NCBI RefSeq assembly: GCF_024294905.1
Contig: NZ_JANCOC010000004.1
Span: 1 to 64,000, forward strand
Direction of reading: 5' to 3'
DNA from: Rothia gullae
Lineage (GTDB): Bacteria; Actinomycetota; Actinomycetes; Actinomycetales; Micrococcaceae
DNA: 64,000 nucleotides
The notes under the pieces are model-generated. The model worked only from the letters and a program-made list of their open reading frames with translations. It had not been told where the DNA came from and did not search any database. Shown piece by piece: positions 1 to 64,000 of this stretch; position 1 is the stretch's first letter; each line of letters starts with the position of its first letter. The position numbers were made by a program, and so were the translations under genes.

Positions 1-55
<55 letters not shown>

Positions 56-78
56 AAAAACGGCGGGGTGTTTTTGGG

Positions 79-1017
79 CTATTCGGAGCGGGCAGCCAGT
101 GCCGCCTCGTACAGGTCACGCTTGGAGGTGCCGGTATCAGCAGCGACCACGGCGCAGGCGCTCTTGAGACGCTCGCCACCAGCCACGCGGTCGAGGACCA
201 GCTGTACTACGTCCTGCGCTTCGGGGGTTTCGGGGGCTTGTGCCCCCTCAACGATAATGACGATTTCGCCTCGGACGCGTTCAGACTCAGCCCATTCGGC
301 AAGCTCAGCCAGGGTACCGCGTCGAACCTCTTCGTGAAGCTTGGTTAGCTCACGACTGACCGTTCCGCGGCGGTTGGCGCCGAAGGTCTGCACGAAGTCT
401 GCCAGGGTCGCGGCGGTGCGGTGCGGGGATTCGTAGAAAATCATGGTGCGCTCCTCCCCCGCCAACGATGCAAGACGGCGGGTGCGCTCGGAGCCCTTGC
501 GGGCGAGGAAGCCTTCAAAGGTGAATCGTCCGGTGGGCAGACCGGAGAGCGCGAGCGCGGTCAACGCCGCGGAGGGACCGGGCACCACGGTGACGGGCAG
601 GTCGGCTTCCGTGACGGCTGCGGCGGCAACGTAGCCGGGGTCGGAGATGGTGGGCATGCCCGCATCCGAGAGCAGTAGCACGCGCTGGCCGTCCTGTACC
701 GCCTGCACGATGGTTTCGCTGCGTTCGGCTTCGTTGTGGTCGTGGTTGACGATGATGCGGCCGCGGGTGCGCACACCAAGCCCGGAGGCGAGGGTGCGTA
801 GCTTGCGGGTGTCTTCAACGGCGATGAGGTCTGCGGTGGCGAGGGCTGAGCGCAGTCGGTCGGAGGCGTCGGCAAGGTTGCCGATGGGGGTGCCTCCGAG
901 GATGAGCACGCCGCCTTCTTCGGAGGTGACAGCAGGGTCAGCGGTGTCAGCCTGGGGTGCCTCGACCGTTTCTGAGGGGTCGATGGTTTCTTCGATGTAT
1001 TCTGCGGGTGCGGTCAT
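79..1017 (-). CDS. rsmI: 16S rRNA (cytidine-1402 2'-O)-methyltransferase
   Basis: RsmI methylates the ribose of C1402 in 16S rRNA using S-adenosylmethionine, fine-tuning decoding in the ribosomal P site. The 312-residue product shows the tetrapyrrole-methylase fold signatures: GGTPIGNLADAS near the N terminus, VEDTRK, SDAGMPTISDPG, VVPGPSA and FYESPHR. The start chosen is ATG at 1017 (MTAPAEY), preceded by GAGG; an upstream in-frame start would add 19 residues with no homologous look. The acidic stretch of about 35 residues before the methylase core is an N-terminal extension. The gene is divergent from the mannosyltransferase at 1203, a neighbourhood common in actinobacteria. Confidence 0.93.
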   Translation of the reverse strand: MTAPAEYIEETIDPSETVEAPQADTADPAVTSEEGGVLILGGTPIGNLADASDRLRSALATADLIAVEDTRKLRTLASGLGVRTRGRIIVNHDHNEAERSETIVQAVQDGQRVLLLSDAGMPTISDPGYVAAAAVTEADLPVTVVPGPSAALTALALSGLPTGRFTFEGFLARKGSERTRRLASLAGEERTMIFYESPHRTAATLADFVQTFGANRRGTVSRELTKLHEEVRRGTLAELAEWAESERVRGEIVIIVEGAQAPETPEAQDVVQLVLDRVAGGERLKSACAVVAADTGTSKRDLYEAALAARSE

Positions 1018-1058
1018 GGCAGGCCTCGTGTCTGTGTCTGATCTTCGTGTACCCACTA

Positions 1059-1064
1059 AGTGTA
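1059..1064 (-). promoter_or_regulatory. Candidate -10 box of rsmI
   Basis: TACACT on the minus strand lies about 42 bases before the rsmI start, giving an expected leader of about 35 nt. The same hexamer precedes purK, femX, leuS and the gene at 26029. No clear -35 was seen. Confidence 0.45.
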
Positions 1065-1189
1065 ACGCCCGCACTCAATCCGGTGCCGGGTGGGGTGGCG
1101 GGTAATAGGTGGCTGGTGTGGGTGGGCTTCCGGATGCGTCATATATGCCGTTCACGGGCTGAAATGGTGCATCGTGCGTTCTGACCCTT

Positions 1190-1195
1190 TAGGAT
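1190..1195 (+). promoter_or_regulatory. Candidate -10 box, leaderless mannosyltransferase transcript
   Basis: TAGGAT ends 8 bases before the GTG at 1203. The predicted transcription start therefore coincides with the start codon, and no Shine-Dalgarno sequence is seen. Confidence 0.45.
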
Positions 1196-1202
1196 TGATG
1201 GG

Positions 1203-2849
1203 GTGAAGATACCTAAGCTACTTTCTCCCGCATCTGCCGCTCCGGTTGGTCCGGCCGATTTGACCCGTTCTTCGTCTGAACGCGGTCGTTACGGCCTCGA
1301 TTCTCTGCTGGATGCGCTCGCTGTTGCCTATATTCGTGCCCCCCGTTGGGGCTGGTTGGTGCCTGCATTGATTGTGCTGATTGCCGGCATTCTGCGTTTC
1401 TATAATTTGGCGCATCCGAATGCCATTGTTTTTGATGAGACGTACTACGCCAAGGACGCCTACTCGTATGTGCATTATGGCTATGAGTTGAGCTGGTCGA
1501 AGGACGCTAATGCTTCCTTTGCAGCGGGTCACCCGTCGGGTCTGTTGACGGATTCGCCGGAGTATGTGGTGCATCCTCCGTTGGGTAAGTGGATGATTGC
1601 CGCGGGCATGGCAATTTTTGGTGATAATAATCCCTTTGGTTGGCGTGTTTCTGCTGCGCTGATTGGCACCCTGTCGGTGGCGTTGATTGCCTATGTTGGC
1701 TGGTTGCTGTTCCGTTCAATGACGGTGGCGACTATTGCCGCGCTGCTGGCTGCTGTGGATGGTCTGATGCTGGTGGAGTCTCGTTTGGCTCTGCTGGATA
1801 TTTTCCAGATGTTCTGGATTTTGGTGACTTTTGTGTGCCTGGTGCTTGACCGCATTCAGGCACGGCGCGTGTTGGCGCGCCATATTGCGGAGGCGGCACG
1901 CCAGAATGGCGGTGTGCTTCCGCCGATACCGTGGGGCCCGAGCATGGGTCTGCGCCTGTGGCGTTTCGCGGCCGGTGTGTGCGCTGGTGCCGCGGTGGGT
2001 GTGAAGTGGAATTCGTTGTTCTTCGTTGCGGCGATGGGTCTGCTCACGGTGTTCTGGGATATTAATGCTCGCCGTATTGTGGGTCTGAACAAGTGGGGTT
2101 TGACGGCGCTGGTGCGTGACGGCATACCCGCATTTTTCCAGATGATTGGCGTGGGCCTGCTGGTGTATCTGAGCACTTGGGCAGGCTGGTTCCAGTCGTC
2201 GAATGCGTATTTCCGCCGTTGGGCTGTTGAGAACCCGGGCAAGGGTGTCATGTGGCTTCCTGAGGATTTGCGTTCCTTGTGGGAGTACCATGTCTCGGCG
2301 TTTAAGTTCCATTCTGGTTTGAGCAGCCCGCATACGTATTCTTCGCAGGCGTGGCAGTGGCTGGTTTTGGGTCGCCCGACCTCGTACTACTATGAGTCGC
2401 CAAAGTTGGGTTCTTCGGGTTGTACCGTGAAGTCCTGTTCCGAGGCTATTTTGAATATCGGCAACCCGGCGATTTGGTGGGCTTTTATTCCGGCGATTAT
2501 TGTGGCGCTTCTGGTTTTGGTGCTGAAGCGTGATTGGCGTTTTGGTGCGTTGCTGGTTGTGTTCGGTGCGGGCTATTTCCCGTGGTTTATGTACCCGACT
2601 CGCACGATGTTTTACTTCTACGCTCTGTCCTTTGAGCCGTTCCTAATCCTGCTGTTGGCGGGTGTTTTGGGTCTGGTGCTGTCGGGTGCTCGCGGTTCGG
2701 TGTTGCGTGCTCGTTTGGGCGTGACACTCGTGGCGATTTACCTGGTGGGTGTGCTGATGTTGAGTGCGTACTTTATGCCGCTGTGGACTGCTCAGGTGAT
2801 TCCGTATGAGCAGTGGTATTCGCATATGTGGTTTAAGTCCTGGATTTAG
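1203..2849 (+). CDS. pmt: Dolichyl-phosphate-mannose-protein mannosyltransferase (GT39)
   Basis: This is a polytopic membrane enzyme that transfers mannose from a polyprenyl-phosphate-mannose donor to Ser/Thr of exported proteins. It has 548 residues, the usual size of actinobacterial Pmt. The first extracytoplasmic loop carries FDETYYAKDAYSY, the family's acidic catalytic signature, at about residues 77-90. It is followed by VHPPLGKW and about ten hydrophobic segments. An HSGLSSPHTYSSQAW motif (about residues 368-382) is also typical. The GTG start fits the -10 box directly upstream. The gene is transcribed away from rsmI and ends before a strong hairpin at 2932. Lipoproteins in this window are possible substrates, but that is inference only. 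Confidence 0.93.
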   Translation: MKIPKLLSPASAAPVGPADLTRSSSERGRYGLDSLLDALAVAYIRAPRWGWLVPALIVLIAGILRFYNLAHPNAIVFDETYYAKDAYSYVHYGYELSWSKDANASFAAGHPSGLLTDSPEYVVHPPLGKWMIAAGMAIFGDNNPFGWRVSAALIGTLSVALIAYVGWLLFRSMTVATIAALLAAVDGLMLVESRLALLDIFQMFWILVTFVCLVLDRIQARRVLARHIAEAARQNGGVLPPIPWGPSMGLRLWRFAAGVCAGAAVGVKWNSLFFVAAMGLLTVFWDINARRIVGLNKWGLTALVRDGIPAFFQMIGVGLLVYLSTWAGWFQSSNAYFRRWAVENPGKGVMWLPEDLRSLWEYHVSAFKFHSGLSSPHTYSSQAWQWLVLGRPTSYYYESPKLGSSGCTVKSCSEAILNIGNPAIWWAFIPAIIVALLVLVLKRDWRFGALLVVFGAGYFPWFMYPTRTMFYFYALSFEPFLILLLAGVLGLVLSGARGSVLRARLGVTLVAIYLVGVLMLSAYFMPLWTAQVIPYEQWYSHMWFKSWI

Positions 2850-2931
2850 GCTCAGGTTTTTAGGCTGGGGTTTTAGACCTGGTCTTAGACAGGGGTTCAG
2901 GCGCGAGCGATGCGAGCTTGGGTATAGCGAA

Positions 2932-2973
2932 GGGGGCTGGGTTCTACCGTGTGGTAGAGCCCAGCCCCCCCCC
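2932..2973 (+). terminator. Intrinsic terminator after pmt
   Basis: A 17-bp stem with one wobble (2932-2948 with 2953-2969) and a four-base loop is followed by a C9 run rather than a T run. It can serve both pmt and the convergent gene ending at 3024. Confidence 0.8.
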
Positions 2974-3023
2974 TTGTTGTGCTCTTTCCGCGCTGGTTTG
3001 CACGGGGAAGTGGCTGATGATTT

Positions 3024-4358
3024 TTAGTTATCGCCGACTCGTGCGGAGGCGAGCTTGACGCGCAGTTCCTGGCGTTCTTGGCGGCGGCGTTCTGCCTTAA
3101 GCTTGCGGTATTTGGTGGGCCAGGTGGTCACGAGCAGGAGCGTAATCTGCGCTGCTACGAGGACCGCTACAGCGATTGCCGCGTCAATCCAGAATTGCGG
3201 CGGGTAGAGGCGGATCAGGGAGCTTCGTATGGAGAATTCCCAGTTGCCCTGCGGGAAGAACACCTGGTGGAAGGTGGTAAACAGCCATTCCCAACCGAAG
3301 ACGCCCACGACACCGAGCACCGCGATGAGTCCCAGAGTAATCCATGCGCCACCGAAGAGGCTGCGGCGGATGGTGCCGGGGGCGCGCTCGCGCAGGGAGA
3401 TGCTGCTAAAGAGCGTTATCAGGAATAGTGCGGCAACGGCTACGGTGGCGATGAGCAGTACCCATTTCACGTCGTGCATGTGGTTCACTTCTGCTTCAGT
3501 GAAGGCGAAGGTATTGTCGGCACCGGTGGTGACGCGGGCGAGATATTCGCGCGGCGCGAAGTTGTTGATGTAATCCACGCCGTAGGAGCCCAGGCGCATC
3601 CTCTCGATGAGGTAGTAGCCGTAGCTGTCTTTGGGGAATCCTGGGCGGTGGTATTCGAGCCAGAGGAAGGGCGCGGAGGCTACAGCGCGGATCGCAATCA
3701 TGAGTACGGTCAGCGGTACGGTGAGCGCGATGAGGGTTGCGCGGAGCTTAATGAAGCGCGGGGTGTCTTCCACGGCATCTTCGCGAGCTGCGGCGCGTTC
3801 TGCAGCTTCGGGCGAGGCAGCCAGGGAAGACAGCGGCGCGTTGGGGTCCGCGACCGCGTGGGTGTGACCGGTGCGGGTAGTTTCGGTGCGGTACTTGCGT
3901 CCGGCGGTGGAGGCGCTTGCCGCCTCCGCGGTAGCGACGGTTTCTGCTTCAGCCGCATTTTCGGCTTCTGCTGCTGCAGCTGCTTCTGCTTCGGCTGCCC
4001 TCTGCATGGTTTCGCGGTTGAGGTCGCTGAGCGTCGGGTTTTTGGGGGTGCTCTGCGAATCGCGTACGAGGGGCACGAAGCCGGTGGAGACGTTGGGGCG
4101 GGTGCGTACGCGGGTGCCGACGCCCTGTTCGCGGAGTTTGCTGCGTGCGGGGACGACGGGTACGGAGCCGGTAGGCAGGTCGGGTTCTTCGGCGACGGTG
4201 GGTACGTCTGCTGCGATGCGTCCGAATGCGCCGATGGGCGGTGCCGGTTCGCTGGTCACGGTCTCTGCTCGGCGAGCTTTGAGGAGTTCTTCGGCGCTAT
4301 TTCGGTGGATGGCCGGGCGCAGTGCGCCCCACATTCCTCGGTGTGTTTCTTTGCTCAT
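3024..4358 (-). CDS. DUF1461 / TIGR01906-like integral membrane protein
   Basis: The function is unknown. The 444-residue product has a long low-complexity N-terminal half: about residues 115-155 are Ala/Glu-rich (a run of AEAAAAAEAENAAEAE type), and the first 200 residues look cytoplasmic and disordered. About five hydrophobic segments follow from about residue 207. Between the first two lies an extracytoplasmic loop with LGSYGVDYINNF, APREYL, FTEAEVNHMHDVK. That 'tyrosine-asparagine-phenylalanine ... E..HM.DVK' pattern is the hallmark I associate with TIGR01906. The C terminus is very basic (RKLKAERRRQERQELR). It is a single gene, convergent with pmt. Confidence 0.7.
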   Translation of the reverse strand: MSKETHRGMWGALRPAIHRNSAEELLKARRAETVTSEPAPPIGAFGRIAADVPTVAEEPDLPTGSVPVVPARSKLREQGVGTRVRTRPNVSTGFVPLVRDSQSTPKNPTLSDLNRETMQRAAEAEAAAAAEAENAAEAETVATAEAASASTAGRKYRTETTRTGHTHAVADPNAPLSSLAASPEAAERAAAREDAVEDTPRFIKLRATLIALTVPLTVLMIAIRAVASAPFLWLEYHRPGFPKDSYGYYLIERMRLGSYGVDYINNFAPREYLARVTTGADNTFAFTEAEVNHMHDVKWVLLIATVAVAALFLITLFSSISLRERAPGTIRRSLFGGAWITLGLIAVLGVVGVFGWEWLFTTFHQVFFPQGNWEFSIRSSLIRLYPPQFWIDAAIAVAVLVAAQITLLLVTTWPTKYRKLKAERRRQERQELRVKLASARVGDN

Positions 4359-4434
4359 GGTTCTCGCGTTCTTTTCGAGTAAATGGTGTTTGAGTGAGTT
4401 GCGGGTGTCTGTACTATCTGCCAGTTTCTCATAC

Positions 4435-4474
4435 GCAAAGAACCTTCCGTATGAATTCGCGGAAGGTTCTTTGC
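4435..4474 (-). terminator. Terminator downstream of the DUF3499 gene
   Basis: A perfect 15-bp stem (4435-4449 with 4460-4474) lies 32 bases past the stop codon of the minus-strand gene at 4506. Confidence 0.75.
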
Positions 4475-4505
4475 ATTCAGGTGTTTAAATTCTTGGGTTT
4501 GAATT

Positions 4506-4733
4506 CTAGGATTCGATGGTGTCCGAACCCTGGACGGGTACCTTGTAGACCACTCGCCAACCCTGCGGTGCAGTCAGCCGTGCGGCGTGGTCGTCGCAGA
4601 GGTCGTAGGCGTGAGGTTCGCGGAATTCAGAGAGTGCGTCAATGATTGCCGTGGAGTCTGCGTAAGAGTAATGGAGAGTAACAGTCGCCTCTCGCTGGCA
4701 GGTTTGGCGGGAGCACAGTCGTGCGGTCTGCAT
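4506..4733 (-). CDS. DUF3499 family small Cys/His protein
   Basis: This is a 75-residue protein of a family confined to actinobacteria, of unknown function. It carries C7-SRQT-C12 and C46-DD-H49, a likely zinc-binding C-x4-C ... C-x2-H set. The family-typical stretch YSYADSTAIIDAL, EPHAYDLCDDHAARLTAP runs to the C terminus. It starts 20 bases downstream of the whiB stop, so the two are probably co-transcribed, an arrangement conserved around WhiB2 in actinobacteria. A similar C-x4-C/C-x2-H layout recurs in the unrelated small protein at 62216. Confidence 0.85.
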   Translation of the reverse strand: MQTARLCSRQTCQREATVTLHYSYADSTAIIDALSEFREPHAYDLCDDHAARLTAPQGWRVVYKVPVQGSDTIES

Positions 4734-4753
4734 ATGGGTGGTACCTTCCTGGC

Positions 4754-5170
4754 TTAGCTCGCCTGCTTGCGCAGTCGGCGGCGTTCACGTTCTGACAGCC
4801 CGCCCCAGATTCCGAAGCGCTCGTCATTGTCCATTGCATATTGTAGACATTCTTCGCGCACGGGGCATACACCGCATACCCTTTTGGCGTCTCGGGTGGA
4901 GCCACCTTTTTCGGGGAAGAAGGCTTCGGGATCGGTCTGGGCGCAGAGTGCTTCAGCTTGCCAGGCGAGTTCTCCATCTTCGCCTTCGGTTCCGTAGAGT
5001 CCTGTCGCTGCGGTCCATACGTCGGTGCAGGCAGGCATGTTTCGTTCTGCATCTGAGAGAAAGGCGTCGGCGACTTTTTCGAGAGACTGAGTGGAATTCA
5101 TGCTACGGTGCTGAGCGCCTGATGCGCTCGCGGCCGCGACAGAGCGGTCGGATGCAAGGTAGGAGCCCAT
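4754..5170 (-). CDS. whiB: WhiB-family Fe-S transcriptional regulator (WhiB2-like)
   Basis: WhiB proteins bind a [4Fe-4S] cluster and act with the principal sigma factor on promoters of division and development genes. The 138-residue product has the four cluster cysteines at 76, 99, 102 and 108 (C-x22-C-x2-C-x5-C), the GIWGG turn at 120-124 and a basic C-terminal tail ERERRRLRK that contacts DNA. The first 24 residues may be an over-extension, because an in-frame ATG at 5101 (MNSTQSLEK) is also possible. The link to WhiB2 rests on the adjacent DUF3499 gene. The upstream 640 bp is AT-rich and long enough for complex control. Confidence 0.92.
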
Positions 5171-5813
5171 GGGTTTTCCTTCCGTGTTCTCATTGTGAGC
5201 TTAATGAGTCTGCGGATCCGTCGTGGACGGAATCTTCGTGTGTATGGTGTGGCGCGGTTTGCTCTGGCCTCTACGGTCCCTTCCAGAGCAAATGCAGTTA
5301 TATATCTATTAGACGTGCGACACGCCGTTTCGTCAAACTAGACTTAATCAATGTTTAGATGTATGTGTTACAAGCGTCATATTTAATGTGAATTTGACCT
5401 TTATATATTTTCAAGCACGCCACTTGTCCTCACTCACACCCAAGGAGCACCGTAAATTTCCCCTTCTCCAAGACTAGTTTCCATCGCCGGTAAATTCTGC
5501 ATCTTGACTGCAAATATAAGGGTTTACGACGACCACCCACCCGTCCCATCTCGAGCTCGGGGAAAGAATCTAATAATTAGATAAGAAAAACTTATCTTTT
5601 TTCACTATGCAGTTTCTGAATATTCTTCCAAAGCATTGCGAAGCATTTACATTTCCAATTTATATTTATGTCACATTACCAAGATGAGGCTTTAGGACTG
5701 TCAAACATTTTGAACCATTAGATTTTTTAGGGCACCCTTAGGCGTTTTTACTTTACCTTTGCATCTTTTAGCACCGCGCATATTCTCCCTGGCTGCCCCC
5801 CCGGTACGGTAGA
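5171..5813. other. Long AT-rich intergenic region between whiB and TIGR03089
   Basis: About 640 bp without a convincing gene. It must hold the whiB promoter on the minus strand. Base composition is clearly more AT-rich than the flanking genes, notably 5570-5760. The only discrete element I can support is the hairpin at 5579-5602. Confidence 0.6.
5579..5602 (+). terminator. Short canonical intrinsic terminator in a gene-free region
   Basis: AGATAAG - AAAAA - CTTATCT followed by a run of T on the plus strand. It has no coding gene upstream on that strand, so it could end a small RNA or be a chance AT-rich palindrome. Confidence 0.4.
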
Positions 5814-5815
5814 GT
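5810..5815 (+). promoter_or_regulatory. Candidate -10 box, leaderless TIGR03089 transcript
   Basis: TAGAGT ends 8 bases before the ATG at 5823. The spacing is the same as for pmt, purK and the gene at 26029. No Shine-Dalgarno sequence is visible. Confidence 0.4.
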
Positions 5816-5822
5816 GAAACCC

Positions 5823-6623
5823 ATGGTTACTCTCTCCCCCACTGGCGCATCCGTGCCTACAACTCTGAACCGCTTCTTTGAGGAGCTCAGCAACCAGCAG
5901 ACCCCCGCGCTCATCTGGTACTCGGCAAACGGCGAGCGCATTGAGCTCTCCGGCAGGGTCCTCATGAACTGGGTTGATAAGAGCGCAAACCTGCTGGTTG
6001 AAGAATGCGAGCTGGAGCCCGGCGAGGGTTTTGACCTTCAAGCACCTCTGCACTGGCGCACCATTGTTCTGGGCCTGGCGGCGCTGCGCGTGGGCGCTCT
6101 CCTCGATCAGGACGAGCCGCTGGTTGCCACGGTCTCCACCGAGCAGGAGGCGAGCTATACGAATGACCCCGCGTACCTTCTGGCGGTTGACCGTGCACCG
6201 CTGGCGCTTTCCTACACCGGCGATTTGCAGGCGCTGGCTCCGCACGCCGAGGAGGTACTCGATTACTGTGCTCTGGTTCGTAGCTTTGGCGACGAGTACT
6301 CGGGGTTGCTTCCCGATGATTCGGCAGAAATCATTGAGGGTTTCAGCTACGCGGAAGCCTACGAGCAGGCTCTCACACAGGCACAGGCCTATCGTACGGC
6401 AGGCTATACGCTACCTTCGGGGCAGCGTGCGCTCGCTTTGGAGTTGAGCCCCGACTACGGTTTTGATGCCTCGGAGGCGACCCTGAGCGCTCTACTGGAG
6501 GTGCTAGCTATTTTGGGCTCGGGGCATGCGATGTTTGTGGCTGACCCGAGCGTCAACTGGCAGGATGGGCAGCTGGCGTCGTTGATGACTTCCGAGCGTG
6601 CGGCGGAGATTCCCCGCGCATAG
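5823..6623 (+). CDS. TIGR03089 family protein (AMP-binding-like fragment fold)
   Basis: This actinobacterial family has unknown function and resembles the N-terminal part of acyl-CoA synthetases without the catalytic core. The protein has 266 residues. Typical features are TPALIWYSANGERIELSGRVLMNWVDKSANLL, then a 'LxxGxGxxVxLxxPxHWRT' equivalent (EPGEGFDLQAPLHWRT) and GLAALRVGALL. It lacks the P-loop-like T/S-G-T-T-G-x-P-K adenylation motif. ATG 5823 is preferred over GTG 5814 because a TANNNT box stands 8 bases before it. It is a single gene, convergent with GtrA across a bidirectional terminator. Confidence 0.8.
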   Translation: MVTLSPTGASVPTTLNRFFEELSNQQTPALIWYSANGERIELSGRVLMNWVDKSANLLVEECELEPGEGFDLQAPLHWRTIVLGLAALRVGALLDQDEPLVATVSTEQEASYTNDPAYLLAVDRAPLALSYTGDLQALAPHAEEVLDYCALVRSFGDEYSGLLPDDSAEIIEGFSYAEAYEQALTQAQAYRTAGYTLPSGQRALALELSPDYGFDASEATLSALLEVLAILGSGHAMFVADPSVNWQDGQLASLMTSERAAEIPRA

Positions 6624-6701
6624 CACCCCTCCCCTGTTGCCCGAAAAATTGCACGGGAGGCTACCAATCACACGGAGCGCAAACAAACATATAGGTCTTT
6701 A

Positions 6702-6746
6702 AACGATTTATCCCCCGACACCGTTCAGGTCGGGGGATAAATCGTT
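6702..6746. terminator. Bidirectional terminator
   Basis: A perfect 18-bp stem (6702-6719 with 6729-6746) and 9-base loop lie between the convergent genes ending at 6623 and 6802. The stem begins AACGATTTAT, giving A/T-rich flanks on both strands. Confidence 0.85.
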
Positions 6747-6801
6747 ATATCACGTTCTAACTAAGCTGCTTCTACAATCTGAGGAGTTCAATCCGAGGAC
6801 C

Positions 6802-7419
6802 TTAGGAGTTCTGCGAGCCCGGCTTCGACTGTGCCTCAGGTGCAGTTGCTTCAGAGGTTGCCTTACATGTTGCAGGTTCTTCACCGTCAAGAATGGCGGC
6901 GGCTTCATCAAACATACGGCCGAGCTCCTCGTGGTCGGTACCTTCGCCCTCTTCAACCTTCTGGCGGTGCGAACCATACACCCAGAAGCGGTAGAGGAAG
7001 TAGCGAAGAATGGTGCCCAGAATGGTACCGATGATTGTACCGGAGATGAAGGATGCCTCGGGGGTGCGCAGGTTCAGCACGTAGGTACTGAATGCCACAC
7101 AGCCTGCTTCAACGAGAATACCGAGCAGGTTGACCAGGCCGAATTCAACCGCTTCACGCTTCCAGTTTTCGGAGCGGGAGTCGCGGAAGGTCCACAGGCG
7201 GTTCATGAGCCAGGAGAAGATAGTTGCGACAACACTTGCAACGACCTTCGCCTTGGTGTGGGACTCCGACATGATGGTCATCATCAGCACCCACACCGTC
7301 ACAGAGTTCACGATGAAGGCGGCGCCGCCCACGGTACCGAATTTGAGAACCTCAATACCGTAGCTGTCCCAGAGGGATTTTAAGCGTTCGGTGAGGGCCG
7401 GTTTCGTCTGTGGGCTCAT
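6802..7419 (-). CDS. GtrA-family membrane protein
   Basis: GtrA-like proteins are small four-helix membrane proteins thought to flip or hand over polyprenyl-linked sugars used in cell-surface glycan synthesis. The 205-residue product shows the family core FGTVGGAAFIVNSVTV, helix 2 with SWLMNRLWTFRD, then VEFGLVNLLGILVEAG and LRYFLYRFWVYG. Helices span about residues 25-140, and a 60-residue acidic/Ala-rich cytoplasmic tail follows. It is transcribed alone, divergent from purK. The mannosyltransferase and GT4 glycosyltransferase nearby are plausible pathway partners, but no operon ties them together. Confidence 0.88.
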   Translation of the reverse strand: MSPQTKPALTERLKSLWDSYGIEVLKFGTVGGAAFIVNSVTVWVLMMTIMSESHTKAKVVASVVATIFSWLMNRLWTFRDSRSENWKREAVEFGLVNLLGILVEAGCVAFSTYVLNLRTPEASFISGTIIGTILGTILRYFLYRFWVYGSHRQKVEEGEGTDHEELGRMFDEAAAILDGEEPATCKATSEATAPEAQSKPGSQNS

Positions 7420-7749
7420 GGGGGACCTATCTAGCGGAGATTTATCGGGAAAAAGGGAAGATTAGCGCCGGTTGGCGTTGGTAACGCAATGTCCGACGGT
7501 TGTTTCAGCCTCTTTTACAAGCTCTTATATGTTATTACAGTCCTGGTTGGTTGTTTGTACCTTTGAGAGTTTTTCCATGGACCTCCCAGCTAACGATACA
7601 TTCCCTTTCATCTCACGTTGACTGGGTAGAAGGCACGTTTTTGATGGCTTTCGCCCGTATCAAAGCCCACATATTGTGCTCCGCATCTCCTTTGAATTTA
7701 TTCTGTGACCTTAATGTGGTCTTGCTCCCCACAGGCTCTCCGAACCCGG
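7420..7749. other. Divergent intergenic region gtrA-purK
   Basis: This stretch carries the GtrA promoter on the minus strand and leads to the purK -10 box. An open frame from 7500 runs into purK but codes for a Phe/Leu/Ser/Cys-rich stretch with no homologous look, so it is not counted as coding. Confidence 0.55.
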
Positions 7750-7755
7750 TACACT
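7750..7755 (+). promoter_or_regulatory. Candidate -10 box, leaderless purK transcript
   Basis: TACACT ends 8 bases before the GTG at 7764, so transcription should begin at or next to the start codon. Confidence 0.5.
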
Positions 7756-7763
7756 TAGGTGAT

Positions 7764-8954
7764 GTGACTTACCCTGTGACTGGACCCGTAATTGGTGTCA
7801 TCGGCGGCGGCCAGCTGGCCCGCATGATGGCTCCCGCAGCAACTAACCTTGGCCTCAACCTGCAGATTCTCGCGGAGGCGCCCACCGTCGGCGCCGTGGC
7901 AGCGGTACGTACCGCCCCCGTCGGGGACTACAAGGATTTGGACACCCTCCGCGAATTTGCTCGCGGCAAGGATGTCATCACTTTTGACCATGAGCATGTG
8001 CCCACTGAATTTCTGCGCACTCTCATAGCAGAGGGCGTGAATGTACAACCCCACCCGGAGGCTCTGCAGTACGCGCAGGATAAGCTCCTGATGCGCGCCG
8101 CCGTTGAGCGTCTCGGCCTGCCGAACCCGCGTTGGGCTCAGGTGAGCACTCTGGATGAGTTGCTCGCTTTCGGTGATGAGATTGGCTGGCCCGTGGTTCT
8201 GAAGACCCCGCGCGGCGGCTACGACGGCAAGGGCGTCCTCGTTCTGGATTCCCCCGAGGAGGCACGCGAGCGCAGTGCTGCGTGGTTCGAGCAGTTGCCT
8301 TCCCGCACCGATTTCTCCGCCCTGCTTGCCGAGGAGAAGGTTCCTTTTACCCGTGAACTCTCCGCGCTGGTGGCTCGCCGTGAAAGCGGCGAGGTGCGCC
8401 CCTGGCCGGTCGTTGAGACCATCCAGGTGAACTCCATCTGTGACGAGGTCATTGCACCCGCACAGGATCTGGACCCCGAGGTTGCTGAAGCCGCTGCCTC
8501 TGCCGCGGTAACCATTGCCTCCGAGCTGGGTATGACCGGCGTAATGGCTGTTGAGATGTTTGAGGTGCCCGGCTCCCCCGCCGGCTTCTACATCAACGAG
8601 CTGGCGATGCGCCCCCACAATACTGGCCACTGGACTCAGGACGGCTCGGTGACCAGCCAGTTTGAGCAGCATCTGCGTGCTGTGCTGGATCTGCCGCTGG
8701 GTGACACTTCCGTGTTGGAGGGTGTTGCCGTGATGAAGAACTATCTGGGCGGCGAGAACGAAGACATTTTCGGTGTCTACCCGCTGGCGCTTTCGGCTGA
8801 ACCGCGCGCAAAGATCCACTTCTACGGCAAGGAGACTCGTCCGGGCCGCAAGATTGGTCACGTGAATATTTCTGGCACGGTGGCTGAGCTTGAGGCGCTG
8901 CGCCATAGCGCCGCAAATGCCGCCTCCATTTTGCGTGACGGCCGCCCCCTGTAG
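7764..8954 (+). CDS. purK: 5-(carboxyamino)imidazole ribonucleotide synthase
   Basis: PurK uses ATP and bicarbonate to convert AIR to N5-CAIR in de novo purine synthesis; PurE then makes CAIR. The 396-residue ATP-grasp enzyme begins PVIGVIGGGQLARMM and carries TFDHEHVP, QDKLLMRAAVERLGLPNP, VVLKTPRGGYDGKGV and the metal-binding ELAMRPHNTGHWT. GTG 7764 is chosen because it immediately precedes the conserved Rossmann start and sits behind a leaderless -10 box. purE follows 117 bases downstream, so the two are probably co-expressed. Confidence 0.95.
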   Translation: MTYPVTGPVIGVIGGGQLARMMAPAATNLGLNLQILAEAPTVGAVAAVRTAPVGDYKDLDTLREFARGKDVITFDHEHVPTEFLRTLIAEGVNVQPHPEALQYAQDKLLMRAAVERLGLPNPRWAQVSTLDELLAFGDEIGWPVVLKTPRGGYDGKGVLVLDSPEEARERSAAWFEQLPSRTDFSALLAEEKVPFTRELSALVARRESGEVRPWPVVETIQVNSICDEVIAPAQDLDPEVAEAAASAAVTIASELGMTGVMAVEMFEVPGSPAGFYINELAMRPHNTGHWTQDGSVTSQFEQHLRAVLDLPLGDTSVLEGVAVMKNYLGGENEDIFGVYPLALSAEPRAKIHFYGKETRPGRKIGHVNISGTVAELEALRHSAANAASILRDGRPL

Positions 8955-9071
8955 CCCTATTTTTTAGCCGGTGCGTGGGGTAGGCGCATCCTGCGTATCC
9001 GGCGCCCCCCTAATTCAGACGCACCCTATTGATGGTGGTTCGCCACCGCATCCTGAAAGGATATGAGGATT

Positions 9072-9710
9072 ATGTCTCAGTCTCCCTATGATTCTTCCCA
9101 GCCCATTGTTGGCATTGTGATGGGTTCGGATTCGGATTGGTCGGTCATGGAGGCCGCAGCCGAGGTTCTGGACGAGTTCGGCATCCCTTACGAGGCTGAT
9201 GTTGTTTCTGCACACCGCATGCCAGAGGACATGATTGAGTACGGCAAGAAGGCTCACAGCCGCGGTATTCGCGTGATTATTGCCGGTGCCGGCGGTGCCG
9301 CTCACCTGCCCGGTATGCTCGCTTCCGTCACCGCTCTGCCTGTGATTGGTGTTCCGGTGCGTCTGAAGAACCTCGAGGGCATGGACTCGCTGCTGTCGAT
9401 TGTTCAGATGCCCGCCGGTGTTCCGGTAGCTACCGTCTCCATTAACGGTGCTCGCAATGCGGGTCTGCTGGCTCTGCGTATTCTGGGTTCGGGTACCGAT
9501 GCGTTTGCTCAGCAGGTTCACGCTGATTTGTGTCAGTTCTCTCAGGATCTGCGCCAGAGCGCAATGGACAAGGGCGCGGCTCTGCGCACCCGCGTTGCCG
9601 AAGCGAAGGCAAAGGCTGCTGCCGAGCGCGAGGCGGAGGAGAGCTCCTCCGCACCCCGCCCCGCTTCTGCTCCCGAGGCTTCGCCGGAGCCCCAGGCTTA
9701 CGTTCCCTAA
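9072..9710 (+). CDS. purE: N5-carboxyaminoimidazole ribonucleotide mutase
   Basis: PurE moves the carboxylate of N5-CAIR from N5 to C4, giving CAIR. The class I signature is complete: [11 protein letters not shown], then [25 protein letters not shown] and PVIGVPV. The protein has 212 residues; a class I PurE needs about 165. The extra 40 C-terminal residues are Ala/Glu then Ser/Pro-rich ([18 protein letters not shown]) and probably disordered. ATG 9072 is chosen because AAAGGA lies 10 bases before it; an ATG at 9063 sits too close to the same site. Confidence 0.95.
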
Positions 9711-9717
9711 GCTCGGA

Positions 9718-9723
9718 TACACT
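9718..9723 (+). promoter_or_regulatory. Candidate -10 box, leaderless femX-like transcript
   Basis: TACACT lies 8 bases after the purE stop and ends 7 bases before the next ATG. It suggests an independent leaderless transcript inside an apparent operon. Confidence 0.45.
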
Positions 9724-9729
9724 GGAACG

Positions 9730-10731
9730 ATGAGCAATATTCTTCAGTCCGATATTTGGGCACGTTTTCAGGCATCTAATGGTCACACCGTGATCCGTAA
9801 GAGCGGTAACGACTGGTCGTACCTTGCGACCGTTGAGGGCGGCGCTACCGGCCGCTACCTGTACAGCCCGTACGGACCGGTCGCCTCCAGCGCTATGGCT
9901 TTTGATGAGGCTCTCACGTCGTTGAAGGAAGAAGCTGCGAAGCATCGTTGCCTGTTTGTGCGCATTGAGCCGACTGAATCCGCTATTTGGGGTGATCAGG
10001 ATGCGGCTGCTTTCTTGGCTCGTCGCGGTGCGGTTCTGGCTCCTCGCCAGGTGCAGCCTTCGCACACTCAGATTATTGATCTTTCTGGCTCTGAGGACGA
10101 GATCCTCAAGGGCATGAAGTCCAATAACCGCAACCTGCACCGCAACATCCACAAGAAGGGCGTGACCATTGAGGTATCGACGAATCCTGAGGATTTGTCG
10201 ATTCTGTTCGCGTTCTTGGATGAGACTGCGGACCGTAACGGTTTTAACCGTCAGCAGGATGAGTACCTGATGCAGGTTGCTCGCGTGCTGATGCCCGCCG
10301 GTGCTGCGTCCCTGTACGTTGCGAAGCTGACCGATGAGAACGGTGAGAGCACCCCGATTGCGGCGGCATTTGTGTACGATTCGGATGACACCCGCACCTA
10401 CGCGCATGCGGCGGCTTCTTTTGAGCATCGTCGCCTGTCCGCGGGTATTCCGGTGGTGACGAACTTTATCCTGGACGCTAAGCGTAAGGGTCTGAAGTAC
10501 GTTGACCTCTTCGGTATTGCGCCGGAGGATCAGCCGGATCACGAGTGGGCTGGTTTCACCAAGTTCAAGAAGTCCTTTGGCGGCGAGTCGGTAGAGTACC
10601 CGGGTACCTGGGATGTTCCAGTAACTTCTTTGGGTTACCGCGCCTACACGCTGGCGTACAAGGCTCGTCCGGCTGTTCGTGATGCTGTGTCGAAGGCGAA
10701 GGCGAAGGTTCAGTCTTTCCGCTCTCGCTAA
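9730..10731 (+). CDS. FemABX-type peptidoglycan interpeptide aminoacyltransferase
   Basis: FemX-like enzymes attach amino acids from aminoacyl-tRNA to the lysine of lipid II, building the peptidoglycan cross-bridge. The 333-residue protein shows the double-GNAT layout: residues 1-170 with SPYGPVASSAMAFDEALTSL and LSGSEDEILKGMKSNNRNLHRNIHKKGV, a second GNAT half with AAAFVYDSDDTRTYAHAAAS, and the C-terminal YVDLFGIAPEDQ and GFTKFKKSFGGESVEYPGTWD that end family members. ATG 9730 was chosen over a much longer frame because the longer version overlaps purE. A leaderless -10 precedes it. Which amino acid it adds cannot be read from the sequence. Confidence 0.88.
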   Translation: MSNILQSDIWARFQASNGHTVIRKSGNDWSYLATVEGGATGRYLYSPYGPVASSAMAFDEALTSLKEEAAKHRCLFVRIEPTESAIWGDQDAAAFLARRGAVLAPRQVQPSHTQIIDLSGSEDEILKGMKSNNRNLHRNIHKKGVTIEVSTNPEDLSILFAFLDETADRNGFNRQQDEYLMQVARVLMPAGAASLYVAKLTDENGESTPIAAAFVYDSDDTRTYAHAAASFEHRRLSAGIPVVTNFILDAKRKGLKYVDLFGIAPEDQPDHEWAGFTKFKKSFGGESVEYPGTWDVPVTSLGYRAYTLAYKARPAVRDAVSKAKAKVQSFRSR

Positions 10732-10795
10732 CGGGTTCAGGCTCGTCCTTACTGGGGCGTATCCTGAGAACTAAAAGCTAAATATACGAGGGAGG

Positions 10796-10832
10796 CCCCC
10801 CCCCCCCCCGGTTTGGGGGGGGGGGGGGGGGG
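10796..10832. terminator. Homopolymeric C14/G18 hairpin between convergent genes
   Basis: C14, the spacer GGTTT, then G18 can fold into an all G:C stem. It sits between the ends of the convergent genes at 10731 and 10903, where a bidirectional terminator is expected. The stem has no sequence complexity at all. Tract lengths are likely variable or unreliable. Confidence 0.6.
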
Positions 10833-10902
10833 CATTTCTGTATCTATCTGTATCTAGGGCCGCGCTGCATACGCCGCGCAAGTCCTAAAGACTACGCACG
10901 CT

Positions 10903-12030
10903 TTAGAGCCCGCGCACGACCTCCAGCAGCTTGAGCGCCGAGTCGCGCCAGGAGTAGCGGCGCACGTCCGACAGGCCGTCAATAATCACGCGCTCGCGAA
11001 CGGCGGGGTCCTCCAGCGAACGGATAGCCTTCACCCAGTCGGCGGCGTGCGCCTCCGGGGCACCGTCAACCGGCGCGAACACGGCATGCGGTGCAATCTC
11101 ACGGAAAATCGGGATGTCACTAATCACCGCGGGGCAACCGGCAGCCTGCGCCTCAACCACGGGCAGGCCGTAACCCTCCTCGCGGGAGGCGGTCACCAGG
11201 GCGTGCGCCTGGCGGAGCAGCTGCTGGTACTCCTCGTCACTCACGCCGTTGTGCACCTCCACGTTCTCACCGATGAGGCGTTCGTCGGTGAGCTGCACCA
11301 GGCGCTGCGGCGGCATCTTCGACAGCAGGTGCAGGCGGTAATCCGGCAGGGAACGCATCGCCAGTAGCAGGGTTTCTACGTTCTTGTACGGCATGAACGA
11401 ACCCATGTACACCAGGTGCTTGACGGGCTGCTCTTCGCGGGTGGTGGCGCGTTCCAGTGCGGTCTGGCGGGAGACGACGCTGCCGGGCTGCGGGGCGTTG
11501 GGCACCACGAACAGCGGCTTGGTGGTCAGCTCGTGCTCACGAATCAGCGAGGCGGTCGACTCAGAAACCGTCACGACCGCGTCGCCGTGATTGAGCAGGA
11601 AGCGCTGCGGGGTGTAGGTCTTGTGGAAGAGCCGCCAGCCCACACGCACCGGTGCGGGCAGGAACCCGGGCGGGGTCGGGTGCGAGTAGTAGATCAGGTC
11701 GTGCAGGGTGAGAATCAGCTTGAACTTGCGTCCGGTGGAGCCGATGGTCTGCATGGGGGAGAACACCACATCCGGCGCATACTTATTCAGCTGCAGTGAG
11801 GCGGTCGGTTCGAGCGGGCCGGTGGGCGAGCAGATTTTCACGTGCGGCAGGTCGGGCAGCATGTCCAGCTGACGTTCGTCGCTAATGATCATGGTCAGGT
11901 CGAGGTCGGTGGCGGCTTCGTCACCGGTGTCGATGAGGGTTTTGAGCGCGCCCAGTAGGGATGCGGTGTAGCGGCTGATGCCGTCGTGGAAGCCGATACG
12001 GGTGTATCGGGCGTCAACCATGAGTTTCAT
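10903..12030 (-). CDS. Glycosyltransferase family 4 protein (GT-B)
   Basis: A 375-residue cytoplasmic glycosyltransferase with the two Rossmann domains of the GT-B fold. The N-terminal half has GISRYTASLLGAL and ILTLHDLIYYSHP. The donor-binding half has VYMGSFMPYKNVETLLLA, then VTASREEGYGLPVVEAQAAGCPAVISD, which holds the E-x7-E pair of the GT4 family. The sugar and acceptor are unknown; mannosyl transfer to a lipid or glycan would fit the family. ATG 12030 has AAGGAA six bases upstream. It starts 9 bases after the alpha/beta hydrolase stop, so the two form one operon. Confidence 0.88.
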   Translation of the reverse strand: MKLMVDARYTRIGFHDGISRYTASLLGALKTLIDTGDEAATDLDLTMIISDERQLDMLPDLPHVKICSPTGPLEPTASLQLNKYAPDVVFSPMQTIGSTGRKFKLILTLHDLIYYSHPTPPGFLPAPVRVGWRLFHKTYTPQRFLLNHGDAVVTVSESTASLIREHELTTKPLFVVPNAPQPGSVVSRQTALERATTREEQPVKHLVYMGSFMPYKNVETLLLAMRSLPDYRLHLLSKMPPQRLVQLTDERLIGENVEVHNGVSDEEYQQLLRQAHALVTASREEGYGLPVVEAQAAGCPAVISDIPIFREIAPHAVFAPVDGAPEAHAADWVKAIRSLEDPAVRERVIIDGLSDVRRYSWRDSALKLLEVVRGL

Positions 12031-12039
12031 GTTGGTTCC

Positions 12040-13113
12040 TTACTTCTCGTTCCCTGAGTGGCCGGCGGCGAAATCGGCGATGAGTTCCGCGGCGCAGCGA
12101 GGGGTTTCGTAGTGGATGAGGTGCCCGACTTCGGGGATCATGTCCAGGCGCTCGCGGGCGCCGGTCGAAGTAGCGGGCAGGCTGTGGGAGACGGGCAGCT
12201 CGCGGGAGGTCAGCGTCGCGTACATGGCGCGAGCTGTTTCGGGGGTGCCCAGGTCGTCGTCTTCGGCAACGAGCATCTGCACGGGTACTCGGATGGCGGC
12301 GGCGTATTCGGCGGCGGTGTGCGTAATGGACGCGTCGTAGGCGCTGAGCACTCCGCGGCGGGAGCCGAAGGAGCCGAAGTAGGCGGCGTGCTGGCCATTG
12401 ATGAAGCGGCGCATTGCCTTGTCTTTGGTGCGCATCATGACTTCGCTGGAGGCGCGGGTAATCAGCTGCGAGCGCAGGAGCGGGTAGCCGATTTTTTCGG
12501 GGAGTGCCGCTCCGGCGCGGTAGTAGAGGGAGGCGAGGCGGGAGGCGACGCGCTGGCTACCTTCGAGCGCGGGTTCGCTAATCGGGTTGATGAGCGAGAG
12601 GAGCGCGAGCGAGTTCGGGTGTGCGGCGGCGAAGGCGCTGGTGACGATGGAACCGAAAGAGTGGCCGACCAGGTGCAGCGGTAGGGGCTGTGCATCCTCG
12701 CGGGCGGGGTTAGTGTGCTTCACAAAGTTGTTCAGCCACGCCACGTACGCATTGATGTTGTCTTCGCCCTGAGTGTTTTCGTCCTGAGCACCTTCGGGCA
12801 GGTCTGCGGAGCGGCCAAAGCCGGGCAGGTCGGGGCTGATGATGCTGACGTTCGGGATGAGCTTCAGCAGGTAGTTCGCGATGATTTCCAGGCCGTGGTG
12901 GTCGCCACGGAAGCCGTGCACGAGCAGCACGGGGTAGGAACCTTCGGGGAAGGTTCCGTCGTTCATGCCTTTGCCGTACTGCCAGTAGCGGGTCATAACC
13001 GCCTGCGCGCCGTCACCAATGAGGGCGTCGTGGCGGGTGCCGGGAATGAGCGGGCCGGGCACACCCTCAAGAACTGAGGTGTTGGGAGAGTCCGGGGTAA
13101 CGGTGGAGGTCAT
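12040..13113 (-). CDS. Alpha/beta-fold hydrolase
   Basis: A 357-residue predicted hydrolase of unknown substrate. The oxyanion-hole motif LLVHGFRGDHHG (near residue 65), strand SIISPDLPGFGRSAD, nucleophile elbow LVGHSFGSIVTS, acid in VAEDDD and catalytic His in VGHLIHYETP give a complete Ser-Asp-His triad in the right order. No signal peptide is seen. ATG 13113 has a GAAAGG site. It is the first gene of a two-gene unit with the GT4 glycosyltransferase, so it may act on the same glycolipid or polymer, which is inference. Confidence 0.85.
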   Translation of the reverse strand: MTSTVTPDSPNTSVLEGVPGPLIPGTRHDALIGDGAQAVMTRYWQYGKGMNDGTFPEGSYPVLLVHGFRGDHHGLEIIANYLLKLIPNVSIISPDLPGFGRSADLPEGAQDENTQGEDNINAYVAWLNNFVKHTNPAREDAQPLPLHLVGHSFGSIVTSAFAAAHPNSLALLSLINPISEPALEGSQRVASRLASLYYRAGAALPEKIGYPLLRSQLITRASSEVMMRTKDKAMRRFINGQHAAYFGSFGSRRGVLSAYDASITHTAAEYAAAIRVPVQMLVAEDDDLGTPETARAMYATLTSRELPVSHSLPATSTGARERLDMIPEVGHLIHYETPRCAAELIADFAAGHSGNEK

Positions 13114-13161
13114 GGGTACCTTTCGCGGGTTGGGTACTGAGACGGCAAAGTCCCGTTCTTA

Positions 13162-13167
13162 ATTCTA
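13162..13167 (-). promoter_or_regulatory. Candidate -10 box of the hydrolase-GT4 operon
   Basis: TAGAAT on the minus strand is 49 bases before the ATG at 13113. No convincing -35 is seen. Confidence 0.35.
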
Positions 13168-13307
13168 GGGGAGAAGCCTGAAATGGCTCTGAAACCCGCC
13201 TGCCGCATCGGTGGTTGGGCGTGTGATTGCGCAGGTGGTCGGGTGGGTGGTGCCGTCCATTTGGTAGTCGAGGCGGCCTCAACTCTGGCGCGGTTCGGGT
13301 TTCGAGT

Positions 13308-13313
13308 TACACT
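13308..13313 (+). promoter_or_regulatory. Candidate -10 box of leuS
   Basis: TACACT gives a predicted leader of about 40 nt to the GTG at 13360. The leader ends with an AAGGAA ribosome-binding site. Confidence 0.45.
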
Positions 13314-13359
13314 TGGAGGGTTAAGTTTTTATCAACCTGTCTTTATTTAAGGAATCGCT

Positions 13360-15855
13360 GTGTCTGCTCAGGTAGAGACCGAACGCAACGAAAATGCGTA
13401 CGACTTCCGCGCTATGGAAGCCAAGTGGCGCCCCTACTGGGACGAAACGAAGGTTTTCCAGCCCACCGGTGACGCCCCCAAGGGCCGCAAGTATGTGCTG
13501 GATATGTTCCCGTACCCCTCCGGTGACCTTCACATGGGTCACGCGGAGGCATTCGCTATTGGTGACATGAACGCCCGCTACTTCAAGCAGTGCGGCTACG
13601 ATGTTCTGCACCCGATTGGCTGGGACTCCTTCGGCCTGCCCGCTGAGAACGCAGCCATCAAGAACGACACTCACCCCAAGGAGTGGACGTACAAGAACAT
13701 TGAGACTCAGGCTGAGTCCTTCAAGCGTTACGCTATTGCCGCTGACTGGAGCCGCCGCCTGCACACTTCGGACCCCGAGTACTACAAGTGGACTCAGTGG
13801 CTGTTCGAGCAGTTCTACAAGAAGGGCCTGGCGTACCGTAAGGACTCCATGGTCAACTGGTGCCCCAAGGACCAGACCGTGCTCGCGAACGAGCAGGTTG
13901 TCAACGGTGCGTGTGAGCGTTGCGGTACTACCGTGACTAAGAAGTCGCTGAACCAGTGGTACTTCAAGATCACTGATTACGCGCAGCAGCTGCTGGATGA
14001 CATGGAGCAGCTGGAGGGCAAGTGGCCCGACCGTGTTCTGCTCATGCAGCGCAACTGGATTGGTCGTTCTGAGGGTGCTGAGGTGCGCTTCGAGATTGAG
14101 GCGACCGAGGATCAGCCTGCTGAGTCTTTCACCGTGTTCACCACCCGCCCGGACACCCTGTACGGCGCAACCTTCATCGTGGTTGCTGCGGATGCGGCGT
14201 TCGCCAAGCAGATCGTGGCACCCGAGCACAAGGCTGCCCTGGAGCAGTACCGCGAAGATATTAAGGCGCTGAGCGATATTGACCGCCAGTCCTCCGATCG
14301 CGAGAAGACCGGCGTGTTTACCGGCCGCTACGCGATTAACCCGCTGACCGGCGCGAAGCTGCCCGTCTGGGCTTCTGACTACGTGCTCGCTGACTACGGT
14401 ACCGGCGCGATTATGGCTGTGCCCGCGCACGACCAGCGTGACCTTGAGTTCGCTCTGAAGTTCGACCTGCCCATCGTGAAGGTCCTGGACGTTGAGGGTG
14501 CTGAGGACCCGGCTACCAGCGGTGTTGCCGCAGCTGGTGACGGCGTGCTCATCAACTCCGGTGAGCTGACCGGCCTGCCGAAGGCTGAGGCGCTCGCTAA
14601 GGCTATTGAGCTGGTTGAGGCTGCCGGCACCGGTGAGGGTAAGGTCATTTACCGTCTGCGTGACTGGCTGCTGTCCCGCCAGCGTTTCTGGGGTACCCCC
14701 ATCCCCGTGATTCACTGTGAGGATTGTGGCGAGGTTCTGGTTCCTGAGGATCAGCTACCGGTGCTGTTGCCCGATAACCTGCGCGGTGAGCAGCTGGCTC
14801 CTAAGGGCCAGTCGCCTCTTGCCGCTGCCGATGACTGGGCGATTGTGCCTTGCCCCAAGTGTGGCAAACAGGCTCGTCGCGACTCGGACACCATGGACAC
14901 CTTCGTGGATTCCTCCTGGTACTTCCTGCGCTACGTTTCCCCGAACTATGACAAGGCTCCTTTCGACCCGCAGGCTATGAGCGAGTGGGGTGCCGTCGAC
15001 ATGTACGTTGGCGGTGTGGAGCACGCTATTCTGCACCTGCTGTATGCACGCTTCTTCACCAAGGTTGTTCGCGACCTGGGCCTGATCAAGCATGATGAGC
15101 CGTTCAAGGCGCTCATGAACCAGGGTCAGGTGCTCAACGGCGGTAAGGCGATGTCCAAGTCGCTGGGTAACGGCGTGAACCTGGGTGAGCAGCTCGACAA
15201 GTTCGGTGTGGACGCTATCCGCACCACCATGATTTTCGCGTCCCCGCCCGAGGATGACGTGGACTGGGCGGATGTTTCCCCGTCCGGTTCGCAGAAGTTC
15301 CTGGCTCGCGCATGGCGTGTGGCTCAGGACGTCACCAGCGAACCCGGTGTTGACGCAACCACCGGTGACCTGGAGCTGCAGAAGCTGATTGCTCGCACCG
15401 TGCACGAGGTTCAGGGCCTGCTGGATAACGGCAAGTTCAACGTGGTTGTTGCTAAGACCATGGAGCTTGTGAACGCTACCCGTAAGGCTATTGACTCCGG
15501 TGCTGGCGCGGCTGACCCGGCTGTCCGTAAGGCTGCTGAGACTGTCGCTATTCTGCTGTCTCTGTACGCACCCTACACCGCTGAGGACATGTGGCACGCT
15601 CTCGGCCACGACACCCCGGTTTTGACCGCGGGCTTCCCCGAGGTTGACCCGGCTCTGCTGGTGGATGACACCGTCACCGCTATCGTGCAGATTAAGGGCA
15701 AGGTCAAGGCTCGCCTGGAGGTTGCGAAGGATATTTCCGAGCAGGAGCTTCAGGAGCTGGCTCTGGCGGATGCCGCAGTCCAGCGTTCGATTGGTGACGC
15801 CGAGATCCGCAAGGTGATTGTGCGTGCGCCTAAGCTCGTGAACATCGTGATCTAA
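13360..15855 (+). CDS. leuS: Leucyl-tRNA synthetase
   Basis: LeuRS charges tRNA-Leu and edits mischarged products. The 831-residue class I enzyme has [17 protein letters not shown] (HIGH-type motif) near residue 50, the inserted editing domain with [12 protein letters not shown] and the [14 protein letters not shown] pocket, a zinc-like C-x2-C pair with [12 protein letters not shown], the [13 protein letters not shown] segment, and [11 protein letters not shown] as the KMSKS loop. The anticodon-binding and C-terminal domains are complete. GTG 13360 follows AAGGAATC. The gene is monocistronic, with a strong terminator at 15891. No T-box or leader peptide was seen in its short leader. Confidence 0.97.
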
Positions 15856-15857
15856 GC

Positions 15858-15888
15858 TTTTTTAGATAAAGAAGTTTTTTAGATAAAG
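15858..15888 (+). repeat. 14-bp tandem direct repeat behind leuS
   Basis: TTTTTTAGATAAAG occurs at 15858-15871 and again at 15875-15888, separated by three bases, between the leuS stop codon and its terminator. Confidence 0.8.
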
Positions 15889-15890
15889 TA

Positions 15891-15952
15891 CAAGCCCCGC
15901 TGTGGCTCCGGGTTCGTTCAACGGAACGAACCCGGAGGCCTGGCGGGGCTTG
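15891..15952 (+). terminator. Two-tier terminator after leuS
   Basis: An outer 10-bp stem (15891-15900 with 15943-15952) encloses a second perfect stem built on CTCCGGGTTCGTTC and its complement with an AACG loop. There is no T run. Confidence 0.75.
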
Positions 15953-16085
15953 CGCCGTTAATGCGGTCTTTAGTGCGTTGAACCTGGACGTTCTGCTCTG
16001 CCGGGGCTATGGTGGTAGAAGTCCGCAATGAGATGCCAGACACAATAGTTGTGCCGTGAAGATAACCAGCAGGGGAGAGGGCCCA

Positions 16086-17204
16086 ATGAGCCAGAAGGAT
16101 ACTCAGCAGGAACATGCTGAGCAGGCGCATCCTGCAAACGAGCAGGATAATGCACCCCGCATTGCCGTGGTGACCGATAGCGCCGCCGCCCTCGACCCCG
16201 AGCTCGTGCAACGCCTGAGCGCTCGCGGTAATTTTGTGATAGTTCCGATGCCGGTGACTATTCGCACGCCCGGTGAGCCGGATCGCCAGCTGCAGGATTT
16301 GACCGCCGCCGAGGTGGATGAGGCGATTATGCTTGCGCACGTGATGGGTCAGACGGTGAGCACTTCCGGGCCCGCGCCGGGCGTGTTTGCTGATGTGTAT
16401 GACGAGTTGGCGTCGCGAGGTTTTACGCATGTGGTGTCGGTGCATCTGTCCGGTGAGCTCTCGGGAACGGTGGAGGCGGCACGCACCGGTGCCCGCCTGA
16501 GCCGCCTGGGTTCTAAGGGCGTGAGCGTGGTGGATAGCCGCACGGTCGCCGGTGCCTACGGTCATGCGGTGGTGTGCGCCCTGGAGATGCTGAACTCTGC
16601 TTCCTCTGATTTTGTTCCGAGCCCTGACTACCCGAGCCCTAACTATCTGAGCTCGGAACAATTGAGCCCCGCGCAGCTGGTGGACTACATTCAGTCCGTC
16701 TGCGAGCAGTCCACGCTCTACTTTTATATCCCGACCCTGGATGCGTTGCGCCGCGGTGGCCGTGTTTCCCCTGCGTTGGCGATGGTGGGGCAGATGTTCC
16801 AAATTAAGCCGATTGGCACGATTGTCGAGGGCAAGCTGGCGTATGTGGAGCGCCCCCGCACTGCGGCGCGTGCTCTGGAGCGCCTGGTGGAGGTGACTGT
16901 GCAGACCTGCCGTGAACATCAGCATGCGGCGGCGCTCAGCTCTGCTTCAGTGGGCTCTACTGCCACCGACCCCGTTAGTTCTTCGCTTGCTGCATCCCCG
17001 CGCGGTGAGGTGGTTGCGGTGCATCATGTGGGTAATGCGGCGCAGGCGGTGCAGCTGTATGAGCAGGTTCAGCAGATGCTGGGGGAGAGCTCCCTAGTTC
17101 ATGATGCCGCCGTTTCTTCGGCGCCGGAGTTTCTGGTGAGTGCGTTGCCGCCGGTGCTGTCGGCTCATTCGGGGCTGGGGGCTGTGGCACTGGTCGTTTA
17201 TTAG
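16086..17204 (+). CDS. DegV-family fatty-acid-binding protein
   Basis: DegV/FakB proteins bind a fatty acid and, where a FakA kinase is present, deliver it for phosphorylation. The 372-residue product starts the fold with RIAVVTDSAAALDPEL, has the lipid-contacting QTVSTSGPAPGVF and VVSVHLSGELSGTVEAA, and the C-terminal domain signature LDALRRGGRVSPALAMVGQMFQIKPI. It is longer than the usual 280 residues because of two low-complexity insertions, one Ser/Pro/Tyr-rich (PSPDYPSPNYLSSEQLSP) and one Ser/Ala-rich near residue 300. ATG 16086 follows GGGAGAGGG; an upstream ATG at 16056 lacks such a site. No fakA homologue lies next to it. Confidence 0.88.
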   Translation: MSQKDTQQEHAEQAHPANEQDNAPRIAVVTDSAAALDPELVQRLSARGNFVIVPMPVTIRTPGEPDRQLQDLTAAEVDEAIMLAHVMGQTVSTSGPAPGVFADVYDELASRGFTHVVSVHLSGELSGTVEAARTGARLSRLGSKGVSVVDSRTVAGAYGHAVVCALEMLNSASSDFVPSPDYPSPNYLSSEQLSPAQLVDYIQSVCEQSTLYFYIPTLDALRRGGRVSPALAMVGQMFQIKPIGTIVEGKLAYVERPRTAARALERLVEVTVQTCREHQHAAALSSASVGSTATDPVSSSLAASPRGEVVAVHHVGNAAQAVQLYEQVQQMLGESSLVHDAAVSSAPEFLVSALPPVLSAHSGLGAVALVVY

Positions 17205-18844
<1,640 letters not shown>

Positions 18845-18907
18845 GCCCCAATGGGCTTGCGACGCTCACCGAGTGTAAGCGTCACCCCGCGTAACTAACG
18901 CATAGTG

Positions 18908-18946
18908 AACCCCGGCACCACCGCATCAAGCGGCGGAGTCGGGGTT
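18908..18946 (+). terminator. Terminator after gap
   Basis: AACCCCG (18908-18914) pairs with CGGGGTT (18940-18946) around an inner CCGC/GCGG stem, followed by a short T-rich stretch. Confidence 0.7.
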
Positions 18947-19142
18947 TGCTGTACCAAGATCCTGTGTAAGGGTCTTAATAAAACCCCAAAAAACGTATAA
19001 ACATACTAGTTTCCGTCGCCCTTTTTCGGGTCAAAAATACCGTAAGAAAATAGCTGATAGAGAGTGCGAATATCCGCGATATTCTGCGGAGAAACACCAT
19101 CTAAAAACTATTTACTAGGCTGTCAATCACCCTAATGTTCGG

Positions 19143-19148
19143 TATGAT
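19143..19148 (+). promoter_or_regulatory. Candidate -10 box of pgk
   Basis: TATGAT lies 40 bases before the pgk start. TGTCAA 16 bases upstream is a weak -35 candidate. It fits a gene placed after the gap terminator. Confidence 0.5.
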
Positions 19149-19188
19149 GGAAACGGTATATAAACCCACCTATCCAGGAGGAATTCCT

Positions 19189-20412
19189 ATGGCTAAGGCA
19201 CTGTCCGAACTGCTCGAAGAAGGCGTCGCAGGCCGCCACGTTCTCGTCCGTTCCGACCTGAACGTACCCCTGAAGGACGGCATTGTCACCGACGACGGCC
19301 GCGTCCGCGCATCCCTGCCCGTCATTGAGAAGCTTGCCAAGGCTGGCGCACGCGTTATCGTGACCGCACACCTGGGCCGCCCCAAGGGCAAGGTCGACCC
19401 CCAGTACTCCATCGCACCGGCAGCTGCACGCCTGGCTGAGCTGGCATCCGTGCCTGTGAAGGTTGCAACCGACCTGGTAGGCGAGGATGCAAAGGCTAAG
19501 GCAGCAGCCCTGGCTGACGGTGAAGTTCTGGTCGTTGAGAACGTCCGCTACGACGCACGCGAAACCTCCAAAGATGACGCAGAGCGCGGCGAGTTCGCTG
19601 ACGAGCTGGTCGCACTGACCGGTGAGAACGGCGCATACGTGAACGACGCATTCGGTGCAGTTCACCGCAAGCACGCTTCCGTCTACGACGTTGCTAAGCG
19701 TCTGCCTGCATACCTGGGTGACCTGGTGAAGAAGGAAGTTGACGTTCTGGCTAAGACCCTGAACGATCCCGAGCGTCCCTTCGTTGTGGTCATGGGTGGC
19801 GCTAAGGTTTCCGATAAGCTCGCCGTGATCGACAACCTGATTGGTAAGGCTGACAGCATCCTCATTGGTGGCGGCATGGGCTACACCTTTGCATACGCAC
19901 AGGGCTACGAGGTTGGCCAGTCGCTGCTGGAGAAGGACCAGGTCGAGAACGTTCTGCGTTACCTGAAGGAAGCTCCCGAGAAGGGCACCGAGATCATCAC
20001 CGCTGTTGACGTGATCTGGGCTGACGCGTTCTCCGCTGATGCTAACACCGAGGTCCGCCCCGTTGAGGATCTGACCGGCGGTAAGCTGGGCGCAGAGGCT
20101 GAGGGCCTGGACATTGGCCCCAAGACCGCTGAGATTTTCGCTGAGAAGATCAAGGGCGCAAAGACCATCTTCTGGAACGGCCCCGTTGGCGTGTTCGAGA
20201 TTGCTCCCTTCGCTGAGGGTACCCGCGCGGTGGCACAGGCTATCGTCGACTCTGACGCATTCTCCATCATTGGTGGTGGCGACTCCGCTTCTGCAGTCCG
20301 TAACCTGGGCTTCAAGGATGAGCAGTTCGGCCACATCTCCACCGGTGGTGGAGCTTCCCTTGAGTACATTGAGGGTAAGACCCTGCCCGGCCTGGAGGCA
20401 CTAGGCGCCTAA
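19189..20412 (+). CDS. pgk: Phosphoglycerate kinase
   Basis: Pgk makes ATP from 1,3-bisphosphoglycerate. The 407-residue, two-domain enzyme shows VLVRSDLNVPLKDG, HLGRPKGKVDPQYS, ENVRYDARETSKDD, ILIGGGMGYTF, the FWNGPVGVFE hinge and IIGGGDSASAV. ATG 19189 follows a full AGGAGG seven bases upstream, so a longer frame from 19135 is not used. In most relatives tpiA follows directly; here a five-gene cassette intervenes. Confidence 0.97.
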   Translation: MAKALSELLEEGVAGRHVLVRSDLNVPLKDGIVTDDGRVRASLPVIEKLAKAGARVIVTAHLGRPKGKVDPQYSIAPAAARLAELASVPVKVATDLVGEDAKAKAAALADGEVLVVENVRYDARETSKDDAERGEFADELVALTGENGAYVNDAFGAVHRKHASVYDVAKRLPAYLGDLVKKEVDVLAKTLNDPERPFVVVMGGAKVSDKLAVIDNLIGKADSILIGGGMGYTFAYAQGYEVGQSLLEKDQVENVLRYLKEAPEKGTEIITAVDVIWADAFSADANTEVRPVEDLTGGKLGAEAEGLDIGPKTAEIFAEKIKGAKTIFWNGPVGVFEIAPFAEGTRAVAQAIVDSDAFSIIGGGDSASAVRNLGFKDEQFGHISTGGGASLEYIEGKTLPGLEALGA

Positions 20413-20451
20413 TCTGGGTGCACAGATTTAGTACACGGTTTTAGTGTAGGG

Positions 20452-20498
20452 AACCCCCGCCGGACAGTACTTTCGGTACTGCGCTGGCGGGGGTTTCT
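20452..20498 (+). terminator. Terminator after pgk
   Basis: AACCCCCGCC and its complement (20486-20495) enclose a second stem AGTAC-TTTC-GTACT and are followed by TTTCTTT. It ends the glycolytic transcript before the inserted cassette. Confidence 0.85.
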
Positions 20499-20963
20499 TT
20501 CTGGGCTTTTGAGATGGGCTCTTCGTGGCTGGCTGTGGGAGGTGGAAGCAGAGAGAGGTGGAATCCGTCCTACCGAGTTCGTGCGCAGAGTGTGCGTGTG
20601 TTACCTTGAAAGGTGTGTGATTCTCACTGTCACCGAGAGGGAGCACACATGCAACGAGTGTGAGCGAGGAAGCTCGTTCACTGTCACATCAACTTCCGGA
20701 AGTAAATATATGGTTACTTTTCAGGCTTATGCCGTCCCTGTACCTTTTCAAGGTGAGTACGCTGAGGTTCTCACAACGAGGCTCTCACGATGCGGCTCAA
20801 GCATCTAACTCAGACAAGTCAGATGTTGACTCGCTAAAGGTATTTATTCGTTTAATGATCTCATTTGTTATATGAACAATGAGTGTTCTTCTTAAGTTGA
20901 TGCATTAGATATTTCAACTTACAACAAATGTAGAAAATTTATGTAACCCCAAGGATTATTGCG
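20499..20963. other. Intergenic left flank of the inserted cassette
   Basis: About 465 bp with rising A/T content. Short frames at 20509-20808 and 20660-20875 lack ribosome-binding sites and recognisable content. The phrase TTCACTGTCACA, or close forms of it, recurs around 20630 and 20680. The last 120 bp is A/T-rich and is the likely promoter region for the gene at 20964. Confidence 0.5.
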
Positions 20964-21722
20964 GTGAGTATTATTTATCCTACTTCTCGTAGAAGACTTA
21001 TAAAGAGTGCGCTTGGAGTTAGTAGCGTCTTAGCTTTGAGTGCCTGCTCATCCACGCCAAAAACCAAAGAGAATAAATCAAAAGAAACCCCTTCGGCGAC
21101 AGCGAGCGCTTCTCCGAAGCATAATGCCTACGCAAAACCGTTTCATAATGATCGTGACTATCGACGAACATATGAAATCGGTGATATCAACAATATTGGT
21201 ATATATGAACCGGCAACGGAGGGACATCCCGCATACGCTGCACCGCCTCCATACTATGAGAACGCTTTTGAACGGGATATGACAGCAACCTCTATGCGCT
21301 ATGCCGTTACATATTACGCAAACTATCAGAACTACATGCTTCTAGCCGGTGATGCACGGCGACTCTATCTTAAAAATATGCTAGGAGGATTGTTCTTCCC
21401 CACCATTCAAGAACTCTACGACAAAGGCGCTGGCTGGGTTATTACCCCGAACCAGCGAATTCTTGCCCTCACGATTCTTGAACGTCAGCCCCGTATTGTG
21501 GATGAAGCAAATCACCTATGCGAAATTAACGTTCGATACGATCTGAACCGAGAAGCGAAAGTGTTTATCGCAGCGGAGAAAAAGCTCTACCCGATTACTG
21601 ATTTTGACACCCGCAACCTTGTTACAAACGGTTCCATCTACGGAACTATGGTGTGCCGATTCTTAGATCCAAAGTGGGAAGTGAACTTTACCCCCACAAA
21701 TGGCTCAACGCAGGGGAACTAA
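20964..21722 (+). CDS. Tat-type lipoprotein, cassette paralogue A1
   Basis: No function is known. The 252-residue product starts SRRRLIKSALGVSSVLALSAC, combining a twin-arginine motif at residues 8-14 with a lipobox ending at Cys28, so it should be exported folded and anchored as a lipoprotein. A 25-residue Ser/Lys/Thr/Ala linker follows. The folded part contains IYEPATEGHPAYAAPPPYY, YANYQNYMLLAGDARRL, GAGWVITPNQRI, DFDTRNL. The same landmarks occur in the three genes that follow, most closely in 22663-23262. GTG 20964 has AAGGA eight bases upstream. Base composition is more A/T-rich than pgk or tpiA. Remote similarity to DUF6318-type actinobacterial lipoproteins is my inference. Confidence 0.8.
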   Translation: MSIIYPTSRRRLIKSALGVSSVLALSACSSTPKTKENKSKETPSATASASPKHNAYAKPFHNDRDYRRTYEIGDINNIGIYEPATEGHPAYAAPPPYYENAFERDMTATSMRYAVTYYANYQNYMLLAGDARRLYLKNMLGGLFFPTIQELYDKGAGWVITPNQRILALTILERQPRIVDEANHLCEINVRYDLNREAKVFIAAEKKLYPITDFDTRNLVTNGSIYGTMVCRFLDPKWEVNFTPTNGSTQGN

Positions 21723-21737
21723 AGGAAAGGAAACACA

Positions 21738-22604
21738 ATGAAGGAAAACAATAACACCCCTGTTTCTTGGGAATCCTCAACCGGCGATAACCCATCAGAG
21801 CAGAAGAAGAACCCCAAAATCTCTCGTCGTGCCCTGTTACTGGGATCTGCTGTGGTAGGTACCGCTGCGGCATCAGGTCTGTATGTAGCTGGCTCAAACT
21901 TAAAATTTTCGTCAAACGAACGAACCTCGCAAGAAGATACCGCGTGGAAACGAAACCAGGCACTAGCCGCAGCCGAACCCACAACAAAAATTGCAGACGA
22001 AGACAATAAGAACGCTGCAGGAGGGCTATACGGTCGGCTGGTGTACACCGCATACCGCAAGGACGGTCTCTACGTTCCCGCAACCCGTGAGAGCCCCGCA
22101 CAGAATGTACCCTACCCGGTTATCCAGGAGAAGATGAATACATACGATATTTCAGGTATGTACTTGTTCTTTGCCTACTATAATGCCGCCAAGAACTACG
22201 GGTATTTGACCGGTGACCTTGAGCCCCTAGCAAAGATAGTTGACCCCGAAAAAGTTATCTTTTCTAATGTGTACGAATTTATCGCCAATAACCAGGGGTG
22301 GATTGTTTCGGACCAAGAAATTGAATCGTATATGGTGCAAACCCCCGGATACGGTAGTCGAGAGATTCAGGGACGAAAAATATACAAGATGCAGACGGAA
22401 TTGTCGATATATGGAGACGCTTATTTTGTGTATCGCGATACCGGCGAAGTGAAGTATTTTCGGGATATGTTTCATACTGACCGACACCCGACTATAAATT
22501 TCTACGGCGAGTTTTTGGACGGACGCTGGGTAAGCGTTGACGAAAATCTGCAGGGCGATCTCTTATTACCCAAGGGTGCTTCTGTGGCTGGATATATGAA
22601 ATAG
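21738..22604 (+). CDS. Tat-exported protein, cassette paralogue B1
   Basis: Function unknown. The 288-residue product has a 28-residue polar N terminus, then ISRRALLLGSAVVGTAAASGLYVAG, a twin-arginine signal or anchor without a lipobox cysteine. The mature part holds LVYTAYRKDGLYVPATRESP, AQNVPYPVIQEKM, YYNAAKNYGYLTGDLEPLAKIV, NNQGWIVSDQEIES. The PAT...PA...P..P and NYGYLTGD..PL pattern resembles DUF6318 proteins. It matches 23265-24143 most closely (LVYTAYxxxGxYVPATxExxAQNVPYPV) and the A-type genes more weakly. It starts 15 bases after A1 behind AAAGGAAAG, so it is co-transcribed. Confidence 0.8.
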   Translation: MKENNNTPVSWESSTGDNPSEQKKNPKISRRALLLGSAVVGTAAASGLYVAGSNLKFSSNERTSQEDTAWKRNQALAAAEPTTKIADEDNKNAAGGLYGRLVYTAYRKDGLYVPATRESPAQNVPYPVIQEKMNTYDISGMYLFFAYYNAAKNYGYLTGDLEPLAKIVDPEKVIFSNVYEFIANNQGWIVSDQEIESYMVQTPGYGSREIQGRKIYKMQTELSIYGDAYFVYRDTGEVKYFRDMFHTDRHPTINFYGEFLDGRWVSVDENLQGDLLLPKGASVAGYMK

Positions 22605-22662
22605 GTTCATGAATTCAAATTATCGTTAGGTAATGAGAGATATATTTTAGAAAGGAGAGGAA

Positions 22663-23262
22663 ATGACTGTCGACCCGGAGTGGACTAAAAAATTCTTCAA
22701 TCAAGAAGACTATAGGGGAGAATACCATCTTGTCGATACTGACATGATTGGGGTTCACGCCCCAGCTAACCAGGAGCATCCTGCATATTCCTCACCTATA
22801 CCGGGATATGTTTTCTCATACAATCCTATATTTACAGTTCAAATTTTAAAATATTTCTGTGAATATTATTATGGATGCCAAAACTATATGCTTTTGGCAT
22901 CCGATTCGCGCCGCCTCGAATATGCAATGACCGCCCAAGAACTATTCTTCCCCGCCATTCAAGATATCTTTGATGAGGGAAAAGGCTGGGTTATCACCCC
23001 CAACCAACAAATCTTGACCATGCACATTCTCGAAGCACAACCGCGCATCCATAACGAAGAACAAAAAATCTTCGACTGGAACGTCAAATTCGACATCCTC
23101 CCTGAAGCTAAAGTCTTCCGCAAGGATACCGGGCAGCTACAGCCCATCGCCGACTTTGATACGCGCGGACTCCTCCGCGACGGAGCAATCCACGGCACCC
23201 TGCGCTCCCGTTTCCTTAACCCCGGATGGGACATCCACTTCATCCCCGAAAAGGAGGCCTAA
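22663..23262 (+). CDS. Cassette paralogue A2, lacking a signal peptide
   Basis: A 199-residue copy of the A1 mature domain: HPAYSSPIPGY, YYGCQNYMLLASDSRRLEYA, LFFPAIQDIFDEGKGWVITPNQQIL, ILEAQPRIHNEE, PIADFDTRGLLRDGAIHGTLRSRFLNPGWDIHF. It begins MTVDPEWTKKFFNQEDYRGEYHLVD directly after AAAGGAGAGG, with no twin-arginine signal, hydrophobic stretch or lipobox, and none is encoded in the 58 bases upstream. It is either a cytoplasmic member or a 5'-truncated duplicate with a new start. The intact reading frame and good ribosome-binding site argue that it is translated. Confidence 0.75.
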   Translation: MTVDPEWTKKFFNQEDYRGEYHLVDTDMIGVHAPANQEHPAYSSPIPGYVFSYNPIFTVQILKYFCEYYYGCQNYMLLASDSRRLEYAMTAQELFFPAIQDIFDEGKGWVITPNQQILTMHILEAQPRIHNEEQKIFDWNVKFDILPEAKVFRKDTGQLQPIADFDTRGLLRDGAIHGTLRSRFLNPGWDIHFIPEKEA

Positions 23263-23264
23263 CC

Positions 23265-24143
23265 ATGGGGCCCCAACGCAAAGAACAGGAGACGAACGGA
23301 ACGCTGGGTTCCTCCCCGGAAGCTCCGCCGGCATCTTCTGGTCAGCTACTCGCTCATCAGCAGGAACCGCGGAAGCCCCGCTTTTCTCGTCGTGCCCTCG
23401 CAATAGCAGGCGTAGGAACCCTCGGTGCCGTCATCGCCGGTCGGCAGACCGGTATCCTCGCCACCAATGAGGAAAAGCACGAAGCGCGCCTTCTTAAACG
23501 AGATAGAGCACTTATCGAGCTGGCACCTGAACAAAAATTTGATGATTATGTAGACAGTGGAAGTTCATCCGGTCTGCTCGTGTACACCGCCTACGAACGC
23601 AACGGCAGGTACGTGCCCGCTACCGAAGAGCGTGCCGCTCAGAATGTGCCTTACCCCGTTCTGCAGCCAGGTATTGATGAATATAGTCGCGGTGGTTTTT
23701 ATACTTTCCAAGCATATTTTTATGCTGCCCTGAACTATTTCTACTACACGGGAGATACCAAACCACTATCCAAAGTAGTTACCCCTGAAAAAGTGGTATC
23801 TAAAGAGATTCTTGAAATGTATCAGAGAAACCTTGGGTGGATTGTTTCTGCCCAGGATCTCTACCAGGTTAGAATTAGGATTCCCGGAATCGGTACGCGG
23901 TCTAAAAACCGTCGCAAGATATATCAATACCAGGGATCCACTTTTATCCCTGAGGATGCATTTTTCTGTGTACGGCAGACAGGAGAGAAACTACCTATCA
24001 ATAAGTTCTTGAAGACCGGCGAGGAGGAATATGTATTCCTTTATGCGGAGCACCTGCGCGGCCGCTGGGTGCTGGTGGAAGACGATAAGGACGCCACGCC
24101 GTTGTACCCTCCGGGATTCTCCCTCGAAGGGCTAGAGGTATAA
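23265..24143 (+). CDS. Tat-exported protein, cassette paralogue B2
   Basis: A 292-residue relative of B1. A 40-residue polar N terminus precedes FSRRALAIAGVGTLGAVIAG, a twin-arginine hydrophobic segment. The mature part has LLVYTAYERNGRYVPATEE, AQNVPYPVLQPGI, YFYAALNYFYYTGDTKPLSKVV, RNLGWIVSAQDLY and a C-terminal GRWVLVEDD. ATG 23265 is two bases after the A2 stop and is served by AAGGAGG inside A2, so A2 and B2 are translationally close. An upstream in-frame ATG at 23226 overlaps A2 and is rejected. The A-B-A-B order suggests duplication of a two-gene unit. Confidence 0.8.
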   Translation: MGPQRKEQETNGTLGSSPEAPPASSGQLLAHQQEPRKPRFSRRALAIAGVGTLGAVIAGRQTGILATNEEKHEARLLKRDRALIELAPEQKFDDYVDSGSSSGLLVYTAYERNGRYVPATEERAAQNVPYPVLQPGIDEYSRGGFYTFQAYFYAALNYFYYTGDTKPLSKVVTPEKVVSKEILEMYQRNLGWIVSAQDLYQVRIRIPGIGTRSKNRRKIYQYQGSTFIPEDAFFCVRQTGEKLPINKFLKTGEEEYVFLYAEHLRGRWVLVEDDKDATPLYPPGFSLEGLEV

Positions 24144-24212
24144 GATCCCATCTTCCCGGTAGTCGCACGACATCATCGATAACCACACCACATCAACCAC
24201 CCTAGGAGACAT

Positions 24213-24782
24213 ATGGAACAGTCACCCCAGAACCCCGGTGAGCCCGCGCAGGATAGCACCATGCAAGCTAGCACCGTGCAGGGCAGCCCCTTGCCGGAGA
24301 ATACTGCGCAGAGCAATGCTGTACAGGAAAACACCGTGCGGAACAACGCTGCAGAAAGCACCACGGTAGAAGCCAGTGCAGTACCTACCGCGACCGTCCT
24401 CCAGAGCCCCGCGCAAGACCCCGCCGTAGATGGTGCCGCCCCCGCAGAGCCTAAGCGCATGGGCCTGTATGCACTCGTCTGTATCCCGGCTGCAGTTCCA
24501 CTAGGAGCATCTATCGGCGGGATACCTCTAATGTGGCTGTACCTGACGTATACGACAGGTCCTAACGCAACACCGCTGATTATCATGAGCATCATCATCT
24601 GGGCGTGCGTTGCGTTCGCATACTGTGCCCTCGTCGCCTGGATTACCGAAGCAATCGCCACTCGCAAGCTACCTTGGGCACAATCTCTCGGCAAATGCGC
24701 ACGAGCGATGGCACTCGATACAATCATCATCACCATCATCATTCTCTGTCTGACTGCATCTGTCGTAGGAAACCGCTACTAA
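24213..24782 (+). CDS. Small membrane protein with Thr/Ala/Gln/Asn-rich N terminus
   Basis: Not recognised. The 189-residue product has about 80 N-terminal residues built of loosely repeated blocks such as NTAQSNAVQENTVRNN and STTVEASAVPTATV, with no hydrophobic segment. After PAEPKRMGLYALVCIP, three to four membrane helices follow (about residues 82-115, 122-148 and 165-185). It follows B2 by 69 bases behind TAGGAG and closes the cassette. A hairpin at 24813 comes next. It may anchor or assist the four exported proteins, but only position supports that. Confidence 0.65.
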   Translation: MEQSPQNPGEPAQDSTMQASTVQGSPLPENTAQSNAVQENTVRNNAAESTTVEASAVPTATVLQSPAQDPAVDGAAPAEPKRMGLYALVCIPAAVPLGASIGGIPLMWLYLTYTTGPNATPLIIMSIIIWACVAFAYCALVAWITEAIATRKLPWAQSLGKCARAMALDTIIITIIILCLTASVVGNRY

Positions 24783-24812
24783 CACACCGTAGACAAACAT
24801 CACCGGCAGAAC

Positions 24813-24850
24813 ACCGGCAGGGTAGAGCCCCTAAGCTCCACCCTGCCGGT
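24813..24850 (+). terminator. Terminator closing the inserted cassette
   Basis: A 16-bp stem with one mismatch (24813-24828 with 24835-24850) and six-base loop. There is no T run. Confidence 0.65.
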
Positions 24851-25025
24851 ACTTCGTATCCGGGCTCAACACGATTAGTGAACGTAGGGTGAGAATAGTC
24901 AAGGCTATAGCATAAAACCGCGCCGAACCAGTGAAAATATGCCGCCAACCCTCTAAAATAGAAAAGGAAAATTCCGAACAATAACCCCGCCCGGCATACC
25001 GCGCGGGAAAGCTAAGGAGCGAACT

Positions 25026-25802
25026 ATGTCGCGTAAGCCCCTCATCGCAGGCAACTGGAAGATGAACCTCAACCACGCAGAGGCAGTCACCCTCGTCCAG
25101 AAGCTCGCATGGACCCTCGACGACGCAAACTTCAACTTCTCCGCAACCGAAGTAGCCGTCTTCCCGCCCTTCACCGACATCCGTTCCGTGCAGACCCTCG
25201 TCGAAGGCGACAAGCTGGACATCCTCTACGGCGGCCAGGACCTCTCCGTCCACGACTCCGGCGCATACACCGGCGAAATCTCCGGCGCATTCCTCTCCAA
25301 GCTCGGCGCAACCTTCGTGCTCGTCGGCCACTCCGAGCGCCGCACCTACCACCACGAAAGCGACGAGCTGTGCGCAGCAAAGGTTCAGGCAGCATACAAG
25401 CACGGCCTGACCCCCGTCCTCTGCGTCGGTGAGCCCCTCGAAATCCGCGAAGCAGGCACCCACGTCGAGTACACTCTCGAGCAGTTGCGTGGCTCCATCG
25501 CAGGTCTGACCGCTGAGCAGGCAGAAACCCTCGTCATCGCATACGAGCCCGTCTGGGCAATTGGCACCGGCAAGGTTGCAACCGCAGACGACGCACAGGA
25601 AATGTCCGCAGCAATCCGCGCAGAAATCGCTAAGCTCTACTCCGCAGACGTTGCAGAGAAGGTTCGCGTTCTCTACGGCGGCTCCGTCAAGTCCTCCTCC
25701 GCACCCTCCATCATGGGCAAGGAAGACGTGGACGGCGTGCTCGTCGGCGGCGCATCCCTGCAGGCTGACGAATTCGCAGCAATCGCACGTTTCGACGCAT
25801 AA
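25026..25802 (+). CDS. tpiA: Triosephosphate isomerase
   Basis: TpiA interconverts dihydroxyacetone phosphate and glyceraldehyde 3-phosphate. The 258-residue TIM barrel has [13 protein letters not shown] (active Lys), the [15 protein letters not shown] loop (catalytic His), [15 protein letters not shown] (catalytic Glu and loop 6) and the phosphate-binding [11 protein letters not shown] and [13 protein letters not shown] 25026 follows AAGGAG. Codon bias is extreme, as in gap and pgk. The gene presumably followed pgk before the cassette was inserted and now needs its own promoter, which must lie in 24851-25025. Confidence 0.97.
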
Positions 25803-25835
25803 AACCCCGACGCGCCATAGCGTCTCATAGCGTTA

Positions 25836-25870
25836 CAGCGCCCGGCGGGTACCCACCCGACCGGGCGCTG
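25836..25870 (+). terminator. Terminator after tpiA
   Basis: CAGCGCCCGG (25836-25845) pairs with CCGGGCGCTG (25861-25870) around an inner GGGT/ACCC stem. Confidence 0.75.
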
Positions 25871-26015
25871 AACCATTTAACCACCACCGGAGATAGCGGT
25901 GGATGTATGAGGCGGGCGTAAGAGGAGGGTGCATGAGGCGGGGGAGAAGAGCCGGGCGCGTTCGCCCCTAACCGCAAAACCCATCCAGAATACGCCGACC
26001 CCGCAGTTCGCCCCG

Positions 26016-26021
26016 TACACT
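26016..26021 (+). promoter_or_regulatory. Candidate -10 box, leaderless transcript
   Basis: TACACT ends 8 bases before the ATG at 26029, and no Shine-Dalgarno sequence is present. Confidence 0.5.
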
Positions 26022-26028
26022 TAACGGC

Positions 26029-26493
26029 ATGTTCAGCTTTGGTTTTTCCCTGGTCATCGCAGCTCTCGTCGGCATGATTCTCTACAGCTACCTGCGCAAC
26101 CGCAAAGTGGGTGCCCCGCGCCTACCCGGCAACGACGGCGGGAACATCGGCTACGCAGGCGGCGCAGAATACCAGGAACCCTCGCCCGAATACCAGTACT
26201 TCGAGAGCCGCCGAGAAGCATTCCTCGACCAGCTCTACAGCCGCACCTCCTCACCGGAAATCCCCGTGACCCTCACCCTGCGCGACTGGGTAGACCAGGG
26301 CTTCTACGCTGAAGGAGGCGCCTACTGGGCTGCCGCGCAGCAGTTCACCTACTACCTCATCGACGGCGGATACGTGCGCGCCTACGACACCGAAGGCGAC
26401 GAACTCACCGCCCAGCGTGTGCTCACCGACCGCCCCGCAGCCCTGCAGCTGACCCCCAGCGAATACCAGCGCCGCAGCAACCGCGCCGCGTAA
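26029..26493 (+). CDS. Single-pass membrane protein of unknown function
   Basis: Not recognised. The 154-residue product opens with one membrane helix (FSFGFSLVIAALVGMILYSYL, about residues 2-22) and a basic stop-transfer RNRK, so the remainder is probably cytoplasmic. The soluble part has a Gly/Tyr/Glu-rich linker and a compact domain with TLRDWVDQGFYAEGGAYWAAAQQFTYYLIDGGYVRAYDTEGDE, in which Trp, Tyr and Gly are abundant. It lies between tpiA and secG with its own leaderless promoter and may be co-transcribed with secG. Confidence 0.65.
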   Translation: MFSFGFSLVIAALVGMILYSYLRNRKVGAPRLPGNDGGNIGYAGGAEYQEPSPEYQYFESRREAFLDQLYSRTSSPEIPVTLTLRDWVDQGFYAEGGAYWAAAQQFTYYLIDGGYVRAYDTEGDELTAQRVLTDRPAALQLTPSEYQRRSNRAA

Positions 26494-26601
26494 AAAGCTG
26501 CCCCAACGTGACCGAATGGCGGCTGTAGCGTATAGTTAAAACCGTCTGTCTGCACCCCGCAGCCCAGGCACCCCACCAGAAGACAACGAAGGAAGGTCCC
26601 C

Positions 26602-26859
26602 ATGGACGTCATCATGAACGTACTCATGGTCATCATCGCCATTACCAGCGTGATCGCAGTGATGCTTGTGTTGCTCAACCGCGGTCAGGGCGGCGGCCTC
26701 TCCGACATGTTCGGCGGCGGTATGACCAACTCCCTGAACTCCTCCGGTATGGCGTCTAAGAACCTGATCCGCCTGACCGTCACCGTGATCGTCATCTGGG
26801 TTATCGCAGTGGTCCTGTACGGCCTGGCAATGCGCTTCAACGGCCAGATTGTCGTCTAG
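26602..26859 (+). CDS. secG: Preprotein translocase subunit SecG
   Basis: SecG is the auxiliary subunit of the SecYEG channel and assists SecA-driven export. The 85-residue protein has two membrane helices (residues 5-24 and 57-78) joined by the conserved loop LLNRGQGGGLSDMFGGG. ATG 26602 follows GAAGGAAGG. The position after tpiA is the usual one in actinobacteria. Confidence 0.93.
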   Translation: MDVIMNVLMVIIAITSVIAVMLVLLNRGQGGGLSDMFGGGMTNSLNSSGMASKNLIRLTVTVIVIWVIAVVLYGLAMRFNGQIVV

Positions 26860-26917
26860 CTAGAGCCTCTCATCAGAGCCCACGCCCACCCCACCGAGGG
26901 TGAGCCAATAGAGCTTC

Positions 26918-26956
26918 TCCCCGGCACTTCTCAACCGAGAATGCCGGGGATTTTTT
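26918..26956 (+). terminator. Terminator after secG
   Basis: TCCCCGGCA (26918-26926) pairs with TGCCGGGGA (26942-26950), with an inner TTCTC/GAGAA stem, and is followed by six T. This is a textbook intrinsic terminator. Confidence 0.92.
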
Positions 26957-27049
26957 ATGCACCAAACTGCAATGACGAAAGCGGTAGCGGGACGCGAATC
27001 TTTACGGCATGATAGGACGTATACACCACATACGAAAGGCAAAGAAGCC

Positions 27050-28459
27050 ATGAGCGCCTACACCCTCGACTACACGTACACCGCCCCGTCAGCCATCATC
27101 GACGGCGCCGACTCCCGCGCGCTCAGCCTCGCCACCAGCGGCGGCAGCACCCCCGAAGGTGCCGCCTCCCACCCGTACTTCTTCTCCGGGTTCCTCGAAC
27201 GAGCAGACGTCTACGCCACCGCATTACTGGTCGTCGCCAGGGTCGCCCGCACCCGCTTCTACGTACCGCCCAGCTCCCTCGCCGCAGCCCTACGCGCCGC
27301 AGACCCCGTCGTCACCAGCACCGCCGAAGGCCTACGCTTCGAATCCTTCAGCGCCTGCTGCGGAGTGTACGCGCGCCTCGATGTTGACTCCAGCGCACTC
27401 GACGCCAGCCACAGCGCCGTAGGCGTCACCAACGTAGACGTCAACCCGCCCCTGCGCGCCGCGCTCGCCTCCCTCCGGGCAGGGGAGCCCATCCACCTGA
27501 ACGTTGGCGACGACGGGCTGCTCACCACCACCCTTGACGGCTCCGTCATGGAAGAAAAAGTGCCGCTGCCCATCCGCTGGCTCAAAGGCTTTGCAGAAAC
27601 GCAGATGCTCTCATCCCGCATGAGCCCCGTGCACAGCCTGGACGCTGCCGCCGCCCGAACCTTCATCCACTCCCTGCCGCGTAACTCCAGCACCAAGGCG
27701 GTCCTGTGGGCAACCCGCGCCGTGCGTTCACTGCGTCTTGCCACCCGCGCCACCGCCGGATCCGTATGCGTGGCGGGCCCCGAGCGTCTGCGCGTGCTTG
27801 AGCCGCTCATCCGCCACATTCAGCGCCTGGAAGCCTACAGTGAGCCCGTGACCGCCGGTAATGCGCCCGTGCCCAGCGTGTGGGTGGCGCACCTGCCCGG
27901 CGCACGCCTGAGCATTGGTTTGAGCCCCGAAAAGTCACGCGGGTTCTCCGGTGAGGGATCCGTGCTGCAGGCGCTGTCTAATCCGAGCACCGCCCAGAAT
28001 GCTGACATGCTCAGCGTACTGCTCTCCTTCGAGCCGCGCATTGACGTGCCCGTCATGTCTGCCCGTGCCGGCCTGGATGAGGCGGCAACCCGCGACGCCC
28101 TCGCCCTGCTGGCTTCCTCCGGTCAGGTTGGTTTTGATGCACACGCTGGCGAGTATTTCCACCGCCCGATGCCCGTGCATCCGGAGGCGCTGACTGCCAT
28201 GCACCCGCGCCTGGTCGGCGCGAAAAAGCTTGCCGACTCCGGCGCTATTGAGCGGGTCGGGGCGGGGGAGCACGGCACCGGTGAGTACAGTGTGCGCAGC
28301 GGTGAGAACACGTACACCGTGGTGCTGCCCGCCGACCCGTACGCCGTGGAGGGGTATCTCTGCTCCTGCCCCTGGTGGTTGAAGTACCGCGGTACGCGCG
28401 GCCCCTGCAAGCACGCGCTGGCGGTCAGTATTCTCTACCGCGAACACGCCGCCGGCTAG
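27050..28459 (+). CDS. SWIM zinc-finger protein
   Basis: SWIM fingers bind zinc through C-x-C-x(n)-C-x-H and mediate DNA or protein contacts. The 469-residue product has the finger at its C terminus: C438-S-C440, then C453-K-H455 within GYLCSCPWWLKYRG and GPCKHALAV. The rest is an alpha/beta domain with no catalytic motif I recognise. It includes EYFHRPMPVHPEAL shortly before the finger, as in actinobacterial SWIM proteins encoded beside DUF6493 proteins. ATG 27050 follows GAAAGGC; an upstream ATG at 26957 overlaps the secG terminator. It is the first gene of a three-gene run (70- and 59-base gaps) and probably an adaptor for the two giant proteins. Confidence 0.82.
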   Translation: MSAYTLDYTYTAPSAIIDGADSRALSLATSGGSTPEGAASHPYFFSGFLERADVYATALLVVARVARTRFYVPPSSLAAALRAADPVVTSTAEGLRFESFSACCGVYARLDVDSSALDASHSAVGVTNVDVNPPLRAALASLRAGEPIHLNVGDDGLLTTTLDGSVMEEKVPLPIRWLKGFAETQMLSSRMSPVHSLDAAAARTFIHSLPRNSSTKAVLWATRAVRSLRLATRATAGSVCVAGPERLRVLEPLIRHIQRLEAYSEPVTAGNAPVPSVWVAHLPGARLSIGLSPEKSRGFSGEGSVLQALSNPSTAQNADMLSVLLSFEPRIDVPVMSARAGLDEAATRDALALLASSGQVGFDAHAGEYFHRPMPVHPEALTAMHPRLVGAKKLADSGAIERVGAGEHGTGEYSVRSGENTYTVVLPADPYAVEGYLCSCPWWLKYRGTRGPCKHALAVSILYREHAAG

Positions 28460-28529
28460 ACACTCCACGCACCGCACTAAAAGACGACGCCCCAAAAGCT
28501 CGCCTCAGCTTCCTTCCCGAAAGACCATC

Positions 28530-31301
28530 ATGAGCAAACGCCCCGAAACGCACACCTTCCCCGAAGGTGTCATCACCGAGCCGCTCCCCGGCGAGGTCAT
28601 TTACCCGCTCACCAGGCAGCAGAAAACCTGGAGCGACATCATGCACTTCAACCGCAACCTCGCCAACATCCTGGCGGTCGGTGGTACCCTCGAACAGATC
28701 TACCGCCGCTGGCAGTACTTCGACATCACCACCACCCCATACGGCTCCCAGCTCGGTAAAAACACGCCCGGAACTGTCACGCAGGACCGCGTTAAAGCCT
28801 ACGCAGAGTTCGGCTGGTTCACTGGAGGCGTTGCCATGCGCCTAGCTGAGCTCTACGGCGGGGCGCGCCTCGAACACAACGAGGAATACTACACCGCCCT
28901 CATTAACTGCGACCGCGAGCTGATCCTCCCGCTACTGCGCGAGGACGAACAGCTCCGCGAAGAGCTCATCTGGGGCATGCTCGCCGTCGAAGGTAACCGG
29001 GACGTATCCCTCACCCAGCGCGACTCCTACAAGCCCGGGCAGAAGGCCAACAACCCCGGCTGGTCCTGCGCCCTCATCGAAGCCACCGAAACCGGGCTGA
29101 TTAGCCGTGACCGCCTCATTGACGCGCTCCTGAGCTCCCTCATGAGCGACTTCCCGACGTACCGGGTCGGCTGGTTCTCACGACTGGTCACCGGACTCAA
29201 ACTCACCGCCGAAGAAATCGCGGCACGTCAGAGCGAATTTCTGACGCTTTTCTCCTCGCCCATCGGCCCGAGCGTAACCCTTGGTGTGCAGCATATTCAC
29301 CGCCTCTGGAGCAAAAACCCGCAGGCGCTGGATGCTACCGCCTTCGCCTACGCGGCACCCGCCGTATGTGCCGGAACCAAAGCAAACGCACTCAAAATCC
29401 TGACCATGCTCCAGACGCTGTACCGGGCGGGCACCCTCGACGCTGCAGCCTGCGAAGACACGGTAGTCATGGCGCTCAGCCACACCCACGCGCAGGTTCA
29501 AGCCGCCGCCCTCAACCACCTCGAAGAATGGGTGCAGGCGGGCGCCGCAGACGATACGAGCGCCGACGCTGTCGTGTTTGCCGAGCGTGCCCGCGAACTC
29601 TACCGCGACTACCGACCCCAGCTCGATCCGCTGGTTGTGGCGCAGATTCAGGAAAAGGGCTCGCCGCTCCTCGAAGACGGGTACAGCCCGGAGAATAGCT
29701 GGGGGAGTGGCGAGGACAGCACCGCCCTCACTGAAGCTGCTGACATTGAGGCCGCTGCCGCGGAGGCGCTCGCCGCCTCCCGCACCGCAATCCACCGGTA
29801 CTGGGATACCCCCGTACGCCCCGTTACCGTATCCGACGTGCAAGAACGCGCCCGTGCGCTCCTGCACCATCAGGTCGCGCCCAGCGCCACCCCCGATACG
29901 CTCAATGAAGCGGAACTTCCCGAAACGCACGCCGGATGCGAGCTGGAGCTGGAACTACTCACCGCCTACCTGCTCAGCGCCGACGGCACCGCGCAGAGCC
30001 CGAACCTGCTCGAACAGCTTGTTCCTATCTGCCTGAAAAAGCTGAACCACTGGGGTTTGGAGTGGTTCGACATGCGCGCGCATTTGACGGTTCTTGCCGC
30101 CGCCGGGAAGCTGCGTGAGCGCGCGAAGGCATCGGAGATGACCCCGAAAGAAGACCCCGGTACGGTGCCGAACCTGCACTACATGTACTCCCGCCACGCC
30201 GCGTTCTTCAGCACCGGATTCAAGGACGCCCTCGGTGTGCTGCAGAGCAGGCAGAGCTACACGCCGCTCGCCACCCCCGAACTCTTGAGCGGGTGGGTGC
30301 ATCCGGATACCCTGGTGCGCCGGTACGCCAAGAACCTGGCTGATGGAGCCCCCATCCTGCGCCAGGATTTCACGGCGGCGCTACTACGTGTGCGCGTGCC
30401 GGAGATGCTACCTCCGTACGCTACCGACGAGCAGCGGCAGGAGGCACAGAGCCGCCGAGCTGAGGCGCTGACCCTGCTTGAAAGCCTCGAAGAGCAATAC
30501 GTGAAGAACGCTCAGGAGGACGCTCCGCGTTCTGCTTCTACACAGATTCGCGTGCTCCGCTCCGCACTCGACGGCACCCTCGCCACCGGGCGCGTCAACC
30601 CCTACCTGGAATCCATCACGGTATCCCAGAGGGAGAAAAGCTGGGGCCTTCAGCTGAACGGGGTGAAGGACGGCGCATCCACCCCCGAGTTGAACGCTTT
30701 CCGCGGCCTCGCCGCCGCCCACCACAGCGAAGAAGGACAGTACGCCCTGCTCTACCCCTCGCGGGCAGAGCCGCTGGCTTTCTACTGCGCTAGTAGCAAC
30801 TGGTACATCTTGGATTACAGTGCCTTTGACCGGAGCCTGTATTTGGCGTTGGCGGCGCACCCCGGCGCGTGGGGTCCCGCCTGCGCGTTCGTGTTTGCAG
30901 CGGGCTTCTCGGAGCAGCGCGTCGAGATTCGTTCCCTCGCCGCGGAAATCATGCACCGCGTGCTGGACGACCAGCTCAGCCTTGAGGACGCCACCACCGG
31001 TTTCGTGAACTTTGTGCCGCTGGCGATGCTGAACCGTTGGGCGCTTGCCCTCACCGACTTCGCCCAGCTGGATGCGCGGGCGGCGGTGCGCTTCTTCGCG
31101 CGCCTCATACCGCACCTGGATACCGGGGCGAACTCGCTCGGTAAGCTGCTGGGCGCCTTCAGCCAGGCGTTGGCGACTCTCGACCCTGCTACCCGTGCGG
31201 AGCTTGTGGATGAGCCGCTGCGTGCTTGGTTGGGTACGCTGACCGGTTCTTCGCAGAAGGCGCGGTACGCCCGGAATATCCTCAACCAGGTGCAGGGCTA
31301 A
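28530..31301 (+). CDS. Giant helical protein, DUF6493-like (copy 1)
   Basis: No function is known. The 923-residue product has no signal peptide or membrane helix and looks like an alpha-helical, HEAT-like scaffold. A diagnostic segment, SRDRLIDALLSSLMSDFPTY, RVGWFSRLVTGLKLTAEEIAARQSE, SSPIGPSVTLGVQHIHRL, lies at about residues 190-260 and recurs in the next gene. I associate it with DUF6493 proteins that sit next to SWIM-finger proteins. Helical stretches continue to an acidic hinge near residue 400. The C-terminal 300 residues include EEGQYALLYPSRAEPLAFYCASSNWYILDYSAFD. It is co-transcribed with the SWIM gene and the second copy. Confidence 0.72.
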   Translation: MSKRPETHTFPEGVITEPLPGEVIYPLTRQQKTWSDIMHFNRNLANILAVGGTLEQIYRRWQYFDITTTPYGSQLGKNTPGTVTQDRVKAYAEFGWFTGGVAMRLAELYGGARLEHNEEYYTALINCDRELILPLLREDEQLREELIWGMLAVEGNRDVSLTQRDSYKPGQKANNPGWSCALIEATETGLISRDRLIDALLSSLMSDFPTYRVGWFSRLVTGLKLTAEEIAARQSEFLTLFSSPIGPSVTLGVQHIHRLWSKNPQALDATAFAYAAPAVCAGTKANALKILTMLQTLYRAGTLDAAACEDTVVMALSHTHAQVQAAALNHLEEWVQAGAADDTSADAVVFAERARELYRDYRPQLDPLVVAQIQEKGSPLLEDGYSPENSWGSGEDSTALTEAADIEAAAAEALAASRTAIHRYWDTPVRPVTVSDVQERARALLHHQVAPSATPDTLNEAELPETHAGCELELELLTAYLLSADGTAQSPNLLEQLVPICLKKLNHWGLEWFDMRAHLTVLAAAGKLRERAKASEMTPKEDPGTVPNLHYMYSRHAAFFSTGFKDALGVLQSRQSYTPLATPELLSGWVHPDTLVRRYAKNLADGAPILRQDFTAALLRVRVPEMLPPYATDEQRQEAQSRRAEALTLLESLEEQYVKNAQEDAPRSASTQIRVLRSALDGTLATGRVNPYLESITVSQREKSWGLQLNGVKDGASTPELNAFRGLAAAHHSEEGQYALLYPSRAEPLAFYCASSNWYILDYSAFDRSLYLALAAHPGAWGPACAFVFAAGFSEQRVEIRSLAAEIMHRVLDDQLSLEDATTGFVNFVPLAMLNRWALALTDFAQLDARAAVRFFARLIPHLDTGANSLGKLLGAFSQALATLDPATRAELVDEPLRAWLGTLTGSSQKARYARNILNQVQG

Positions 31302-31360
31302 CCGCCCCGTCCCTCTAACTTGTCACAACCATTCACCATCAACTCCGAAAGCAGGTACCA

Positions 31361-34276
31361 ATGACTGATACCGCCCAGCCGCATAACCCTAACGAGCGCA
31401 GCGCCAGCGAGCATAACGTGGGGGAGCGCACCCTCGAAGAGCGCCGTGCCGCCCTCAAAGTCCTCATGGAGGCAGAATCAACTGACGTGCAGGAATACCA
31501 TGCCGTCATCACCGGCGCCACCGAGGAGGAACGCACCTCCCTCGCCCGAACCCTCACCCCTAAGAGCGTGATCGGTAGCGACCACATTAACCGCACCCCG
31601 CTTGCCGCCTACGTTGCCGGGGCGCTCGTGCGCACCCCCGACGGCGACCCGTGGGAATACCACCGTTCCGCCGGCCGCGCCATGCGCACCCTGCTCTGGG
31701 AGGGGCGCCCGGATCAGCAGCTGATTGACGCGTTCCTGCTCGGGGCCACCGAACGCCCCGAGGAGTGGATTCTGCGTTTTATTGTGGGTCTGCCGAACTC
31801 TTGGGCGCGTTCGAAGAAAATTTGGGAAACTTGCTATACACTGCTTCGTGCCCGTAACCTGAGCTGCGATGCCCCCGAATACCTGGTCCTTTTCCTGCAC
31901 GAAGCCCTGCCCTGCGTGAAGAAGGACAGCGCGAGCAACCACGCCCAGCTCAAGACCTTCTTCACCCGTGACATGACCCTGCTCGACCAGGAATTCTGGG
32001 CGGTCTTCCGCACCGAGGGGGTGCTCTTCAAAGGCTACGGCAACTACATGGGTGAAAGCGCGGAACTGTGCCACCTCCTGGGTGAATACTTCGACATTCG
32101 CGACGAAATCCTGGACGCCCTGCTACGCGGCCTGACCAGCGATTTCAGCGCCTTCAACTCGGCAGCTTTCCACTCCATCTACACCGACCTGCAGCCCACC
32201 GACGCAGAAAACCGGGCACGCTTCGGGCAACTCATGGCTGTCCTCACCGCAGAGCCCAGTGCCTCCGTCGGATTCGCCCAGACCATGCTGCAGAACGTGC
32301 TCAAAGCCTGCGCACCCGCCGCCCTGCAGAAGAACGAAAACGCAGAGCTAGCACCGCTAGAACAGGTCGAGCTGGAACAGCTCATCGACGCACTCGGCGC
32401 GAACCTCTACCGCACCGAAAAGAAGATTCAGCGCGGCGCCCTGCGCCTGCTCAAGCTCATCGCCACCCAGTACGCTGGTTTGAGCAAAGCCAAGCGCAAG
32501 AAGGCACAAACTGCCGAGCAGCTGGCGCTCGCCGACTACATTGCTGAGCGCGTCCTCGAAGCCTACGAGGTGCTGCCCCTGGAGTTGCGCGGTGCCGCTG
32601 AAGCCTGCCTACCCGAAGACCGCCTACCCCAGGCCGAAGAAGCGGAGGCGGCGGGCGCCTCCGTAGAGGTACCGCCGGTGCTGTTTCCCGACGTTGAGCA
32701 CCGAGAACCCATCGCATCCATCGCGGATTTGGATGAGTTCTGCACTCTGCTGACCGAGGAATCGAACACCACCTCGGGTCGAATTACCGGGGACGAATCT
32801 CCCCGCACTAGGGGAGAGAACCTGGCTCGTCTTTACCACTTTGCCGCGACCGACAAGCTGGCACCGGTGGATCAGCAGCAGCTTCGTACCCTGCGCAAGA
32901 TTGCCAGCGAATATTACTACAACAACGTCGCGTGTATGCCTGCGCTCTGCGCCGTGTTGGAAGCTAACGCCGAGGCAGCCGGGTACGAGTCCTGGGAGCT
33001 ACCCGAGCTGACGCCGCTCCTGCAGTATTCCAGCCGTAGTGAACTGGTTGCGCGAACCTACTCGAACAATGCCATCCTCAGCAAGGAAGAGCTGGTGCGC
33101 CTGGTCGTCCAGAATAAGCACCACCTCTGGGCACATGACTCAACGCAGTTGAAGGGATACCGCGACCTCCACGAGATTTTCCGGGAACAGATGCGTGCCG
33201 TCGCCGCCGGGGGAGAGTACCGCACGGACGGACGCACAGTGCGCCTGCTGAGCGCACCGCTACCCGCCCGTCAGCTTACCTACAGTGACTGGACGTACCG
33301 CATGGTCTCCAGCCTGGACATCCCCTGGAGTGGCTACAACCGCGGTCTCGATTTTGATCGAATTGAGGAATACCGGCAAGCCAGCCAGGAAGGTCGTCTT
33401 CGCGAGGCAGGCTTCGAAAACTTTAACGTTGAGGAATTCGTGGAGTACCAGCCCATGTGGCAGGTCGCGAGCGACATTGCGGGTACCGTGGATGAGGCAC
33501 GCGAGGCTATGAGCCACGCAACCGCTGGCATGAGCCCCGAGGAGGCTACCGCCTACGAAGCGCTTAACACCGCCTTCATTCCCTTCGTATATTTGCTGAA
33601 TCTCGACAGGGTCGACAGCTGGCTGGGTGATTTCCTCCCGGCACTCACCGAATGGGCGTCCTGGTTGCTTCAGAACAACCCGGACCTGCTCTCGGCATAC
33701 TTCTTGTTCGCGGGGAGGGCCGCTCTCGACTATAACAATGCGACTCCCGTATTGCCGCTTCTGCGCGCACTGAGGGAGTCCACCGTGCAGGTGGGCGCCC
33801 CGACCTGCACCCTGCTCGGCTACGTGGCGAGCGCGAAAAATCCTGAGTACCGTCTGGCGGCGGCAGAGGCCATTGCAGCGCTCTTTGAAGCGGGCCTGCT
33901 GGATACAGGAACCTTCGCGGAGACCCTGAAATGGGCGCTGGAGGACGGGATGGTCCTTGCGAACCGCCTGGTGGCGACCCTGCGTGAGGTGTCGTCTATC
34001 GGTGTTCTAGCGGGTTGGCGTGTGTTGCAGGTTCTGCGCCTGCTGCTGCCGATGGTTGGTGGGCTGACGAAGGGCGGCGACTATGTGCGCCTGGCGGTGG
34101 AGCTTGCCGAATTGTACGGCACGCCGGTTGAGATTCCCGCGGTCCTGGAGCCGAAGATGAAGGGCTCCACGGTGCTGGCGAAAGCACTACGCGCCTTAGC
34201 CGCCGTGCCTGCCCGCAAGACAGAGGAGGCGCTTGCCGCCCGCGAAGCCGCGCTCGCGCTACTGGGTGAGTCCTAA
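31361..34276 (+). CDS. Giant helical protein, DUF6493-like (copy 2)
   Basis: A 971-residue cytoplasmic helical protein related to the preceding gene. It shares IRDEILDALLRGLTSDFSAF, AFHSIYTDLQPTDAENRAR and EPSASVGFAQTMLQNVL at about residues 245-315, followed by a conserved-looking VPPVLFPDVEHREPIASIADLDEF (about residues 435-460). The two copies are strongly diverged elsewhere, so this is an old duplication rather than a recent one. No catalytic motif was recognised. ATG 31361 lies 59 bases after copy 1. A weak hairpin at 34291 may end the three-gene transcript. Confidence 0.72.
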   Translation: MTDTAQPHNPNERSASEHNVGERTLEERRAALKVLMEAESTDVQEYHAVITGATEEERTSLARTLTPKSVIGSDHINRTPLAAYVAGALVRTPDGDPWEYHRSAGRAMRTLLWEGRPDQQLIDAFLLGATERPEEWILRFIVGLPNSWARSKKIWETCYTLLRARNLSCDAPEYLVLFLHEALPCVKKDSASNHAQLKTFFTRDMTLLDQEFWAVFRTEGVLFKGYGNYMGESAELCHLLGEYFDIRDEILDALLRGLTSDFSAFNSAAFHSIYTDLQPTDAENRARFGQLMAVLTAEPSASVGFAQTMLQNVLKACAPAALQKNENAELAPLEQVELEQLIDALGANLYRTEKKIQRGALRLLKLIATQYAGLSKAKRKKAQTAEQLALADYIAERVLEAYEVLPLELRGAAEACLPEDRLPQAEEAEAAGASVEVPPVLFPDVEHREPIASIADLDEFCTLLTEESNTTSGRITGDESPRTRGENLARLYHFAATDKLAPVDQQQLRTLRKIASEYYYNNVACMPALCAVLEANAEAAGYESWELPELTPLLQYSSRSELVARTYSNNAILSKEELVRLVVQNKHHLWAHDSTQLKGYRDLHEIFREQMRAVAAGGEYRTDGRTVRLLSAPLPARQLTYSDWTYRMVSSLDIPWSGYNRGLDFDRIEEYRQASQEGRLREAGFENFNVEEFVEYQPMWQVASDIAGTVDEAREAMSHATAGMSPEEATAYEALNTAFIPFVYLLNLDRVDSWLGDFLPALTEWASWLLQNNPDLLSAYFLFAGRAALDYNNATPVLPLLRALRESTVQVGAPTCTLLGYVASAKNPEYRLAAAEAIAALFEAGLLDTGTFAETLKWALEDGMVLANRLVATLREVSSIGVLAGWRVLQVLRLLLPMVGGLTKGGDYVRLAVELAELYGTPVEIPAVLEPKMKGSTVLAKALRALAAVPARKTEEALAAREAALALLGES

Positions 34277-34290
34277 CCCGAAAAACCTAC

Positions 34291-34336
34291 CTGCCGGTGA
34301 TGCTACTTGCCTCTTAGCTAGAGCCTCACCGGCGGG
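34291..34336 (+). terminator. Possible terminator of the SWIM-DUF6493 operon
   Basis: CCGGTGA pairs with TCACCGG across a 25-base loop. The stem is short and there is no T run, so readthrough is possible. Confidence 0.35.
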
Positions 34337-34651
34337 TGGAAAACCCCAAGCATGCTTCGGTGACGAAACGGCTTGACCACCCTCGCGGGGCGGGAGTAGT
34401 CTATAAGTAATGGCGGATCATGAAGAGTCCTACTTTCTGAAATATCTTTTTCTTATATTTGTCGGATTCTTCGCTTCCCGCCATTTTTCTTTTAATCCCC
34501 CGTTCCCACGCGGCTGACAGATGAGCGGCTAGCAGATAAGCAAGCGACCGATCAACAAGCAACGGATAAACACCGCCGAGACTCCGCGATACGTACCCGC
34601 CTGTTGCCCCCGCGAATATATACCCCCGCAGGTCACCGATGACCAAACCCA
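34337..34651. other. Intergenic region before the TerD-like gene
   Basis: About 315 bp with mixed composition. A stretch around 34430-34500 is T-rich. Nothing else recognisable was found. Confidence 0.5.
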
Positions 34652-34680
34652 GCGACAACCAGCACCCACGCCGCTACGAT
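34652..34680 (+). promoter_or_regulatory. Candidate promoter of the TerD-like gene
   Basis: GCGACA and TACGAT are separated by 17 bases. Predicted transcription would start near 34687, leaving a leader of about 54 nt with GGAAAGGA before the GTG. Confidence 0.5.
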
Positions 34681-34740
34681 AAGAACATAGACACACCACC
34701 GACGGTGATAGCCGGGTGAGACCAACGGAAAGGACGACCC

Positions 34741-37311
34741 GTGACCACTCCCTACGACGCATCCCCCTACCTGCAGGAATCACCCTACTTCGACGAATCC
34801 GCCTACCTTCACGGCGAAGCGCCTGAGGGCCTCAGCCCCCTCGTGCGCCTCATCCTGATGCGCCGCTACGGCGTGTACGTCTTCACCGACCTGTACGGCC
34901 CCTACTACCGCTCGAACTACTCGAGCATTAACGACCTGCACCACTCCGGCGCATTCGACACCGACCTGGGGCGAGTATCCGTCCTGAGCAATTGCGGTCT
35001 GACCCTCAGCCCTGAGTCCCTCGCCCAGGCGCTGAACGCCAGCGCCAACGAATTTGCCCTGTTCGCAACCATCTGGTCCTACGAGTACGGGTACCGTCCC
35101 GGCCGCGTGTTCCGCCGCGACTTTGATCTGCGCGCCCTGACGCTCACCGACGAGCAGCGCTACACCGAGCAGATTATGCACTACCTCTCCAACCCGTACT
35201 ACAACCCGGACGGCACCGAGCGAATCCTTGGCGGTCTGCCCGAGAACTACGTGCCCTACGAGTGGCAGCAGCCGATGAGCCGCTCCAACTTCACCAGCAT
35301 GGAACGCAACCGCCGACCCCTGCAGATGGTCAGCGGCGTGCAGAACGCCCTGATTATGGCGGGTGCCCTCTACCAGCAGCTACTCGGTCAGCAGCAGTCC
35401 TACAACCAGACCGACCAGCGCGACCTTGTGGCGTTGCGCCGTTTCCTCGCCCAGCATGACGTACTGCCGGCTGCCCGACCGGAGAACACCAGCCGCGAAA
35501 ACCGCGTGTTCATCGCCGCCTGCCTGCACCCCGAAGACGCTGAGCACCTGCACACCATGAAGGAGGCGCTCGCCCTCGCCGCCGCCTACTCGCGTCTGCG
35601 TTCCAACGGCACGGTGGGGGACCTGAGCCTGAGCATCGCGCCGCGCCTGAAGCTGCGCCGTAGCGAACGCACCCGCATTGCGCACCTGCTCAACCGGGTG
35701 CTGAAAGCCGACCCGGTCGGTGCCCGCTACGACAGCGCACCCGCCGCCGAAATGTACAAGCGCCTCGTCAAGGCGGTTCACCCCGGCGACTACCCGTCAC
35801 TGACCGCGCTGAGCCGCTGGGCTGACGACCTGTACCGCGGCGAGGTGTACAGCTTCGAGTCGCTGGTAGACCGCGCCTACGCAACCCGGGATGCGCAGAA
35901 CGTGGCACGTCTGCTCTCGACCCGCCCCGGCGTGTTTGCACGCCAGCTGGTGCGCGCCCTGGATGCTTTCGAAGCGCCCCGCTACGGCATTGATACCGCG
36001 CCGAGCCCTGGCCAGCAGGTCATCTTTGACGCGTTTGCCGCCGTGGCGCCGCGCGTTTCCGCACCCATCCTGGTGCAGATTCGCAACCTGGTGACCCTGC
36101 AGCGTAACGCGCTCACGAACCCGCCGAAGGAGCGCCCCGCCAACCCGGTGGCGGTACAGGAGGACCGGGAGCTCGCCGACTATGCGCGCCGCAACCCGGA
36201 GGGCGTCGCGAGGGTTCAGAACCTCATACAGAACGCGGGCATCCCGAACCCGCTGGGCTCGTTCTTTGACCGTAACGCCGGCCTGTCTAACCCGCACACC
36301 TCTGTCCCCGAGAGCCCGCTAAACACTCAGCCTACCGCCCCGCAGCGCATGAACCTGTCCAAGACCGGTATCGCAACCATGATTCCGGCGCGCGAATACA
36401 GCCCGGCGGTGCTAGACCTGCTGGAGCGCCTGGTCGAGATTGGCCTGTCCGGCCGTCTTGCCGAGACTTCCATCTACCTGCCCGAGCAGGTGGGCGATAC
36501 GATTATGCCGCTGAACACCCGCAGCGCCCGCCCCTCTCTGGACGGCATGGGCCGCTACAACACCTCAACGGTGCACCTGCCGCCCACCGGCGTGATTCGC
36601 CTCTTCTGCTTCTGGGATGAGGGCGTGGACATTGACCTGTCGCTGATGATGTTCGATGCCGAAGGCAACTACATGGACAAGATCAGCTACTGGTCGCAGA
36701 CCGTGAAGAACAGCCAGGGCGCCATTTACGCGCACCACTCCGGCGACATTACGGACGGTACCGGCGGCGCCTGGGAGTACATCGACATTGAGGCACGCAA
36801 GGCGCTCAAGGCGCAGGTGTGCTACCTCGTGCCGGTGGTGCAGCTGTACTCCGGTTTCGGGGAGGCACACACCCTGGCCGCGGTAAACGACCTGCAGGCG
36901 GGCTTCATGGTGGTGCCCGCCGTGGGTGTGGGCGAGGTGCACGAGGTGAGCCAGGTACACACCAAGTTCACCTTGCGCGCTGAGAGCCGCGGCGTGCTGC
37001 CGTTCATCGTGGACCTGCAGAACCGCGACCCGTACGACATCCCCGATGAGACCGACGCTATCGTGAAGGTGACGGATATTGGTCTTGCCCGCGGCATTAA
37101 CGTGTTGCAGTCTGGGGCGAACATCACCGCCGTGCGTGAGCACTTTGACTGGGCGCAGCCCATGACGGTGCGCGAGTACCTGCAGCTGACCGGCGCGAAG
37201 CTTGCGGCGAGCCCCGAGGAGGCGCAGCAGGTGCTGGAGGCTACGGTTCCGTCGCTGGCGGCACTGTACGTGGGCTTCGAGAATGAAGCGGAGGAGGCCC
37301 AGGAACAGTAG
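34741..37311 (+). CDS. Large protein with C-terminal TerD-like domain (MXAN_6230/SCO0854-like)
   Basis: Function unknown. The 856-residue product has a Tyr/Pro/Ser-rich start, a helical middle with DLVALRRFLAQHDVLP, AARPENTSRENRVFIAA, and a C-terminal domain from about residue 610. That domain runs TGVIRLFCFWDEGVDIDLSLMMFDAEGNY, HHSGDITDGTGGAWEYIDI (near residue 665) and VCYLVPVVQLYSGFGEA. 'DIDLS...D..G' followed by 'HSGD' is the core of TerD-type calcium-binding domains and of the MXAN_6230/SCO0854 family. GTG 34741 follows GGAAAGGA. It has its own promoter but points the same way as the SWIM-DUF6493 genes, suggesting one functional locus. Confidence 0.7.
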   Translation: MTTPYDASPYLQESPYFDESAYLHGEAPEGLSPLVRLILMRRYGVYVFTDLYGPYYRSNYSSINDLHHSGAFDTDLGRVSVLSNCGLTLSPESLAQALNASANEFALFATIWSYEYGYRPGRVFRRDFDLRALTLTDEQRYTEQIMHYLSNPYYNPDGTERILGGLPENYVPYEWQQPMSRSNFTSMERNRRPLQMVSGVQNALIMAGALYQQLLGQQQSYNQTDQRDLVALRRFLAQHDVLPAARPENTSRENRVFIAACLHPEDAEHLHTMKEALALAAAYSRLRSNGTVGDLSLSIAPRLKLRRSERTRIAHLLNRVLKADPVGARYDSAPAAEMYKRLVKAVHPGDYPSLTALSRWADDLYRGEVYSFESLVDRAYATRDAQNVARLLSTRPGVFARQLVRALDAFEAPRYGIDTAPSPGQQVIFDAFAAVAPRVSAPILVQIRNLVTLQRNALTNPPKERPANPVAVQEDRELADYARRNPEGVARVQNLIQNAGIPNPLGSFFDRNAGLSNPHTSVPESPLNTQPTAPQRMNLSKTGIATMIPAREYSPAVLDLLERLVEIGLSGRLAETSIYLPEQVGDTIMPLNTRSARPSLDGMGRYNTSTVHLPPTGVIRLFCFWDEGVDIDLSLMMFDAEGNYMDKISYWSQTVKNSQGAIYAHHSGDITDGTGGAWEYIDIEARKALKAQVCYLVPVVQLYSGFGEAHTLAAVNDLQAGFMVVPAVGVGEVHEVSQVHTKFTLRAESRGVLPFIVDLQNRDPYDIPDETDAIVKVTDIGLARGINVLQSGANITAVREHFDWAQPMTVREYLQLTGAKLAASPEEAQQVLEATVPSLAALYVGFENEAEEAQEQ

Positions 37312-37367
37312 CCGCAGGGTCCTGCCGCCGCTGAAAAGTAGGCGAAAAGTAGGCGGGCGTAGCAAGA

Positions 37368-37405
37368 GTGGAGCCCCGGATAGTCGAAACTATCCGGGGC
37401 TCCAC
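37368..37405 (+). terminator. Terminator, copy 1 of a duplicated hairpin
   Basis: A perfect 17-bp stem (37368-37384 with 37389-37405) and loop CGAA. Bases 37372-37405 are identical to 38112-38145. It ends the TerD-like gene. Confidence 0.85.
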
Positions 37406-37467
37406 CCTATTGTCATGTCATAACATTTTGGAATCTACGTTGGATGATGAAGATGTTACTGGCTTAC

Positions 37468-37812
37468 TTAGGCGACTGCTTCGAGCTGTTGGCTCACGTA
37501 CTGGTTCAGACTCTGGTGAGAAAGCGCTGCCTGCTGAACCAGACGACGATGCAATTGCGGTGAAACACGCAAGTTGAATCGTCCTGAGAAGGAACGCAGA
37601 GAGAACGGTTCGGGTGCCTCGCGGCCGTCTTCTTCAAGAATTTCGAGGGTGTCGGCGACGACTTCTCGGATACCTGCGAATGCCTCGGTAGAGGTTGGGG
37701 CCAGGTATGAGAGGCTGGGAAATTCGGTGACGGTTCCGACAAATTCCTGGTCGTCTTCAGACCACTCGACGTGGTAGGTGTAGAGCTCTTGGCGGGGGAG
37801 AGTACTAGTCAT
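37468..37812 (-). CDS. hicB: HicB-type antitoxin
   Basis: HicB neutralises the HicA RNase and represses the operon. The 114-residue protein has the partially degraded RNase H-like N-terminal domain (YHVEWSEDDQEFVGTVTEFPSLSYLAPTSTEAFAGI) and a C-terminal ribbon-helix-helix DNA-binding part (GRFNLRVSPQLHRRLVQQAALSHQSLNQYVSQQL). It overlaps hicA by 8 bases, so the two are translationally coupled, with toxin first as is usual for hicAB. Confidence 0.9.
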   Translation of the reverse strand: MTSTLPRQELYTYHVEWSEDDQEFVGTVTEFPSLSYLAPTSTEAFAGIREVVADTLEILEEDGREAPEPFSLRSFSGRFNLRVSPQLHRRLVQQAALSHQSLNQYVSQQLEAVA

Positions 37813-38056
37813 CGTTATTCTCCAGTTTTCGAATGGCAGTTAGAACCTGCTTGACTTGGTATTTCTTTGCTTTACCAGAGTTTCCCTGCTGAATGTTGAC
37901 AATAGGGTCACCATGCCAGGGGGTGCTGTAGTAGTGGTGAGATCCGCGGATACGCGGCGCTCCAAAGAAATGGGTGCATACCTTTTGAAGTTGAGTGAAA
38001 GTAACGTTTTGAGGGCTGGAGGCCATCTTCGCGACTAAATCTTCAATACTCGGCAT
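37805..38056 (-). CDS. hicA: HicA-type mRNA interferase toxin
   Basis: HicA is a small double-stranded-RNA-binding-fold toxin that cleaves mRNA. The 83-residue product is at the long end of the family. Its active-site region is RIRGSHHYYSTPWHGDPIVNIQ, with the catalytic His in GSHH (residues 38-41), followed by KAKKYQVKQVLTAIRKL, the usual final helix. A target-mRNA preference cannot be read from sequence. ATG 38056 lies just inside a TACTAT-like -10 and two direct repeats that probably form the HicB operator. Confidence 0.85.
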   Translation of the reverse strand: MPSIEDLVAKMASSPQNVTFTQLQKVCTHFFGAPRIRGSHHYYSTPWHGDPIVNIQQGNSGKAKKYQVKQVLTAIRKLENNDD

Positions 38057-38062
38057 ACTTTA

Positions 38063-38082
38063 TAGTACCACTTCTAGTACCA
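38063..38082 (-). promoter_or_regulatory. Candidate hicAB operator (two direct repeats)
   Basis: TAGTACCA occurs at 38063-38070 and 38075-38082, 12 bases apart. Read on the minus strand this is TGGTACTA twice, followed by TATAAAG and the hicA start. Spacing near one helical turn fits dimeric ribbon-helix-helix binding. Confidence 0.5.
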
Positions 38083-38111
38083 TTTTGGGGTGACTTACAA
38101 CCATAGAGAAA

Positions 38112-38145
38112 AGCCCCGGATAGTCGAAACTATCCGGGGCTCCAC
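38112..38145 (-). terminator. Terminator, copy 2 of the duplicated hairpin
   Basis: A 13-bp stem (38112-38124 with 38129-38141) with the same CGAA/TTCG loop. The 34 bases are identical to those at 37372-37405. On the minus strand it follows pgl and is trailed by TTTCTCT. Confidence 0.85.
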
Positions 38146-38186
38146 TCTTTTGTTGATGCAGTTCAGAACCGAACCAGAACCGAACC

Positions 38187-39287
38187 TTACGGGCGGTTCT
38201 CAGGAGCCAGCGACTCCTCGGTTGCAAAAATCAGGGTCTGCTTCTTACCTCGCGCACCCACCGCAGGGGTTTCCAGCAGCAGCTCCGCGTTCAGGTCCTC
38301 AGCGTCCAGCTTCGCGCCAGCCAGAAGGCGGCTGGTCGCATCCTGCTTATCCTCACCGGTGATGAGGAAGAACACGTGACGCGAATTATTGATAATCGGC
38401 AGGGTGACCGACACGCGCTCAGCCGGCGGCTTCGGCGAATCAGAAACCATCACGGTCACAGCCTTACCGCCCTCAACCGGATCCTCCGGCAGACCGGTAC
38501 CCAGCAGAACCTGCTTACGGCCCGGGAACAGGGAAGCAATATGACCGTCCGGGCCCATGCCCAGCAGGGTGATATCAAAGACCGGCGCGGGCCACTGGCC
38601 GCCGCCACCACCGCAGCCTCCGCCGCCGCATCCGCAACCACCTGCGGATTCGGAAGCCTCAGCAGCCTCAGCATCAAATTCGTCCAGGGTGGTCTCTTCG
38701 ATGGACTGCTCGGGTGCGGAAGAACCGCAACCGCCGCCACCACAACCACAACCGCCGGAGCCGCCGTGCTCGTGACCTGCGCCGCCACCGTGACCGCCAG
38801 CCAGCGGCAGTTCGGTTGCGCCCTCGGGCATCTGCACGCTCATAGCCGGTGCGGAACCGGCGTAGTCACGCATCTCAAAGGCGTAGTGCTCAGCTGCAGC
38901 TTCCAGGCCGGTGAAAATATCGGACGGACCCATGCGGTGCACATTGCCCACGACCAGGCCGTGTGACAGCAGGGGAGCGAGCAGCACCTCAATAGCCTGA
39001 CCGTCATTACGTTCGGGGCTACGCTCGGGCACGTAACGCTCATCGGAGAACCAGAAATGCACGCGGGACCAGTCGATATCCTTCACGCGCTCGTTCTCAG
39101 CCCACGCCTTCAAGGTGGCGATACCCATGGTGCCGCCGGTCAGCGAAATGTGGGCGATTGTGCGCTCAGAGAGCACGTGCTCAATGATGTCGAGGATGCG
39201 GGTCACCGCGTCCGCTGCGAGAGCGTCGCGGGTCGGGTGCGCCACCAGGGTGGGGGTGGATGCGCCCATGTTCTGAATCTTAGGCAT
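38187..39287 (-). CDS. pgl: 6-phosphogluconolactonase with a Cys/Gly/His-rich insert
   Basis: Pgl hydrolyses 6-phosphogluconolactone, the second step of the oxidative pentose phosphate pathway. Family motifs are present: SLTGGTMGIATLK (near residue 50), VHFWFSDERYVP (near 80), NVHRMG, DITLLGMGPDGHIASLFPG (near 240-255), SPKPPAERVSVTLP. The protein has 366 residues against about 250 normally. The excess is an insert at about residues 148-231 with two metal-ligand-like blocks, HGGGAGHEHGGSGGCGCGG and SAGGCGCGGGGCGGGG, joined by an acidic linker. ATG 39287 follows GGAGG and overlaps the opcA stop by 8 bases. Confidence 0.92.
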   Translation of the reverse strand: MPKIQNMGASTPTLVAHPTRDALAADAVTRILDIIEHVLSERTIAHISLTGGTMGIATLKAWAENERVKDIDWSRVHFWFSDERYVPERSPERNDGQAIEVLLAPLLSHGLVVGNVHRMGPSDIFTGLEAAAEHYAFEMRDYAGSAPAMSVQMPEGATELPLAGGHGGGAGHEHGGSGGCGCGGGGCGSSAPEQSIEETTLDEFDAEAAEASESAGGCGCGGGGCGGGGGQWPAPVFDITLLGMGPDGHIASLFPGRKQVLLGTGLPEDPVEGGKAVTVMVSDSPKPPAERVSVTLPIINNSRHVFFLITGEDKQDATSRLLAGAKLDAEDLNAELLLETPAVGARGKKQTLIFATEESLAPENRP

Positions 39288-40266
39288 CGAAAACCTCCGG
39301 GTATTCTTCGAGGTCCAGCATGTCTTCAGGCTGGCAAGTGTCATCGACGAGGGTGACGGTGCGCAGCGCCTGCTTCAGCACATCACCGTAGGTGTCGTCC
39401 GGGTCGAGGCGGCGCAACTCCTCAGAAATGCACTCGGCGAGGGTACGCACCGGCAGCGCAATCTGCTGATCGGGTGCGTACGGGGTGGAGATGGTCGCCA
39501 CGGAAATGCCGGGGCGGAACATCGTCACCGAACCGTCTTCACGCTCAATGCTGACGCGGTACAGGCCGCGGTTTGCCGCGCCAATGGTGGCGAGGTGTAC
39601 GGGCGCTTCAAGCTTCCAGCCGAGCCAAGTACCGAGCAGCACCACGGACGGGGACTTGCTCGAACCCCACACAACCACGCGGCGCACGGGGGAGGCAGGC
39701 ATCTGCTCCATGAGCGCTGCCAGCTGGGTGCGCCACAGAGTGAGGCGCGTCCACGCCAGGTCGGTGTCGCCTGCACGGAATACGTCGGTGAGCTTGCGCA
39801 GTGCTTCCTTCGGGTCGTCGGCGCGTGCAGAGTCGGTAATGCGACGCTGCGCGATACGACCGATGGAGTGCTGCGCCGGGTTCTCGGGCACCGAGTGCGG
39901 CCACCAGACCACAATCGGGGAGTCCGGCAGCAACAGACCGGAGATCAGTGCTTCGGTCGGGCGGGAAGCGCTACCCCAGCCGCGCAGAACAATCATCTCG
40001 GATGCGCCGGTGTCGCCGCCGAGGTGGATTTCTGCATCCAGCTGGTCGGGGTCGAGCGGATCGTGGGAGATGTGTACGATAATGCGGCTCGGGTGTTCGT
40101 GGGATGCACGAATTGCGGCGCGCATTGCTTCGCGGGAGTGGCCCTTTTCCGCGAGGACAACAAAGGTGAGTACTCGTCCACTGCTGAGGCTACCGTTGGC
40201 GGCAGTCAGGTGGCTCAGTTCCTTGTTGATAGCGGAAACGGTGGTGTTATGCAGGTGCGAGATCAC
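39280..40266 (-). CDS. opcA: Glucose-6-phosphate dehydrogenase assembly protein
   Basis: OpcA is an allosteric partner needed for activity of glucose-6-phosphate dehydrogenase in many actinobacteria and cyanobacteria. The 328-residue protein has the typical RVLTFVVLAEKGHSREAMRAA, SRIIVHISHDP, LLLPDSPIVVWWPHSVPENPAQHSIG, RRITDSARAD and LTLWRTQLAALME stretches. GTG 40266 is preferred over TTG 40278 because GGAGG lies five bases before it and it overlaps the zwf stop as GTGA. The product acts on its direct neighbour Zwf. Confidence 0.93.
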   Translation of the reverse strand: MISHLHNTTVSAINKELSHLTAANGSLSSGRVLTFVVLAEKGHSREAMRAAIRASHEHPSRIIVHISHDPLDPDQLDAEIHLGGDTGASEMIVLRGWGSASRPTEALISGLLLPDSPIVVWWPHSVPENPAQHSIGRIAQRRITDSARADDPKEALRKLTDVFRAGDTDLAWTRLTLWRTQLAALMEQMPASPVRRVVVWGSSKSPSVVLLGTWLGWKLEAPVHLATIGAANRGLYRVSIEREDGSVTMFRPGISVATISTPYAPDQQIALPVRTLAECISEELRRLDPDDTYGDVLKQALRTVTLVDDTCQPEDMLDLEEYPEVFDA

Positions 40267-41810
40267 GGGCGCCTCCAAGCGCGGTTGTCACGCTCAAGCA
40301 TCTCGTGTGCTGAACGCGGACCCCACGAACCGGACTCGTAGGGTTCAGGCTTAATGCGGTTTTCTTCCCAGTACTCTTCGAAGGGGTCGAGGATCTTCCA
40401 GGAGAGCTCAACTTCTTCGTGGCGGGGGAACAGCGGCGGCTCGCCGAGCAGAACGTCCAGGATGAGGCGTTCGTAGGCTTCGGGGGACTCTTCGGTGAAG
40501 GAGTGGCCGTAGCCGAAGTCCATGTTGACGTCGCGGATTTCCATCTGGGTGCCGGGCACCTTCGCGGAGAATCGGATGGTCATGCCTTCGTCGGGCTGCA
40601 CGCGGATGACGATGGCGTTCTGACCGACCTGCGGGTTTTCACGTTCTCCGAAGAGACGGTCGGAGGACTTCTTGAAGACCACGGCGATTTCGGTGACTCG
40701 GCGGCCCAGGCGCTTGCCGGCGCGCAGGTAGAAGGGAGTGCCTTCCCAACGGCGGTTTGCGATGGACACCTTCAGCGCGGCAAAGGTTTCGGTGCGGGAG
40801 TCTGCGGGGATGTCGTTCTCGTCGAAGAAGCCGTTGACGTGCTCACCGCCCTGGTAGCCTGCGGCGTACTGGCCGAGCGCAAAGGAGTTCGGCAGGTCGT
40901 CGATGCGGACTGCTTCGAGGACCTTTGCCTTTTCGGCGCGCAGGTGCTTAGCGTCGAGGCTGAGGGGCTCTTCCATGGCGGTGAGGGCGAGCAGCTGCAG
41001 CAGGTGGTTCTGGATGACGTCGCGGGCCGCACCCACGCCGTCGTAGTAGCCTGCGCGGGAGCCGATGCCGATGTCTTCAGCCATGGTGATCTGGACGTGA
41101 TCCACGTAGTGGGAGTTCCAGAGGGGCTCGAACATCTGGTTGGAGAAACGCATCGCCAGGATGTTCTGTACGGTTTCCTTGCCCAGGTAGTGGTCGATTC
41201 GGAACACGGCGTCGGGCGGGAAGACTGCCTCCACGATGGAGTTCAGTTCGCGTGCGCTTTCAAGGTTGTGGCCGAAGGGCTTCTCAATGACCACGCGGCG
41301 CCAACCGTCGACGGGGTTGATGGTGTCGTTATCGCGGGATGCGAGGTCGTGTTCGGCGAGCTTGGTGAGGACCTGCTCGAATGCCTTCGGGGGAATCGAC
41401 AGGTAGAAGGCGTGGTTGCCGTGAGCGCCACGCTCGTCGAGTTCGGCGAGGGTGCTCTTGAGCTGTTCATAGGCTGCGTCGTCGTCAAAGGCACCTACGA
41501 CGAATCGCATGCCCTGCTGGAACTGGTTCCATACGTCTTCGCGGAAGGGGGTACGGGCGTGTGCTTCAACGGATTCGCGTACGTAGGAGCGGAAATCGTC
41601 ATCGCTCCAGGGGCGGCGGCCGAAGCCGACAAGGCCGAAGCTCGGCGGGAGCAAACCGCGGTTCATGAGGTCATACACTGCCGGAAGCAGCTTCTTGCGG
41701 GCCAGGTCACCGGTTACGCCAAAGAAGACGAGCGCGGACGGCCCCGCAATGCGGGTAATGCGGCGGTCGCGAGTGTCCCTGAGGGGGTTCGCTTCATGAC
41801 CGATAGTCAC
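40263..41810 (-). CDS. zwf: Glucose-6-phosphate 1-dehydrogenase
   Basis: Zwf oxidises glucose 6-phosphate to 6-phosphogluconolactone, making NADPH. The 515-residue enzyme shows the nucleotide-binding ALVFFGVTGDLARKKLLPA, VVIEKPFGHNLESAREL, the active-site FRIDHYLGKETVQNIL and GAARDVIQNHLLQLLAL, ending PYESGSWGPRSAHEML. GTG 41810 (VTIGHEANPL) is chosen; AAAGGA lies upstream, and a longer frame reaching 41945 is Arg-rich with no family character. It leads the tightly coupled zwf-opcA-pgl unit. Confidence 0.96.
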   Translation of the reverse strand: MTIGHEANPLRDTRDRRITRIAGPSALVFFGVTGDLARKKLLPAVYDLMNRGLLPPSFGLVGFGRRPWSDDDFRSYVRESVEAHARTPFREDVWNQFQQGMRFVVGAFDDDAAYEQLKSTLAELDERGAHGNHAFYLSIPPKAFEQVLTKLAEHDLASRDNDTINPVDGWRRVVIEKPFGHNLESARELNSIVEAVFPPDAVFRIDHYLGKETVQNILAMRFSNQMFEPLWNSHYVDHVQITMAEDIGIGSRAGYYDGVGAARDVIQNHLLQLLALTAMEEPLSLDAKHLRAEKAKVLEAVRIDDLPNSFALGQYAAGYQGGEHVNGFFDENDIPADSRTETFAALKVSIANRRWEGTPFYLRAGKRLGRRVTEIAVVFKKSSDRLFGERENPQVGQNAIVIRVQPDEGMTIRFSAKVPGTQMEIRDVNMDFGYGHSFTEESPEAYERLILDVLLGEPPLFPRHEEVELSWKILDPFEEYWEENRIKPEPYESGSWGPRSAHEMLERDNRAWRRP

Positions 41811-41909
41811 AATATATTCCTTTGATTGCCTTGGTTGGTTCGTGCGGCGCGCGGTTCGTACCTTATTCGCGCGGAGGCGATGCCGCATTCTGGAAGGTGT
41901 GTACCCTGT

Positions 41910-41915
41910 ATTGTA
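41910..41915 (-). promoter_or_regulatory. Candidate -10 box of zwf-opcA-pgl
   Basis: TACAAT on the minus strand lies 100 bases before the zwf start, in the 278-bp gap after tal. The -35 is unclear. Confidence 0.35.
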
Positions 41916-42088
41916 CCGGTTTTGACGGGATTGTTTCAGTGGCACCCTAATTCGCCGAGATTCCCCGAGCGGTGAAGCTCTGGCGGGAACCCCGGCGGAT
42001 TGGGTCGCGGTGCCGCGGTGCGCATCGGGCGGTGCACACCGATAGTGTTTAGTGCCGCGCTATATTTTCGGCGGCTACTGGGGTGCGG

Positions 42089-43189
42089 CTACTTAGCCTG
42101 CTCGAGTGCCTCGCGGACGGTCTGCAGCAGCTCTTCCCAGGAGACGTCGAACTTGGACAGGCCCTCAACCTCGAGCTTCTCCACGACCTCCGGGTAGGAG
42201 ACGTAAGCGGAGATAGCGTCCAGAACATTGTTGGACTCGGAGTAGTTCGGCACGATGGTGTTGCCGGTGATTTCGCCGTGGTCGGCAACAGCGTTCAGGG
42301 TTGCCTCGGGCATGGTATTCACGGTGTTGGGGGCAACCAGGCCGGTGACGTACAGGGTGTCCGGCAGGGACGGGTCCTTCACGCCGGTGGATGCCCACAG
42401 CGGGCGCTGTACGTTCGCGCCGTGTGCTTCCAGGCGTGCCCAACGCTGGGAGGAGAACATTTCCTCGAACACCTCGTAGGCGAGGCGTGCGTTCGCCAGG
42501 CCTGCCTTACCCTTGAGCTGCACAGCGTCGCCGCCGGCAGCTTCGAGGCGTGCATCGATTTCGGTGTCTACGCGGGAGACGAAGAAGGATGCGACCGAGT
42601 GGATGGTGGACAGGTCCTTACCGTTCTCCAGTGCCTGCTCCAGGCCGAGCATGTAGGCGTTGATGACCTCGCGGTAGCGGGTCAGGGAGAAAATCAGGGT
42701 CACGTTCACGCTGATGCCAGCAGCCAGGGTCTCTGCGATGGGGCGCAGGCCTTCCTGGGTTGCGGGGATCTTGATCATGACGTTTTCGCGGCCCACGCGC
42801 TCGTAGAGTTCACGTGCCATCTTGGCGGTGCCTTCGGCGTCGCGTGCTAGGCGGGGGTCAACCTCGATGGAGACGCGGCCGTCAAAACCGTTGGATGCCT
42901 TGTAGACGGGTGCGAACACGTCGCAGGCTGCGCGTACGTCGTCGCAGGTTGCGGCGAAGACTGCCTCTTCAACGCTTGCGCCGGCGGCGGCAAGCTCACG
43001 CATCTGCTCGGCGTATGCGGCGCCCTTGGAGAGCGCGCCAGCGAAGATGGTGGGGTTGGTGGTCACACCGACGACGTTGTGGGTCTTGATGAGTTCGGCG
43101 AGGTTGTCGCTGGTCAGACGCTCACGGGAGAGGTCGTCAAGCCAGATGGAGACGCCGGCGTCGGAAAGCTTCTGAGTGGACTCAGACAT
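42089..43189 (-). CDS. tal: Transaldolase
   Basis: Transaldolase moves a dihydroxyacetone unit between sugar phosphates in the non-oxidative pentose phosphate pathway. The 366-residue TIM-barrel protein has [55 protein letters not shown] (Schiff-base Lys region), [23 protein letters not shown] and [15 protein letters not shown], matching the actinobacterial type. It lies between tkt and zwf on the same strand, but terminator-like DNA separates it from tkt. Confidence 0.96.
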
Positions 43190-43253
43190 GTGAAAACCTA
43201 CGATTCTTTGTCAGAAATAAAAATTGGATAACGGTAAAAAACTGCCGGGGTTG

Positions 43254-43292
43254 GGTAGGCTCCGGCTCATATTAATGAGTCGGAGCCTACCT
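43254..43292 (-). terminator. Terminator between tkt and tal
   Basis: The stem GGTAGGCTCCG-GCTCAT pairs with its near-complement ending at 43292, with loop ATTA. On the minus strand a TTTTTT stretch follows 20 bases later. tal therefore probably has its own promoter or depends on readthrough. Confidence 0.7.
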
Positions 43293-43366
43293 GTTGTTCA
43301 CCACAACCGCCTCATACATGCGCCCCTAAAAGGGTGCATACTCAGACGGACGCGGCGGACAAAGTT

Positions 43367-45469
43367 TTATTTTGCCGCCTCGATGGATTCCTTAGCGGCA
43401 GCCACGACAGCCTCCGCGGTGATACCGAATTCGCGGTACAGAGTCTTCGCATCGGCGGATGCGCCGAAGTGCTCGATGGATACGGCGCGGCCGGCGGTGC
43501 CGAGCAGGTCGTACCAGCTCATCGCCAGGCCAGCCTCGACGGAGACGCGGGCTGCAACCGAGGCGGGCAGAACCGACTCGCGGTACTCTGCGTCCTGCTC
43601 AGCGAACCATTCACGAGAAGGCATGGAAACCACGCGGGCGGCGATGCCCTGCTCTGCGAGGGTTGCGCGAGCCTGAACAGCGAGTTCAACCTCGGAACCG
43701 GTAGCAATCAGGATGACGTCCGGGGTGCCCTCGGTGTCAGCCATGATGTAGCCGCCGCGTGCGGTGCCCTCAGCGGAAGCGAACTTCTCACCCTCAGCGT
43801 CTGCGTGTACGTCTTCACGAGCCCAGACGGGCAGGTTCTGGCGGGAGAGCACGAGGCCTGCGGGGCGGTCGGACTTCTCCAGGATGGTGCGCCATGCGAC
43901 AGCGGTTTCGTTAGCGTCCGCGGGGCGAACCACGTCGAAGCCGGGGATAGCGCGCAGGGAGGAGAGGTGCTCAATCGGCTGGTGGGTGGGGCCGTCTTCG
44001 CCCACACCGATGGAGTCGTGGGTCCACACGTACAGTGCGGGAACACCCATCAGTGCGGAGAGGCGAACAGCCGGGCGCTGGTAGTCGGAGAACACGAAGA
44101 AGGTGCCCGAGAACGCGCGGGTGGGGGAGGAGAGCACGATGCCGTTGACGATTGCTGCGGCAGCCTGCTCACGAATACCGAAGTGCAGTACGCGGCCGTA
44201 GGGGTTGCCGGTCCAGTCTTCGGTGCTGCGCGATGCCGGGTTGAAGGACTCCGCACCCTTGATGGTGGTCAGGTTCGAACCGGCAAGGTCAGCGGAGCCG
44301 CCCCACAGTTCGGGGAAGGTGTCAGCAATAGCGTTGATGACGGTGCCGGATGCTGCGCGGGTTGCCACGGAGGTGCCAGCCTCGAACACGGGGAAGGCAG
44401 CCTTGTAGTCTGCAGGCAGTTCGCCTGCGACGAGGCGCTTGTACAGTTCGGCGCGCTCGGGGTTAGCCTTAGCCCATGCCTCGAATTTCTCGTCCCATGC
44501 CTTGTGTGCAGCGGCGCCGCGTTCAACGAGTTGGCGGGTGTGTGCCAGGACGTTCTCCTCGATGAAGAAGCTCTTGGCGGGGTCGAAGCCGAGCAGTTCC
44601 TTGGTTGCGGCGACCTCTTCAGCACCGAGCTTGGAGCCGTGTACTGCGCCGGTGTTCTGCTTGGTGGGTGCAGGGTAGCCGATGATGGTGCGCAGCTCAA
44701 TGAAGGAGGGCTTGTCGGTGACAGCCTTGGCACGCTCAATAGCGGCGTACAGTTCTGCGACGTCCTCAACGTAGTCGCCGGTGCGGGTCCAGTCCACGCG
44801 CTGAACATCCCAACCGTAGGACTCGTAGCGCTTTGCAACGTCCTCGGTGAAGGCAACGTCGGTGTCTTCCTCAATGGAGATGTGGTTGCGGTCCCAGACG
44901 ACAATCAGGTTGCCGAGCTCCTGGTGACCTGCGAGCGCGCACGCCTCGGCGGTAACGCCTTCCTGCACGTCACCTTCGGAGGCGATGACGTAGACGTGGT
45001 GGTCGAAGGGGGAGGTGCCCGGTGCTGCATCGGGGTCGAACATGCCGCGCATACGGCGCTGTGCGTAGGCGAAACCAACGGCGGATGCCAGTCCCTGGCC
45101 GAGCGGACCGGTGGTGATTTCTACGCCCTTGGTGTGCTTGTATTCGGGGTGGCCGGGGGTGAGGGCACCCCAGGTGCGCAGGGCTTCCAGGTCGCTCATT
45201 TCGAGGCCGTAGCCGCCGAGGAACAGCTGAGTGTACAGGGTGAGGGAGGTGTGGCCGGGGGAGAGGATGAAGCGGTCACGGCCTTCCCAGCGGTCGTCGG
45301 AGGGATCCTGGTTCATGACCTTCTGGAAGAGCAGGTAGGCGACCGGCGCCAGGCTCATTGCGGTGCCGGGGTGGCCGGATCCGACATTATCTACGGCGTC
45401 TGCGGCGAGGATACGTGCGGTATCTACGGCGCGCTGGTCGGTTTCTGTCCACTGGAAGTTCTCTGCCAC
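43367..45469 (-). CDS. tkt: Transketolase
   Basis: Transketolase transfers two-carbon ketol units with thiamine diphosphate. The 700-residue enzyme has AADAVDNVGSGHPGTAMSLAPVAYLLF, DRFILSPGHTSLTLYTQLFL, HPEYKHTKGVEITTGPLGQGLASAVG, the ThDP/Mg site ASEGDVQEGVTAEACALAG, then IREQAAAAIVNGI and THDSIGVGEDGPTHQPIEHL. All domains are present at normal length. It is transcribed first in the pentose phosphate block, with GTGAAAGGACA just upstream of the ATG. Confidence 0.97.
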   Translation of the reverse strand: MAENFQWTETDQRAVDTARILAADAVDNVGSGHPGTAMSLAPVAYLLFQKVMNQDPSDDRWEGRDRFILSPGHTSLTLYTQLFLGGYGLEMSDLEALRTWGALTPGHPEYKHTKGVEITTGPLGQGLASAVGFAYAQRRMRGMFDPDAAPGTSPFDHHVYVIASEGDVQEGVTAEACALAGHQELGNLIVVWDRNHISIEEDTDVAFTEDVAKRYESYGWDVQRVDWTRTGDYVEDVAELYAAIERAKAVTDKPSFIELRTIIGYPAPTKQNTGAVHGSKLGAEEVAATKELLGFDPAKSFFIEENVLAHTRQLVERGAAAHKAWDEKFEAWAKANPERAELYKRLVAGELPADYKAAFPVFEAGTSVATRAASGTVINAIADTFPELWGGSADLAGSNLTTIKGAESFNPASRSTEDWTGNPYGRVLHFGIREQAAAAIVNGIVLSSPTRAFSGTFFVFSDYQRPAVRLSALMGVPALYVWTHDSIGVGEDGPTHQPIEHLSSLRAIPGFDVVRPADANETAVAWRTILEKSDRPAGLVLSRQNLPVWAREDVHADAEGEKFASAEGTARGGYIMADTEGTPDVILIATGSEVELAVQARATLAEQGIAARVVSMPSREWFAEQDAEYRESVLPASVAARVSVEAGLAMSWYDLLGTAGRAVSIEHFGASADAKTLYREFGITAEAVVAAAKESIEAAK

Positions 45470-45834
45470 GTGGGTGTCCTTTCACAACGTGAGTGGATGC
45501 GCCAGCAGGCTTGTGCTAGCGCGCTGTTTGTCGGGTGTAACGTGCCTTCGGGGGTGTTTATTCCCGCGCCGGTAGGTGCCCGGGTAAGTGCCAGGGTAGG
45601 TGCGGGGTGCCGGGAGGTTTGTTTCGACCCTTTCGTTTTAACAGGATAGTTCACTGGGCGGAAGTATCCGGTGTGTGAATGCAGACATTCACAGGGTGAT
45701 ACATGCACGGCGCAGGGATGATTCGGGGGGGGGCGAATCGGGGGCGAATGTGCCGCCGGAGCGCGGACTCCGTGGGTTTTAGCCGGGTTTTAGCCGGGTT
45801 TCATGGCGTATGGCTGGTGGGTGGTTAGGGTGTG
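45470..45834. other. Intergenic region upstream of tkt
   Basis: The tkt promoter must lie here on the minus strand. It contains a G9 run at 45725-45733 flanked by ATTCG/CGAAT, and short direct repeats CGGGTTTTAGC near 45782-45800. No gene is supported. Confidence 0.45.
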
Positions 45835-46049
45835 TTGATGAGCTATGCGCTGAATATTGTTCAGTAACCTAACAATTCTTGTGTAAGTGGTGAAGCTCAT
45901 GTTAAGGTTGAGCAGGAAGGTTGTAGACCGAAACAGTGGTTGGGTCGGTCTGCATCTCGGTGATTGAAGCCCCTCCTCCGCGCAAGAACTGTTGATTATC
46001 TTACTGTGGTGGTGAGATAAAAGGTTCTGGAGGAGGGCGCTTTCTTTTA
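45835..46049 (+). ncRNA. Candidate structured non-coding RNA
   Basis: Several stems follow one another in a gene-free stretch: GTAGACCG with CGGTCTGC (45924-45951), then a three-tier hairpin built from GCCCCTCCTCC (45969-45979) with GGAGGAGGGCGC (46029-46040), AAGAAC with GTTCT, and TATCTTAC with GTGAGATA. The last stem is followed by TTTCTTTTA, which looks like an intrinsic terminator on the plus strand. The 5' end is unknown. No known RNA family was recognised. The tiered hairpin alone could be just a terminator. Confidence 0.35.
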
Positions 46050-46105
46050 GTCTCGGACTGTGCCCATGGTGCAAGGTTGAGGCTAAAGATTTGTGTTATA
46101 TGAAT

Positions 46106-46140
46106 GGGTGCCGGATATGATCGGAACATATCCGGCACCC
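46106..46140. terminator. Bidirectional terminator
   Basis: A perfect 14-bp stem (46106-46119 with 46127-46140), followed by CCTTTTAAT on the plus strand. It probably ends the minus-strand ABC operon. Confidence 0.75.
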
Positions 46141-46204
46141 GCCTTTTAATCTGCGATTAGAAGAAGCACTGTCTGCTCTTGCGTCGTCTGTATTTGCGCT
46201 GCCT

Positions 46205-47170
46205 CTAGTCGGACCACTTGAACTTACGCGAGGCAACAAACCCAATGACAACGGTCCACACAATGAGGACCCAGTGCGGGTCGGCGAGCCACTGATGCTG
46301 AATGAAGTTGCCGCGCAGCGCGTCGCCCAGAGCCGCCGAGGGCGACCACGCCACGATTCCGGCGTACCAGTCCGGGAAGGACTTCAACGGGAACACCACG
46401 CCGCCGGCACCGGCAAGAATCACCCAGGCAATATTGACGATGGCGAGGGTCGCCTCTGCGCGCACCGTGCCGGCAATGAGCAGACCCAGCGCCGTAAACG
46501 CGCCGGCACCCATGAGCATCGTGATGATGGAGCGGGAGACGGCGATAGCGTCCGGGTGCCAGCCCAAACCGTACCCGAGCGCCGTCACCAGTGTGAACTG
46601 AATCGCCACGACCACCAGCACCGCAATGCACTTGCCTATAATCAGGCCGTTACGGCCCAGGGGAGTGGTTGCAAGGAACCGTAGCACGCCGTAGCGGCGG
46701 TCAAAACCGGTGGCAATACCCTGACCGGACAGCGCCGTAGAAATCACACAGAGCGCCAGAACGCCGGGGACCGCCGCATCCATGCGGGAGACCCCCACCG
46801 AGTTCGCGTACTCATCAATCAGACCGGTGAACCGCAACGCAATGAGCGCCATGACGGGAAAAATAATGTTGAGCATCAGCTGCTCGCCGTTGCGTAGCAT
46901 CGCCATCGTCTCGTAGCGGCCCTGCTCGATCACGCGCACGAGCGGGTAGTTCGCGCGCGGGGGAATGTACTCCTCATCTTCGTCAATAGAAGAGGCCCTG
47001 GGGTGGGTGTCTACGAGGCGAGTGTCTACGGTGGGGCGGGTGGTCGCGGCGCGTTCTTCCAATTGGTTCCCTTCCGCTCGGTTCTCTTCTACTCGGCTCT
47101 CTTCTGCTGGCTTTTCTTCTACTTGGTTTTCTGCCGCCCGGTTGTTGTTAGTGCGTGCGGTGTTGCTCAT
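46205..47170 (-). CDS. ABC-2 type transporter permease
   Basis: A 321-residue membrane subunit of an exporter. A hydrophilic N terminus of about 90 residues contains loosely repeated acidic blocks (EEKPAEESRVEENRAEGNQ) before six membrane helices from about residue 105 to the C terminus. It includes TGFDRRYGVLRFLATTPLGRNGLIIGK, the amphipathic element typical of ABC-2 permeases. The substrate is unknown. The start overlaps the ATPase stop by 4 bases (ATGA). Divergence from sufR is the same arrangement as the Rv1457c-Rv1458c/sufR region of mycobacteria. Confidence 0.88.
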   Translation of the reverse strand: MSNTARTNNNRAAENQVEEKPAEESRVEENRAEGNQLEERAATTRPTVDTRLVDTHPRASSIDEDEEYIPPRANYPLVRVIEQGRYETMAMLRNGEQLMLNIIFPVMALIALRFTGLIDEYANSVGVSRMDAAVPGVLALCVISTALSGQGIATGFDRRYGVLRFLATTPLGRNGLIIGKCIAVLVVVAIQFTLVTALGYGLGWHPDAIAVSRSIITMLMGAGAFTALGLLIAGTVRAEATLAIVNIAWVILAGAGGVVFPLKSFPDWYAGIVAWSPSAALGDALRGNFIQHQWLADPHWVLIVWTVVIGFVASRKFKWSD

Positions 47171-48300
47171 CGGATATCACGTCCTGAAATATCGAGGAAG
47201 ACATCCTCAAGAGTCTTCGGTTCCATGGTGAGAGAAATCGGCATGAGGCGACGTTCGGCGAGCGCCTCGGTGAACGCCGCCAGATGCTCGGGGCGTAGCG
47301 CGCCGACCAGCTCATACTCGCCGGGCACGGAGGTTGCGCCGTCACGAGCCGGGGCGTAGGGCACCTTCTCGATGAGCTCCACACCGGCACGCAGATGCGC
47401 GGGCAGCAACTGCTCACGGGTGGGGGTGGGTGCATCCAGCGTGTACTGCAGTCGGTTTGTGCCGTCGCTGGCGATGAGCTCGGAGACGGTGCCTTCCTGA
47501 ACGGTGGCGCCGTTTTCAATGATGTAGACGTAGTCGGCGAGCTTCTGCGCGTCGTCAATCAGGTGCGTGGTGAGCACGATTGCGGTGCCGAGTTCACGCT
47601 GTTCACGAATGATGTCGAAGACGACGTTGCGGGATTGCGGGTCCAGGCCCGCGGAGGGCTCGTCGAGGAAGAGTACGTCCGGGCGGCCGATGAGGGCGGC
47701 GGCAAGGGAGACGCGCTGCTTCTGACCGCCCGAGAGGCGGCGAATCGTGGTGCCGTTGAAGGTATCAATGCCGAGGCGTTCTACGAGCTCTTCGACCGGG
47801 TACGGGTCGGTGTACATGGTCGAGATGTGCTCGAGTAGCGGAATGGGGTGCATGGCGTTGGGCAGGCCGCCGTCCTGGAGCATAATGCCGACCTTGGCGC
47901 GCAGCTCCGGGTCCGCCTGCAGCGGGTTTTCTCCGAGCAGGCGCACTGTACCGCGGGTGGGTTTGAGTAGGCCCTGGGCGCAGGCGAGGGTCGTGGTTTT
48001 ACCGGCACCGTTGGCTCCGAGCAGGACGACTACTTCACCGGGGAAGACACGCAGGTTGACGTTGTTGACGGCGCGGTAGAGCCCGCTGGCAGTGAGCCGT
48101 TCGGGGTATTTGGTGCGGAAGGCGCGTGAGGGTTTGAACTCTTTGATGAGGTCTTTAATGCTGAGCGCCGGTTCTTCGGTGACGATGCGTCGTCGTGCGG
48201 TGGGGGAGGCGTTGGAATCCGTGTGGTGCTCAGCGTGTGCCGTTGGTACGGCGGATGCACGCCCCGGGTGGTCCTGCTGGCCCGCGGTGGTGGTCTCCAT
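47167..48300 (-). CDS. ABC transporter ATP-binding protein
   Basis: A 377-residue ATPase that drives the adjacent permease. It has Walker A GANGAGKTT, the Q-loop MLQDGGLP, signature RLSGGQKQRVSLAAALIG, Walker B DVLFLDEPSAGLDP and the H-loop VLTTHLIDDAQ. A polar N-terminal extension of about 45 residues and a C-terminal domain of about 100 residues surround the core. The permease is translationally coupled downstream. In related actinobacteria this pair sits beside suf and haem genes, but its cargo is not established from sequence. Confidence 0.9.
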   Translation of the reverse strand: METTTAGQQDHPGRASAVPTAHAEHHTDSNASPTARRRIVTEEPALSIKDLIKEFKPSRAFRTKYPERLTASGLYRAVNNVNLRVFPGEVVVLLGANGAGKTTTLACAQGLLKPTRGTVRLLGENPLQADPELRAKVGIMLQDGGLPNAMHPIPLLEHISTMYTDPYPVEELVERLGIDTFNGTTIRRLSGGQKQRVSLAAALIGRPDVLFLDEPSAGLDPQSRNVVFDIIREQRELGTAIVLTTHLIDDAQKLADYVYIIENGATVQEGTVSELIASDGTNRLQYTLDAPTPTREQLLPAHLRAGVELIEKVPYAPARDGATSVPGEYELVGALRPEHLAAFTEALAERRLMPISLTMEPKTLEDVFLDISGRDIR

Positions 48301-48412
48301 AGACAGTCACTTTCGATTTTTCGCTGATGAGTGTGTGTGCCCCTTCATCTTATGCCCTAACTCACGTTGAGGGCACGCTCGTAACGACTCAAATGTTCAC
48401 TTAAGGTAGAAA

Positions 48413-48458
48413 AGTTAGCAAGTAGGGGTACCTAACTAGCCAAAGAAAAACTAATTAG
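48413..48458 (+). promoter_or_regulatory. Candidate sufR operator and promoter region
   Basis: AGTTAG (48413-48418) and CTAACT (48432-48437) form an inverted repeat across 13 bases. A second palindrome CTAATTAG lies at 48451-48458, just before a TACTTT -10 candidate (48463-48468) and the GTG at 48473. This fits autoregulation, but the exact SufR site is inferred. Confidence 0.35.
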
Positions 48459-48472
48459 GACATACTTTATTT

Positions 48473-49339
48473 GTGTATTCCGTGAACAAGACCCCTCAGC
48501 GCGCCTCAACGAACGAGGCGCAGACCCGAAGCGGCACCCGAACCGCCGCCTCGGGCTCTACTGGTGCTTCCAATACAAAGTCCTCCGCGGCACGCACATC
48601 CAAGCGCAAAGCCGAGGCAGAAGAACGCACCAGGGACCGCGTCCTGCGCGAAGTCCTGAGCAATGGCCCCGTATCCGCAGCAACCCTCGGTGAGCTCCTC
48701 AGCCTCACCCCCGCAGCGGTACGCCGCCACCTCGACGCCCTCGAATCCAACAACATGATCGAGGTTGCGCCCATCAAAAAGCACGGCGCCGGAGCTGGAC
48801 GACCCGCCCGCCGCTACGTGATTGCCCCCCAGGGCCACGAACGCCTCGGCAACGACTACCTCATCATCGCCCGCGACGCCCTGCAAATGCTCCGCGACAC
48901 GGTTGGGCAGGAAGCCCTCGAAGCTTTCGCCTCCGCCCGTGCCGCAGAAATGGAAGCCCGCTACCGACCCGTTGTAGAAGCCGCCGGTGACGATGTGGCA
49001 GCCAGAGCGCAGGCGCTCGCAGAGGCAATGAGTAAGGACGGCTTCGTGGCGACCGCTCAGGTCACCGCGCCTCCTGCAGGACGGACCGTTCCCGAGCATT
49101 TTCTGGCAAGTATTCAGCTCTGTCAGGGTCACTGCCCGGTACGCGACCTCGCTGGAGACTTCCAAGTGTTCTGTGAGCAGGAAACCGGGATTATTTCTGA
49201 CCTGCTCGGCGTTGATGTCCGTAGGCTTTCAACCATGGCTTCGGGTGCTCACGTGTGTACGACGCACGTGCCCCTGAACCGCGTCACCGCCGAGGGTGAG
49301 AAGAACGCAGAAAAATCTGTAGAGAAACCTTCCGCGTAA
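48473..49339 (+). CDS. sufR: Fe-S-sensing transcriptional regulator SufR
   Basis: SufR carries an Fe-S cluster and represses the suf operon when the cluster is intact. The 288-residue protein has a 45-residue Ser/Thr/Ala-rich N terminus, a winged helix-turn-helix ([35 protein letters not shown], about residues 57-91) and a C-terminal cluster domain with cysteines 217, 221, 234 and 262 ([23 protein letters not shown]). It heads the suf operon and is divergent from the ABC exporter. The short space between a -10 candidate and GTG suggests a nearly leaderless message. Confidence 0.92.
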
Positions 49340-49526
49340 CGCTTACCGCAGTACCCCGCGGCGCACCCCGATGAACCCCTCAAGGGTGCGACCCGCACGC
49401 TGGAACCCGCACGCCCCACGCTGCGTTAAACGCCGTGGTCGAGCGCGGCATCAGCCCCTAAAACTACCGCGCCTGCAACCGGCAGGTGGCGGCGAGAAAT
49501 GTAATAACCATCGAAGAAAGGCCGTA

Positions 49527-50984
49527 ATGACTGAGAAAGTTGGGCAGAACGCCAACGACACCGTCATTTCAGAGATCCTGGAGATGAACCCCGAACTCGA
49601 GGGCATTGGCAACTACGAGTACGGTTGGGCAGACTCCGACGAAGCAGGCCAGGTAGCAAAGCGCGGCCTGGACGAGAACGTCGTGCGCGACATCTCTGCG
49701 AAGAAGAACGAACCCCAGTGGATGCTGGATATGCGTCTGAAGGCGCTGAAGTTCTTCGAACGTAAGCCCATGCCCACCTGGGGTGCGGATCTTTCCGAAA
49801 TTGACTTCGACAACATCAAGTACTTCGTGCGCTCGACCGAGGGTCAGGCGGCTTCTTGGGAGGAACTGCCCGAGGACATCCGCACCACCTACGAGCGTCT
49901 GGGCATTCCCGAGGCGGAGCGTAACTCCCTCGTCGCGGGTGTGGCTGCACAGTACGAGTCTGAGGTTGTGTACCACCAGATCCGTGAGGACCTGGAGAAG
50001 CAGGGCGTGATCTTCGTCGACACCGACACCGGTCTGCGCGAATACCCCGAACTGTTCAAGGAATACTTCGGCTCCATCATCCCGATTGGTGACAACAAGT
50101 TCTCCGCGCTGAACACCGCCGTATGGTCCGGTGGCTCCTTCGTGTACGTTCCCCCGGGAGTTCACGTGGAGATCCCGCTGCAGGCGTACTTCCGCATTAA
50201 CACCGAGAACATGGGCCAGTTCGAACGCACCCTGATCATTGCGGACGAAGACTCCTACGTTCACTACATTGAGGGCTGCACCGCCCCCATCTACAAGTCC
50301 GACTCCCTGCACTCCGCAGTGGTTGAGATTGTGCTGAAGAAAAACGCACGCGTTCGCTACACCACCATCCAGAACTGGTCGAACAACGTCTACAACCTGG
50401 TGACCAAGCGTGCTGTTGCGCACGAGGGCGCCACCATGGAATGGGTGGACGGCAACATCGGTTCGAAGGTCACCCAGAAGTACCCGGCTGTTTACATGGT
50501 CGGCGAGCACGCTAAGGGTGAGACCCTGTCCATCGCATTCGCGGGTGAGGGTCAGCACCAGGACACCGGTTCGAAGATGGTTCACATTGCACCGAACACC
50601 TCCTCGACCATTGTGTCCAAGTCCGTGGCGCGTAACGGCGGCCGCAGCGCATACCGTGGCCTGGTTCAGGTTCGTGAGGGCGCTAAGCACTCCAAGTCCT
50701 CCGTGGTCTGTGACGCACTGCTGGTGGACACCATCTCCCGCTCTGACACCTACCCCTATGTGGATGTCCGCGAGGACGATGTGACCATGGGCCACGAGGC
50801 GACCGTTTCCCGCGTCTCCGAGGACCAGCTGTTCTACCTGATGCAGCGCGGCCTGAGCGAAGAAGAAGCAATGGCGATGATCGTTCGCGGCTTCGTTGAG
50901 CCTATCGCCCGCGAGTTGCCGATGGAGTACGCACTCGAACTGAACCGCCTGATCGAACTTCAAATGGAAGGATCTGTGGGCTAA
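49527..50984 (+). CDS. sufB: Fe-S cluster assembly scaffold SufB
   Basis: SufB is the main scaffold of the SufBCD complex on which Fe-S clusters are built. The 485-residue protein has [46 protein letters not shown], the beta-helix core and [31 protein letters not shown] 49527 follows GAAAGG; the longer open frame from 49371 is not used. It is joined to sufD by TAATG. Confidence 0.96.
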
Positions 50985-52258
50985 TGCCGACCAACGAAGA
51001 AACCCTGGGTTACCACTCCCCGATCATCCCCGGCATGGACCAGGAGGGCGAGAAGCTCGCCACCGAGTTCGCCCACGATGACACCCTGATGCGCGCCACC
51101 GAGGCACACCACCAGGGCTCCAACCCGAACAACGTCCAGAAGGTACTCGAAGCATCCCGTGCAGAGCGTAAGACCTCCTACAATGTGGAGGACTTCGCGC
51201 CCCTGACCGGTCGTGAAGAGGACTGGCGCTTCACCCCGCTGAAGCGTCTGGGCGGCCTGCACCTGGAGAAGCTGACTGGCACCGCACCGGCACCGCAGAT
51301 CACTGCACCCGAGCAGGTTCAGGTTGAGACCGTCTCCCGTGAGGATGCACGCATCGGCTCCGCGGGTATCCCCGAGGACCGCGTGGCAGCGAACGCGTGG
51401 TCCAGCTTCACCGAAGCAACCGTGGTGACCATCCCCGCCGAAGCTGAACTGGCTGAGCACGTGGAAATCGACATCACCGGCACCGGCAACGAGGCTGCCG
51501 CACAGCACATCGTGATTGAGGCTAAGCCCTTCTCGAAGGCTGTTGTGGTTCTGCGCCACACCGGCTCCACCGTCCTGGCACAGAACGTTGAGTTCGTGGT
51601 GAACGACGAGGCTGAGCTGAACGTTGTTTCCGTACAGCAGTGGGCTGACGACACGATCCACGCATCCGCACACTACGCTAAGCTGGGCCGTAACGCACGC
51701 TTCAAGCACGTTGTGGTGTCCCTCGGCGGCGACCTGGTGCGTGTGACCCCCTCCACCAAGTTCACCGCTCCCGGCGCTGAGACTGAAATGTACGGCCTGT
51801 ACTTCGTAGACGCAGGTCAGCACATTGAGTCCCGCCTGTTCGTGGACCACTCCGTACCCAACTGCAAGTCCCGCGTGACCTACAAGGGCGCGCTGCAGGG
51901 TAAGGGTGCGCACTCCGTATGGGTTGGTGACGTTCTGATTGGTAAGGATGCAGAAGGCACCGACACCTACGAGCTGAACCGTAACCTGCTCCTGGAAGTT
52001 GGCCCCCGCGCCGACTCCGTGCCGAACCTGGAGATTGAGACCGGCCTGATTGAGGGCGCCGGCCACGCATCCACCACCGGCCAGCTCGATGAGCAGCACC
52101 TGTGGTACCTGCAGGCTCGCGGTATTCCGGAGGCTGAGGCACGCCGTCTGGTCGTGCGCGGCTTCCTGAATGAGATCATTCAGCAGATTTGTGTTCCCGA
52201 ACTTGAAGAGCAGCTCACCGAGGCCCTTGAGGCAGAGCTCGCCCTCAGCAACAACTAA
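50984..52258 (+). CDS. sufD: Fe-S cluster assembly protein SufD
   Basis: SufD pairs with SufB in the SufBC2D scaffold and is needed for iron entry. The 424-residue protein shares the right-handed beta-helix and the C-terminal signature (TTGQLDEQHLWYLQARGIPEAEARRLVVRGFLNEI) with SufB but lacks the extended SufB N terminus. WRFTPLKRL near residue 80 is typical. The start codon overlaps the sufB stop by one base. Confidence 0.95.
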   Translation: MPTNEETLGYHSPIIPGMDQEGEKLATEFAHDDTLMRATEAHHQGSNPNNVQKVLEASRAERKTSYNVEDFAPLTGREEDWRFTPLKRLGGLHLEKLTGTAPAPQITAPEQVQVETVSREDARIGSAGIPEDRVAANAWSSFTEATVVTIPAEAELAEHVEIDITGTGNEAAAQHIVIEAKPFSKAVVVLRHTGSTVLAQNVEFVVNDEAELNVVSVQQWADDTIHASAHYAKLGRNARFKHVVVSLGGDLVRVTPSTKFTAPGAETEMYGLYFVDAGQHIESRLFVDHSVPNCKSRVTYKGALQGKGAHSVWVGDVLIGKDAEGTDTYELNRNLLLEVGPRADSVPNLEIETGLIEGAGHASTTGQLDEQHLWYLQARGIPEAEARRLVVRGFLNEIIQQICVPELEEQLTEALEAELALSNN

Positions 52259-52277
52259 GCTTTACCAGGAGAAATCA

Positions 52278-53036
52278 ATGTCTACTCTTGAAATCAAGGA
52301 CCTTCACGTCTCGGTTATCCTCGACGATGAAACCACCAAGCCCATCCTGAAGGGCGTTAACCTGACCATCAACTCTGGCGAGATTCACGCAATCATGGGC
52401 CCGAACGGTTCCGGTAAGTCCACTCTGGCTTCCACCATTGCTGGGCACCCCAAGTACCAGGTTGACTCCGGTCAGATCCTGCTCGACGGTGAGGACATCA
52501 CCGAGATGAGCGTGGACGAGCGTGCACGCGCAGGCCTGTTCCTGGCGATGCAGTACCCGGTTGAGATCCCCGGCGTGACCATGTCCAACTTCCTGCGTTC
52601 CGCTAAGACCGCTGTGGACGGTCAGGCTCCCTCCCTGCGTACCTGGACCAAGGACGTTAAGGAAGCCATGAAGAACCTGGAGATTGACCCCGCGTTCATC
52701 GCACGTAATGTGAACGAGGGCTTCTCCGGCGGTGAGAAGAAGCGCCACGAGATCCTTCAGCTGGAGCTGCTCAAGCCCAAGTTCGGCATCCTGGACGAGA
52801 CCGACTCTGGTCTGGACGTTGACGCGCTGAAGATCGTGTCTGAGGGCGTTAACCGTGCGCACGACGAGAACGACATGGGCGTCATGCTGATTACCCACTA
52901 CACCCGCATCCTGCGCTACATCAAGCCGCAGTTCGTGCACGTGTTCGTGGACGGCAAGATGGTTGACCAGGGCGGCCCCGAGCTGGCTGACCGCCTGGAA
53001 GAAGAGGGCTACGTAGCTTACGTGGGTAAGAAGTAA
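52278..53036 (+). CDS. sufC: Fe-S cluster assembly ATPase SufC
   Basis: SufC is the ABC-type ATPase that drives conformational change in SufBCD. The 252-residue protein has Walker A IMGPNGSGKST, MQYPVEIPGV, signature GFSGGEKKRHEILQ, Walker B FGILDETDSGLDVDAL and the H-loop LITHYTRIL, all specific to SufC. ATG 52278 follows AGGAGAAATCA, 19 bases after sufD. Confidence 0.97.
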   Translation: MSTLEIKDLHVSVILDDETTKPILKGVNLTINSGEIHAIMGPNGSGKSTLASTIAGHPKYQVDSGQILLDGEDITEMSVDERARAGLFLAMQYPVEIPGVTMSNFLRSAKTAVDGQAPSLRTWTKDVKEAMKNLEIDPAFIARNVNEGFSGGEKKRHEILQLELLKPKFGILDETDSGLDVDALKIVSEGVNRAHDENDMGVMLITHYTRILRYIKPQFVHVFVDGKMVDQGGPELADRLEEEGYVAYVGKK

Positions 53037-53075
53037 GCTTCTTCCCTGACCGGATTCTGACAGAAAGATAGAACT

Positions 53076-53405
53076 ATGACTGAGACTGTGCAGGGTCGTA
53101 TTCCTCAGGAAGAAATTGAGGAAGCCCTCAAGGAGGTCATTGACCCGGAGCTCGGCGTCAATATTGTTGACCTCGGTCTGCTCTACGGTCTGCGCTGGGA
53201 TGAGGATGGAACCCTCATTCTGGACCTGACTCTGACCACCGCGGCGTGCCCGCTGCAGGAGGTTATTGAGGAGCAGGTTCAGAGCAACCTGGATAACCTG
53301 GTTGATTCTTGGCGTGTGAACTGGGTTTGGATGCCGCCGTGGGGCCCGGAGCGTATTACTGAGGACGGCCGCGATATGATGCGCGCGCTGGGCTTCAACA
53401 TCTAA
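53076..53405 (+). CDS. sufT: MIP18/DUF59 Fe-S maturation factor SufT
   Basis: SufT-type proteins help insert Fe-S clusters into target enzymes. The 109-residue protein is a single MIP18 domain: EEIEEALKEVIDPELGVNIVDLGLLYGL, then LDLTLTTAACPLQEVIEEQV with the reactive Cys, and WMPPWGPERITEDGRDMMRALGF. It starts 39 bases after sufC. The usual cysteine desulfurase (sufS) and sufU do not follow: a strong terminator comes next. Confidence 0.92.
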   Translation: MTETVQGRIPQEEIEEALKEVIDPELGVNIVDLGLLYGLRWDEDGTLILDLTLTTAACPLQEVIEEQVQSNLDNLVDSWRVNWVWMPPWGPERITEDGRDMMRALGFNI

Positions 53406-53426
53406 GCTCCTGACTTGCAGATAAGG

Positions 53427-53477
53427 TACCCGCCCGGTGCTGAAGGTGTATGCCTTCGGCACCGGGCGGGTATTTTT
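53427..53477 (+). terminator. Terminator of the suf operon
   Basis: A perfect 20-bp stem (53427-53446 with 53453-53472) and six-base loop, followed by five T. Confidence 0.95.
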
Positions 53478-53676
53478 GTGCGTTTTTACATGAAGTGAAT
53501 GTGTGGTCTTAATCCCAGATTTAAAAGTAATTTAATAATGGTAGTGATGTATTTTGCTGAAACAATTAGGACGCTTTGACTTTGGGGGGGGGTCTAGTAT
53601 ATTTCCTTGTGAATCATACACTCACATCATATTAGCTCCTTATGCAATGGCTGCTTGAGGATGCCGAAAGGAAATC

Positions 53677-54282
53677 ATGGCACAAAAGATTATTGCCGCT
53701 GACGGTTCTGTCTACGTTAAGAAGAAGCCTTTCTACCTCCGTTGGTGGTTTATCACTCTCGTTATTCTTGTTCTTCTTGGTGGTTGCGCTTCAATAATGG
53801 GCGGCTCTAAGAGCTCCACTAAGGTAAGTGCCCCCTCATCTTCGGCAGCTACTGATTCGTCGGCACCTAGCGCTTCTTCCGCTACGGTAGGTACGGATAC
53901 CTCTTCTGCGGCAGATGCCGGTACCTCTGCGGCTCCTGCTACCACTGCTGCGGAATCTAACGCAAAGCAGAACGATAACAGCGTTCCTAGAGAATATAAG
54001 TCTGCTTTGAAGAAGGCGGAGTCTTATTCTCGCACCATGCACATGTCCAAGCAGCGTATCTACGACCAGCTCACCAGTGAATTCGAAAAGTTCACTCCTG
54101 AAGCTGCTCAGTATGCTGTGGACAATATGAAGGCTGACTGGAACGCAAATGCCCTGGAGAGCGCAAAGAGCTACCAGAAGACGATGAACATGTCTCCCGA
54201 GGCAATCCGTTCCCAGCTGACTTCCTCGTTTGACGGATTCACCGAGGAAGAAGCTGACTACGCAGTCTCTCACCTGGACTAA
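53677..54282 (+). CDS. Ltp-family lipoprotein
   Basis: Members of this family are surface lipoproteins with tandem helix-turn-helix-like repeats; the namesake is the superinfection-exclusion lipoprotein of streptococcal phage TP-J34. The 201-residue protein has a basic-hydrophobic lead and lipobox LLGGC (Cys37), a 60-residue Ser/Ala/Thr linker, and two repeats of about 45 residues: YKSALKKAESYSRTMHMSKQ and ALESAKSYQKTMNMSPEA, each continuing IxxQLTSxF...FTxExAxYAVxxx. ATG 53677 follows AAAGGAAATC. It is monocistronic. In this chromosomal context a role in phage defence is only a hypothesis. Confidence 0.88.
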   Translation: MAQKIIAADGSVYVKKKPFYLRWWFITLVILVLLGGCASIMGGSKSSTKVSAPSSSAATDSSAPSASSATVGTDTSSAADAGTSAAPATTAAESNAKQNDNSVPREYKSALKKAESYSRTMHMSKQRIYDQLTSEFEKFTPEAAQYAVDNMKADWNANALESAKSYQKTMNMSPEAIRSQLTSSFDGFTEEEADYAVSHLD

Positions 54283-54300
54283 TTCAACAGATGATTCATA

Positions 54301-54342
54301 GAAGCCGCCCGGCATGGAACACATTCCATACCGGGCGGCTTC
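54301..54342. terminator. Bidirectional terminator after the Ltp gene
   Basis: A 19-bp stem with one mismatch (54301-54319 with 54324-54342) and a CACA loop, between convergent genes. Confidence 0.85.
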
Positions 54343-54361
54343 TATATGGTCAGCTTTGAAC

Positions 54362-54862
54362 CTAGTCGTTCAGGTGCAGTAGCTTTAGCGAGTGTTCGTA
54401 CTTGATCATCAGGGTCGAGCGGGTCGGCTCCGGCAACAGAGCCAGACGGTGCGGGTCAGTATTATCCGCAATATCGGCAAGCTTCACCAGACGAGCCAAA
54501 TCATTCACACGCACCCGGCTCAGATACGACTCACGCGACTCACCCGGGCGATGGGTCAAGGCATCAATCGCATCCACAATACGCGCCGAGAAGTGACGGG
54601 CCAGATATGCGAGGGAAACGCCGGTATCCTCCACCGTGTCGTGCAGTAGCGCCACAATCTGAGCCTCAGTCTTCAGTTCCTCCAAAGACGAATCGGGATG
54701 AGTGGCGGCAGCCATTTCAGACACGAGCTTACGTGCCCCAAGAGCCACACGGCGAGGGTGGGAGATGTAGGGCCAGCCGTTACGATCAGTCTGCCCCTCA
54801 TGCGCCTTATCAGCGATGCTGTCTGCCAGGCGAACCATCTCTTTGTAGTAGCTATTCGACAT
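54362..54862 (-). CDS. Small HD-domain hydrolase, possibly a (p)ppGpp hydrolase
   Basis: The 166-residue protein consists only of an HD phosphohydrolase domain: AHEGQTDRNGWPYISHPRRVA (His35), VALLHDTVEDTG (His74-Asp75, Asp79) and VKLADIADNTD (Lys127, Asp130 and the N-x-D ligand). This is the metal-binding layout of SpoT/Mesh1-like small alarmone hydrolases, and no synthetase, TGS or ACT domain is attached. Hydrolysis of (p)ppGpp is inferred from that pattern. It is a single gene, convergent with the Ltp gene. Confidence 0.78.
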   Translation of the reverse strand: MSNSYYKEMVRLADSIADKAHEGQTDRNGWPYISHPRRVALGARKLVSEMAAATHPDSSLEELKTEAQIVALLHDTVEDTGVSLAYLARHFSARIVDAIDALTHRPGESRESYLSRVRVNDLARLVKLADIADNTDPHRLALLPEPTRSTLMIKYEHSLKLLHLND

Positions 54863-55411
54863 GAGAACCTCCGTTGGTTTAGACTCCTGCGAGTTGACGG
54901 CACCCGCGACCGTGCCGGTACGTTGCGCTAAGCCGATACGGAACGGTAGCTGGTACCAATACTCTACGCCAGCTGTGGGGCGGCGGAGGCGGAACTCGCC
55001 CGAAACACCCTTAATACGTCAAATATGACGCGCCGAAGAAGAAAATAGGGTGCTTTATGTCTGCAAATCATGAACTTGGTGCCTATTCTACCCGAGTTCT
55101 GCAGCGGATACCGACCCGCAGGAGGCGCCCTGCACCTCCGCGAAAGTGTCTGCCGCACCCATTTGGCACCGCCCGGTGTAACTCGCCCAAAAATCTCATA
55201 TGGTGGCAAAAAATTTCTGTCTTTTTCTGGCGAAAATCGGTGCGCAAACCGCCCAACACAAAGGCAGTTTAAGCGTGTTTAGCACACACCGATACACACT
55301 CATCAAACGAAAAAATGCTCGCCCTCCGCGCCCTGATAAAACATCCAAAAACCCGTATTTTTGTGCGAAAATACGCGATAAACTGGGGGCAACCAAACAT
55401 CGGAGAACACC
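54863..55411. other. Intergenic region with imperfect A-rich repeats
   Basis: About 550 bp, with no supported gene. Two related blocks of about 60 bp begin near 55205 and 55345; both start with a run of A and contain GCGAAAAT followed by CGCAAACCGCCCAACA or CGATAAACTGGGGGCAACCA. The phrase AACTCGCCC followed by A-rich DNA also occurs near 54990 and 55180. Short open frames here look like by-products of these repeats. Confidence 0.4.
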
Positions 55412-56278
55412 ATGGCAGAGCTCTACGAGCGCTTCGTCGCTTTGTATCCCCACCCACACGAGCGAATCCGCCACGGCGCCCCACGAGCCGAACTTAACCG
55501 GCGATACCTCGAACACCTTTACGAGGGCAAGAACCGGGGAACAACCCCCATCGTGGTTGCCCTCGACCCGACCCTGCTCGGGACCATTGAGAATAACGTC
55601 TCCCTGCGCACCTCAACGCCCGTGCAGCACATCACCGGCGACACCGTTGAGCGGTACGCACATGAGCTCATCACAGACCAGCATCATTACCTAGACCAGG
55701 TCGGTGTAGAAGTTGCCGCACATGAGGCGTTCCGGCACCTGAACGAGAGCGCCTACCTGCATACCTACCGCCGCCTTATGGAAAACGGTGAACTCGGCGA
55801 AGACGATATTGGTAGGCCCCTGAAAGCTGAGTACCCCTTCGAGCTGACCGCCGGCATCATCAATGAGAAGGTCAAAGCTGCCGACATTGACAGCGCCGCG
55901 GAACTGCTGATTATGGACCTGCCGCTGCGGGATGTATCCGGGGTATTTGCTTACCTGCCCTTCGGCGGGTGGGATTCCAGCCCCAGCCCCGAGGCGATGC
56001 TGTCCATTGCCCGCTACTGGTTTGAACGCGATGACGCCTACCCGGCTGTTATCGCCTCGGACTTTATCGAGTTCTACACGCCGGTACCGGTCACAACCCG
56101 CCGCGACGCCGAAATCCTAGCGGTCGAGCACACGATGGTTTCCTCGGCGATGCCGGTGCGTGTCTACCGCGGCTTCGACAAGCTCGTGGAGGCGCTCTAC
56201 GGTCAGCACGACTGGTACCTGTGGTGGGAGCAGCTCCCGCGGCGGCGCTCCTTATTGAAACGCCCTAAACCAGCCTAA
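55412..56278 (+). CDS. DUF4253-like protein
   Basis: Function unknown. The 288-residue cytoplasmic protein ends with a domain I recognise as DUF4253: VFAYLPFGGWDSSPSPEAMLSIARYWFERDDAYPAVIASDFIEFYTPVPVTTRRDAEILAVEH and a closing WYLWWEQLP. The first 170 residues contain IVVALDPTLLGTI and several His-rich spots (LITDQHHYL) without a known motif. The final RRRSLLKRPKPA tail is basic. ATG 55412 follows CGGAGAACACC. It is monocistronic with a terminator at 56298. Confidence 0.72.
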   Translation: MAELYERFVALYPHPHERIRHGAPRAELNRRYLEHLYEGKNRGTTPIVVALDPTLLGTIENNVSLRTSTPVQHITGDTVERYAHELITDQHHYLDQVGVEVAAHEAFRHLNESAYLHTYRRLMENGELGEDDIGRPLKAEYPFELTAGIINEKVKAADIDSAAELLIMDLPLRDVSGVFAYLPFGGWDSSPSPEAMLSIARYWFERDDAYPAVIASDFIEFYTPVPVTTRRDAEILAVEHTMVSSAMPVRVYRGFDKLVEALYGQHDWYLWWEQLPRRRSLLKRPKPA

Positions 56279-56297
56279 GCTAGGCGAGTAAAGCGAA

Positions 56298-56332
56298 GGG
56301 GCGGGATGAACCTACATAGTTCACCCCGCCCC
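56298..56332. terminator. Bidirectional terminator
   Basis: A 14-bp stem with one mismatch (56298-56311 with 56319-56332) lies between the convergent DUF4253-like gene and ecfT. Confidence 0.75.
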
Positions 56333-56397
56333 TCTCGTGTATCTGCGCTTTTTCGTGTATTTGTGCAGGTCCGCTCCGGGTTGCTGTGCTACGTGCG

Positions 56398-57108
56398 CTA
56401 TTTCAGTTCGTCCACGTGCCGTGCCCGCAAAGCACGAGCGGTCGCCGTCGCGTAATCAACCGCCTGCACCACCCACGGAATCAGCAGCCGCCAATACATG
56501 CGCTTGGGCAGGTTACGCGCCACCGCCGCCCTGCGCAACGCACCCCAACGGTCCATGAGCGCCGGAATCGACCGGATCATCAACGCAATCAGCAGACCCA
56601 GACGCTCGGGAGAAAGACCCACGAAACGCAGCGGCGAACACAGCCTCACAAAGCCGTCAATTAGAACCGGCAGGGGAGTGCTCACCAGCAGAGCGCGGGA
56701 CGCATAAAAAGCCGTCAGCATAGTCGCGATAGCATCCGCGCCGGAGGCGTACTGACCCGTAAACACGTAATAGCCGACCATAATCAGTAGCAGCAGAGAC
56801 AGCGTGCGAACCACCAGCCACAGCTGGGAGGCTGGCACACCAGCCCACAACGCGCACAGCGTGGAGGCAACCAAAGCCACCAGCGCCACCTGCCAGCCGG
56901 TCACTGTCAACAACAGGAACAGCCCAAAGAAGAGCGTGCCCTTGAACCATAGCGGCACCCGATGCACCGGCGTGTTCAACGGCTGGTAGAAACCCACCAG
57001 CAGAGTACCGGGGTTAAAATCTGAGTCCTGAGAAGCAGGGCGAGGATTCACGCGCGGATTCACCTGAGGAGTCACACGAGGATTCACGCGCGGCGTGTTA
57101 GCGCCCAT
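56398..57108 (-). CDS. bioN: Energy-coupling factor transmembrane protein (BioN-type EcfT)
   Basis: EcfT couples ATP hydrolysis to the substrate-binding S component, here BioY. The 236-residue protein has five to six membrane helices and the cytoplasmic coupling helices ALRRAAVARNLPKRMYWRLL and VQAVDYATATARALRARHVDE with the two Ala-Arg motifs. The N terminus is a short tandem repeat (NPRVTPQVNPRVNPRPA) before the first helix. ATG 57108 follows AGGAGG; the open frame continues far upstream only because it shadows the ATPase gene. It overlaps the ATPase stop by 11 bases. Confidence 0.88.
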   Translation of the reverse strand: MGANTPRVNPRVTPQVNPRVNPRPASQDSDFNPGTLLVGFYQPLNTPVHRVPLWFKGTLFFGLFLLLTVTGWQVALVALVASTLCALWAGVPASQLWLVVRTLSLLLLIMVGYYVFTGQYASGADAIATMLTAFYASRALLVSTPLPVLIDGFVRLCSPLRFVGLSPERLGLLIALMIRSIPALMDRWGALRRAAVARNLPKRMYWRLLIPWVVQAVDYATATARALRARHVDELK

Positions 57109-57985
57109 GCGTGCCTCCTGCCGAATCCAGACTTTCGGTCGCGCCCTCGTTCGGGAACCCTTCGGCACACCACGTGCGGTACTGCTGCACCAGCTGCCCC
57201 GCATCCCCCTGCGCGAGTAAACGGCCGTCATGAATAATGACGGCTTCATCGCAGGACGCCGCCAAATCCAGGTCGTGCGTGCTGAGCACCAGCATCTGAT
57301 CCAGCGACTCCAAATGCATAAGTAGCCGCGCGCGATTACGCAAATCCAGCAGGGTGGTCGGCTCATCGAGCAGAAGAATCTGAGGGCGCGCCGCCAGCAC
57401 ACTGGTGAGGGCGACCAGCTGCTTTTCGCCTCCTGAGAGGGTAAAAACACTCTGGTTTTCAAGGTGTTCGAGGCCGCGCTCGCGGAGCAGTTCACGAATC
57501 TGTTCGAGGCGCTGCTCACCGCTGAGGGCACTACCTTCAACGGCGGCTGCACGGCGCAGACTCAGATCAATATCTTCGGCAACGGTGGGCATAATCAGCT
57601 GCGCCTCCGGCTGGGCGAAGAGCATACCCACACCCTCAAAAGCACCCTGCGAATGACCGCGAGCACCCGTTGAGCCGCGGCTCGGTGCCTCCATGGTGTC
57701 GACACCGTTCACGCGCACAATACCTTCATCCGGGTGGGTGAGCCCATTGAAAAGCCCCAGTAGGGTGGACTTGCCGCTACCGTTCAGACCCAGCACCGCG
57801 GTGCACTTCGCCGTGAATCGCAGACTCACATCCTTGAGGATACGGCGATGCCCGCCTTCGGGCAGCTCGGTGAAAACACTCACCGATTCAAGCTCAAGGG
57901 CGGGCATACTGGTAGAGGCGCTTACCGCCTGCTCGCCTTGCACCTGCTGCGGCGCAGGCTGGCGCGTGGAGTGGCGAAAAAACAT
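57098..57985 (-). CDS. bioM: Energy-coupling factor ATPase (BioM-type)
   Basis: The ATPase of the BioMNY biotin importer. The 295-residue protein shows Walker A VLGLNGSGKSTLLG, Q-loop MLFAQPEAQLI as in ECF ATPases, signature FTLSGGEKQLVAL, Walker B ILLLDEPTTLLDL and LSTHDLDLA. A 20-residue Gly/Ser/Arg insert lies between Walker A and the Q-loop. ATG 57985 has GAGAGGA five bases upstream; GTG 58006, seven codons earlier, is an alternative with AAAGG. Only one ATPase is present, as in bioMNY systems, so it probably forms homodimers. Confidence 0.9.
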   Translation of the reverse strand: MFFRHSTRQPAPQQVQGEQAVSASTSMPALELESVSVFTELPEGGHRRILKDVSLRFTAKCTAVLGLNGSGKSTLLGLFNGLTHPDEGIVRVNGVDTMEAPSRGSTGARGHSQGAFEGVGMLFAQPEAQLIMPTVAEDIDLSLRRAAAVEGSALSGEQRLEQIRELLRERGLEHLENQSVFTLSGGEKQLVALTSVLAARPQILLLDEPTTLLDLRNRARLLMHLESLDQMLVLSTHDLDLAASCDEAVIIHDGRLLAQGDAGQLVQQYRTWCAEGFPNEGATESLDSAGGTHGR

Positions 57986-58017
57986 AGCTATCCTCTCGTG
58001 CGGCACATCGTGTGCCT

Positions 58018-58650
58018 TTAACGCTGGGCAGAAGCCAGGGACGGGAAGGCGCGGCGTACCGACAAACCAACCAGAACCGCGATCGTGGACTTCACCATAT
58101 CCCAGGGAACGAACACCATTGCCGTGCTGAACGCGGCGTCAAAAGTCATGTGGGCGTTCACCATCATACCGGCGATACCGCAGGCGGTCAGAACCACAAA
58201 ACCGCAGAAGTTCGCAACCAGAGCCATGAGGAAGGTTGCACCAATCGAACGGGTGTTGCGGGTGAACAGGTAGGCGAGGGTACCGGTAATAGCGGCGAAG
58301 GGCAGGAAGCCGAGCAGGTAGCCGGCACTCGGGGAGGCGAGCGTACCCAAACCGGCGCCGCCCTTAGCGAAGATGGGCAGGCCAGCGAAACCAACCAGCA
58401 GGTACAGCGCTACGGAGGCGGTGGCACGCTTGCCGCCGAGTACCTGAGCGGTGATGTAAATGCCGAGGGTCTGGAATGTGAAGGGAACCGCAACGCCGCC
58501 CAAGCTGACGGCGGGCATGATGGAGAGTGCGGCAATGAAGCCCGCGAACACTGCGATGAGGGAGAGGTCTGTGGCGAGGGCGGTCTTTGCCGCTACGTTA
58601 CGGCGCGGTGCCTGGGGTGCCTGAGCTGATTCGTGCACGGAATTGGTCAT
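58018..58650 (-). CDS. bioY: Biotin transporter S component BioY
   Basis: BioY binds biotin in the membrane and is energised by BioMN. The 210-residue protein has six membrane helices and the family signatures VPFTFQTLGIYITAQVLGGKRATASVALYLLVGFAGLPIFAKGGAG, SPSAGYLLGF and PWDMVKSTIAVLVG. A 25-residue polar N terminus (QAPQAPRRN) precedes helix 1. AAAGGAGCA lies upstream of the ATG. It leads the bioY-bioM-bioN unit, with gaps of 11 to 32 bases at most. Confidence 0.94.
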   Translation of the reverse strand: MTNSVHESAQAPQAPRRNVAAKTALATDLSLIAVFAGFIAALSIMPAVSLGGVAVPFTFQTLGIYITAQVLGGKRATASVALYLLVGFAGLPIFAKGGAGLGTLASPSAGYLLGFLPFAAITGTLAYLFTRNTRSIGATFLMALVANFCGFVVLTACGIAGMMVNAHMTFDAAFSTAMVFVPWDMVKSTIAVLVGLSVRRAFPSLASAQR

Positions 58651-58745
58651 TGGGGTGGTGCTCCTTTTTGGTACGTTATTGCTCTGCAGATCTTTCTACA
58701 GAGTTGAGGGTTGCGGTGGTTGACTGCTTGTCATGACCCAACATT

Positions 58746-58758
58746 TGAACAATGTTCT
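58746..58758 (-). promoter_or_regulatory. BioQ-like operator upstream of bioY
   Basis: TGAAC-AAT-GTTCT lies 96 bases before the bioY start and contains the perfect palindrome GAACAATGTTC. It closely matches the actinobacterial BioQ box TGAAC-N3-GTTAC known from Corynebacterium. TATAGA, a possible -10, abuts it on the minus strand. Confidence 0.5.
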
Positions 58759-58944
58759 ATAAAAGTGTTCGGTATGTATATTACACCTCACATGACAAAA
58801 ACAAAAGGGACCCCACATGCGCACTCGGCACGCCTGCACTAAAATTGATGAGGTGCTCTGCGCGCTCGCCGCTTCTAACGCGGCAAATCCCGCCTACCGA
58901 GCACTATCAACCCACACACCAGACCGCCATCCGGAAAGGCACCC

Positions 58945-60543
58945 ATGATTGCTGTACAGAACCTCGAATTGCGTGCAGGCGCGCGCCTGCTCATGGAAGA
59001 GGTTACCTTCCGCATCGATAAGGGCGACAAGATTGGTTTGGTGGGCCGCAACGGTGCCGGTAAGACCACTATGACTAAGGTGCTTGCCGGTCTGACCCTG
59101 CCCGCTGACGGTACGGTGACCCGCAGCGGCACTATCGGCTACCTTCCGCAGGACCCAAAGGTGGATGACATGAGCCAGCTGGCTCGTGACCGCATCCTCT
59201 CGGCGCGTGGCCTGGACGGTGTGGCGCGCAAGATGCGTCAGGCGCAGGACGATATGGCGAGTGAGGACCCGGCGGTGCGCGCTAAGGGTATGCGCCGCTA
59301 CGACCGTCTTGAGGCTGAGTTCATTGCTGGCGGTGGCTACGCGGCTGAGTCGGAGGCGGCGGTCATCACTTCCAATCTGGACCTGCCGGAGCGTGTGCTC
59401 GCCCAGCCGCTGTCTACTCTTTCGGGTGGTCAGCGTCGCCGCGTGGAGCTGGCGCGTATTCTCTTCTCCAATGCGGACACCATGCTTCTGGACGAGCCGA
59501 CCAACCACCTCGATGCCGATTCGATTCTGTGGTTGCGTGATTTCTTGAAGAACTTCTCGGGCGGCCTGATGGTCATTAGCCACGATGTTGAGCTGATGGA
59601 GCTGGTCGTCAACCGCGTCTTCTACCTGGACGCGAACCGCTGCGTGATTGATCAGTACAACATGGGTTGGAAGAACTACCTGACTCAGCGTGAGCAGGAT
59701 GAGCACCGCCGCAAGCGTGAGCGTGCGAATGCGCAGAAGAAGGCGAATGCTCTGATGGAGCAGGCGAATAAGATGCGCGCGAAGGCGACGAAGGCTGTTG
59801 CTGCTCAGCAGATGATTAAGCGTGCTGAGAAGCTTCTGCGTGGCCTGGAGGATGAGCGTCAGATCGATAAGGTTGCGGCGATTCGCTTCCCGGATCCGGC
59901 GCCGTGCGGTAAGACTCCGCTGTCTGCGCAGGGCCTGTCGAAGTCCTATGGCTCTCTGGAGATTTTCACGGACGTTGATTTGGCGATTGACCGCGGTTCG
60001 CGCGTGGTGGTGCTGGGCCTAAACGGTGCCGGTAAGACCACACTGCTACGCATGCTGGCTGGTTCCACCGAGCCTGATACGGGTGAGGTCGTGTACGGTC
60101 ACGGCGCGAAGCTGGGCTATTTTGCGCAGGAACATGAAATTCTTGATGGTGACCGTACTGTCTTTGAGAACATGAAGTCTGCTGCACCGGATCTGGATGA
60201 CACCCGCGTGCGTACGATTCTGGGTTCGTTCCTGTTCTCCGGTGATGACGTGGATAAGCCTGCCGGTGTGCTTTCCGGTGGTGAGAAGACCCGTCTGTCC
60301 CTGGCGACCCTGGTGGCGTCGAGTGCGAATGTGCTGCTGCTCGATGAGCCGACCAACAACCTGGACCCCGCCTCGCGTGAGGAGATTCTGAACGCGTTGA
60401 AGGCGTATCAGGGCTCCATTGTGATGGTTTCTCACGATGAGGGTGCCGTGGAGGCGCTGGATCCTGAGCGTGTGCTACTTCTGCCGGATGCGGTGGAGGA
60501 CCTATGGTCGAAGGATTACCAGGATCTGATTTCGCTGGCGTAA
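58945..60543 (+). CDS. ABC-F family ATPase
   Basis: ABC-F proteins act on ribosomes, as translation factors or antibiotic-resistance proteins, and have no membrane domain. The 532-residue protein carries two ATPase cassettes: Walker A GRNGAGKTT and GLNGAGKTT, signatures LSGGQRRRVELARIL and LSGGEKTRLSLATLV, and Walker B MLLLDEPTNHLD and VLLLDEPTNNLD. The inter-domain linker near residues 245-310 is Lys/Arg/Ala-rich (QKKANALMEQANKMRAKATKA). The intact chromosomal context suggests a housekeeping member. ATG 58945 follows GGAAAGGC. Confidence 0.92.
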   Translation: MIAVQNLELRAGARLLMEEVTFRIDKGDKIGLVGRNGAGKTTMTKVLAGLTLPADGTVTRSGTIGYLPQDPKVDDMSQLARDRILSARGLDGVARKMRQAQDDMASEDPAVRAKGMRRYDRLEAEFIAGGGYAAESEAAVITSNLDLPERVLAQPLSTLSGGQRRRVELARILFSNADTMLLDEPTNHLDADSILWLRDFLKNFSGGLMVISHDVELMELVVNRVFYLDANRCVIDQYNMGWKNYLTQREQDEHRRKRERANAQKKANALMEQANKMRAKATKAVAAQQMIKRAEKLLRGLEDERQIDKVAAIRFPDPAPCGKTPLSAQGLSKSYGSLEIFTDVDLAIDRGSRVVVLGLNGAGKTTLLRMLAGSTEPDTGEVVYGHGAKLGYFAQEHEILDGDRTVFENMKSAAPDLDDTRVRTILGSFLFSGDDVDKPAGVLSGGEKTRLSLATLVASSANVLLLDEPTNNLDPASREEILNALKAYQGSIVMVSHDEGAVEALDPERVLLLPDAVEDLWSKDYQDLISLA

Positions 60544-60573
60544 GCAATATTCGCTGAACATCAAAGCATGGGG

Positions 60574-60605
60574 GAGGCTTCGGTACCGTGTGGTGCCGGG
60601 GCCTC
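60574..60605 (+). terminator. Terminator after the ABC-F gene
   Basis: GAGGC and GCCTC close an inner CGGTACC/GGTGCCG stem; TTGTG follows. Confidence 0.6.
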
Positions 60606-60625
60606 TTGTGTATTGCGCGTTGTTT

Positions 60626-60667
60626 TATTGTCCGGGGTGTATTGTCCAGGGCCTATTGTCCAGGGCG
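60626..60667 (+). repeat. Three tandem 14-bp repeats
   Basis: TATTGTCCGGGGTG, TATTGTCCAGGGCC and TATTGTCCAGGGCG follow each other without a gap, and a fourth partial unit continues as TATTTTTT. They are in a gene-free region. Confidence 0.9.
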
Positions 60668-61116
60668 TATTTTTTGTGTTCTGAAAATGTGTTGCGGAGA
60701 TATTGTCGGTATTTTTCTTGTGAATAGTGCGGAAAAATGTGACCTGACCCGTGGGGTTGTATTGTTTTCTGATCATATGTGGTGTAATTGCGTTCCCGTG
60801 CATGTGACTTGTGGGGTATAACATACGAAACTCGCGGCGTATTTGATGGGAAATAATGTTGCCTTGTGGGTTTTTCTGTGAGAAAGAAAAGCTCTCGGGC
60901 GATATTTCAGGGGGTCTTTGTGGGCTTTTTGAATTTTTTATGTGTCTCTACATACATTGTGGGAAAAATGGTAGAAACACAACATGTATGAGGCGTAGAC
61001 TTGTAACTGTTCCCGCCACTGCGAGGACGCAAACGCGAAACATTAGGGCTCACTACCGATGGTGAGTTAGCGCGGGGGAGAAGAGATTCCCGCCCGCTCA
61101 CGAAGGAGAACTGCCA
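60668..61116. other. Intergenic region and leader of the microgene
   Basis: About 450 bp. The first part is T/G-rich. The last 130 bp before the 28-codon gene contains two possible hairpins: CTCAC-TACCGATG-GTGAG (about 61040-61057) and a GC-rich one over 61069-61095. A promoter is likely near 60960-61000, but none stands out. Confidence 0.45.
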
Positions 61117-61203
61117 ATGCACAACACTGAGTTCGAGAAGTACCCCACCTCCGGTGAAGAGAACGTTGAGGTTGACGTCTTCTGGCCCATCCAGGACGCT
61201 TAA
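61117..61203 (+). CDS. 28-residue acidic microprotein
   Basis: Function unknown. The product begins MHNTEFEKYPTSGEENVEVD and ends VFWPIQDA. It has seven acidic residues, one Lys, one His, one Trp and no hydrophobic helix, so it is neither a membrane peptide nor a leader peptide with a run of one amino acid. AAGGAG lies nine bases before the ATG, codons are the preferred C- and G-ending ones, and a strong terminator with T-rich tail starts 34 bases after the stop. That combination supports a real, independently transcribed gene. It could be a RiPP precursor or a small regulator, but no modification enzyme is adjacent. Confidence 0.6.
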   Translation: MHNTEFEKYPTSGEENVEVDVFWPIQDA

Positions 61204-61237
61204 TCTCTCACCCCGATAGGTCGGGATAAGGATTAGA

Positions 61238-61279
61238 AAAGCACCCCGTTGCTTCCGTAGGGAAGTGACGGGGTGCTTT
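61238..61279 (+). terminator. Terminator after the microgene
   Basis: AAAGCACCCCGT (61238-61249) pairs perfectly with ACGGGGTGCTTT (61268-61279), with an inner CTTCC/GGAAG stem. It may also serve the convergent gene ending at 61302. Confidence 0.9.
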
Positions 61280-61301
61280 GCTGTCCTGAGTGAGAATTTA
61301 G

Positions 61302-62030
61302 TTATGCAGCGTTAATACCCAGTCCGAACATTTGCAGAGGGTATTCGGTAAAGCTCATCATGGCTGCCGCGTACCAGGCGACGTACCCGGTCAGTACTAG
61401 AACGAGTGCCTTCTCGCGTACGCTGCCAGCATCACCCAGAATAGGCAGTGCCATGTAGCCGCTCTTTTTCCATAAGGAGGAAGCCACTAGGGGTTTGATA
61501 ACAATGGGGTAGAGGGGCAGTAGTCCGCGGGTTGTCAGCAGGTCGCCAATCAGGTGAATGGTGGCGCCGACCGAAATAGCCCAGGGGAGCAGTGACAGCG
61601 AATCAGTCGTGTAGGCGGCATATCCGAGGGCGACGGCACCGATCCATCCACCCGGTGCGCCGAGCACGCGCAAGGCTAGACCGCCCGAGAAAGCGGCAAG
61701 AAGTAGTGAAGCCCAGGGGATTCCGTTGTAGCTCAGGTTGGCGCTGAAATAGGCAACCGCCCAGAAGACTACCAGACCCAAAATGGAGTGCGTTCCCTTG
61801 CGGTGTCCGCCGCTGACTGCCCCGATAATGCGTGCTACCCAGCGTGAAATGGGCGGGATGGAGTTGGCGATACTGCCGTTGTGGTGGTCAATATCCGGTA
61901 GCATGCCCGCACCGGCGCACGCCAGGGTGGTCACGATGAGGGTGGGGGTATTGGGAACCTGCACCACTCCCGTCTCGACGAGCACTAGCCAGCCAGCTGC
62001 GGCGCTGACAGTATGCGAATAGCCCATCAT
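61302..62030 (-). CDS. Metal-dependent membrane hydrolase (YdjM-like)
   Basis: A 242-residue membrane protein of the family of LexA-regulated, membrane-bound predicted hydrolases. The metal-ligand pattern is present: GYSHTVSAAAGW at the start, MLPDIDHHNGSIANSIPP, GHRKGTHSILG, then ATIHLIGDLLTTRG. Six or more membrane helices fill the rest. The in vivo substrate is unknown. The start has two adjacent ATG codons (62030, 62027) behind AAGGAGG, which overlaps a GGAGG/CCTCC palindrome. Confidence 0.82.
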   Translation of the reverse strand: MMGYSHTVSAAAGWLVLVETGVVQVPNTPTLIVTTLACAGAGMLPDIDHHNGSIANSIPPISRWVARIIGAVSGGHRKGTHSILGLVVFWAVAYFSANLSYNGIPWASLLLAAFSGGLALRVLGAPGGWIGAVALGYAAYTTDSLSLLPWAISVGATIHLIGDLLTTRGLLPLYPIVIKPLVASSLWKKSGYMALPILGDAGSVREKALVLVLTGYVAWYAAAMMSFTEYPLQMFGLGINAA

Positions 62031-62215
62031 GGGGAGGTGCCTCCTTGAATGTAATTGCCCTGCGAGTGTGGTTGCCCTGTGAATGTGGTTGTCTGGGTGC
62101 CGGGATGTTCACTCGAACTAATTAGAACAAATATAGCATATATCGAAATTACTTTCGATAAGCGGGGTTATTCCTTAAGTGGAGCCACCTCAAGCGGCAC
62201 TACCTCTCGATGGCA

Positions 62216-62443
62216 CTACCCCTCAAACGGAAGAGTCTGCTTCCAGAACTCACGCTCGCGCAGGTAATTCTCCAGCCAACCCACGTGGTCGGAGCACGCC
62301 AACCAGATCTTGCGGCGCTCGGGGGTGTGCACCTTCGGGTTGTTCCAGAGCAGCTGAAATTCTGCCGCCTGCTGGCAGCCCTTACGGGAGCACTTGGCGT
62401 ACTCGGGCTGTGCATCCTGGGAAAGTGAACCGAGCAGATCCAT
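62216..62443 (-). CDS. Small Cys/His protein, conserved in Micrococcales
   Basis: A 75-residue protein of unknown function. C18-SRKG-C23 and C50-SD-H53 form a C-x4-C ... C-x2-H set suited to one zinc ion, with LLWNNPKVHTPERRKIWLAC between the pairs. Such proteins are sometimes labelled 'acetone carboxylase', but the length and motifs give no support for that activity. ATG 62443 has GGATAAGAAG upstream. It is a stand-alone gene; its pattern resembles DUF3499 at 4506. Confidence 0.72.
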   Translation of the reverse strand: MDLLGSLSQDAQPEYAKCSRKGCQQAAEFQLLWNNPKVHTPERRKIWLACSDHVGWLENYLREREFWKQTLPFEG

Positions 62444-62729
62444 ATCTTCTTATCCTTACTATTGCGCCTCGACGTGCGGTGTTATTCCGTGCCCGCGCGA
62501 TCGGGCAGAAAAGGGGTGCGGGCTGTTCCGCTTTAGCTAGTGTACGCGCCCGATGAGGCATGTAAAAGAAGGGGAGCCGGTGTTCAGTGTTCAAGAGTGG
62601 AGTGTAGCCTGCGGCACCTTTGCGCTAAAACGCGGTAAAATAAGGCTTGTCTGTCCATTCGTCCACACCCCAACCGTGTAGCCGCTGCATCGGCGCTGAT
62701 CGCGAGGGGTCGACTCATCAAGGAAGCTC

Positions 62730-63446
62730 ATGAGCGAGAACACTCCCAAGACTGTGCTGGTCACCGGCGGCAACCGAGGCATCGGCTACGAAATTGCCAA
62801 GGAATTCCAGGCAGCAGGACACAATGTCTGCATCACCTACCGTAGCGGTGAAGCCCCCGAAGAATTTTTCGCCGTCAAGGCAGATGTACGCGATGCCGAC
62901 AGTATTAACGAAGCATTCAAGGAAATTGAAGCAGAATTCGGTCCCGTGGAGGTGCTGGTCGCCAACGCAGGTATCACCCGCGACATGCTGCTGATGCGCA
63001 TGAAGGAATCCGACTTCACCGACGTGGTCGACACCAACCTCACCGGTTCTTTCCGCGTGGTTCAGCGCGCCATCAAGGGCATGCTGAAGCTCAAGCGCGG
63101 CCGCATTATCCTGGTTTCCTCCGTGGTGGGTCTGTACGGTTCCCCCGGCCAGGTCAACTACTCCGCGTCCAAGGCTGCACTGGTCGGTATGGCACGCTCC
63201 ATCACCCGGGAGCTGGGCGGTCGTAACATCACCGCTAATGTGGTGGCACCGGGCTTCATTAACACCGCAATGACCGAGGTTCTGCCCGAAGAGACCAAGA
63301 AGAACTACCTCGCATCTATCCCGGCTGGTCGTTTCGCGGAGGCGGAAGAGGTTGCTCGCGTGATTCGTTGGCTCGCATCCGATGAGGCTAGCTATATTTC
63401 TGGCGCTGTCATCCCCGTTGATGGCGGCCTGGGCATGGGTCACTAA
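62730..63446 (+). CDS. fabG: 3-oxoacyl-[acyl-carrier-protein] reductase
   Basis: FabG reduces 3-oxoacyl-ACP with NADPH in fatty-acid elongation. The 238-residue SDR has VLVTGGNRGIGYEIA, the Arg in TYRSGE suited to NADPH, VANAGIT, ILVSSVVGLYG, the catalytic YSASK with upstream Ser, and the C-terminal SYISGAVIPVDGGLGMGH. ATG 62730 follows AGGAAGC. The next SDR gene lies 73 bases downstream, a pairing common in actinobacteria, where the second gene is often an enoyl reductase-like enzyme. Confidence 0.9.
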   Translation: MSENTPKTVLVTGGNRGIGYEIAKEFQAAGHNVCITYRSGEAPEEFFAVKADVRDADSINEAFKEIEAEFGPVEVLVANAGITRDMLLMRMKESDFTDVVDTNLTGSFRVVQRAIKGMLKLKRGRIILVSSVVGLYGSPGQVNYSASKAALVGMARSITRELGGRNITANVVAPGFINTAMTEVLPEETKKNYLASIPAGRFAEAEEVARVIRWLASDEASYISGAVIPVDGGLGMGH

Positions 63447-63519
63447 CCCCACCCCGTACGGACTGCACGAAGTGCCCGAATGTGGGCGCACCCTTTCTAA
63501 ACTTTAAGGACATAAAACT

Positions 63520-64000
63520 ATGGCACAGCTGACCGGCAAGACCATCATCATTACCGGCTCCTCCCGCGGCGTTGGCGCAGACACCGCACAGATTCTCGCC
63601 GCTGAGGGCGCGAACATTGTGGTGAACTACCGCTCCAAGGCACCCCGCGCGAACAAGATCGTCAAGGCTATTGAAGAGGCTGGCGGCAAGGCAATCGCAG
63701 TGCAGGCTGACGTGACCAACAATGAGGACCTACAGAACCTCGTTAACACCGCCGTGGAGACCTTCGGCTCCCTGGACTACCTAATCCTGAACGCTTCGGG
63801 CGGTATGGAAACCGGCATGGGCGAAGACTACGCAATGCGCCTGAACCGTGACGCACAGCTGAACCTGGCACGCCTGGCTGCAGAGAAGATGCCCGAAGGC
63901 GCACGCATCGTGTTCGTGACCAGCCACCAGGCGCACTTCATCCGCGAGGTTGAGACCATGGACGAGTACAAGCCCGTCGCAGAGTCCAAGCGCGCAGGCG
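63520..64000 (+). CDS. SDR family oxidoreductase, partial at window end
   Basis: The first 160 codons of a short-chain dehydrogenase are present; the gene runs off the right edge with no stop. It has IIITGSSRGVGADTAQILA, NYRSKAPRANKIV, ADVTNNEDLQNLV, LDYLILNASGGMETG and RIVFVTSHQAHF. The catalytic Tyr-x3-Lys region is expected just at or beyond the edge. ATG 63520 follows TTTAAGGA. The substrate is unknown; it probably shares a transcript with fabG. Confidence 0.88.
   Translation, partial: MAQLTGKTIIITGSSRGVGADTAQILAAEGANIVVNYRSKAPRANKIVKAIEEAGGKAIAVQADVTNNEDLQNLVNTAVETFGSLDYLILNASGGMETGMGEDYAMRLNRDAQLNLARLAAEKMPEGARIVFVTSHQAHFIREVETMDEYKPVAESKRAG

Follow-up and report, generated by a model that had tools for sequence, protein, structure and literature searches.

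A variable array of paired DUF6318 genes between pgk and tpiA in Rothia gullae, tentatively read as an orphan toxin-immunity locus

The pgk-tpiA interval of the window, the whole stretch of 64,000 nucleotides that was analysed from Rothia gullae, contains four consecutive DUF6318 genes arranged as two A-B pairs. A and B form a modular unit: across Rothia genomes a pair is present or missing as a whole. The array is read here, tentatively and at a little under an even chance, as an orphan immunity locus against envelope-acting lipase toxins, a reading that starts from one toxin-linked locus in one other genome. The features of the locus are the following.

19189..20412, + strand: pgk, left flank, outside the cassette
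About 20448..20500, + strand: strong terminator-like hairpin with T-rich tail between pgk and A1, from folding
20964..21722, + strand: A1, DUF6318, 252 aa, GTG start, twin-arginine lipoprotein signal
21738..22604, + strand: B1, DUF6318, 288 aa, twin-arginine signal or anchor, starting 15 bp after A1
22663..23262, + strand: A2, DUF6318, 199 aa, without export signal
22753..22887, + strand: block in A2, residues 31-75, from comparison with the G001 and G044 orthologues
23265..24143, + strand: B2, DUF6318, 292 aa, twin-arginine signal or anchor, starting 2 bp after A2
23760..23984, + strand: block in B2, residues 166-240, from the same comparison
24213..24782, + strand: gene of a 189-aa membrane protein, after B2
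25026..25802, + strand: tpiA, right flank, outside the cassette

All four proteins exceed the Pfam cut-off of 23.8 bits for DUF6318 (PF19843) in the profile search that had been proposed as a check, with 45.2 bits for A1, 100.4 for B1, 38.5 for A2 and 112.5 for B2, and the Pfam scan gave no other accepted domain. A1 and A2 share 88 of 189 residues (z 92 against 300 shuffles) and B1 and B2 share 85 of 192 (z 70), while the four A-B comparisons reach z 8-15 against as many shuffles. A1/A2 and B1/B2 are thus close paralogue pairs, and A and B, which align beyond chance, are distant relatives of each other, as judged from sequence. Four related genes in a row, the first closest to the third and the second to the fourth, are what the earlier note had described, and its small membrane protein as fifth gene is likewise found: the 189-aa protein has an N-terminus rich in Ser, Thr, Ala and Pro and, by eye, several membrane spans. 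It has no family match in the Pfam scan; its gene is found in G001 and G044, gives a partial match in G021 and is absent from G010. The block is also more A/T-rich than its flanks, as had been stated, with a GC content of 0.46-0.52 for A1 to B2 compared with 0.61-0.62 for pgk and tpiA and 0.593 for the whole window. Structure models of DUF6318 proteins look NTF2-like, and the array proteins probably have this fold. A profile search of solved structures gave no convincing DUF6318 relative (best E 0.068), a Foldseek search with B2 nothing at E<=0.001, and the literature searched does not contain DUF6318 by name.

The signal motifs (twin arginine, lipobox) were read by eye. They give A1 a twin-arginine lipoprotein signal, and in B1 and B2 a hydrophobic stretch comes after the twin arginine. 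A2 has no signal: its start codon is preceded at 12 nt by an in-frame stop, and the gap to B1 is only 58 nt. The title of the earlier note spoke of four exported proteins and its own text of three; the export claim holds for A1, B1 and B2 and fails for the leaderless A2. The signal is absent in 12 of 14 aligned A rows, and TatC is present in all five genomes searched.

The interval between pgk and tpiA, taken as the distance between tblastn match ends, is 36-278 bp long in 27 of the 32 Rothia genomes in the count (two further tpiA-bearing genomes are outside it). Of the other five intervals three contain DUF6318 genes, one, 684 bp long, matches nothing but residues 75-185 of the membrane gene and has open frames of 116 codons at most, and one has a 488-aa ORF without a Pfam match. 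Occupation by the same genes in all Micrococcaceae, which by the earlier note would have told against an insertion, does not occur, given the short interval in 27 of 32 genomes; the block does split the pgk-tpiA pair, and its description as lineage-specific is supported. The number of A-B pairs by genome is four plus a lone B, three plus a lone B, two (the window), one or none, and one genome is without almost exactly the A1-B1 pair, which supports the proposed duplication of a two-gene unit. The spacing inside pairs is -4 to 16 bp and is close in each of the four pair types. This spacing, the joint presence and absence, and pairing in a second genome all support the suggestion that A and B are putative partners. 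Tandem divergent paralogues varying in number between strains are also a trait of polymorphic-toxin immunity arrays.

The stretch at 20440-20505 (66 nt) has a folding energy of -39.3 kcal/mol. In G001 similar copies of the hairpin (80-84% over 51 bp) stand behind pgk, B-beta and B-gamma; hairpin copies mark several block ends, and the window itself sits on such a junction. As to the claim that the block has its own terminator, a terminator consensus scan gave three terminator-like sites, all on the - strand, where 4.9 would be expected by chance; the very strong hairpin stands between pgk and A1. The idea that a tRNA (scan of 18-27 kb) or an Rfam element (scan of 18.5-26.5 kb) had served as the site of insertion was dropped.

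Of the closest relatives found for A and B, one adjoins a toxin gene. In G011, another Rothia, three convergent pairs consist of an X gene on the plus strand and a Y gene on the minus strand, and all six proteins have a twin arginine about 19 residues before the lipobox cysteine. Ranked against 123 other DUF6318-like ORFs in the stretches examined, the X genes are the top three for the B profile (130-140 bits, the next 98.5) and the Y genes the top three for the A profile (63-72 bits, X next at 47-58). The tree groups B with X (support 97/93) and A with Y (85/67), the AU test not rejecting A+X (0.226) or A+B (0.258). The start of one Y gene overlaps the 3' end of a 2164-aa Rhs gene by 11 bp; the C-terminus of this Rhs protein contains a GHSQGG motif and gives lipase-type matches to PGAP1, Lipase_3 and Cutinase near the Pfam cut-offs. 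Both the toxin tip (GC 0.38) and the X/Y array (0.46) are AT-rich. The position directly 3' of a toxin gene is the usual slot of immunity genes; the Y relative occupies it, and the window array is flanked by pgk and tpiA instead. A same-strand ORF follows at -22 to +64 bp in 15 of the 21 Rhs ORFs whose 3' end lies inside the examined stretches (two of the remaining six are pieces of interrupted genes), and only one of these 15 followers is DUF6318; one further DUF6318 gene is located 3.8 kb after another of the Rhs genes (L095). Behind two other Rhs genes in G011 stand nine ORFs that belong to a single paralogous family, and genes in the immunity slot therefore multiply in this genome. Lipase-tip relatives occur in 34 of 35 Rothia genomes. 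At the four loci opened (L158, L159, L160 and L162) these relatives are 668-791 aa long and have a protein of 187-214 aa as neighbour, with no DUF6318 adjoining; no lipase-tip relative is found among the window ORFs. The number of DUF6318 genes does not follow that of Rhs repeats, as G001 (38 DUF6318, no Rhs match) and G019 (5 DUF6318, 90 Rhs repeat matches) show.

Because relatives of A and B lie directly behind a toxin gene in G011, the array proteins may shield against toxins of neighbours. In such an immunity locus a native, strongly amplified DUF6318 family would have formed the two-gene module, A then B, and the modules would be stored between pgk and tpiA in variable number, the repeated hairpins possibly acting as recombination sites. 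B, like A1, would be located on the outside of the membrane, where it would bind and block lipase-type tips from neighbouring bacteria. Different A-B pairs would match different toxin variants, and leaderless A2-like proteins would either work within the cell or accompany B. Counted for this reading are the X/Y ranking, the B+X grouping, the Y-Rhs overlap, the slot counts, the AT-richness, the NTF2-like models together with the described NTF2-fold immunity proteins, the TilA precedent and the block exchange in T7SS immunity arrays described below, and TatC. Counted against it are the single toxin-linked locus, the one DUF6318 among Rhs followers, the window without a lipase-tip relative, the unlinked Rhs and DUF6318 numbers, the A+Y support with its AU result, the PKD-like partner and dN/dS values given below, and the signal-less A rows, which fit poorly with a toxin acting outside.

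Similar arrangements are known. The tandem TilA/DUF576 lipoproteins of Staphylococcus aureus are described as neutralising the T7SS phospholipase (lipase toxin) TslA (PMC10730906), and their genes are likewise tandem, divergent and variable in number, some adjoining the lipase toxin gene. The Rothia array differs from that account in being DUF6318 with two different partners per unit, the toxin being an Rhs protein in another genome and the immunity putative; DUF576 had no match to A1, B1, A2 or B2 in the Pfam scan at E<=1. In the T7SS immunity arrays esaG and tipC, also rows of non-identical paralogues, block exchange and gain or loss of copies are reported (PMC9484751), but with one gene family per array as presented there, compared with A-B pairs in Rothia and no cognate toxin adjoining the window array. 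NTF2-like folds serving as immunity proteins (Imm-NTF2) have been described, those tabulated being partnered with nuclease or JAB toxins (PMC3482391); the fold proposed for the Rothia proteins comes from models, and Imm-NTF2 profiles gave no match in the Pfam scan at E<=1. An effector-immunity pair of oral Rothia is RdnE/RdnI of Rothia dentocariosa, where the immunity protein is reported to protect against a foreign effector (PMC12483513), although that effector is a DNA nuclease. If the immunity reading is true, DUF6318, a family of unknown function, would be a strongly amplified toxin-shield repertoire in a human oral commensal that is abundant, competition between strains in the mouth would become testable, and paired A and B modules with repeated terminator-like hairpins as swap points would be added to what is known of immunity arrays.

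The family distribution gives the main alternative. DUF6318 is present in 141 of 149 Micrococcaceae genomes, mostly in 1-2 copies, and 7 of 35 Rothia genomes have 9-38. A secreted PKD-like partner, a feature found in this analysis rather than a formal DUF6318 criterion, directly follows 30 of 41 DUF6318 ORFs in low-copy genomes (<=7 copies) versus 11 of 135 in multi-copy Rothia, none of the 11 in a pgk-tpiA array. In the window the next gene is always another DUF6318 or the 189-aa gene, so this operon is not found there. The partner count used a domain-only profile because an apparent match, L158:35-799, resembles a thioredoxin-like lipoprotein that the profile had hit by way of the signal region; the interval survey and the G011 ranking used an earlier profile to find members. 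DUF6318 may have been the first gene of an operon with the PKD-like protein, as partner or anchor lipoprotein; the partner would have been lost in oral Rothia, the copies multiplied, and A and B become mutual partners in a surface complex unrelated to toxins. The housekeeping-like spread, the partner counts and G174, where the two-gene unit occurs twice in tandem before a third DUF6318 gene for which no partner was confirmed, speak for this explanation. It is nevertheless judged unlikely, though a serious competitor, as it explains neither why an A relative overlaps the Rhs-lipase gene nor the strong variation in number and blocks at pgk-tpiA.

The alleles differ in blocks. Compared with the G001 and G044 orthologues, the 30-residue windows of A2 from residues 31 and 46 are 37-40% identical, the adjoining ones 77% and the rest 93-100%; in B2 the windows starting at 166-211 are 37-53% identical. 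The A2 and B2 blocks differ together, in effect one comparison of linked genes. Two main block types of B2 also occur among the database proteins examined, and block-mosaic alleles were seen among 10 B2 relatives and five more. dN/dS is 0.03-0.27 in all A/B comparisons, on average giving no sign of positive selection, which was rejected as cause of the divergence with values of 0.17-0.22 for A/B between the window and its relatives. The mosaic alleles and the many copies in some Rothia would suit surface antigens or adhesins that recombination has diversified under pressure from hosts or phages. The low dN/dS, the mostly signal-less A rows and the Pfam scan with DUF6318 alone make this improbable. 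Similarly improbable is a two-protein variant of immunity in which leaderless A folds with twin-arginine B in the cytoplasm and rides Tat as a passenger, the A-B pair jointly recognising the tip as the specificity unit and cassettes being swapped between hairpins. Close A-B spacing, leaderless A starts and jointly differing blocks are consistent with it, but in 2 of 3 genomes the B of the gamma pair lacks a twin arginine, and hitchhiking of A with B therefore cannot be general. Neutral expansion, with tandem duplicates of little function persisting since repeated hairpins ease gain and loss, has the presence/absence variation and the many short or interrupted DUF6318 copies of G002 on its side and is very improbable given the open frames, the low dN/dS in the orthologous pairs compared and the close spacing kept in all four pair types.

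Other origins and roles were considered. Anti-phage defence was set aside, the five proteins having no PADLOC-DB model match at E<=0.1, and so was the region of R. mucilaginosa associated with human ABO type, which is reported to hold a 3-isopropylmalate dehydrogenase gene (PMC12979206): the leuB-like matches of four genomes were all under the family cut-off and not at tpiA. Empty searches with B2 (50,697 phage and 72,556 plasmid records) and with A (viral contigs) rule against a phage or plasmid origin. Lateral acquisition, in the sense of import from beyond the genus, is unsupported because the nearest relatives found are DUF6318 genes of Rothia itself. The array shares its low GC with its A/B relatives in G011 and with the toxin tip there, so transfer inside the genus Rothia may have taken place.

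The earlier note had claimed four related genes, with the first and third and the second and fourth closest to each other, and this was borne out. The proteins of A1, B1, A2 and B2 all score above the Pfam cut-off for DUF6318 (PF19843), and sequence comparison gives A1/A2 and B1/B2 as close pairs and A and B as distant but real relatives. No family match was found for the fifth gene. The cassette in the window consists of:

20964-24143, four DUF6318 ORFs, A1, B1, A2 and B2
24213-24782, gene for a 189-aa membrane protein

The gene tpiA was found in 34 of the 35 Rothia genomes searched, and the distance from pgk was obtained for 32 of them in two rounds (20 and 12). It is 36-278 bp in 27 of the 32, in agreement with the claim that the cassette splits the pgk-tpiA pair. 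DUF6318 genes occupy the interval in three genomes: G001 (nine), G044 (seven) and G010 (two). In the 684 bp gap of G021 the sole match is a partial one, to the membrane gene, and open frames there are at most 116 codons long. The interval accepts different inserts, since the 1742 bp gap of G011 is occupied by a 488-aa ORF (L065:13511-14977) for which a Pfam scan gave no match. The arrays, in reading order, are:

Window: A1, B1, A2, B2, membrane gene
G001: B0, A-beta, B-beta, A-gamma, B-gamma, A1, B1, A2, B2, membrane gene
G044: the G001 order without A1-B1
G010: A-gamma, B-gamma

Calculated from starts with a Shine-Dalgarno match, the gap within an A-B pair is -4, 2 or 14-16 bp and that from B to the next A is 58 to 591 bp. 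The pair absent from G044 corresponds almost exactly to positions 20930-22586 of the window. Immediately 3' of pgk the window resembles the same position in G001, and from 20450 onward it resembles G001 3' of B-gamma. The stretch common to both matches is a strong terminator-like hairpin, similar copies of which are found in G001 3' of pgk, B-beta and B-gamma. We infer that blocks have been gained or lost through recombination at the hairpin copies.

Orthologous A and B pairs are under purifying selection (dN/dS 0.03-0.27). Between the window and its relatives dS is 0.31-0.70 for A and B, compared with 0.07-0.31 for pgk and tpiA. The divergence is concentrated in blocks, residues 31-75 in A2 and 166-240 in B2, and in both of these the window departs from G001 and G044. 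G001 and G044 themselves share an identical A2 block, while their B2 blocks are identical to about residue 196 and 63% identical thereafter. Two main B2 block types recur among the B2 relatives read, and the database proteins P0007 and P0021 look by eye like chimaeras of A paralogues. Our reading of this pattern is that blocks are exchanged between paralogues and alleles.

In the protein set searched at E<=0.001, A2 has 22 relatives (50-96% identical) out of 48 candidates, and B2 has 532. The window resembles Rothia mucilaginosa, the source name of some of the best 120 B2 relatives, and R. mucilaginosa 141_RMUC contains an A2 relative. The source names of three B2 relatives (P0075, P0083 and P0123), for example glycine/betaine ABC transporter permease, do not match their DUF6318 domain.

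Of 149 Micrococcaceae genomes, 141 carry DUF6318, mostly in one or two copies and with a maximum of seven outside Rothia; nine Rothia were included in this survey, where the G001 copy number is an "at least" value. Seven of the 35 Rothia genomes hold 9-38 copies (G001 38, G011 36, G002 33, G010 25, G044 23, G021 10 and G016 9) and the remaining 28 hold 0-5. Among the fetched loci, a gene for a secreted PKD-like protein lies directly 3' of 30 of the 41 DUF6318 ORFs from low-copy genomes (9/12 in Rothia, 21/29 in other genera; loci L006-L028 and L163-L183), where short flanks may conceal some partners, and of 11 of the 135 in multi-copy Rothia. The PKD matches are weak and below cut-off. We infer that an old partner was lost during the oral DUF6318 expansion.

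The PKD-like partner is about 300 aa and its gene often overlaps that of the low-copy DUF6318 lipoprotein (for example L163:5576-7397 and L171:6939-10189); G174 carries two tandem copies of this two-gene unit. G001 has ten consecutive genes for twin-arginine DUF6318 lipoproteins (L081:7935-17358), and the corresponding array of G010 (L089) has eight. The many short or interrupted copies in the DUF6318 array of G002 (L099:5751-18497) represent decay or assembly error.

When 123 other DUF6318-like ORFs from the fetched stretches were searched with A and B profiles, the best three for B were the plus-strand X genes of one G011 array and the best three for A were the minus-strand Y genes of the same array, the A profile separating Y from X by a small margin (63.0 vs 58.4 bits). 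The array has the convergent order X Y X Y X Y, and in all six proteins a lipobox cysteine follows the twin arginine at a distance of about 19 residues. A tree of 55 of the 105 DUF6318 domain rows supported A (100/100), B (100/99), X (100/93), Y (100/99), B+X (97/93) and A+Y (85/67). A single X+Y clade was rejected by the AU test (p 0.028), whereas A+X (0.226) and A+B (0.258) were not. The B-X relationship is therefore well supported; for A, kinship with Y is the preferred reading among several.

The last Y overlaps the 3' end of a 2164-aa Rhs gene by 11 bp. The Rhs protein contains 15 RHS repeats. Its C-terminus gives matches of lipase type close to the cut-offs, and a GHSQGG motif there follows a DPWGL motif; PMC3667864 places DPxGL before the variable tips of Rhs proteins. 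The loci concerned are:

L098:7401-12152 and L125:142-6636, three convergent X-Y pairs directly behind the Rhs gene, whose tip is lipase-like and AT-rich
L128:9568-13630 and L131:12039-15422, five and four ORFs of 164-253 aa behind two other G011 Rhs genes
L158:6902-9890, L159:5968-8787, L160:5766-8679 and L162:6065-8674, a 187-214-aa protein adjoining a 668-791-aa relative of the lipase tip

Among 21 Rhs ORFs with the 3' end within a fetched stretch, 15 are followed by a same-strand ORF of at least 90 aa beginning -22 to +64 bp from the Rhs end, and the remaining six include two fragments of interrupted genes. DUF6318 is one of the 15 close followers, and its link to a toxin, seen at a single locus, is a lead rather than a pattern. 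The nine ORFs behind the two other G011 genes form one paralogous family and look like a different kind of amplified immunity gene. Relatives of the lipase tip occur in 34 of 35 Rothia genomes. Those at L158, L159, L160 and L162 and their neighbours possibly represent a secreted lipase and its partner; the L158 pair has no Pfam match.

The name DUF6318 was not found in the literature searched, and no Rothia title describing an A-B array was found, as judged from titles and passages of a few papers. Our reading is that the pgk-tpiA array may be an orphan immunity array; PMC3482391 describes both immunity proteins with an NTF2 fold and toxin tips resembling lipases. The predicted exported B and A1 would shield the outer face of the membrane against lipase tips, for which the S. 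aureus immunity lipoprotein TilA and its target lipase toxin TslA (PMC10730906) are the model. The leaderless A2-like proteins may act inside the cell or leave together with B through Tat. Such co-export fails for the gamma pair in two of three genomes, in which its B is without a twin arginine.
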